Virus record (IMG/VR): IMGVR_UViG_3300035698_009153
Span: 1-24,169 of that record
Source of the DNA: a virus
Direction: 5' to 3' (one strand)
Length of the DNA: 24,169 nucleotides
Shown: positions 1-24,169 of the stretch, piece by piece
How positions within the stretch are numbered: the stretch's first letter is position 1
Layout of the letters: every line of letters begins with the position of its first letter
Made by a program: the position numbers and the translations under genes
The notes under the pieces: model-generated
Seen by the model: the letters and a program-made list of their open reading frames with translations, nothing else
Databases searched by the model: none
Told to the model about the DNA's origin: nothing

Positions 1-1247
1 GCTGTGCCATTCCAAACACCGGTTGTTATAGTCCCTAATGTTGTTATGCTCGCCTGACCAACATAAGCCGCGTCAATATCAACAATCGGATTAGCCGCGT
101 CACTAGCATCAACTGAAATCCTATTACTTGTTCCTACTACGCTATCAACTGTTCCAGATACAGCAGGAGTAGACCACGTGCCATCACCGCGCCAGAAAGT
201 TGTGCCACTTGCACCAGTGCCGCTATTTAAATTAGTTGTTGGTAAGTTGCCAGCTACATAATTAGCTAAGTCAACCCCTGTGCCTTCCCAAACGCCAGTA
301 GCAATAGTGCCAACCGTAGTAATTGTTGCCTGACCAACATAAGCCGCGTCAATATCAACAATCGGATTAGCCGCGTCACTAGCATCAACACTTACACGAC
401 TTGCCGTGCCCACTACAGTATCAACTGTTCCACCACCTGCCGCTGATGACCACGTGCCATCACCGCGCAAATAATTTGTTGCACCTGGCGTTCCTGTTGC
501 TGTAATCCCACCGATAGGCAGTGATAAAGCGTTTGTTAAAGTTAGTGAAGCTGGCGTACCCATTGCTAAACCATCCGGAAGCGTAGTACTTATACTTGGT
601 ATTCCCGAAGCTGAAGTGACTAAAACCCCATCATTGCCGGTTGGCAACCCTGTAACAGTATTACTTGCACTTGAAAAAAGAAGTCGGTTAACTGGGTATG
701 TATCAGCAAAAGTACTTGTTGATACTAACCAATTTGTGCCATTGCTTCGCTGAATAGTACCAGCTGCGCCAGCTGTGATTGGAAACACTGAGGCTGACCA
801 TGCCGGTGCATTACCGTTTACACTTGTTAACACTAATCCTGTTACAGCAGGATTTACTAACATGCTTGGTACGCCTAAACTATCAGTAACTAAAACTCCA
901 CCATTGGTACTAGTCAGACCACTAACTGTTGTTCCAGTAGAGGCATATAGAGCTAACTCATTTGCTAACCCTGCCGTAACTGCACCAGATGAAGCTTGAG
1001 AAGTTAATGACCATTCGCCAGAACCATCATACTGAACATCATAAAAAGAGGTGCTACTATCTAAACTGCCCGGTGTAACGTTAGTTGAAACTAATGCAAC
1101 ATCAGTTGTCTGCAATTGTGATTTAAGTGTATTTAAAAAACCAGGCGCAAGAACCCTAGCAACGCTACTATCAGTTTCTACATATACAATTCTTGGCTTT
1201 ACATCTACCAAACCAACAACAAGTGCTTTAAAGGATTTAATCCCCAT
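1..1247 (-). CDS. Tail fibre-like virion protein, C-terminus beyond window edge
   Basis: This frame is open from an ATG at 1247 to the left edge (about 415 codons, no stop), with a good AGGAGT ribosome site 8 nt upstream. The protein is rich in Gly, Ala, Thr, Ser and Val and low in charge. It contains repeated phrases such as LRGDGTWS and IDAAYVGQ followed by LGTITTGVW, a style common in modular phage tail fibre and appendage proteins. A 92-residue module is repeated at least twice at the C-terminal end seen here (DNA offset 276 bp), and looser related motifs ([38 protein letters not shown]) precede it. Its place at the distal end of the structural operon fits a host-recognition or appendage protein. 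The family assignment rests on composition and repeat style; no catalytic domain is seen. Confidence 0.8.
52..467 (-). repeat. 276-bp (92-codon) tandem module in tail fibre gene
   Basis: Positions 52-113 and 328-389 are identical over 62 bp, and the GDGTWS-coding segments near 175 and 451 share the same 276-bp offset. The period is an exact multiple of three, so the repeat is a protein module. The high DNA identity points to recent duplication or ongoing recombination. More copies may lie beyond the left edge. Confidence 0.85.
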
Positions 1248-1297
1248 CTTTGAGACTCCTGTCTATTTTAACCATCTATCCGTGATGGCTATTATGA

Positions 1298-1639
1298 TTA
1301 CTTAGTGCTTCTTAGTGAGTAAAAACTTACTCCAACCTCAGCACCACTACCAGCAGTGATAAAATGCAAAACATCATCCGCTTTTACATCGCGACACTTT
1401 GGGTTTAACTCTGAATCAGTAACAGTAAAAGTTGCACCAGCAACCGTTGCTGTAGCGTTTAATGCTACCCAAACATCTTGCCCAGAAGCATAAGAAAAAA
1501 CCGCTTTAAATCGCGGTGCGCTACCAGGAATAGTTAAAGTCTGCTCCGTTGAGGTGGCTAAAAGTGTGTCATATTTAGTGTCTGAAAATGGTAAACCAAA
1601 GTCATCTGTGCGCTCTTGTGATATATATTTAACTGTCAT
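1298..1639 (-). CDS. Small virion-associated protein, unknown (113 aa)
   Basis: The ATG at 1639 is preceded by AAGGAT. The protein has no membrane segment or signal peptide. It is predicted to be mostly beta-strand, with alternating hydrophobic/polar stretches such as RFKAVFSYASGQDVWVALN and ending VGVSFYSLRSTK. It lies between the two tail fibre-like genes in the same direction, with about 40 nt on either side, so it is probably co-transcribed with them. The likely roles are a small tail or appendage component, or a fibre assembly/cap protein. I do not recognise a specific family. Confidence 0.75.
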   Translation of the reverse strand: MTVKYISQERTDDFGLPFSDTKYDTLLATSTEQTLTIPGSAPRFKAVFSYASGQDVWVALNATATVAGATFTVTDSELNPKCRDVKADDVLHFITAGSGAEVGVSFYSLRSTK

Positions 1640-1679
1640 TCTAAATCCTTTTATATTTAATACTTAAAATTATACTACA

Positions 1680-3893
1680 TTATGAAACAATACCTAGTCT
1701 AGCATCAGCTGTATATTGAAATATAATTACGCCTCTTCTGGCTACGCCTGCTGCCGTTTTAAGTGCTGTGCTACTTACAGGCAAACAAAAAAGTGCTTTA
1801 CTGTTCTTTGCGTTTTGCGAGAAGAAAGTAGCAAAAGCTACATCCGAGGGCGCAGAGGCAGCAGTAGTTGATACCATATCAGCTGAAACACTATTGATTG
1901 TGCCAACTATAGAATAAAATATAATTAATGGGGCTGCTGCACGTTTTGGCGTAATGAATCCTAAGCTAAAGTGAGTAGCGTACATAGCTCCACTTTCGGA
2001 ATATTGGAATCTAGATAACGCGCCATTTCTTGTTGATGTTGCCGCTGCTACACTTGAGTCATAGCTTTTTTCATAATAAGTTTGACACTCATCTAGAACA
2101 GCAGCTTTAGTTTGCGGTGCTGGTCTAGTTGGTATATCACCTTTTACTAAACTGATAGAATCAACCGTTATAACTGAACCTGTAGTAGGACACTCAAAAG
2201 TAACAACCATAGCAAAATTATTAGTTGCGTCTATTGCAGTAGAGTCTGTGACTTCCCAACCATTAAAACCATAATCAATACCTGTGTTAAGCTCGCTTAA
2301 AGTACTGTAAGATTTCAATGTTGCTTTAGCAGTTGGTAAATTACTGCGTGGTATTTCTTCCCAATCTACAGCTGCTAAAGTGAAAATTCCACTTGCTGCC
2401 ACACTACCAATCGTACTGCCGCTTGCCGGTGTAGTTAAATCTATAGTAGGAATAACTCCAGAATTATTAGAGCGATATAAATAAACTCTAGCTGTGACCG
2501 CCCCACCTGCTGATGTTCTAAATGCAGACACATTTACTGACAACTTATTAGTTAGGATTGCCCTAGCTTCATCACCACCTAGATACTGAATAAAATAAAA
2601 CGCTTCATTTGCACTAGCTGTTGTACATTGAATCCCATTAGTATCAGCGTTTCTTACAACTGCTATATTACCAACTAAAGATTCAGCAATTGTTTGATCC
2701 CAAATATACGCAGGATTGACAGTTAATGTTTGTGTCGCCCCCCCAAATTGAGCAGGATTAAGAGGGAAATCCCAACCTGTCATCATACTTGATACTGTTT
2801 TATTAGATAAGCGTGGTATAAAGTAATCACCCATCAAAGCTTGTTCGCGATTTGATGAACGCCTTTGATAAGTAATGCTATCTACATCAATATCAGCATT
2901 TGAAACAGGCAAGACTTGAAAGCTCGTAACATTAATAGATTTATTTGCTGGGGTAACTATTTCAAGATAAATATCTATAAAGCCCTCTTTGCCAGATTGA
3001 GAATTAGCCGACACCGGCATAATAATAGCCTCTGCGCTGCCGTATAAAGCTAACCCAGTTGAAGCCGCTGAAGTACTAATTAAATCAATAGGCGTACCAC
3101 CGTTAGACTCACTATAAACAACTTTAAATGGTATTGCCGTTGATATACCTTGTGCAACAACACTAGCAATTAAGTAACGCGTATTAACACTGTCAGATTC
3201 CCAAAGCCCTGAATTATCATCAAATCTTTGACGTAATCGACAAATAGTAACCCCTGCACCGCAATTAATAGTTAAATAATAAGGTGGCTGTGTAATAAAA
3301 TTAGAAGCACCGGCAACAGCAACCCTTGTTACCGTAATAACTCCTGTCCCTGAAGCAACTACAGCCCAATCTGGCGCAATAGGGAAAACCTGATCTGAAT
3401 TATTTACCGTCAAATCCATAGTTTCACCATTACCCAAAAATACACGGCTAAATTGTGGGTTAGATATTTGATTTTCTGCTGAGTCTAACTCTTCTAAAGC
3501 ATCGCTAGCAGCAGTTAAATTGGGAACTGCTTCGCGTGTCCACTGATCCCCATTATTTGCATCTTTACATACAACATAATACAAATCTAAAGTGTCGTCA
3601 GTAGGTGAATCACTAGGTGTACCAACGTAAGGATAATAATAAACCGCAATTGGGTTGTTATTACCATCAGTAACCTGACCGGAATTATTCAAGGTTAAAG
3701 TTGAACCAAGTGAAGCATAAGTATAATTTGGCTCTGTTCCACTTAAAGTATAAACAAGCTTGTTCGTTGTTCTGCTGCCAAAATCATCACGGAAAAACTC
3801 AATAGTTCCACCTGCCAAAGGCTCGCCTGTTATCTTATCAACAAAATATTCATTTAATGATATCGCTGTATATAACTTAGAATTTAACGCCAT
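1680..3893 (-). CDS. Tail fibre/spike-type receptor-binding protein (737 aa)
   Basis: Starts at the ATG at 3893 with AAGGAT 10 nt upstream. Residues 1-110 (VDKITGEPLAGGTIEFFRDD, then a YTYASLGSTLTLNNSGQVTD segment) resemble the N-terminal virion-attachment modules of podovirus tail proteins. The middle (about 140-580) is beta-rich and looks like one or more carbohydrate-binding jelly-roll domains. Around residue 600 comes DECQTYYEKSYD, a motif frequent near the C-terminus of phage tail fibre proteins, followed by a final beta-rich domain. It follows the ejection-protein genes at the position of the P22 tailspike (gene 9). No parallel beta-helix endorhamnosidase signature is evident, so it may bind the host without cleaving surface polysaccharide. 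Receptor binding is inferred from position and domain style. Confidence 0.8.
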   Translation of the reverse strand: MALNSKLYTAISLNEYFVDKITGEPLAGGTIEFFRDDFGSRTTNKLVYTLSGTEPNYTYASLGSTLTLNNSGQVTDGNNNPIAVYYYPYVGTPSDSPTDDTLDLYYVVCKDANNGDQWTREAVPNLTAASDALEELDSAENQISNPQFSRVFLGNGETMDLTVNNSDQVFPIAPDWAVVASGTGVITVTRVAVAGASNFITQPPYYLTINCGAGVTICRLRQRFDDNSGLWESDSVNTRYLIASVVAQGISTAIPFKVVYSESNGGTPIDLISTSAASTGLALYGSAEAIIMPVSANSQSGKEGFIDIYLEIVTPANKSINVTSFQVLPVSNADIDVDSITYQRRSSNREQALMGDYFIPRLSNKTVSSMMTGWDFPLNPAQFGGATQTLTVNPAYIWDQTIAESLVGNIAVVRNADTNGIQCTTASANEAFYFIQYLGGDEARAILTNKLSVNVSAFRTSAGGAVTARVYLYRSNNSGVIPTIDLTTPASGSTIGSVAASGIFTLAAVDWEEIPRSNLPTAKATLKSYSTLSELNTGIDYGFNGWEVTDSTAIDATNNFAMVVTFECPTTGSVITVDSISLVKGDIPTRPAPQTKAAVLDECQTYYEKSYDSSVAAATSTRNGALSRFQYSESGAMYATHFSLGFITPKRAAAPLIIFYSIVGTINSVSADMVSTTAASAPSDVAFATFFSQNAKNSKALFCLPVSSTALKTAAGVARRGVIIFQYTADARLGIVS

Positions 3894-3917
3894 TATTTTT
3901 TATCCTTATCACTTCCA

Positions 3918-3944
3918 ATCTGCGTTGCAATCTGCGTTGCAGAT
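3918..3944. repeat. Tandem 12-bp repeat with perfect 6-bp inverted repeat
   Basis: ATCTGCGTTGCA occurs twice in tandem (3918-3929, 3930-3941). The second copy runs into GAT and forms ATCTGC-GTT-GCAGAT (3930-3944). It sits in the roughly 100-bp gap between the gp16-like gene and the tail fibre gene. A small RNA hairpin or a regulatory site is possible. There is no U-tract, so it is not a classical terminator. Confidence 0.6.
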
Positions 3945-3996
3945 ATCATTTTAATTAATTTATCTTTTCAGCTTTATTACTATTAAGGTTATCAAT

Positions 3997-6054
3997 CTAC
4001 TTTTTGATGTTCTCACGCTTAGATACGATCGGCTTTTTCTTGTTAAGTTTTAATTCATTCTTAATCATCTTTTCAACTATCTTCTTTCTAAATACCGGTG
4101 AAGATAATTTTTGATTTAAAAATCTTGCTAAACCAATTCCAGCTGGGATGGCTGCCGCACCACCAGCGGTTGCACCTAGCACACCACTCAAAACACCACT
4201 CGCTAAACCGCCAATTGTGCCGCCAGCACCACCACCCATTAAAGCCAGTGTAGCCAAAGTCCTAGCACCAGTCTTAGGACTAGCCATCGCTGAAAAAGCC
4301 TCCGGGTTCATTTTTACTAACTTAGAATAATCATCTAGTTTTTTTATATTGCCCTCAGATAATAATACTTCTCTTTGCCTACTTCCTAATTTCTTATGTA
4401 ATGTTCTAAGTGCTTGGGGTTTTAACTTGTTCTCTGAGAATGCCGAGGCAAAATATTCGCTAGCCACTAAGCCTTTTTTGTTATCTGGCAGTGCATTCAT
4501 TAAAGGTTCAAGTAAATTAGCCCTGTCTGATTTATTGCCAGTCCTTAAGAAATCCTGAACTACCATATCACTATCAGCATGACCCTTTACTATCTTCTTA
4601 ATTTTAGGGTCTAGAAATTTTGCATATTCATCTTTATAAAAATTAAAAGCATCATCCCTTAATTTTTTTAAATTTGCCGACCCTTTATTCTCTATAGAGC
4701 TTTCTATATCTTTTACTAATGCATCCTGTAGCCTTCTAAAGGTTTTATATTTATCTGTCTCGCCTTTCCTGTAAGCTTCATACGAAATATCACCAAGGCG
4801 ACCACGTAAAGTATCAGCTTCTTTTAAACTAAACTCTTTCTTTATCTCTGCACCAGTAGCCGGATTTATTCTTTTTGGTTCGTTTATTCTTGCAACTTTT
4901 TTAAGATAATTAAGATCGGCTTCTCCTACTAAGCCTTGAACAGCGGCATCATTTGCAGCCTCACTTACTAAATCCGCTGCTGCTTTTTCAAATGAATTAC
5001 GACTAGTTCTAACACCCTCTTTTTCTGCTGCGGTATTTAATTTAATAAACTTAGCATTCTTCTCACCTGTTACTTTCTTCGCTGATTCTTGAACCCCTTT
5101 TACAATCTGCTTACCTCTGTCTTCAACTACCACGCCACCAGTTAAAGATTTATATATTTTCCCACCTTCTTTTGTTATCTCTTCGCCAGTCTTTTGAAAC
5201 CCTTCTTTTACTCCAGAAAAAGGTGTTGAACCTAATATTTCTATCTGTCCCTCTTTCAATGACGGTGAATCTAGAATCTCCCCTAATGGTGTTTGACTTT
5301 TACCTGCTATATTTGTATTGCTTACTATTTCTTCTATTGGTAATTCACCCCTGAAAGCTTTTGAAGGTGACAGCTTATCTAATTGCTCACCCCCTTTTTT
5401 TATAGCACTAAGGCCAGAGTCAGCAATTCTAGCTGAGGCTTTTTGTAAACCTCTTATTGCCCCTGGTGCTTTAAAAGGTGTAAGCAGTGAGCCACCAAGC
5501 TGTAACAATTCATCCCCTTCTTGATCTTCACCTAATACTTTCTTTTGTAAACCAGTGTCACCAATTGTTAATGCTTCGGGGATATTAGATAATAACTTAC
5601 CGATACCACCGCCAGCATTTTTTAACATAAAGCTAGATAGCTCCAAAGGGAAGTTGAATAAACTTTTACCACCAGTAGCTAAACCAGCACCGACATCTAA
5701 TGCCGCTCTAGCAGTGTCTTTTTGCACTAAATCTGCGCTTTGCTGCGCCATTTCAGGAGATCTACGAATAAAACCTTTTAAGCCTTCGTAAATATCTTGC
5801 CCACCCTTATACATACCTTGTGCATTTTGTTTGAATGCAGAAAGAGGATCTAGATCACGTTCTTGTTCTTCAGGTGTGATGTTGTCTCTGTATTCGCTTG
5901 TATCACTTCCTATTCTTGCCTTTAATTGATCTAAATATCCCTGCTCTGGCTCGGGCGCATTAAGCTGCGTTAGTATCTCAGGGTTAGTAACTTTTGTACC
6001 CTCTTGTGGGGCATTAAGCTGCGCTAATATCTCTGGTTTTGTGACTCTAGCCAT
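3997..6054 (-). CDS. gp16-like DNA ejection (injection) protein, about 685 aa
   Basis: Large protein in the P22 gene 16 position, after gp7- and gp20-like genes. It begins with two short tandem units, VTKPEILAQLNAP and VTNPEILTQLNAP, of the (V/I)TxPxxLxQLN type seen at the N-terminus of podovirus internal virion proteins. A long helical, charged body follows. The end (about residues 615-665) is very Gly/Ala-rich and hydrophobic, with a lysine-rich tail ending SKRENIKK. A membrane-active C-terminus fits a protein ejected from the capsid to help DNA cross the host envelope. I place the start at the ATG at 6054, which overlaps the previous stop as TAATG. An in-frame ATG at 6066 (adding MAHI) is possible, but its GGGGA lies directly against the codon. 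Confidence 0.8.
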   Translation of the reverse strand: MARVTKPEILAQLNAPQEGTKVTNPEILTQLNAPEPEQGYLDQLKARIGSDTSEYRDNITPEEQERDLDPLSAFKQNAQGMYKGGQDIYEGLKGFIRRSPEMAQQSADLVQKDTARAALDVGAGLATGGKSLFNFPLELSSFMLKNAGGGIGKLLSNIPEALTIGDTGLQKKVLGEDQEGDELLQLGGSLLTPFKAPGAIRGLQKASARIADSGLSAIKKGGEQLDKLSPSKAFRGELPIEEIVSNTNIAGKSQTPLGEILDSPSLKEGQIEILGSTPFSGVKEGFQKTGEEITKEGGKIYKSLTGGVVVEDRGKQIVKGVQESAKKVTGEKNAKFIKLNTAAEKEGVRTSRNSFEKAAADLVSEAANDAAVQGLVGEADLNYLKKVARINEPKRINPATGAEIKKEFSLKEADTLRGRLGDISYEAYRKGETDKYKTFRRLQDALVKDIESSIENKGSANLKKLRDDAFNFYKDEYAKFLDPKIKKIVKGHADSDMVVQDFLRTGNKSDRANLLEPLMNALPDNKKGLVASEYFASAFSENKLKPQALRTLHKKLGSRQREVLLSEGNIKKLDDYSKLVKMNPEAFSAMASPKTGARTLATLALMGGGAGGTIGGLASGVLSGVLGATAGGAAAIPAGIGLARFLNQKLSSPVFRKKIVEKMIKNELKLNKKKPIVSKRENIKK

Positions 6055-6854
6055 TATGTGTGCCATTCCCCATCTTTTTTATAATACTCAACGCCATTAA
6101 TAGTTCTAGATTCCGTTGGTTGCTGTGCTTTATCAACACCTGGCCTCCCTTCTTTATGGACTTCTTTCATTTCTTGCATTAAGACTTGAAGCCTTTCTTG
6201 GTAAGCTTCAGCAGATTCAAGAAACCCTTTTGTAAATAATTCACGCGCTTTTGTATTATTTGATTCTGTATTATCCCACTTAAGAGCTTTTTTATAAGAA
6301 TCAGCTGCACGAAGAATAAAAGAATCTCTTTTCTTAGCTCTGTTTGGTGTAACCATATCTACAACCCCCAAATGCAAATCCATAAGTCCTTTGATTGGCT
6401 CGAAAGACTTACCAGCTGAGTAACTGGCTTCTTGAAGCTTAGTGTTGTAACTATCTGAGCCAAATTCTCGCTCGTTCATTTTCTTTTGAACGTCTATCTT
6501 GTTCGCTGTGTCTAGTTTTCTTTGCTGAACCTGATCTGGGGTTAGCTCAGATAAACCTAGCAACTTACGCATATCTGAGTCGCCAGCATTACCACCTGCA
6601 TTACCACCTGCATTACCTTCACCGGAAAGCTCACGAGCTAAATACTTTTGAAGCATCTTCGCTTGATAAGCTTGAGCATTTGCCTTACCTGTGTTGGCTG
6701 TAGTTAATGCGTTAGCTAGTCTCATTTCTTCAGGCTTGCCAACTATGTTCGCGCCCTCTTGAAAACCTGCGCTAAGTTTTTCCATTAAACTGGCTAAAGG
6801 ATGATCTACCATTGGTAAATTAGACCCTGCACTAAACCCTGATTCAAAACCCAT
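6054..6854 (-). CDS. gp20-like DNA ejection protein (266 aa)
   Basis: The ATG at 6854 has a strong GAGGGG site 7 nt upstream. The protein is mainly helical, Ala/Lys/Glu-rich and without membrane segments. It has a short tandem GNAGGNAGGNAG linker near residue 80, with matching 12-bp DNA repeats around 6590-6620. The gene lies between the gp7-like and gp16-like genes, 12 nt after the former and overlapping the latter at TAATG. It is shorter than P22 gp20 (471 aa). Assignment as an ejection protein comes from synteny and composition rather than a recognised motif. Confidence 0.65.
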   Translation of the reverse strand: MGFESGFSAGSNLPMVDHPLASLMEKLSAGFQEGANIVGKPEEMRLANALTTANTGKANAQAYQAKMLQKYLARELSGEGNAGGNAGGNAGDSDMRKLLGLSELTPDQVQQRKLDTANKIDVQKKMNEREFGSDSYNTKLQEASYSAGKSFEPIKGLMDLHLGVVDMVTPNRAKKRDSFILRAADSYKKALKWDNTESNNTKARELFTKGFLESAEAYQERLQVLMQEMKEVHKEGRPGVDKAQQPTESRTINGVEYYKKDGEWHT

Positions 6855-6866
6855 AATTTACCCCTC

Positions 6867-7472
6867 TTATTTCATCCAAGCTTGTAATCCTGGCGCGCCA
6901 CCTGTTGCCAAGGCCGCCCCACCACCTGCCACACCACCAGCTAAACCACCTAGAGCCTGCATTAACTGCGCTCTTTGTCTGTTTGACTCTTGCGCGCTTT
7001 GACTCGCCAACCCTGCTTGCGTGCCATATACCCCAGCTTGTCCACCTGCTGCTTGCAAACCACCCTGGAATAAAGCATTCTGCCCTTGCATGCCCTTATC
7101 TAAAAGACCCGTAGCATTATTAAAATACTGCTGCATATCTTCACCTTGCAGCATTGCAGCAATCTTAGCCTGGTTCATTACATCCTGCTCACCGCCTCGC
7201 ATTCCACCAGCAGCAGCAGTAGCAGAGGCAGCTTTTAAAGCCTGGTCTGATTTTAATTTATAACCTTCGGACTGATTATAACCGCCCATTAATTTTTCTA
7301 AATACGCGCCAGGGTCATTCATTAAATCACTGCTTGTACGCCCATACTGATTAGCAGCGGTCTGACCCTGCTCAGCATAAGGTTTATAGGCTTGCTGCGC
7401 TTGCTCCATATAAGGTGCGGCATCTTTCGCAGCGTTTCGTTGTTTTCCAATTAAATAATCCATTAATGGCAT
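6867..7472 (-). CDS. gp7-like DNA transfer/ejection protein (201 aa)
   Basis: Starts at the ATG at 7472 (AAGGA 7 nt upstream). The protein is rich in Ala, Gly and Gln and helical. It contains the segment SEGYKLKSDQALKAASATAA followed by GGMRGGEQD, the arrangement typical of P22 gp7-type proteins, then many Gln/Gly-rich heptad-like stretches and a hydrophobic Gly/Ala C-terminus (about residues 170-195). P22 gp7 is 229 aa. In that family the protein is packaged in the head and ejected with the DNA. It is the first gene of the three-gene ejection set here. Confidence 0.8.
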   Translation of the reverse strand: MPLMDYLIGKQRNAAKDAAPYMEQAQQAYKPYAEQGQTAANQYGRTSSDLMNDPGAYLEKLMGGYNQSEGYKLKSDQALKAASATAAAGGMRGGEQDVMNQAKIAAMLQGEDMQQYFNNATGLLDKGMQGQNALFQGGLQAAGGQAGVYGTQAGLASQSAQESNRQRAQLMQALGGLAGGVAGGGAALATGGAPGLQAWMK

Positions 7473-7481
7473 GATATATCC

Positions 7482-7769
7482 TTATGTGCTTATAATTCTT
7501 TCTGATGTTCCACTGCCTGTTTTAAAATCCAACTTATTATCACTTGAGTTATACCAAATTGTTCCACGTGGAACATCGTCACTATTTAGTAACACTGCGA
7601 TTTCTGCTGTGGTCTTTAATGGTAGCTGCCATCCTTGATTAGCCTGTGTTACAACCTGATTCAATGATTGAAATGCTTGATCGTTATATAAAACAGCTTC
7701 ATTTGTTAGGTTTCCTTCTTTATCCGTATAATTCATATTATAGAATACCGGCAAGTCAATTACACTCAT
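7482..7769 (-). CDS. Small tail-associated protein in the gp26/gp14 position (95 aa)
   Basis: The start is the ATG at 7769, overlapping the upstream stop as TGATG, with GAGGTG just upstream; the TTG two bases beyond is an unlikely start. The C-terminal half (LKTTAEIAVLLNSDDVP, then GTIWYNSSDNKLDFKTG) has the pattern of a small beta module common in phage structural proteins. In P22 this position holds the tail needle (gp26) and gp14; this protein is much shorter and has no long coiled coil, so it is unlikely to be a complete needle. The coding sequence carries a perfect 16-bp parS-like palindrome at codons for DVPRGT. Confidence 0.75.
   Translation of the reverse strand: MSVIDLPVFYNMNYTDKEGNLTNEAVLYNDQAFQSLNQVVTQANQGWQLPLKTTAEIAVLLNSDDVPRGTIWYNSSDNKLDFKTGSGTSERIIST
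7560..7575. promoter_or_regulatory. parS: parS-like ParB-binding site (perfect palindrome)
   Basis: TGTTCCACGTGGAACA is a perfect 16-bp palindrome. It contains the GTTCCACGTGGAAC core of chromosomal parS sites (Pseudomonas-type) and differs from the Bacillus-type consensus TGTTTCACGTGAAACA only at the two symmetric variable positions. It lies inside a virion gene. A second match occurs at 17283-17298. No parB is visible in the window, so the reader would be a host ParB or one encoded elsewhere in this genome. Confidence 0.7.
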
Positions 7770-9244
7770 CAATACACCTCTAAAGTTCCAGACTTAACAC
7801 AAAATCTTTGCAGACCATAAAACCTAAGCAGCAAAACAACCTCGTTACAGCTTCCAAGTTCATGCCAATTAACTATATTCCTATTCTTTCCTGAGGTATT
7901 TAAAGCCCTTGAAACATAATTACTAAAAGATTCACCGCCATTCTTAGATAAAGCTAAATCAACTCTTGGCAACCTATCAGTATCAGAATCTAAGTAATTA
8001 TTTACGCCTTGTTCCATCCACAACCCAAAAGAGCCAATTCTAAATCTACTACTATCTTCTTTTCTTATTGCTTGCGTATATCGTAATCTTGGAATGATAA
8101 GACCTTTTGTGTTGTCTTCTAAGTCATAATTGTAATCAATGAACTCATCACCCATCTCATAGATGGCAGCGTTTTCAATAGATATAAAATATGTAGTATT
8201 ATTACCATATGCTATTTGTCTAGCTGGGTAGTAATTAAGCCTTTCGTCTGAGGCATTAAAAAATTTAGCAGTATTAACATCATAAAATAAAGTGAAATTA
8301 TCTAGCGAGTTAAAGAATGTTAATTGATAAAATAAATGTCCGTCCTGCTTATAGCAAAACCCTGTTGAATCAGTTGGTACTTTCACACCCTCTAGTAGCT
8401 TATCTATACCATCCGTAGATATTGATTGTGTCTGACTGCCGTTTGACACATAAATTGAACGTGTACCCTTTTCGTTTTGACCAAGCCAAAAAACTTGATT
8501 TTCGCCTGTCCCTATTGTAGCTATATTAACCACACCGTTATCTATATTAACTGATTGTGCGCGTCTATAGTTCTCTGTACCGCCTACTTGTGTCCACACC
8601 TCAGCCACTATTGAGCCAAAAACTAAAACATTATTACCAGCTCCAGGAATTCTTCTAACAGCAAGGGCTTTATCCGGCTTGGTCTGTAACAATTGTTCAC
8701 TAAAATATTGAATAGTCTTACTTGTAGCAGTATTAAAAGCAAACCATCTATGAGGGTTTAAGCTATCAGGTGCTGAAGATATTAAAAAGAAAGTATTATG
8801 ATAACTTACATGTCCTGGTGTTATCGGATTACCTGCGCCATCAACCAGGTCTTGCGTTGTAAATGCCTGGGTCACACCATAATCATAAATATACGCCTTT
8901 AAACCATCTACAATACAAATCTGCTCTGATAAATTCTCATCTATATAAACTTCACTTAACGCGGTGTTTATTGTTCCTATTTGAACTGAACTTAAATTTA
9001 ACTCTACCCTATAAACTGCCTGTCCAATCACGCCAATAAAGAAATTACCGCGACTAGAGAAAAACAATCCCCTGCCTTCGCCAGTAAAATATTCAGTTCT
9101 TCTTTTCCAGCCTGCATAGTTGCAAAGCCACCCATCAGTCTCAAACATGTTGTATGTTTTTTCAACAGAAATCTTACTATAGATACCAAAAGTTGAACCA
9201 CCAACGACATTAACCGGTATTGGCTGCGCGTTTTCTACACCCAT
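7769..9244 (-). CDS. gp10-like tail hub / packaged-DNA stabilisation protein (491 aa)
   Basis: Starts at the ATG at 9244 with AAGGAA upstream. Length and order match P22 gp10 (472 aa), which forms a hexameric ring under the gp4 adaptor and plugs the tail after packaging. Internal features agree with the family: an N-terminal segment with YNMFETDGW, repeated beta-propeller-like strands (for example FHNTFFLISSAPDSLNPHRW analogues and VFWLGQNEKGTRSIYVSNG), and a basic C-terminal domain ending in a beta-rich RFCVKSGTLEVY. Thirteen nt separate it from the adaptor gene and it is translationally coupled (TGATG) to the next gene. Family assignment is fairly secure from synteny and sequence style; no alignment was run. 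Confidence 0.85.
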   Translation of the reverse strand: MGVENAQPIPVNVVGGSTFGIYSKISVEKTYNMFETDGWLCNYAGWKRRTEYFTGEGRGLFFSSRGNFFIGVIGQAVYRVELNLSSVQIGTINTALSEVYIDENLSEQICIVDGLKAYIYDYGVTQAFTTQDLVDGAGNPITPGHVSYHNTFFLISSAPDSLNPHRWFAFNTATSKTIQYFSEQLLQTKPDKALAVRRIPGAGNNVLVFGSIVAEVWTQVGGTENYRRAQSVNIDNGVVNIATIGTGENQVFWLGQNEKGTRSIYVSNGSQTQSISTDGIDKLLEGVKVPTDSTGFCYKQDGHLFYQLTFFNSLDNFTLFYDVNTAKFFNASDERLNYYPARQIAYGNNTTYFISIENAAIYEMGDEFIDYNYDLEDNTKGLIIPRLRYTQAIRKEDSSRFRIGSFGLWMEQGVNNYLDSDTDRLPRVDLALSKNGGESFSNYVSRALNTSGKNRNIVNWHELGSCNEVVLLLRFYGLQRFCVKSGTLEVY

Positions 9245-9257
9245 TATTGTTCCTTGG

Positions 9258-10289
9258 TTATTTTGTAATGAATCCTTTGCCTAGATTCACTTGTGAATAC
9301 ATACCGCCATTATTACTACCGCTAAGTGTAGAAACTTTGGTATTTCGTAAGTCTATCTTGCGCGAGTTCTTATCAATAATGCCCTCATAAAAATCTAGCT
9401 GATTTTGCACCGCGAAAGGCACGCTAAAATTATAGTTAGCGCAAATTTTAACTGTTAATTTATTTCTTAAATAAGCTATGTAATGCTCTTCTAATGCACA
9501 TATTCTATAAGACTGGTTATTTATACCGCTTATAGTGCTAAAGTTAGTAAAATCAACATTATTAGTTGTCCCCATACTTCCGTTAGAATTCACATAAATA
9601 GTTTTTGGGAAAGGATGACTAACACTAGTCAAAATAAATTCTAATCCAGACAATGCAGCTGTCACACCATCTATAATATCTGTGTTTATATAAGCTACTA
9701 AAGCAGCAGGATTTGCATAAGTGCCTTGCAAATCAATACCGTTTATAACAAGCTCGCCAGCACCAAAAGCCCCCGTCCCTAATACCGAAGCGGTACCAAG
9801 ATTGGCCGTGGTTTGTCTTGCCGTTAAATCCATACCCATTGAAAGATTAGCTAGTCTAAATATTCCCCTGATAGTAATCGGGTATGCTTCATCAGGTCTA
9901 AAATACATATAAAGCTTAGCCCCACCATAAGTATTTTCAATATTAAAATTGAAAGGTAGGCTGTTTATATTCTCTGCTCTTGGTGAACCAAAGTATTGAT
10001 TACGCTTAACATAATTCGTAGCGTACCGAACCTGGTCTTTGAAAAAATTAAGTGTGCTTGCTTCGATTAAATCGGGAATAAAATATTCTTCTTGCCCAAT
10101 TACAGCATTAAATTGATATACAGATTCATAAGGAATCATGCTTTCATTTACAATTAGTTCGCTTAGTACTTCGTTCAGCCAGCCTAGACCATCTAGTGCT
10201 TGCGAACCTTCTAAGCTTTCAAAGTCACGACTTACAACGCCTGAAGCAAAATAAGCATTCGATACCAACTTTGTAACGGTGTAAGTCAT
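9258..10289 (-). CDS. gp4-like head-tail adaptor protein, enlarged (343 aa)
   Basis: The ATG at 10289 has AAGGGAT upstream. The N-terminal helical segment (residues about 1-60, SQALDGLGWLNEVLSELIVN) and the C-terminal helical segment (about 265-305, ALEEHYIAYLRNKLTVKICA) match the two halves of the short P22 gp4-type adaptor. That adaptor joins the portal to the tail ring and here precedes the gp10-like gene. P22 gp4 is only 166 aa; this protein has a beta-rich middle region of roughly 200 residues between the two halves. The order adaptor then gp10-like is conserved. No muramidase motif could be identified by eye. Confidence 0.7.
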   Translation of the reverse strand: MTYTVTKLVSNAYFASGVVSRDFESLEGSQALDGLGWLNEVLSELIVNESMIPYESVYQFNAVIGQEEYFIPDLIEASTLNFFKDQVRYATNYVKRNQYFGSPRAENINSLPFNFNIENTYGGAKLYMYFRPDEAYPITIRGIFRLANLSMGMDLTARQTTANLGTASVLGTGAFGAGELVINGIDLQGTYANPAALVAYINTDIIDGVTAALSGLEFILTSVSHPFPKTIYVNSNGSMGTTNNVDFTNFSTISGINNQSYRICALEEHYIAYLRNKLTVKICANYNFSVPFAVQNQLDFYEGIIDKNSRKIDLRNTKVSTLSGSNNGGMYSQVNLGKGFITK

Positions 10290-10299
10290 GTTTTATCCC

Positions 10300-11052
10300 T
10301 TATAAGATGTCTATGTAACCTTGAACATTCACAGCTACAGCAGAACCGATAACCTTATAGTCAACGCCTGTAGCAAGAGCTGCGCCAATTGGGCATCTTA
10401 GATTTGCTTGCTTAACAACACCGGCAGCTGATCCAGATTCAATTGCTTGACCCTCATCAACAACAGAATCACCACATCTTAATTCTAAAGGATCGTTAGC
10501 GGCCGTAGGCGTGAAAGTGCATTTAGCAATTAACACGGCAGCAGACACAGGAACAGACCCAGATAAATCAACAGCAGCAAAGCTAGCAGAAGTTCCAGCA
10601 GTTACATCAGTAGCTATAGAAGCGCGATACCACATAGAGCGGCTAGTACCTTCTTCTCTTTGGTCAAAAACCAACCAGTCAGCTGTACCGTCAGTTTTAA
10701 CTGAGCCTAATCTACGATACATGTCATATTGGTATGGTAAGTTGGGTGCAGCATTTGAAGCTAGAGATAAAAGACCAGCAGTAGCCTTAAAGCCTTTAGA
10801 GTCAGCTATAACATACAGGTCGTACATTAAGTCATTACCTAATACGCCATTATCTAAACCGTTAGCACCAACAAGAGCAGCATTAACTTCTACAGCAGCA
10901 TCTAATATAATATCATTTGTATCACCTGAATCACGGCAACGACCAGCAGCTAAATTAATAACCTCATCTGGAGTTGTCGCGTTAACGCTAAGCAATAAAC
11001 CCTGCACATTATTATAAGCAGCGTTTACAACTGGTTTGTTTGGAATTGCCAT
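10300..11052 (-). CDS. Putative capsid decoration/structural protein (250 aa)
   Basis: The ATG at 11052 has GAGG 8 nt upstream. It follows the coat gene after a terminator-like hairpin. The sequence is Ala/Val/Gly-rich and beta-strand-rich with few charged clusters. It contains DLYVIADSKGFKATAGLLSL and MYRRLGSVKTDGTADWL, a strand-loop pattern that recurs in phage virion beta-sandwich proteins. Its place between coat and adaptor suggests a head decoration or head-stabilising protein. It is not part of the core P22 set, and the role is inference from position. Confidence 0.65.
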   Translation of the reverse strand: MAIPNKPVVNAAYNNVQGLLLSVNATTPDEVINLAAGRCRDSGDTNDIILDAAVEVNAALVGANGLDNGVLGNDLMYDLYVIADSKGFKATAGLLSLASNAAPNLPYQYDMYRRLGSVKTDGTADWLVFDQREEGTSRSMWYRASIATDVTAGTSASFAAVDLSGSVPVSAAVLIAKCTFTPTAANDPLELRCGDSVVDEGQAIESGSAAGVVKQANLRCPIGAALATGVDYKVIGSAVAVNVQGYIDIL

Positions 11053-11082
11053 TTTTTAAACCTCGTAATTATCTTTAATCAA

Positions 11083-11117
11083 TCAAAAGAGTCTACGGCC
11101 TCAAAGGTGTAGACTCT
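11083..11117 (-). terminator. Intrinsic terminator-like hairpin after coat gene
   Basis: AGAGTCTAC (11088-11096) and GTAGACTCT (11109-11117) form a perfect 9-bp stem. On the minus strand the stem is followed by TTTTG. It lies between coat and the putative decoration gene, so it probably reduces rather than stops read-through, making coat more abundant than tail proteins. A second weaker hairpin (CACTTT 11122-11127 with AAAGTG 11149-11154) overlaps the coat stop codon. Confidence 0.6.
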
Positions 11118-11146
11118 ATATCACTTTGACATACCCAAGGGTAGCC

Positions 11147-12397
11147 TTAAAGTGTATGTACAATCATCATGCTATATTCCGGTACTAGAGTTTTACCCCA
11201 AATACAATCATGAACCATACCGCGCATATTTTGACCGAACAATGAACCATAATAAGACCTAATCGCAACACCTGATTGAGCATCAACCTTGTTAGCTGTT
11301 GGGAAAGGTACTTCTTCAGGTAATCTAGGCATAGCCATAAATAATGCATTGCTAGAATAAATAACACCACAACGGTGTGAGGGTAATATAGATACCTGCA
11401 TACCAGCAACAATTGCATTATTAATATTTTGATCTCTACCAGAGGCAGCCTGCAAAGGTGGATTAACACTTACTGTAACTTGACTACCAGCACTGCTTGT
11501 AGCGTCTGCTGTTGCAGCGAACTGAACAGGACTAGCAGATGTAGTATGACCAACAAAATGCAAGAATCTTAAGTTTGCACGACCGGCAACACCATCATTA
11601 AACTGAAATTTATCAAAAGCTTTTACACAATCAACATCATTAGCAGCTGTAGTGCCAGAGAAGGTTATAGCGGTTACTGCGCCATTTGCATCAAGAGCTG
11701 TAGAAACAACCGTTAATGTTTTAGCTGCGATACCTTCTGTACCAGAAATATGCACAGGTAATAAATTAGACTCATACCAGTCTGCTTGATTCCATTTGCC
11801 CATTTCCCAAGACATTGCTTGACGCTCATTTCTGTCTATTACAAACTGATTTAAACCAGAATTTATAACAGCAGAAGCCGTAATGTTACTTACGAAACAT
11901 TTAACATTGTCTTTTGCTGAGCCGTAATCCCTGAAGAATGCAAGTGCCTTAGCTAGTTCACCATAGGTATCAACGTCATTTACGCCATCACCATAGAATC
12001 TATAAGTAGCCGTTTCTGCAACTTTAGCAACATCTGCTTCAACATTAGCCCCAATCTCAGCCATCGCAGCTTTACCGAACCTTTCCATATACTGCATAGG
12101 TTCTAAGTTAAAGACTTGTTCTTGATTAGTAATTTCATATGAAGTACTAGCCGCTTTATCAACTACTAAATTCTCTACACGCTGCTGAGCCGCTTGAAAG
12201 CTGGCAACTAAGCTATTGTTAGTAACAAAGCGTGGTGGTAAATCAAAAGATACTGTGTCACCTAAATTTTTAGGAACAGATTCATTGAACCTATCGAATT
12301 TTTTATTTGCCTGACTAACAAAAGCACAAAGGTTTTGCAGATAAGCAAGGTTAGAGTCATTAAAAGTAATGACCTGTTGTAAGATATTGTTTGGCAT
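11147..12397 (-). CDS. Major capsid (coat) protein, P22 gp5-like (416 aa)
   Basis: The protein begins MPNNILQQVITFNDSNLAYL at the ATG at 12397, six nt after an AAGGGG site; a TTG two codons upstream is unlikely to be the start. Length is close to P22 coat (430 aa). Order (scaffold just upstream, portal beyond) and sequence pattern (NLGDTVSFDLPPRF, a helical spine near residues 105-130, a beta-rich insert around 215-310, and a C-terminal GKTLVPEYSMMIVHTL) fit the P22-type HK97-fold coat with an inserted I-domain. It forms the procapsid shell around the scaffold. It is probably the most expressed gene of the operon, lying downstream of the strong promoter at 13268-13295. Confidence 0.88.
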   Translation of the reverse strand: MPNNILQQVITFNDSNLAYLQNLCAFVSQANKKFDRFNESVPKNLGDTVSFDLPPRFVTNNSLVASFQAAQQRVENLVVDKAASTSYEITNQEQVFNLEPMQYMERFGKAAMAEIGANVEADVAKVAETATYRFYGDGVNDVDTYGELAKALAFFRDYGSAKDNVKCFVSNITASAVINSGLNQFVIDRNERQAMSWEMGKWNQADWYESNLLPVHISGTEGIAAKTLTVVSTALDANGAVTAITFSGTTAANDVDCVKAFDKFQFNDGVAGRANLRFLHFVGHTTSASPVQFAATADATSSAGSQVTVSVNPPLQAASGRDQNINNAIVAGMQVSILPSHRCGVIYSSNALFMAMPRLPEEVPFPTANKVDAQSGVAIRSYYGSLFGQNMRGMVHDCIWGKTLVPEYSMMIVHTL

Positions 12398-12443
12398 TGC
12401 CAACCCCTTATTAAAGTTATTTAATTAAGGTTGCAATAGTTGT

Positions 12444-13139
12444 CTATACCCTTAGCCAGCTTTGGTTACGCAAATCACTGATGCTAGGGTTGCTATTGCT
12501 ACCGGTAACATTAGAAGGTTGCAAACGGTCAAGAGGGGCAGAAACACTATTATTACCGGCTTCTGTTAGAGCTTGCTGATTATCCTTAATTGACTGTGAA
12601 AGTTTCTTTAACTCTTTCTCAGCTACTTTAGGAGAACGCTTAGCCCAGTAATCAATATTAGCCAACTTAGATGAATTTTTACCTAACTCGTAAAGCACAT
12701 CCGGTGCATTTTCGACATTAGATAATAAAACCACTAGCTCGGGGAATTCTTGCGCTTCAAAATCTGCCATGATGTCATCGTAGTCAGCAAATTGCTTTTT
12801 AGCCTCACCTACAGTGTTTACATATCGATCTGCAACCATTTGCATTTCACTTTCAAAATGCTCTTTTTGCCTATCTTCGTTAAACTTTTCCTGCAACTTC
12901 TGGTAAGCTTTATCAATATCAATTTGGCTGTCTTGGGACGGTTTTTGTGCCTGTGAACGAAGTTCGTCAAGCTCAATTTTATACTGCTCTTCCGCTTCCC
13001 TTCTGGCTTTTTGCGCTGCTGAATCCTTAGCTCGCATAACCAATTTATTAACATGTGACTCAGGCAGCATTTTTTCTTGCACAACTGTTTCACTAATTTC
13101 TTGGTCAACTACATCTAAACTATCTTGATTCTCTTGCAT
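12444..13139 (-). CDS. Capsid scaffolding protein, P22 gp8-like (231 aa)
   Basis: Starts at the ATG at 13139 with AAGGATAT upstream. The protein is highly charged and almost entirely helical, with an acidic N-terminus (MQENQDSLDVVDQEISET), long Gln/Glu/Lys coiled-coil segments (about 30-115), and a Ser/Asn-rich linker before a short C-terminal segment (NPSISDLRNQSWLRV). Scaffolding proteins of this group bind coat through a C-terminal basic helical element and leave the procapsid during packaging. The gene sits between portal and coat, as in P22 (gp8, 303 aa). It is the first gene after a strong promoter and structured leader. Confidence 0.85.
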   Translation of the reverse strand: MQENQDSLDVVDQEISETVVQEKMLPESHVNKLVMRAKDSAAQKARREAEEQYKIELDELRSQAQKPSQDSQIDIDKAYQKLQEKFNEDRQKEHFESEMQMVADRYVNTVGEAKKQFADYDDIMADFEAQEFPELVVLLSNVENAPDVLYELGKNSSKLANIDYWAKRSPKVAEKELKKLSQSIKDNQQALTEAGNNSVSAPLDRLQPSNVTGSNSNPSISDLRNQSWLRV

Positions 13140-13261
13140 TTACATATCCTTATGCCTTTTAACCCTTGGCTTGGTCTTGACCTCGATACGTTGAGTACGC
13201 CCATTTGTTCCGTATGGGTACGTCTTGACCGTAGTTCAGCCCTACGTGACTTTATTAACTA
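13140..13261 (-). promoter_or_regulatory. Structured 5' leader of scaffold-coat transcript
   Basis: About 120 nt lie between the promoter's -10 element and the scaffold start. They contain GTACGCCCAT (13195-13204) opposite ATGGGTAC (13214-13221), a bulged stem. The stem is flanked by direct 9-bp repeats GTCTTGACC (13174-13182 and 13222-13230); the first is part of a GGTC-TT-GACC palindrome. A small GTAG/CTAC hairpin follows (13231-13245). The leader may affect RNA stability or late-gene control. No known riboswitch is recognised. Confidence 0.45.
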
Positions 13262-13267
13262 ATTAAA

Positions 13268-13295
13268 ATTATAACTATTGGGGGAGTAATGTCAA
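13268..13295 (-). promoter_or_regulatory. Consensus sigma-70 promoter for scaffold/coat operon
   Basis: On the minus strand TTGACA (13290-13295) and TATAAT (13268-13273) are separated by 16 nt; both hexamers are perfect. It lies in the 280-bp gap between portal and scaffold, pointing at scaffold, coat and the tail genes. Confidence 0.85.
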
Positions 13296-13297
13296 GT

Positions 13298-13329
13298 ATG
13301 TCATAAAATAAGTCATGAATGTCATAAAA
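13298..13329. repeat. Two 11-bp direct repeats just upstream of the -35 box
   Basis: ATGTCATAAAA occurs at 13298-13308 and 13319-13329, 21 bp apart (two helical turns). A partial third copy, ATGTCAAGTA, overlaps the -35 element (13289-13298). Position and phasing suggest binding sites for a regulator of the promoter. The protein is unknown. Confidence 0.55.
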
Positions 13330-13370
13330 ACCATGAAAGCCAGTGGCTCTGTTATTTTGAAGATTTGAAG

Positions 13371-13414
13371 TTGAGCCACAAGGAAAGTTCACCATCCTTG
13401 GCGATGCGGCTCAA
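13371..13414 (-). other. Long hairpin immediately after portal gene
   Basis: TTGAGCC (13371-13377) pairs with GGCTCAA (13408-13414), and CAAGGA (13379-13384) pairs with TCCTTG (13395-13400) inside it. The structure begins 6 nt after the portal stop. There is no U-tract, so an mRNA 3'-end stabiliser or processing hairpin is as likely as a terminator. Confidence 0.55.
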
Positions 13415-13419
13415 TTTAA

Positions 13420-15567
13420 TTATAGCACCAGATCGGATTTCTGGTTATTATTTTCATTAACATGCTTACTTAAGCTAATAGCTGCATCAACTGCGCTTCT
13501 TTCATTTTCGGCACTTATTTGCGCTGCTTTCAATTCATTGTCTATAGATTGATTTTGTATCTTAGCCATAGTATCAAGAAATTTAGCGTCGGCTTCATGC
13601 GCTTTAATAGAAACTGTAGCCGCGTCAACTGCCGCCTTTTCTTGGTCTCTAGCGGCTTGCTGCGTAAGAGCTGCAACCCCCAATTGACCTTGTGTTGGGC
13701 TATCAAGTTCTTTTTGCATTTCTTGCATTGCCATCTGGGATTTTTGCTGTTCAGAAGATAGCATTACTTGCTGCTGCTGCTGCTCCATTTGTTTTTGTTG
13801 CTGTAAGTTTTGTTCAAACTTAGAAACTTTTTGTTTTAACGCATCAATACCACGAATCTCTATATTATCCAGAAGAGTTTGCAAGCCTTCTTCGTTCATG
13901 AATTGTGCAAATAATGTAGAGGCACTCATTAAGCTTACAATAGTATTTAAAGCTATTTCTTTTTGTATTGCGAAATTAACACCAGCTGAAACTTTAACTT
14001 GTAATGAATTAGGGTCGTAATTCATGAAAAGCGAGCCTTGTTTATTAATAGCCACGTAGTCCCTTGAGCCGTCTGGTAACGAAACTGGCAGCGTTCGAGG
14101 TGTTCTATAATACTTAGGGACAAGGTCTACTATAATCTGAGCAGCTCTATTTAAACCTTTGATATAACCCACTATGTAAGGCATAGAGGCGTTATTGCTT
14201 TGCATTGCACTGCGAGCAAAGGCTATTCCCGACATATCCCCACCAGCGACACCGGCAGCCCCATCAAAGCTGCCTAAAATCATTTGCGTCATCTGGTCAG
14301 AAACCTGGAAGGTTTCGCTAATCTGCGGTGGTATAGGCGTTCTTACTATTTCTCTTGGTGGTGGTAAAATCTGATCGGGATTATTTTTATGAAAGTGATT
14401 ATAAAGTAGCACATCAGCTTTTTGTACGTTTTTATAAACCTCTTCATACTTAGAAGGGATTGATTCAACGGGCACTATAAACTTGTGCTGTATCATTGAT
14501 TCAAGTTCGTTAGCTAAAGTCTGACCAGCGTAATTCTTTAAATCCTGAATACCTTTTGCATGATAGACATATGGTCTTGTCATCTGAGTAGTTGCGCCAG
14601 CTTCTTCAAGCATCACACTATTACCGTCAACAAAAACTAAAGGCAGCATTTTAAAGTTAGTTTTCTTAGCGTCTAGAACGCCCGATTCACAAATTCTATA
14701 ACGCCAAATATTTTCAATGTATGTCCATCTTTCCTCAATTACAACTGGTGGTACTTCGGTTATGACTTCTTCAGCCCATTTATCTAAAAACTCTTTGTAT
14801 TCTTTTTCTGGTACTGTGTAACCATTACTTAATTTTACAATTTTAGTTCTTACTGGTTCTTTCACATACAGATCGGAAACCATTATTATTTCTTCACTCT
14901 CGTTTTTGTATGACCAAGAAAAACCCTCTAGGTTTCTAGTGAACGTCATATCTTTTGCAGAGTCTTTACCAAAATCATTTTCAAACTCATTTTTGGTCAT
15001 TGGATATATTTCAAAACAATACCGGCCGTCTCCCTTGTGACTGGCTCTGCTTAGCGGATCAAACCCAGTTAGGGTTACATTAAAAACTCTATCAACTTTT
15101 ATACATTGTTCAAACGACATTTCATTTGTATATTCTGTGAATACACGCATAACACTAAAACCGCCTGCTAATAGGTCGCTAAATACATCATACTGAAGTT
15201 TATCATTGCTATTATCTGAGAAGGTTGACCTTAGGTGCGCCTCTAATACCTCTAAGGTATCTATAAATTCATCGGTCATTGAGCTGGCAGGTATACCATC
15301 GGCAGCCCTTACACTAATACTAGGTTCTTGCCTGCTGAATTCACCACGCAGCCTACTTATATAAGCTTCTAATATATTAAATTCTGTTGTTGGCTTATCT
15401 ATTGATTCTAAGGTATTTCTTTGGTCTTGAGTAAGAGAAGATTTGAAAACGAAGCGTTTAAACTCATTGTATCTATCAACATTATCTTGGAAGTATTCTC
15501 GTGATTCTTCAATGTATTTTTTAAATTCGTCCAGTCTATCTGAATGCTTTTGTGCCACCTCTCGCAT
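13420..15567 (-). CDS. Portal protein, P22 gp1-like (715 aa)
   Basis: The ATG at 15567 has GGGAG 9 nt upstream and overlaps the terminase gene end by 32 bp. Length nearly equals P22 gp1 (725 aa). The N-terminal helical region (VAQKHSDRLDEFKKYIEESR), then LEAYISRLRGEFSRQEPSI, and a long central alpha/beta wing-stem fold are typical of P22-type portals. From about residue 570 to the end there is an unusually Gln-rich coiled-coil region (QQQKQMEQQQQQVMLSSEQQ) matching the C-terminal barrel of P22 portal. The dodecamer forms the packaging channel at one capsid vertex and is the docking site of the large terminase, whose gene overlaps it. Confidence 0.92.
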   Translation of the reverse strand: MREVAQKHSDRLDEFKKYIEESREYFQDNVDRYNEFKRFVFKSSLTQDQRNTLESIDKPTTEFNILEAYISRLRGEFSRQEPSISVRAADGIPASSMTDEFIDTLEVLEAHLRSTFSDNSNDKLQYDVFSDLLAGGFSVMRVFTEYTNEMSFEQCIKVDRVFNVTLTGFDPLSRASHKGDGRYCFEIYPMTKNEFENDFGKDSAKDMTFTRNLEGFSWSYKNESEEIIMVSDLYVKEPVRTKIVKLSNGYTVPEKEYKEFLDKWAEEVITEVPPVVIEERWTYIENIWRYRICESGVLDAKKTNFKMLPLVFVDGNSVMLEEAGATTQMTRPYVYHAKGIQDLKNYAGQTLANELESMIQHKFIVPVESIPSKYEEVYKNVQKADVLLYNHFHKNNPDQILPPPREIVRTPIPPQISETFQVSDQMTQMILGSFDGAAGVAGGDMSGIAFARSAMQSNNASMPYIVGYIKGLNRAAQIIVDLVPKYYRTPRTLPVSLPDGSRDYVAINKQGSLFMNYDPNSLQVKVSAGVNFAIQKEIALNTIVSLMSASTLFAQFMNEEGLQTLLDNIEIRGIDALKQKVSKFEQNLQQQKQMEQQQQQVMLSSEQQKSQMAMQEMQKELDSPTQGQLGVAALTQQAARDQEKAAVDAATVSIKAHEADAKFLDTMAKIQNQSIDNELKAAQISAENERSAVDAAISLSKHVNENNNQKSDLVL

Positions 15568-17086
15568 TGCGTAACGCTCCCTGTTTGCGTATAAAAGAAT
15601 CTTTAATGTTGTCGATCATGGCGTTTTCATTGCCATCTTTGTCATCATTATAGATTGTTTTATCTACAAGTGCGAGCTTAACGCCATCATAGAGTGTATC
15701 GGCTATATCATCCCAACGGTGACTATTGTTAGCTGTGATTTTAGCCATATGATTTACGCATAAATCCTTATGCCTAGCACCAAGCGTAAACGATACAAGT
15801 TTGGAAGCAATGTAAGGTTGCAGCTCTAGAAACCTGCTTGTCTTGCTACCAGATGAACGGTTTCTTTCAATACCCCTAATATGCAAGCCTCTTATATCAG
15901 ACATTGTGCTAATTAATGTTGTGCCTGTGCTTTTCTTCTCTATCGCTGCTATCTTAGGTGCTACTTTATACCTATTGCACTCCATGTAGAACTCTAGAAA
16001 TAAACTCTGTAAGTCTTTTGGCTCTACTCTTGCCTCTAAGCAGTCAATCCAATGTAAACCGTAGTCGCCCGTTTTTTTACCAAAGTTTTCTATTTCATAT
16101 ATGCCAAAAAATGAGAATACAGAAGCATCATTGTAGCTTTTAGTTGTTTCAGCTGTATCACTAACTATGAAAGTAGCTAGTATCTCCGGGTCTTCATTCA
16201 GAATGATAAAGTCTTTTTCTTTAAATAATGCACCACCAGCTGGAATAGGGTTTTGCTGAAACTGAGAAGCAAAAACATAAGGCTGCTTATCTTGTAAGTT
16301 TAATAGAAATTCTTTAGGGTGAATCTCAGGGTAAAGAGCATTACCGGCATCATCAAGACTTTTTAGAATAACCTGCGTCCATTCTCGCGTGTCTTTACCG
16401 CTATACATGTATGCCGATAAATCATCCTCATGCAATCTCTGCCCAATTGAAATAATAGGCACATATATACCACGTGGTCTTTGCGCTAACGTCTCTATAT
16501 AATTCTTAGTTGTGCTTTCTCTTTGGGTTGGAGAGTTAGCCGCGTCAGGCTTAAGGGCGTCATCTATCATTAAACCCCCACTAAAACGGTCTAAGCCTGG
16601 CAACCCTGCATTTTTTCCAGTAACCGAACCGCTAGAGCCTAAAGCGTACACCTCGCCACCTGCGGTTGTCATGAAATGGTCTTTGGCACTAGAGTCACGC
16701 CTAATATGAACATCAAATAAGTATTTATACATCTCTGATACCATAATCTGCTTTATAAAGGCAGTATGTTTAGCTGCTAACTCATGACTATAAGAGACAT
16801 ATAAGAAATTACAATCTGGGTAATGTGCGTAACACCATGCAACAAACATGGAACACAGCGTACTTTTGCCTGAGCCAGGGGCTAAATGCAAACCTAAACC
16901 ATGTGACGGCTTGGGATTTCTAAAGATATTAGTCAGCTCTCGACAAACGATAACATGCGGACTCTCCCGGCATACCGGCATAGATACTACAAAATCCCTT
17001 CCAGTTAAGTGCTTAAAAAAGAATTTAGTAAACTCTAATAAGCTGCCTTTGAGTATCGATACCTGCTCGTCTCTTGGTGTTAACAT
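15536..17086 (-). CDS. terL: Terminase large subunit, ATPase-nuclease packaging motor (516 aa)
   Basis: Full-length TerL. Walker A is APGSGKST (residues 69-76), Walker B GGLMIDDA (170-177, with D175/D176 as acidic pair), and a coupling-type ISIGQRLHEDD (212-222) follows. The C-terminal RNase H-like nuclease has VSDTAETT (D310), AAIEKKSTGT (E383) and RWDDIADT (D459/D460/D463). All expected catalytic positions are present, so it should be active. It docks on the portal, pumps DNA and cuts concatemers, probably by headful packaging as in P22/Sf6. The start at 17086 has AAGGATAGG directly upstream. It follows a 55-codon membrane protein gene by 16 nt and overlaps portal. Confidence 0.95.
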   Translation of the reverse strand: MLTPRDEQVSILKGSLLEFTKFFFKHLTGRDFVVSMPVCRESPHVIVCRELTNIFRNPKPSHGLGLHLAPGSGKSTLCSMFVAWCYAHYPDCNFLYVSYSHELAAKHTAFIKQIMVSEMYKYLFDVHIRRDSSAKDHFMTTAGGEVYALGSSGSVTGKNAGLPGLDRFSGGLMIDDALKPDAANSPTQRESTTKNYIETLAQRPRGIYVPIISIGQRLHEDDLSAYMYSGKDTREWTQVILKSLDDAGNALYPEIHPKEFLLNLQDKQPYVFASQFQQNPIPAGGALFKEKDFIILNEDPEILATFIVSDTAETTKSYNDASVFSFFGIYEIENFGKKTGDYGLHWIDCLEARVEPKDLQSLFLEFYMECNRYKVAPKIAAIEKKSTGTTLISTMSDIRGLHIRGIERNRSSGSKTSRFLELQPYIASKLVSFTLGARHKDLCVNHMAKITANNSHRWDDIADTLYDGVKLALVDKTIYNDDKDGNENAMIDNIKDSFIRKQGALRNARGGTKAFR

Positions 17087-17102
17087 CCTATCCTTGGATT
17101 TT

Positions 17103-17270
17103 TCAATCTAAACCTTTTGTCTTATAAAAACTATCGGCCGCTGCCTTATCTTTCTCAGCTTTTATTTTTATTGTTTGATTATAATCATTTACTGAATAAA
17201 TCGCTAATCCTGCACAAGACAATGAAGCTAAGACTATTAACACAACATCAAACCTATAGCTTGTTTTCAT
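17103..17270 (-). CDS. Small single-span membrane protein upstream of terL (55 aa)
   Basis: A short ORF from ATG 17270 (AGGT 7 nt upstream) to TGA 17103-17105, 16 nt before terL. Residues 8-25 (DVVLIVLASLSCAGLAIY) form one hydrophobic span, followed by a charged Lys/Asp/Ala-rich helical tail ending TKGLD. It is not homologous to anything I recognise. A holin-accessory, spanin-like or superinfection role is conceivable for small phage membrane proteins, but there is no lysis context here. Its ribosome site, tight spacing and membrane pattern support it as a real gene. Confidence 0.65.
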   Translation of the reverse strand: MKTSYRFDVVLIVLASLSCAGLAIYSVNDYNQTIKIKAEKDKAAADSFYKTKGLD

Positions 17271-17282
17271 TTGATACCTAAT

Positions 17283-17298
17283 TGTTTCACGTGGAACA
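17283..17298. promoter_or_regulatory. parS: parS-like ParB-binding site upstream of terL unit
   Basis: The minus strand reads TGTTCCACGTGAAACA, an exact match to the bacterial parS consensus TGTTNCACGTGAAACA. The dyad extends to ATTGTT/AACAAT. It sits in the 5' leader, 12 bp before the 55-aa gene start. With the site at 7560-7575 this makes two in 24 kb. Confidence 0.75.
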
Positions 17299-17313
17299 AT
17301 TTATTTTAGGGGT

Positions 17314-17379
17314 GTACGGCAACAGCAAGGGACTGCTTCAATTGCCGCACGTTGCCTGAGTAGACCATTTACCAGGCAA
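17314..17379 (-). other. Two tandem RNA hairpins in 5' leader of terL unit
   Basis: TTGCCTG (17352-17358) pairs with CAGGCAA (17373-17379). GTACGGCAA (17314-17322) pairs with TTGCCGCAC (17342-17350). The one imperfect pair is G-U in a minus-strand transcript but A-C in a plus-strand one, favouring minus-strand RNA. An inner AGCA/TGCT stem extends the second hairpin. Function unknown; leader control or RNA processing is possible. Confidence 0.5.
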
Positions 17380-17393
17380 TTTTATAATAGCAT

Positions 17394-17402
17394 ACTCATT
17401 TA
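17394..17402 (-). promoter_or_regulatory. Possible extended -10 promoter for the terL unit
   Basis: The minus strand reads TGCTATTAT, an extended -10 element with no good -35. An inverted repeat GTTTCT-CT-AGAAAC (17424-17437) lies just upstream and could bind a regulator. The 190-bp gap 17300-17491 contains no other gene that I can see. Confidence 0.35.
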
Positions 17403-17491
17403 AATTAAGGCTATTATTCGCTAGTTTCTCTAGAAACATAATCAATTAAACGAAAATAATATCCTTGCCATCACTTACTCTCATCTTTGGT

Positions 17492-17698
17492 TTACTCATT
17501 CCCTTCGTTCTGGTCGGGTTCATGCACCCATATATCTATACTTTCTAAACTATCAGCTATTCTTGATAGCGATCTTTCTTGTGGTGCATATGCTACGGTG
17601 TCGACATTGTACGAAGTCAATATCCTGCCATGCAAAAATATAATAGCAACAATTAGCGTTATCAGTAAACCACTTAAATATACGTTTAAATTCTTCAT
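17492..17698 (-). CDS. Small membrane protein between terS and terL (68 aa)
   Basis: Starts at ATG 17698, two nt after the terS stop, so it is probably translated by coupling; its own ribosome site is weak. Residues 8-24 (LSGLLITLIVAIIFLHG) form one N-terminal membrane segment. The remainder is soluble and ends in an acidic tail (HEPDQNEGNE). A short N-in signal-anchor topology with an outside domain is likely. It might be a spanin- or holin-related membrane protein, or a superinfection factor, but no motif supports a definite role. Confidence 0.65.
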   Translation of the reverse strand: MKNLNVYLSGLLITLIVAIIFLHGRILTSYNVDTVAYAPQERSLSRIADSLESIDIWVHEPDQNEGNE

Positions 17699-17700
17699 TA

Positions 17701-18339
17701 TTAATAATCTCGCTCATGTCTCTTGTCTAAATCGTCTCTTAATTTTTGGAGTTTATCCCCAAGCTCTTTATTGTTATCTTTTATTTCATCAATTTCACCT
17801 TTGTCACCATACGTTTTTCTTGCCAATCTAGCAGCGCACCATTTTTTATGTGCGGCAATATTATTTATATGCGTTACGGTTGCAGCATCTAGTCTTTTAT
17901 TGCCATCTTTATCGAAAATTGGTTCAATATTATTATACATATCTTCGATATCTTCCATCGCAATTTTGGCTTGACTTTGCTTCGCAGTCACGTATTTATC
18001 GGAAAAAATAGGGTATTTATACATCCATAAGAATATTGTTGTATGGTTTGGCATGTCATCATATTTCTTACAAATAGTAACAAGGCTCACTGGGTGCGTA
18101 GCAATCCGCTGGCATATTAAGTCGCCCAACTCTTCGCTGTATATACTCGGCCTACCTGATTGTTTTTTATCTTCAGGCTTTGTTATTTTTTTTGCATACG
18201 ACTTTGGAATCGGTTTTTTTGGTTCGGCTTTTACTTTTAACTTTGATTCCGTTTTCGTTTTCGTTTTTGTTTTCACTGTTAGCTTTTTTGTTTTCGTTTT
18301 TGTTTTCACTGTTAGCTTTTTTGTTTTCGGTTCTGTCAT
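17701..18339 (-). CDS. terS: Terminase small subunit, Sf6 gp1-like (212 aa)
   Basis: The ATG at 18339 has a strong AAGGAAG site 9 nt upstream. Residues 62-112 form the DNA-binding helix-turn-helix domain (GRPSIYSEELGDLICQRIAT, then CKKYDDMPNHTTIFLWM), followed by helices and the conserved KTYGDK (175-180) and a C-terminal coiled coil (about 185-208). This order closely resembles Sf6 gp1 (140 aa). Terminase small subunits recognise the pac site and load TerL. The oddity is a 60-residue Lys/Thr-rich N-terminal extension (TKTKTKKLTVK repeats) created by a 33-bp DNA repeat; a basic tail could add nonspecific DNA binding. The first 167 nt overlap another small ORF in a different frame. Confidence 0.88.
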   Translation of the reverse strand: MTEPKTKKLTVKTKTKTKKLTVKTKTKTKTESKLKVKAEPKKPIPKSYAKKITKPEDKKQSGRPSIYSEELGDLICQRIATHPVSLVTICKKYDDMPNHTTIFLWMYKYPIFSDKYVTAKQSQAKIAMEDIEDMYNNIEPIFDKDGNKRLDAATVTHINNIAAHKKWCAARLARKTYGDKGEIDEIKDNNKELGDKLQKLRDDLDKRHERDY

Positions 18340-18547
18340 TTTCTATCACTTCCTTGCATTTTTCTCTTAAGTTTATAACATGACCTTTTTTAAGACACAT
18401 AGGGCAAGCTACGAGCTTACCGCCTGATGTTGTTAAACTATATCCACTTCCCTTTTTATATAGCTCACCTCTCCCCATACATCGAGGGCATCTTTTACAG
18501 CCTTCAGGAACTTTTTGTAATGATTGTATTTTTTTAGTTGGTTGCAT
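18173..18547 (-). CDS. Cys-rich putative zinc-binding protein overlapping terS (124 aa)
   Basis: From ATG 18547 (an upstream GTG at 18556 is also possible; the ribosome site is weak). Residues 17-23 (CKRCPRC followed by MGRGELYKKG) and 48-51 (CPMC) make two Cys pairs, as in DnaJ-type zinc fingers where CxxCxGxG repeats bind zinc. The first 70 residues are the credible part. The rest (KKANSENKNEN repeats, then basic residues) is the out-of-frame reading of the terS N-terminal repeat and may be a by-product. It is the first gene after the leftward promoter at 18597-18625, so it is probably real. Phage transcriptional or packaging accessory roles are possible; the function is unknown. Confidence 0.6.
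   Translation of the reverse strand: MQPTKKIQSLQKVPEGCKRCPRCMGRGELYKKGSGYSLTTSGGKLVACPMCLKKGHVINLREKCKEVIENDRTENKKANSENKNENKKANSENKNENENGIKVKSKSRTKKTDSKVVCKKNNKA
18257..18322 (-). repeat. 33-bp perfect tandem repeat in overlapping genes
   Basis: Two adjacent identical 33-bp units (18257-18289, 18290-18322) plus a partial third. Each encodes 11 residues: TKTKTKKLTVK in terS and KKANSENKNEN in the overlapping zinc-finger ORF. Homopurine-rich, so it may be a slippage-prone tract. Confidence 0.85.
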
Positions 18548-18596
18548 GTTGTCCACATTTTGTTGATAAGACTGTTAATAAAACCTTACAGCTTTC

Positions 18597-18625
18597 ACTA
18601 TAAGTCACTTTCTAAGCTTGTTCAA
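18597..18625 (-). promoter_or_regulatory. Leftward promoter for packaging genes
   Basis: On the minus strand TTGAAC (18620-18625) and TATAGT (18597-18602) are 17 nt apart. It lies about 50 bp before the Cys-rich ORF and terS, and faces away from the plus-strand promoter at 18655-18682. It is one of two divergent promoters. Confidence 0.6.
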
Positions 18626-18644
18626 TAAAAGCACAATATAATTG

Positions 18645-18670
18645 TATAGTTTGGTTGACACTATAGTTTG
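18645..18670. repeat. Direct TATAGTTTG repeats around rightward -35
   Basis: TATAGTTTG occurs at 18645-18653 and 18662-18670, flanking the TTGACA of the rightward promoter. Overlapping TATAGT/ACTATA dyads are present. These are likely operator sites in the divergent control region. Confidence 0.5.
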
Positions 18671-18682
18671 CTATGATATAAT
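18655..18682 (+). promoter_or_regulatory. Consensus sigma-70 rightward promoter
   Basis: TTGACA (18655-18660), 16-nt spacer, TATAAT (18677-18682): both elements perfect. It drives the small plus-strand genes from 18781. It carries its own 5' leader of about 90 nt with AAGGAAG. Confidence 0.85.
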
Positions 18683-18780
18683 GTTAACAACTCTTAACAA
18701 GGAAGACAACAAAGAGCAGTGAAATGTAAGTGTAGCCAGTGCTGCACAAGTAATTGTTAATAATAGGATGATTTTAAATA

Positions 18781-18972
18781 ATGACAAACTACACATGGAC
18801 GGATGGACGGCTAAGAGTAACAGACACATTGCAAGGCTGGTTAACTTTTATTGACGCTGAGCAAATGATAAACTTACTACATGAAGGAACACTTAAAAGA
18901 GAATTATCAAAAGTTGTAAAAATTGAAGATGGTAAAAGCTTTAGAGAAATTTATAAGTGTTGGGATAAATAA
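18781..18972 (+). CDS. Small unknown protein after strong promoter (63 aa)
   Basis: The ATG at 18781 lies about 100 bp from the -10 element of the strong rightward promoter; a TAGGATG sequence is upstream but at long spacing. The protein is compact, with an N-terminal beta-like stretch (NYTWTDGRLRVTD) and an amphipathic helix (IDAEQMINLLHEGTLKREL). It has no Cys pair or membrane segment. The stop overlaps the next start as TAATG. The early position after a consensus promoter suggests a small host-takeover or regulatory protein. I recognise no family. Confidence 0.65.
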   Translation: MTNYTWTDGRLRVTDTLQGWLTFIDAEQMINLLHEGTLKRELSKVVKIEDGKSFREIYKCWDK

Positions 18973-19091
18973 TGTCAGAATCTTTTGGGGATGAAGACTT
19001 TAGAGATTGCTTTCGCAATACTGAGCCATGCAGTTGTCAAGAAACCCTTGACTACTCAGAAGTTTTTGAAGAAAACTTAAAAGAGCTGTAA
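18972..19091 (+). CDS. Tiny acidic protein, translationally coupled (39 aa)
   Basis: Starts at ATG 18972 overlapping the upstream stop (TAATG) and ends with TAA at 19089-19091. It is strongly acidic (MSESFGDEDFRD, ending FEENLKEL), with three Cys residues including a CSC pair. Coupling and acidic composition suggest a real small gene, possibly a DNA mimic or a protein-binding inhibitor, but that is speculation. Confidence 0.5.
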   Translation: MSESFGDEDFRDCFRNTEPCSCQETLDYSEVFEENLKEL

Positions 19092-19104
19092 GCAATTAAA
19101 ACTA

Positions 19105-19138
19105 CGGCTGGCCGTCCAAAGGTTAAACAAACCAGCCG
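19105..19138 (+). other. Hairpin in otherwise gene-free stretch
   Basis: CGGCTGG (19105-19111) and CCAGCCG (19132-19138) pair over 7 bp without a T-tract. The rest of the 200-bp gap (19092-19295) shows only a TATAAT near 19216 with a poor -35 (spacer 19), a weak promoter candidate for the gene at 19296. Confidence 0.4.
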
Positions 19139-19295
19139 CAGAAGCAACAACATGTGTATATAACTTATATCTTTTGTCTAATGTACTATTTTGATTATTT
19201 AGGAGAATAACCACTTATAATTATAGTATTTATCTCCCTTTCTTGCAACCTTATATGATGATAATCTATGCTTTTAATAAACTCACGGACGGTTT

Positions 19296-19502
19296 ATGTC
19301 TAAAGATAATTACCATGTAAAGTTCATCTACAAAGATGAAAACTCTGGAACATACAACGAGACTTGCATTAGCCCCGATATAACAGCGCAGCGAATGTTA
19401 ACCCATTTTATTATATTCATGCAAAACATTGGCTACACTGAAAGAACGATTAAAAGTCTTTACGATAAAGAAAAAAATAAATTACGCATTGTTAAAGATT
19501 AA
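19296..19502 (+). CDS. Small unknown protein (68 aa), convergent with next gene
   Basis: The ATG at 19296 has GGACGG just upstream. The protein is charged with a mixed alpha/beta character: YHVKFIYKDENSGTYNETC, then a helix (AQRMLTHFIIFMQNIG) and a Lys-rich end. It has no recognised motif. Its last 11 bp overlap the end of the minus-strand gene at 19492, so the two converge with no terminator between them. Confidence 0.6.
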   Translation: MSKDNYHVKFIYKDENSGTYNETCISPDITAQRMLTHFIIFMQNIGYTERTIKSLYDKEKNKLRIVKD

Positions 19503-20187
19503 CTTTGCTTGCTTTATTTTCTTTATTTTCTTTTTTACTCTTTATCTTTTCTTGTACTCGTCTTGCTTCTGGGGTTAGTGTGCTATCAAACCAGTCTTGA
19601 AAACTCAGGTTCTCCAGATTAGTTTCTAATTCCGGCAGCTCGCCCCTTTTCTTTGCTTCATTGTTTATTTCATCTATTTCGTCCATTTCAATAGTCACCC
19701 CCTCAACTTCTTTAGCTCTCAAGTCTTTACTTTCTCGTAGCATTTTTTTTTGTTCTAGCGTGTACACTCTAAATTCATCTGCGGACATTTTTCTAATGCT
19801 GGATCTCTCGGCTTTAATCTCATTAATTTTACTACTAAGAGTTTCCGACCTCGCAGTCAAAGCGTCAATCTGTGAATCAAGCGAACAAATCGCACTGTTT
19901 AGTCTGTTTTGCCAGTTGTGCCGCTCGGCTTTTTCTTTTTTATACTGAACTTGTTTATCTCTTGCGTAAAGGGGGATTAAGTTATATTCCTTTCTAGCAA
20001 TCATTGAAAGTATCTGAGAGTCCCTGGTCAGCTCTCCGTTGCCATCAATAACGCAACACATAACTTCAACCGACGGCCTGGGGCGTTGCTTTTCTTCTAA
20101 GCAAACCTGTCTACAGTTACCACATTTCTTTTTGTATCCTACCTTGTAAGAAAAACAAAAATAACACCAAACATTTCTATACACCAT
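19492..20187 (-). CDS. Zinc-ribbon/coiled-coil protein, unknown (231 aa)
   Basis: The ATG at 20187 has AAGGAA 6 nt upstream. Residues 8-11 (CYFC) and 22-25 (CGNC), plus C29, make a zinc-ribbon-like N-terminus. Residues about 85-180 are a long charged coiled coil (LDSQIDALTARSETLSSK, then KINEIKAERSSIRK). The end is Lys-rich (KSKKENKENKASK). It is the last gene of the rep operon, after two small unknowns. A nucleic-acid-binding or replication-accessory role is plausible from the N-terminal zinc pattern and operon context only. Confidence 0.75.
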   Translation of the reverse strand: MVYRNVWCYFCFSYKVGYKKKCGNCRQVCLEEKQRPRPSVEVMCCVIDGNGELTRDSQILSMIARKEYNLIPLYARDKQVQYKKEKAERHNWQNRLNSAICSLDSQIDALTARSETLSSKINEIKAERSSIRKMSADEFRVYTLEQKKMLRESKDLRAKEVEGVTIEMDEIDEINNEAKKRGELPELETNLENLSFQDWFDSTLTPEARRVQEKIKSKKENKENKASKVNL

Positions 20188-20196
20188 ATACTTTCC

Positions 20197-20484
20197 TTAG
20201 TCACATAGCTTTCTTAAGTAGCTGTTTGCTACTCGCCTTCCTGTATTTTGTTTTTTTATTTCATCTTTTTCAAGACTCATACCCTCCATGTAAACTTGGT
20301 AATATTTAAATAAAACCTTTCTTGCTACCTCTCTTTCACTAGTCAAGTGAGTTAAACATTTCCTTAGAAGCCTTATATCATCTTCTAGTAAATCTACCCC
20401 TTGATTTTGACAGTAAATATTAAACTTACTCAATAAGGATTTAAAATTACTATTCTTATCTTTTCTCCTCATTTGGAAAGCCAT
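20197..20484 (-). CDS. Unknown basic helical protein in rep operon (95 aa)
   Basis: Starts at ATG 20484 inside the end of the preceding gene (16-bp overlap) with no clear ribosome site, so it probably depends on coupling; an in-frame ATG at 20472 is an alternative. The protein is helical and basic (MRRKDKNSNFKSLLSKFN, ending RRVANSYLRKLCD), with no motif I recognise. It lies between two other unknown genes behind the initiator. Confidence 0.7.
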   Translation of the reverse strand: MAFQMRRKDKNSNFKSLLSKFNIYCQNQGVDLLEDDIRLLRKCLTHLTSEREVARKVLFKYYQVYMEGMSLEKDEIKKQNTGRRVANSYLRKLCD

Positions 20485-20765
20485 TTATTGGGCGCATAAT
20501 TGGGCATCGGCTCTTTAATGAAGCTTTTCTCACGAAGGCTATAAACATTGTCATTAAAATACTCCCTAGCAGCCCATCTAAAAGCAACCGTGGGATTTTC
20601 TAGCAATGGATACATATCTTTATGCCTTAAAATAAAACCTTCTCTGAGGCTCTTGTGAGCATCCTTATCTCCATAAAACTTTTTCATCCAGCGCGCAAAC
20701 TCATCGTGATATAAATCACTACGCCTCTTATCTGAATCACTAACTCTTTTTTTATCTTCTTCCAT
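20469..20765 (-). CDS. Unknown protein directly after initiator gene (98 aa)
   Basis: The ATG at 20765 has AAGGCT 7 nt upstream and lies 10 nt after the initiator stop. The sequence is aromatic and basic (LYHDEFARWMKKFYGDKDAH, WAAREYFNDNVYSLREK) and mostly helical. In lambdoid phages the gene after O is the helicase loader P, but this one is far shorter and has no P-loop, so a loader function cannot be claimed. The operon position suggests replication or primosome support. Confidence 0.7.
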   Translation of the reverse strand: MEEDKKRVSDSDKRRSDLYHDEFARWMKKFYGDKDAHKSLREGFILRHKDMYPLLENPTVAFRWAAREYFNDNVYSLREKSFIKEPMPNYAPNKWLSK

Positions 20766-20775
20766 GAACTAAGCC

Positions 20776-22065
20776 TTATGATTGTAACTCCGGTATGTGC
20801 GCTATATTTGGCGGTAAAATCATAAGCAAGAAATATTCAAATAATCTTCTTGGCTTTTCGTGAAACCTATCCTTTTCAGATTGAGAAGCACCCCTCTCTA
20901 ACCAGCGTGAATAGTAGCTTTCAAGGATGGATAACGTCGTCTCTTTGTCTCTACCCTTAGAATACCTCTCAATTTGCTCTGTAATAACGTCTAACGAGCT
21001 TTCATGAGACCCGAATGTCTTTATACCAATGACGCTTAAGATGTCTTGTAAGCTCCCTGTTGCGTTCTTACGGTATGCCCTATGTGAAGCATCTGAACCA
21101 TTAGGCTGCTCTTCTTTCGTGACAGGCTCACCTTCCCAATATTTAACATCAGCAATCCTAGCCATGAAAACAGCAACAGGTGATTTAATCGTTTTGCCGT
21201 GTTTAGAATCTAAGTGAGCAACGAAGTTCCCAATTGACCACTCAATATGTTCAAGGGTTGTTTTATTATTATCTTTGTAATGCAGGTTAATTAATTTCTC
21301 TGCCTGCCTGATTGTAAATACTTTGTCATTTAACTTATCTTTAATTAAATTCTGAACTGCCTTGGTTTCGTTTTTTTGGTTTAATTCTTCTTCAGAAAAA
21401 ACGCGCGTATGTAACGTTCTTTTCTGTAAAGGATCTGCAATAGGTACTGCAATAGGTATAGTGTTGGGATTTCTCCCATTACCATTTGGGATTTCTCCCA
21501 GTACCATTTGGGACTTCTCCCAATTCAGTGTTTGTGCGGTCTGCGGTGATTCTTCACCATGTCTGCCCTTTTGGGCGATAGCATTTGCCCTTTTGGGCGA
21601 TAGCATTTGCCCTTTTGGGCAATTCAGTGTTTGTGCGGTCTGCGGTGATTCTTCACCATGATTGTTAGTTGGGGTATCCGTAGGTATGGATTCCGTACCA
21701 TTGGGTTTTTCTGTTTTGTTTTCGTCTACTCCTAAACCAAGTAACTTGATAGATTTATCACTTAAGCTATACCATTTTGTTTTATCATAAGAGTGTTTAT
21801 TGTGATTACTTTCTAGTATTAGGGCGGCTTTTTTTAGAGAGTTTAAGCCTGTCCTTATTTGGTCGTAAGTTAGGTAGTTGTAATAATCGGCAAATTCCTG
21901 AACTGTGTTATACATCCAATACCTGTCGTTATGGAAGTTTTTCTTAGTTCTAAAATTATTATCTACCCAGTATAGAATACGGCTAAAAATTATAGCTCCT
22001 GCGAAATTCCTGCATTCTTGGTAGATAGCTACATTAAAACTATGATTAGTATTATTGTTTAACAT
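20776..22065 (-). CDS. O-like replication initiator, winged-helix protein with internal ori (429 aa)
   Basis: The ATG at 22065 has GGGAG 9 nt upstream and overlaps a leader-peptide stop (TAATG). Residues 20-105 form a winged-helix domain of the phage/plasmid initiator type (ILYWVDNNF, WMYNTVQEFADYYNYLTYDQ, then NSLKKAALI and DKTKWYSLSD). The linker, about residues 115-215, is low-complexity, and its DNA holds the iterons. Residues about 240-429 form a helical C-terminal domain for helicase-loader contact or dimerisation. As with lambda O, the protein likely binds repeats inside its own gene and loads the replicative helicase. It is followed by three unknown genes, presumably in one operon. 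Function is inferred from fold pattern and iterons. Confidence 0.85.
   Translation of the reverse strand: MLNNNTNHSFNVAIYQECRNFAGAIIFSRILYWVDNNFRTKKNFHNDRYWMYNTVQEFADYYNYLTYDQIRTGLNSLKKAALILESNHNKHSYDKTKWYSLSDKSIKLLGLGVDENKTEKPNGTESIPTDTPTNNHGEESPQTAQTLNCPKGQMLSPKRANAIAQKGRHGEESPQTAQTLNWEKSQMVLGEIPNGNGRNPNTIPIAVPIADPLQKRTLHTRVFSEEELNQKNETKAVQNLIKDKLNDKVFTIRQAEKLINLHYKDNNKTTLEHIEWSIGNFVAHLDSKHGKTIKSPVAVFMARIADVKYWEGEPVTKEEQPNGSDASHRAYRKNATGSLQDILSVIGIKTFGSHESSLDVITEQIERYSKGRDKETTLSILESYYSRWLERGASQSEKDRFHEKPRRLFEYFLLMILPPNIAHIPELQS
21465..21522. repeat. Iteron set A: three palindromic repeats, 22-bp period
   Basis: TGGGA-N4-TCCCA occurs at 21465-21478, 21487-21500 and 21509-21522, exactly 22 bp apart. 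The spacer contains ACCATT or similar. Because 22 is not a multiple of 3 the copies are read in different codon frames, so the conservation is at DNA level. Probable initiator-binding sites of the replication origin. Confidence 0.85.
21522..21660. repeat. 40-bp perfect direct repeats flanking iteron set B
   Basis: Positions 21522-21561 and 21621-21660 are identical over 40 bp, 99 bp (33 codons) apart, encoding HGEESPQTAQTLN twice. The set B iterons lie between them, so a whole cassette looks duplicated or inserted in the initiator linker. Confidence 0.9.
21565..21620. repeat. Iteron set B: three GCCCTTTTGGGC palindromes, 22-bp period
   Basis: GCCCTTTTGGGC at 21565-21576, 21587-21598 and 21609-21620, again 22 bp apart, separated by GATAGCATTT. 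They share the ATTTG-containing spacer style of set A but a different palindrome, suggesting two binding-site families in one origin. Confidence 0.85.
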
Positions 22066-22169
22066 TAATCAACACTCCCTGTGTCTTTATTGTTTGGATT
22101 GGTTTTAGATTGGTTTATTAAAGATAAGTGAAAATATAGCCAAGGGCTATGCATAAATGAAAAAAACAT
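22065..22169 (-). CDS. Leader peptide coupled to initiator (34 aa)
   Basis: From ATG 22169, with AAGGAA 9-10 nt upstream, to a TAA whose last base is the first base of the initiator ATG (TAATG). The peptide starts MFFSFMHSPWLYFHLS and ends NKDTGSVD. Its strong ribosome site and exact stop-start overlap argue that translation of the initiator is coupled to it, as tap is to repA in IncFII plasmids. The peptide itself may have no function. Confidence 0.6.
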   Translation of the reverse strand: MFFSFMHSPWLYFHLSLINQSKTNPNNKDTGSVD

Positions 22170-22189
22170 TTTATTTGTTCCTTTTTCAA

Positions 22190-22260
22190 GAACTAGTCGG
22201 CAATCCGTTAAATTAAAGATTGCAATTGTTAAATTTAGTTGCTATCCTTCCGACTAGTTC
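22190..22260. repeat. 11-bp inverted repeat in initiator 5' region
   Basis: GAACTAGTCGG (22190-22200) and CCGACTAGTTC (22250-22260) are perfect complements around a 49-nt A/T-rich loop. The inner end of one arm lies just upstream of the leader-peptide ribosome site. It may be an RNA stem in sense or antisense transcripts, or a protein-binding dyad. Confidence 0.7.
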
Positions 22261-22292
22261 CTTTGGTGTTTTTTGGAAAGATGACACCGCTT

Positions 22293-22326
22293 AGAGTCAA
22301 GGTTGTTAAGAGCCTTGGCTTTTTTT
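22293..22326 (+). terminator. Plus-strand intrinsic terminator antisense to initiator leader
   Basis: AGTCAAGG (22295-22302) pairs with CCTTGGCT (22313-22320, one G-U), followed by TTTTTT (22321-22326). It terminates rightward RNA, but there is no plus-strand protein gene to its left, so the terminated transcript would be a non-coding RNA antisense to the initiator 5' region. Confidence 0.7.
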
Positions 22327-22350
22327 ATGCCTTGAATTGTGCAAAGTCAA
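22322..22350 (-). promoter_or_regulatory. Candidate leftward promoter for initiator operon
   Basis: On the minus strand TTGACT (22345-22350) and TAAAAA (22322-22327) are 17 nt apart. It overlaps an ATGCCTTG/CAAGGCAT inverted repeat (22327-22334, 22362-22369) and the T-tract of the opposite-strand terminator. The gap 22170-22409 holds no protein gene beyond a 13-codon frame I do not trust. Confidence 0.4.
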
Positions 22351-22409
22351 TAGACCGCTTACAAGGCATTGTTATTATTACTCAAATTATGTTTGTGATC
22401 TAGTTTTTT

Positions 22410-22679
22410 CTAGTAATTCTGCTTAGCGAATACTTGCCTACTTTTTGTAACCAGTCTTTTTATTACGTTCTGGTCTTCAAGTTTTCTTAAAGAACGATAG
22501 ATAGTTCTGATACTCATTTTTAGTACTGTTGCTATTTCTTCTACATCTTGAGCGCATCCGGTATAACTATCACCTTTAGCAATCACATATAAATACAGTC
22601 TGATATCTACAATTGATAACGCCTCATTGAGTAGTATCTCACCAGGTAGTACATAGTTCTTTGACTTATTTAGTAACAT
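22410..22679 (-). CDS. Small winged-helix DNA-binding protein (89 aa)
   Basis: The ATG at 22679 has GGGGAT 4 nt upstream. Residues 25-78 make a helix-turn-helix/winged helix (IRLYLYVIAKG, VEEIATVLKMSIRTIYRSLR, KLEDQNVIKRL), the pattern of small HTH_36-type domains found in phage and plasmid replication regulators. It is not long enough to be a complete initiator. Its position just upstream of the initiator leader suggests a regulator of the initiator operon or a CII-like/Cro-region activator. Confidence 0.75.
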   Translation of the reverse strand: MLLNKSKNYVLPGEILLNEALSIVDIRLYLYVIAKGDSYTGCAQDVEEIATVLKMSIRTIYRSLRKLEDQNVIKRLVTKSRQVFAKQNY

Positions 22680-22680
22680 C

Positions 22681-22731
22681 TTATCCCCTTTGTGCTATGA
22701 TTAATTTGTTAATCATATAATTTGTACTCAT
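22681..22731 (-). CDS. Possible 16-codon leader ORF before HTH gene
   Basis: ATG 22731, with AAGGTG 7 nt upstream, to a TAA one base before the HTH gene ATG (TAAGATG). It encodes MSTNYMINKLIIAQRG. Its stop is adjacent to the next start, as for the initiator leader peptide. It is very short, and the overlapping palindrome may be the real signal. Confidence 0.35.
   Translation of the reverse strand: MSTNYMINKLIIAQRG
22697..22716. promoter_or_regulatory. Perfect palindrome upstream of HTH gene
   Basis: ATGATTAA-TTTG-TTAATCAT: two perfect 8-bp arms about 20 bp from the HTH gene start. Either an operator (autoregulation) or an RNA hairpin near the ribosome site. Confidence 0.55.
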
Positions 22732-22751
22732 TTTACTCACCTTTGTTTAAA

Positions 22752-23084
22752 TTAATGTAAATTCTTATATCCTTCATTTAAAGATTTTATCTTTAGGCAT
22801 AATTCTTTTATGCATCCCTCGTCGCTCAATTCTTCAGTCATAACACTCATAGCATCGGCAAAGGCTTTTTTATAACAATCGACCATGCTTTTTATGAGCA
22901 GCATGCTAAAACAACGCTCTAAAGCTGATTCAGCATCAAGAGCTATATCAATTTCATCTAACAAATCATGCATTGTATTTATGTTCATAACGCATGTTGA
23001 GAAGTTTCTTTGATAATACAACTCAAATTCTTCTTCTATTTCATTTACTTTTAACTTTTCAATGTCTTTAAATTTATAGTCCAT
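22752..23084 (-). CDS. Unknown helical protein (110 aa)
   Basis: I take the ATG at 23084; a GTG three codons upstream is also in frame and neither has a clear ribosome site. The protein is helical and acidic, with Cys residues but no CxxC pair (KDIEKLKVNEIEEEFELYY; MHDLLDEIDIALDAESALER). It lies between the Cro-like/unknown pair and the HTH gene in the leftward early operon. No family recognised. Confidence 0.65.
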   Translation of the reverse strand: MDYKFKDIEKLKVNEIEEEFELYYQRNFSTCVMNINTMHDLLDEIDIALDAESALERCFSMLLIKSMVDCYKKAFADAMSVMTEELSDEGCIKELCLKIKSLNEGYKNLH

Positions 23085-23101
23085 TATATTCACTTAGTTG
23101 A

Positions 23102-23326
23102 TTAGTCAGTTTTTGTAATGTTTTTATTTATTTCACTCATGAAGCTTTTGAATACTTTATCTGTAACTCTTAACCATGTATCAATAAAGACCGAAGCTGC
23201 TATAATTTTATCTTTATCTTTTGATTTTATTAAAGACTCAGCATTATTTAATATAGTTCGTAGTGCTACAATATTCATCTGTGTTTCTACTTGCATGTCT
23301 TTAGGTTTGTTATTTTTTAGGGTCAT
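23102..23326 (-). CDS. Unknown helical protein overlapping Cro-like gene (74 aa)
   Basis: A longer open frame runs back to 23425, but the start is placed at ATG 23326, where AGGAGC lies 9 nt upstream; this leaves a 17-bp overlap with the end of the Cro-like gene, typical of coupled translation. The sequence (NIVALRTILNNAESLIKSKD, ending INKNITKTD) is helical and basic. It is part of the leftward early operon. Function unknown. Confidence 0.65.
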   Translation of the reverse strand: MTLKNNKPKDMQVETQMNIVALRTILNNAESLIKSKDKDKIIAASVFIDTWLRVTDKVFKSFMSEINKNITKTD

Positions 23327-23522
23327 GCTTATTGCTCCTGACTTTTGTATTATCGATATTGATTTTAAGCTTATTCTTTGTATCTCTAGAAAACTTACAT
23401 TGAGATACCAAAGGAACATAGCCACGTTTTTTCCATTCGCTAAAAGCCGCCCTTGTTAGGCCGATTGCCCTTGTGGCATTTGTGCCTGTGCCGTAATAAT
23501 CCAGCAGGTCTTGAATGGTCAT
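23310..23522 (-). CDS. Cro-like repressor (70 aa)
   Basis: The ATG at 23522 has GGAG about 10 nt upstream. Residues 1-36 match the small Cro/P22-Cro type: an N-terminal DLLDYYGTGTNATRAIGLTR helix-turn-helix and AAFSEWKKRGYVPLVSQCKF as recognition part. The C-terminus is basic. It lies first in the leftward operon, divergent from the recombinase, with operator-like repeats in the gap. Lambdoid Cro shuts down early and repressor promoters. No CI gene is in the window, so whether this protein acts as Cro or as the only repressor is open. Confidence 0.8.
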   Translation of the reverse strand: MTIQDLLDYYGTGTNATRAIGLTRAAFSEWKKRGYVPLVSQCKFSRDTKNKLKINIDNTKVRSNKHDPKK

Positions 23523-23540
23523 TTATAAATTCTCCGTTTT

Positions 23541-23578
23541 GTTATGTTGACACCCTAGCAAAGTTTTGTTAACATAAC
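23541..23578. promoter_or_regulatory. Operator dyad overlapping early promoter
   Basis: GTTATGTTGAC (23541-23551) and GTTAACATAAC (23568-23578) are inverted copies with one mismatch. The right site itself reads TTGTTA-ACA-TAACAA. The arms lie on the -35 and -10 elements of the rightward promoter, the expected layout for Cro/repressor control. Confidence 0.6.
23547..23575 (+). promoter_or_regulatory. Rightward early promoter for recombinase gene
   Basis: TTGACA (23547-23552), 17-nt spacer, TAACAT (23570-23575). It lies about 50 bp before the recombinase ATG, with operator arms on both elements. Confidence 0.6.
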
Positions 23579-23626
23579 AAGAGTTAATAGTGATTAAACA
23601 AATATACACAACAAAGGCAACGTAAA

Positions 23627-24169
23627 ATGTTAACGCAACAACAGTTAAATGATAGAATTAAGGGTTTAGGTGGTTCGGATGTTTCGATAATCCTTGGGTT
23701 ATCTAATTATAAGACACCTTATGAATTGTACTTAGAGAAGTCTGGACAGGTAGAAGTAGAACAAAAATACTCAGAACAAGCTTACTGGGGTAATGTACTT
23801 GAGCCAGTTGTAATCAAAGAATTTAGAAAACGTAATAATGTAAGGGTTTTTTATCCTGATACTGTTGTTCATCCTTTTTATGATTTTATGCGTGCTAATG
23901 TAGATGGATATATACCTAAATACAAAAGTGTTTTTGAGGCTAAGACCTCTGATAAGTTTATGGCTAAAGAGTGGGGTGAGTCAGGAACAGATAAGATACC
24001 TATGGCTTACCTAGTTCAGGTCGCGCATTATGTAAGTTGCATGAATGCTAAGCAAGCAAATATAGCGTTACTACTTGGCGGTAATGAATACCGTGAATTT
24101 ATCTATACAAGAGATTATGAGCTTGAGCAAATGATTATTGACGCTTGTAAGGATTTTTGGCATTGCGTA
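23627..24169 (+). CDS. YqaJ-family recombination exonuclease, C-terminus beyond window edge
   Basis: Open from ATG 23627 to the right edge (181 codons, no stop), with AAAGGC upstream. It opens with LGGSDVSIILGLSNYKTPYE, then WGNVLEP (E59), NVDG (D93), FEAKT (E104, K106) and QVAHY (Q131, Y135), the ordered motif set of the YqaJ/lambda-exonuclease nuclease fold; later LLLGGNEYREFIY is also typical. All metal-binding residues visible are intact. Such enzymes degrade one strand from DNA ends and feed a single-strand annealing protein, which would be expected to the right of the window. Confidence 0.92.
   Translation, partial: MLTQQQLNDRIKGLGGSDVSIILGLSNYKTPYELYLEKSGQVEVEQKYSEQAYWGNVLEPVVIKEFRKRNNVRVFYPDTVVHPFYDFMRANVDGYIPKYKSVFEAKTSDKFMAKEWGESGTDKIPMAYLVQVAHYVSCMNAKQANIALLLGGNEYREFIYTRDYELEQMIIDACKDFWHCV

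Follow-up and report, generated by a model that had tools for sequence, protein, structure and literature searches.

A probable lambda-type phage origin with iteron arrays of two predicted specificities inside its initiator gene

Replication origins that lie within the gene of their own initiator and carry type-specific iterons are known from phages lambda, P22 and L (PMC8022706). In lambda, the iterons sit inside gene O and are bound by the N-terminal half of the O protein (PMC4488673), while initiators of the RepA_N type combine an N-terminal winged helix with semi-palindromic direct-repeat iterons that have an A-rich centre (PMC7145576). The locus described here lies in a 24,169-bp stretch of DNA (the window), which is the entire IMG/VR virus record IMGVR_UViG_3300035698_009153 and encodes TerS, TerL, a P22-type portal, a major head protein and a head-closure gene. 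Like lambda ori/O, P22 gp18 and phage L gp18, it pairs an N-terminal DNA-binding domain with iterons of about 20 bp in the same gene and belongs to a set of type-specific initiator-iteron pairs (PMC4488673, PMC8022706). Unlike lambda O, the window protein has no Pfam match, and its palindromes have N4 spacers and a 22-bp period; unlike lambda ori, the window has a CTATACC box with 12-bp repeats and two specificities in one origin. The combination of winged helix and iterons also recalls the RepA_N initiators of plasmids and satellites (pSK41, pTZ2162, PLE RepA). The top Foldseek hits of the winged helix include 4pql as well as the initiator structures 4pt7 and 5kbj, but the match is weak (E at least 0.006, the best being E = 0.006 with TM about 0.55), and Pfam RepA_N (PF06970) does not match the protein.

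The initiator protein matches the phage initiator families phrog_11233 (E=1e-22), phrog_6493, phrog_428 and phrog_678, which cover its N-terminal 140 residues and leave the C-terminal half uncovered, and whose records describe neither iterons nor specificity. The N-terminal part also matches annotated phage replication initiators by tblastn, and the winged helix scores 122 bits against the HMM of alignment A1, the window itself being among the 17 model sequences. The Pfam search of the protein gave no match, and so none to a model of lambda O; a PDB sequence search gave none either, and no close relative of the full-length protein was confirmed in the viral contig collection. Additional features surround the gene. 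At 22185-22265, upstream of it, an 11-bp inverted repeat with perfectly matching arms (GAACTAGTCGG/CCGACTAGTTC) encloses an inner stem (-24.4 kcal/mol, z = -5.6 vs shuffles) and is possibly a leader hairpin; Rfam and tRNA scans gave no match, with this hairpin and the palindromes described below included for Rfam. The 11-bp repeat TTTAGATTGGT occurs twice just upstream of the initiator start (22093-22116), and directly upstream of the initiator gene a stand-alone 89-aa winged-helix protein (HTH_36; 22410-22679, minus strand) weakly matches the N-terminal families of phage initiators. Elsewhere in the window, a 33-bp tandem repeat (2.6 copies, 94%) is found at 18252-18336, near the start of the TerS gene.

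The original prediction described three palindromes of one kind (array A) and three of another (array B), both with a 22-bp period, in the linker-coding part of an O-like gene, and coordinates and shuffles bear this out (Table 1). In 60 shuffles of the window, no triple array of same-core palindromes at 22 bp arose, whereas the window has two. Both arrays share their period, the N4 spacer and the outer CAAAT bases, and the six sites are spread over all three codon frames. What the first description had missed is that A and B form the halves of a gapless 99-bp tandem duplication, so that the order in gene direction runs winged helix, flank, B, flank, A and box. Specifically, units 1 and 2 show no difference over their first 41 bp (0/41) and 30 differences over the 58 bp of the array part (p = 3e-9). 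Since the unit length of 99 bp is divisible by 3, the peptide encoded by the flank, HGEESPQTAQTLN, is itself repeated. Plain duplication followed by mutation would not spare the flank while altering three iterons together, which argues for recombination of forms that share a flank. The two arrays were therefore most likely joined by recombination between such forms, and the undiverged flank copies suggest that the duplication or recombination event was recent.

Table 1 Features of the initiator gene and the probable origin in the window
Feature	Position	Strand	Description
Initiator gene	20776..22065	minus	429 aa, O-like; N-terminal wHTH, origin-bearing linker, C-terminal part
Winged-helix DNA-binding domain, residues 8-111	21733..22044	minus	AlphaFold2 pLDDT 94; wHTH helices and wing
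Recognition helix, residues 67-79	21829..21867	minus	AlphaFold2 model; D68 at 21862-21864, R71 at 21853-21855
Degenerate D-type site	21685..21702	minus	TATGGATTCCGTACCATT on +; linker pattern scan; upstream of the duplicated units
99-bp unit 1	21562..21660	minus	Flank and array B; gapless alignment to unit 2
Flank copy 1	21621..21660	minus	40 bp, AATTCAGTGTTTGTGCGGTCTGCGGTGATTCTTCACCATG; 40/40 identical to copy 2
Array B	21565..21620	minus	3 x GCCCTTTTGGGC (21565-21576, 21587-21598, 21609-21620), 22-bp period; K68-type, predicted unbound by the window's initiator
99-bp unit 2	21463..21561	minus	Flank and array A; gapless alignment to unit 1
Flank copy 2	21522..21561	minus	40 bp, AATTCAGTGTTTGTGCGGTCTGCGGTGATTCTTCACCATG; 40/40 identical to copy 1
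Array A	21465..21522	minus	3 x TGGGA-N4-TCCCA, 22-bp period; TGGGATTTCTCCCA at 21465-21478 and 21487-21500, TGGGACTTCTCCCA at 21509-21522; D68-type, predicted cognate iterons
CTATACC box (GGTATAG on +)	21455..21461	minus	Canonical family +1 position after the last A iteron
12-bp direct repeat	21435..21458	minus	TACCTATTGCAG x2; fits the 12-bp periodicity that follows the box in the family; candidate unwinding element

A survey of 227 members in 136 clusters, the window included, places this arrangement in a wider family. When IMG/VR DNA was scanned blind to protein content, the pattern GCCCTTTTGGGC-N10-GCCCTTTTGGGC matched two contigs, and in each it lay within the linker of an O-like gene. 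Relaxed to GCCC-N4-GGGC-N10-GCCC-N4-GGGC, the pattern gave 102 stretches, of which 57 fall within initiators that share the N-terminal winged-helix domain. Further members were gathered by protein motifs alone, with iterons ignored; most of these have iterons at the same place, with a period of 21-23 bp and differing half-sites. The family layout comprises the winged helix, two to four palindromic iterons, a C[T/A]ATACC box at +1, one base past the final iteron, and then repeats with a 12-bp period. In the window, the winged helix is followed by N4 iterons within the 21-23 bp range of periods, with box and repeats attached to array A only. Most of the 136 clusters show a window-like layout, and in 109 clusters the iterons occupy the same position in the initiator gene, which strongly supports the proposal of a lambda-like origin, shaped by selection at the DNA level, inside an O-like initiator gene. 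The box is present in 87 of these 109 clusters, as compared to 5% of shuffled linkers, and lies exactly at +1 in 68; the self-match after it reaches 0.49 at lag 12 vs about 0.32 at other lags. The box occurs in all three reading frames, mostly in one, and the iterons occur in all three in similar numbers, which supports the earlier argument for selection on the DNA itself. One branch of the family (L225, L235, L258 and L271) apparently has a 23-bp period with an N3 spacer (e.g. GGGACAAAATGTCCC in L271) rather than 22 bp and N4. None of the other 226 members carries arrays of two specificities, in agreement with the view that two palindromes in one origin are unusual; a natural origin with full arrays of both types is unique in this survey and known from one contig. 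A candidate second case, L307, was rejected, as its two arrays share the TTTGGGA half-site and stand partly in back-to-back order. In the literature searched, which had few subscription papers, no description of the family's iterons, box or residue-to-base rule was found.

Across the 227 members, the half-site tracks the recognition helix. Specifically, Arg at residue 71 goes with G and Glu with C at base 4, while Lys at residue 68 goes with C and Asp with G at base 5. Such pairings are chemically ordinary: Arg can contact G, Lys the G that pairs with C, and Asp or Glu the amino group of cytosine. By mutual information over 78 clusters, with the register set by the outer T's alone, base 5 is best predicted by residue 68 (z = 18) and base 4 by residue 71 (z = 6.4). 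An iteron-blind scan for D68 returned 34 stretches, most of whose linkers carry TTTGG-type sites (e.g. TTTGGTAGAAATCCCAAA in L295). In the iteron-blind sets, all 39 K68/R71 members favor the K-type over the D-type site and all 24 D68/R71 members show the reverse; counted by cluster, 13/13 with Lys68 are of the B type and 21/21 with Asp68 of the A type (Fisher p = 1.1e-9, which exaggerates the strength of the contrast because the members are related). Other classes of residues 68 and 71 split both ways between K-type and D-type, and the K/D contrast is not phylogenetically clean. A poorly resolved tree of 91 columns without the helix residues implies about 13 K/D changes in its best form, of which strongly supported branches force only two, both obeying the rule.

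Applied to the window, whose initiator has D68 and R71, the rule predicts a TTTGG half-site, which is present in A and absent from B. Furthermore, array A ends one base before the CTATACC box, at the family's canonical position, while array B is followed by the second flank and no box. These two independent lines both point to A as the predicted cognate array of the window's initiator. The N-terminal domain is thus predicted to bind A and not B, which runs against the expectation that one domain would bind both repeat sets. The proposal that an A/T-rich stretch at 21280-21420 serves as the unwinding element fared less well, since its A/T content is only slightly above that of the gene (68% vs 62%). 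The box and the 12-bp repeats directly after A (21435-21461) make a better candidate. For most of the family's initiator genes, the C[T/A]ATACC box is followed by AT-rich repeats of 12-bp period (e.g. L002 4452-4500), which are a candidate common unwinding element.

The nearest phage in the survey, L002 (IMGVR_UViG_3300010399_000027), offers a view of where array B may belong. Its TerL and portal are 55% and 58% identical to those of the window, and the best TerL match among 50,697 phage records is about 33% identical. L002, which was found solely through its B iterons, has a K68 initiator and a single array, B, which shares the AAAA core and immediately precedes the CTATACC box. By its half-sites, B is a K68-type array, that is, of the type that belongs to this sister lineage. 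The supported clade of L002 also includes L296, which has D68 and the half-site TGTGGCG. In the comparison of L002 with the window, the flank peptides are similar (GQESIQTAPDLICPKGQM vs GEESPQTAQTLNCPKGQM), the flank DNA alone gives no significant match (score 18; shuffled 95% limit 19), and the C-terminal half of the initiator differs. The perfection of B, set against the divergence of the structural proteins, is more in keeping with a recent import or with active maintenance than with gradual decay since a common ancestor. The 89-aa protein encoded at 22410-22679 was considered as a binder of B and rejected, as its helix SIRTIYRSL has neither K68 nor R71 and BLASTP to the initiator gives E = 1.6.

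The available data are probably best explained by a lambda-type origin that has its own array A together with a recently acquired or duplicated array B of foreign specificity, predicted to be unused by the window's initiator. This reading builds on what is legible in the DNA, namely the two arrays, the tandem duplication, the correlation of residues 68 and 71 with the half-site across the family, and the position of the box. It is compatible with a model in which the origin of a P22-portal-type tailed phage lies within the initiator gene itself, in the part that codes for the linker, and works as lambda ori/O does. The N-terminal winged helix with D68 and R71 would bind the three palindromic A iterons as dimers and, by analogy with lambda, melt the adjoining 12-bp repeats; the C-terminal part of the initiator would recruit the replicative helicase, likewise by analogy. 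Array B would have come with, or been left by, the recent 99-bp duplication or recombination, and would represent a footprint rather than a working part.

In array B all three iterons are identical and perfect, although the compared structural proteins of the window and L002 share only 55-58% identity, and such perfection would also fit selection on B. It is conceivable, if rather unlikely, that B is a working second array, kept so that initiators of co-infecting K68 phages bind the window genome and either fire its origin or are titrated off the origins of their own phages. Lambda is known to be arrested by additional copies of an origin, which compete for O (PMC4488673), and titration of relatives' initiators by B in mixed infection is plausible but unproven. 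A recent arrival alone would account for the perfect iterons, however, as the flanks are equally undiverged; moreover, array A separates B from the box, which is about 100 bp away, and no K68 initiator was found within the 24-kb fragment. A single initiator might instead use both arrays, with A starting replication and B regulating it. RctB of V. cholerae is such an initiator, with two kinds of site, 12-mers and 39-mers (PMC5395669), and the common period, N4 spacer and outer CAAAT bases of A and B would suit it. The outer bases are common to the whole family, however, and none of the 24 D68/R71 members of the iteron-blind set favors the K-type site, which leaves shared use improbable.

It is also very unlikely that the contig was assembled as a chimera from two strains with a common flank and different arrays. 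The window is an IMG/VR fragment and the 40-bp flank repeat is a possible point of misjoining, but the reading frame is open across both units, the units align without gaps, and the junction of B to the flank (GGGCAGACATGGTG) requires a real molecule with that join. Finally, the palindromes might be RNA hairpins or operators rather than iterons, an idea prompted by TGGGA-N4-TCCCA pairs at 22 bp that also occur beside CI-like repressor genes. Exact A-type pairs were found in the viral contig collection only in L104 (2380), L105 (3728), L106 (5583) and L107 (2211), three of the four near such genes, and these are probably operators unrelated to the initiator family. Iterons at the same position in the initiator genes of 109 clusters, half-sites that track the recognition helix and the lack of an Rfam match make this idea hardly credible for the window.

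How initiator and origin change specificity jointly without a dead intermediate is an old question in lambdoid phages and plasmids. Here, one contig unites the array of its own initiator with a full array of the other specificity, as if a switch of the replication 'key' had been caught midway. A bolder and doubtful extension holds that the origin has two keys, with a full array for relatives' initiators through which the initiator of a co-infecting K68 phage is drawn to, or fires, the window genome, and that the family changes partners when residue 68 and the iteron core are exchanged via dual-array intermediates under the residue-to-base rule. That rule, which links residue 68 to base 5 and residue 71 to base 4, predicts which array is used, and it would make the origin compatibility of uncultured phages predictable from sequence.

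Follow-up and report, generated by a model that had tools for sequence, protein, structure and literature searches.

A predicted antisense RNA gene in front of a phage replication initiator appears to resemble lambda OOP more than plasmid copy control

In the early region of an uncultivated virus record, an intrinsic terminator lies upstream of a replication initiator gene and points away from it, in a spacer that also contains inverted repeats and a short leader ORF overlapping the start of the initiator. A preliminary description, made from the sequence alone, proposed that the terminator could end an antisense RNA against the leader and compared the arrangement with the copy control of plasmids. 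This raises the question of what is transcribed towards this terminator, and whether a plasmid or a phage system is the better model for it.

The early operon and its initiator

The window, by which we mean the whole stretch of DNA analysed, is a virus record of 24169 bases (IMGVR_UViG_3300035698_009153). All of its structural genes are on the minus strand; TerS and TerL were identified by Pfam and PHROG profile searches, the portal protein is kin of those of P22-like podophages, and at the right end a RecE-like exonuclease is encoded divergently, on the plus strand. The early operon has the order Cro, two small ORFs, an 89-aa winged-helix protein, a spacer, a 34-codon ORF and the initiator. 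The Cro-like regulator at its head (23310..23522, minus strand) was recognised by P22_Cro (E 5e-7) and PHROG 409. The winged-helix protein (22410..22679, minus strand) is in the position of cII and matched HTH_36 in Pfam and PHROG 1835, 428 and 270, through which it is akin to the N-terminal parts of phage initiators. Directly upstream of its gene there is a 9-bp palindrome, TATGATTAA/TTAATCATA (22696-22717), a possible operator.

The initiator itself (20776..22065, minus strand, 429 aa) is an O/DnaD-like phage protein, which matched PHROG 11233 (replication initiation protein, E 1e-22) and PHROG 6493 (DnaD-like, E 2e-14), while a Pfam search at 0.001 gave no match. Its start is consistent with an alignment in which the homologues begin with M-HSFN, and its relatives, at about 20-36 per cent identity, are found in phages of many hosts. 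Inside the gene, at 21440-21690 on the minus strand, there are iteron-like repeats (TGCCCAAAAGGGCAAATGCTATCG, GGGAGAAATCCCAAATGGTA), and a segment of about 40 bp is also repeated; by analogy with lambda O, these are probably the origin. The initiator families matched in PHROG are phage families only, and none is of the plasmid RepA type. With a virus record, a terminase, a portal, Cro and a phage initiator, the 'plasmid-like' part of the earlier proposal is not supported.

Searching by initiator, no close relatives were confirmed in viral_contigs (7 stretches) or genome_contigs (15 stretches), the early region gave no blastn match against phages, and the exact pair of 11-bp repeats described below was not found in viral_contigs. 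No Rfam family reached its gathering score in the window; matches to STnc240, rli24, MIR169_2 and snoR25 had E values of about 4 and were taken as chance.

Terminator, candidate promoter and leader in the spacer

The terminator (22293..22326, plus strand) was found by both the strict finder and folding, and consists of a 12-bp stem that includes G-U pairs, followed by seven T rather than the six first reported. Its hairpin (22293-22322) has a predicted energy of -15.6 kcal/mol and a z-score of -3.8. The strict finder returns no other plus-strand terminator in the whole 24-kb window, against two on the minus strand, and a plus-strand terminator of any kind appeared in 5 of 200 shuffled versions of a 500-nt region. 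When lambda was passed through the same finder as a control, exactly one antisense terminator was returned within 500 nt upstream of O, the tO hairpin, and its energy is similar to that of the window terminator (-14.5 against -14.7). The 8-bp inverted repeat noticed beside it is present (22327-22334/22362-22369) but at chance level, as 685 of 2000 shuffles contain one. The string ACCGCTTA followed by CAAGG also occurs twice, at 22286-22303 in the terminator region and at 22354-22366 downstream of the terminator.

The best-scoring promoter site upstream of the terminator is a candidate with TTGCAA (22220-22225), a spacer of 17 and TATCCT (22243-22248) on the plus strand, with TGC before the -10 making it an extended -10 site, from which transcription would start near 22255. 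The preliminary description had called this pair weak and we agree, because its score with the TG was reached in 45 of 1000 shuffles, and in 246 of 1000 when the TG was not demanded. By the same scoring, the promoter of lambda oop too has an extended -10. A second candidate plus-strand promoter (22018-22046) lies inside the initiator gene and would give an RNA of about 270 nt that crosses the initiator start.

From the first of these promoters, an antisense RNA of about 72 nt (22255..22326, plus strand) with two stem-loops is predicted. Folding 22254-22326 as RNA gave a z-score of -3.86 for the plus strand against -0.62 for the minus strand, and the structure therefore belongs to the plus strand. 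This RNA would lie about 85 nt upstream of the leader start and would end at 22326, 84 nt short of the stop of the winged-helix gene at 22410; therefore the only target in cis is the spacer before the leader. The LexA consensus is CTGT-N8-ACAG, and no match to it with at most two mismatches was found from 21627 to 23161, so that control of the antisense promoter by LexA was rejected.

On the other strand, the 34-codon leader ORF (22065-22169, minus strand) with its overlap to the initiator ATG, TAATG, was confirmed in the sequence. Its Shine-Dalgarno (SD) sequence, AAAAAGGA, found by script, makes a good ribosome site, and an ATG ORF at least as long in the same frame was found in 42 of 2000 shuffles. 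Translational coupling between leader and initiator is plausible. In the predicted fold, the SD of the initiator, GGGAG, is mostly unpaired (0.76-0.92) in a hairpin loop, and the start codon is paired on two of its three bases. The perfect 11-bp inverted repeat upstream of the leader also stood up to examination (22190-22200/22250-22260, minus strand); when the 344-nt spacer was shuffled, 29 of 2000 versions contained one. It is predicted to form in the free mRNA as a strong stem-loop directly upstream of the leader ribosome site (z -5.0 for the fold of 22180-22270).

An alternative hairpin, GUUCUU/AAGGAAC (22177..22193, minus strand, -5.5 kcal/mol alone), would cover this ribosome site. When 22255-22326 was blocked in the model, the cost of opening the leader SD rose from 3.87 to 5.5 kcal/mol, an increase matched in 10 of 300 shuffles; the blocked cost ranged from 3.9 to 5.5 kcal/mol over assumed starts of 22250-22262, and the SD is already largely paired in the predicted fold without the antisense RNA. 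The refolding by which an antisense RNA would hide the leader ribosome site is a modest predicted effect, proposed post hoc.

Lambda OOP and plasmid R1 as models

As the locus belongs to a virus record with a terminase, a portal, Cro and an O/DnaD-like initiator, the nearest precedent is therefore the pO-oop-tO unit of lambda. Two papers place OOP in the order cro, cII, oop, O (PMC5869508, PMC3985674). In the first of these, the 5' end of the RNA is at 38675, the RNA overlaps the 3' end of cII by 52 bases, and a LexA site and RNase III are involved. Phage small RNAs have been reviewed (PMC12197685). The window order of Cro, two ORFs, the winged-helix gene, spacer and initiator matches that of lambda, and in both cases the unit is located between the initiator and a small regulator gene that follows cro, is directed away from the initiator, has a (here candidate) extended -10 promoter and an intrinsic terminator, and is of similar length. 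However, the predicted RNA does not overlap the 3' end of the upstream gene, that gene encodes a winged-helix protein, likened to cII by its position, and a LexA-like site is absent at the locus. Two defining features of OOP, the overlap of the cII type and the LexA site, therefore fail, and the RNA was not filed as an OOP RNA; the unit is OOP-like in layout, with a different target.

In the CopA/tap/repA system of plasmid R1, a short leader ORF runs over the start of the initiator, and the antisense RNA CopA lies upstream of this leader. The window shares with it an overlapping leader downstream of a (here predicted) antisense RNA and the possibility that leader translation controls the initiator; on the target side, CopA/tap/repA is the nearer model. 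It differs from R1 in that the initiator is of the O/DnaD-like phage type and not RepA, there is no sign of a plasmid, the predicted RNA and the leader start are about 85 nt apart, and the sequences of the two hairpins are different. From the original suggestion of a CopA-like antisense RNA to the initiator leader, what survives is an antisense RNA, which best explains the terminator and would target the spacer ahead of the leader; the plasmid setting does not survive.

We therefore take the best explanation to be an OOP-like antisense unit of the phage, placed before an initiator coupled to its leader, although for the whole chain of steps, drawn from sequence, our confidence is evenly balanced. 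While the terminator and the strand-specific fold were computed, we infer the promoter and the transcript. RNA polymerase would start near 22255 on the plus strand, directly upstream of the coupled leader and initiator, read away from them and stop at 22326. The resulting RNA, of about 72 nt, would be complementary over its whole length to the early mRNA, within the spacer that separates the leader ORF from the winged-helix gene. On pairing, the 5' arm of the 11-bp stem would be occupied, and the released 3' arm could close the hairpin over the leader ribosome site. Translation of the leader would then fall and, through the TAATG coupling, so would that of the initiator, with RNase III cleavage of the duplex, as in lambda, possibly adding to the effect. 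Initiator output, and hence phage replication, would be damped as the number of templates rises.

A reading in which the RNA itself does not matter is that a pO-like convergent promoter has been retained, which interferes with early transcription and aids activation of the origin, while the terminator only confines it. This matches the argument made for lambda in PMC3985674, that pO activity is important for replication and oop RNA itself is of little effect. It leaves the strong fold outside the terminator, the leader ORF and the 11-bp stem without explanation, and we regard it as unlikely. The terminator could also end a longer plus-strand transcript, either the RNA of about 270 nt from 22018-22046 or one from a promoter at 18655-18682 that would run antisense through the replication genes. 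The latter site is a perfect-consensus extended -10 promoter (12/12 with TG) on the plus strand, followed by two small plus-strand ORFs (18781-18972 and 19296-19502) that are opposite to the rest of the region, and the strict finder shows no plus-strand terminator before 22321. It is accordingly not strictly safe to say, as the preliminary description did, that the terminator is needed by no plus-strand gene, even though this promoter and these ORFs are about 3-3.7 kb away. However, neither ORF matched a PHROG family, and an untranslated antisense run of 3.7 kb would be improbable without antitermination, which makes the longer transcript rather unlikely in our view.

The spacer could instead work as a regulatory leader on the sense strand only, in which the 11-bp stem, the ribosome-site hairpin and the peptide answer to the winged-helix product or to the initiator and the terminator is accidental. 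Both the minus-strand fold of 22180-22270 (z -5.0) and the covarying sense hairpins upstream of related initiators, described below, are in its favour; the terminator hairpin is specific to the plus strand and any terminator at all was rare among the shuffles (5/200), so that we find this reading quite improbable. Finally, a small ORF, a hairpin and a T run could have come together by chance in an AT-rich spacer. The chance rates of the single features are 1.5-4.5 per cent and the features were chosen after the fact, but several rare features occur together, the fold is strand-specific and antisense terminators are enriched at this position in related initiators; a chance assembly is very improbable.

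OOP RNA is read mainly as a regulator of cII, and its role in lambda replication is disputed (PMC3985674). If real, an OOP-like unit that is unable to reach the upstream gene and is opposed to a leader coupled with the initiator would offer a clean system, in which the antisense RNA acts on the replication genes only, and it would tie the timing of phage replication to the logic of plasmid copy control. Among the titles listed in the open-access literature searched, none describes a phage initiator with both an antisense RNA and a leader peptide.

Antisense terminators and leaders of related initiators

To place the locus among its relatives, 237 viral loci carrying the N-domain of the initiator were gathered in three scans (80 kept of 489, 142 and 369 confirmed), of which 235 had a start; these formed 93 clusters at 70 per cent identity, and counts were weighted by cluster. 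Antisense terminators within 250 nt upstream of the initiator had a weight of 8.2 in 91 clusters, against an average of about 1.4 in the other 23 bins, but the in-gene bin +250..+500 reached 6.0 clusters and the upstream bin is therefore not unique. In the initiator genes of 7 clusters, antisense terminator-like hairpins were seen at +250..+500, about where in-gene origins lie. Because intergenic gaps are richer in terminators, a comparison was confined to co-directional gaps, taken as stretches of 60 nt or more with a forward gene on either side by crude ORF calls. Before initiators, such gaps had antisense-only terminators in 5.1 of 28 clusters; elsewhere, they had them in 1.0 of 59 clusters. 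One gap per cluster was drawn at random 200 times, and the median Fisher p was 0.012. A first pass of 80 loci, 70 of them with a start, had given an antisense terminator in 12, against 3 of 420 shuffles. This suggests that antisense units recur in front of phage initiators.

Among 23 loci related by portal, a Cro homologue was found in L024 and L014 only. Neither has an antisense terminator by a simple scan, nor L024 by the strict finder. In L024 a good antisense promoter, TTGTTA-16-TATAAT with TG (4962-4989, minus strand), lies just inside the O-like gene, which is the position of pO in lambda, and is followed by weak hairpins only.

Other initiators of the HSFN/DnaD type also have leaders with a hairpin, a ribosome site within a small hairpin and a short ORF overlapping the initiator. 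They differ from the window in that the ORF has 15-16 codons and an unrelated sequence and that they carry a GGGGAG/CUCRACCC hairpin, which is absent from the window; antisense terminators occur in some members only. ORFs of 10-60 codons that have a ribosome site and overlap the initiator had a weight of only 3.2 in 91 clusters (0.6 in shuffles), and longer overlapping genes a weight of 5.4 clusters. In the largest cluster, a distant initiator group, a 15-16-codon ORF with an ATGA overlap and similar peptides was present in 19 of 52 distinct upstream sequences. Its translation is not proven by codon statistics alone, since the synonymous share of single-base codon differences in frame 2 (170 of 387) is no lower than that in frame 0 (226 of 589). 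In one locus (L220:2585-3004), the leader ORF, with the same first eleven residues as the leader peptides of related phages (MSNTRHRTIAQ), continues without change of frame as an HNH endonuclease, whose gene overlaps the start of the initiator.

Two of the hairpins in these leaders covary. At the ribosome site of the 15-16-codon leader, a four-pair hairpin keeps its pairing although both sides differ in 6 cells; shuffles gave 2.0, and 1 of 500 reached that count. The GGGGAG..CUC-RA-CCC hairpin, which has a two-base bulge and belongs to a structured leader about 150 nt upstream of the initiator, showed changes on both sides in 5 of 12 pairs, where shuffles gave 1.7 and none of 500 was as high, in rows picked by eye (L223, L225, L226, L236, L241, L246, L248, L253, L255, L262, L263, L228 and L229). 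The row sets A6 (17 rows) and A7 (13 rows) were chosen by eye, 15 and 12 of their rows, respectively, being drawn from the 52 distinct upstream sequences of the largest cluster, and the pair counts are therefore not those of a random sample. An Rfam search with the leaders carrying the GGGGAG hairpin gave no match.

A more general reading is that phages of the HSFN/DnaD type have repeatedly evolved plasmid-style replication control, with a structured leader, a short coupled peptide and, in several lineages, an OOP-like RNA directed at the initiator instead of at a regulator of lysogeny, so that lambda OOP would be a specialised member of a wider class. We offer this tentatively and consider it doubtful.

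The GGGGAG/CUCAACCC hairpin was also considered as a mark specific to initiators, and this was rejected, as among the matches listed that had at least 500 nt downstream, it precedes the initiator family in 7 of 108. In viral_contigs (loci from L271 on), at least 120 stretches contain the pattern GGGGAGCG-N3-24-CGCTCAACCC, and the other ORFs downstream of it resemble, by eye, replication or HNH genes.
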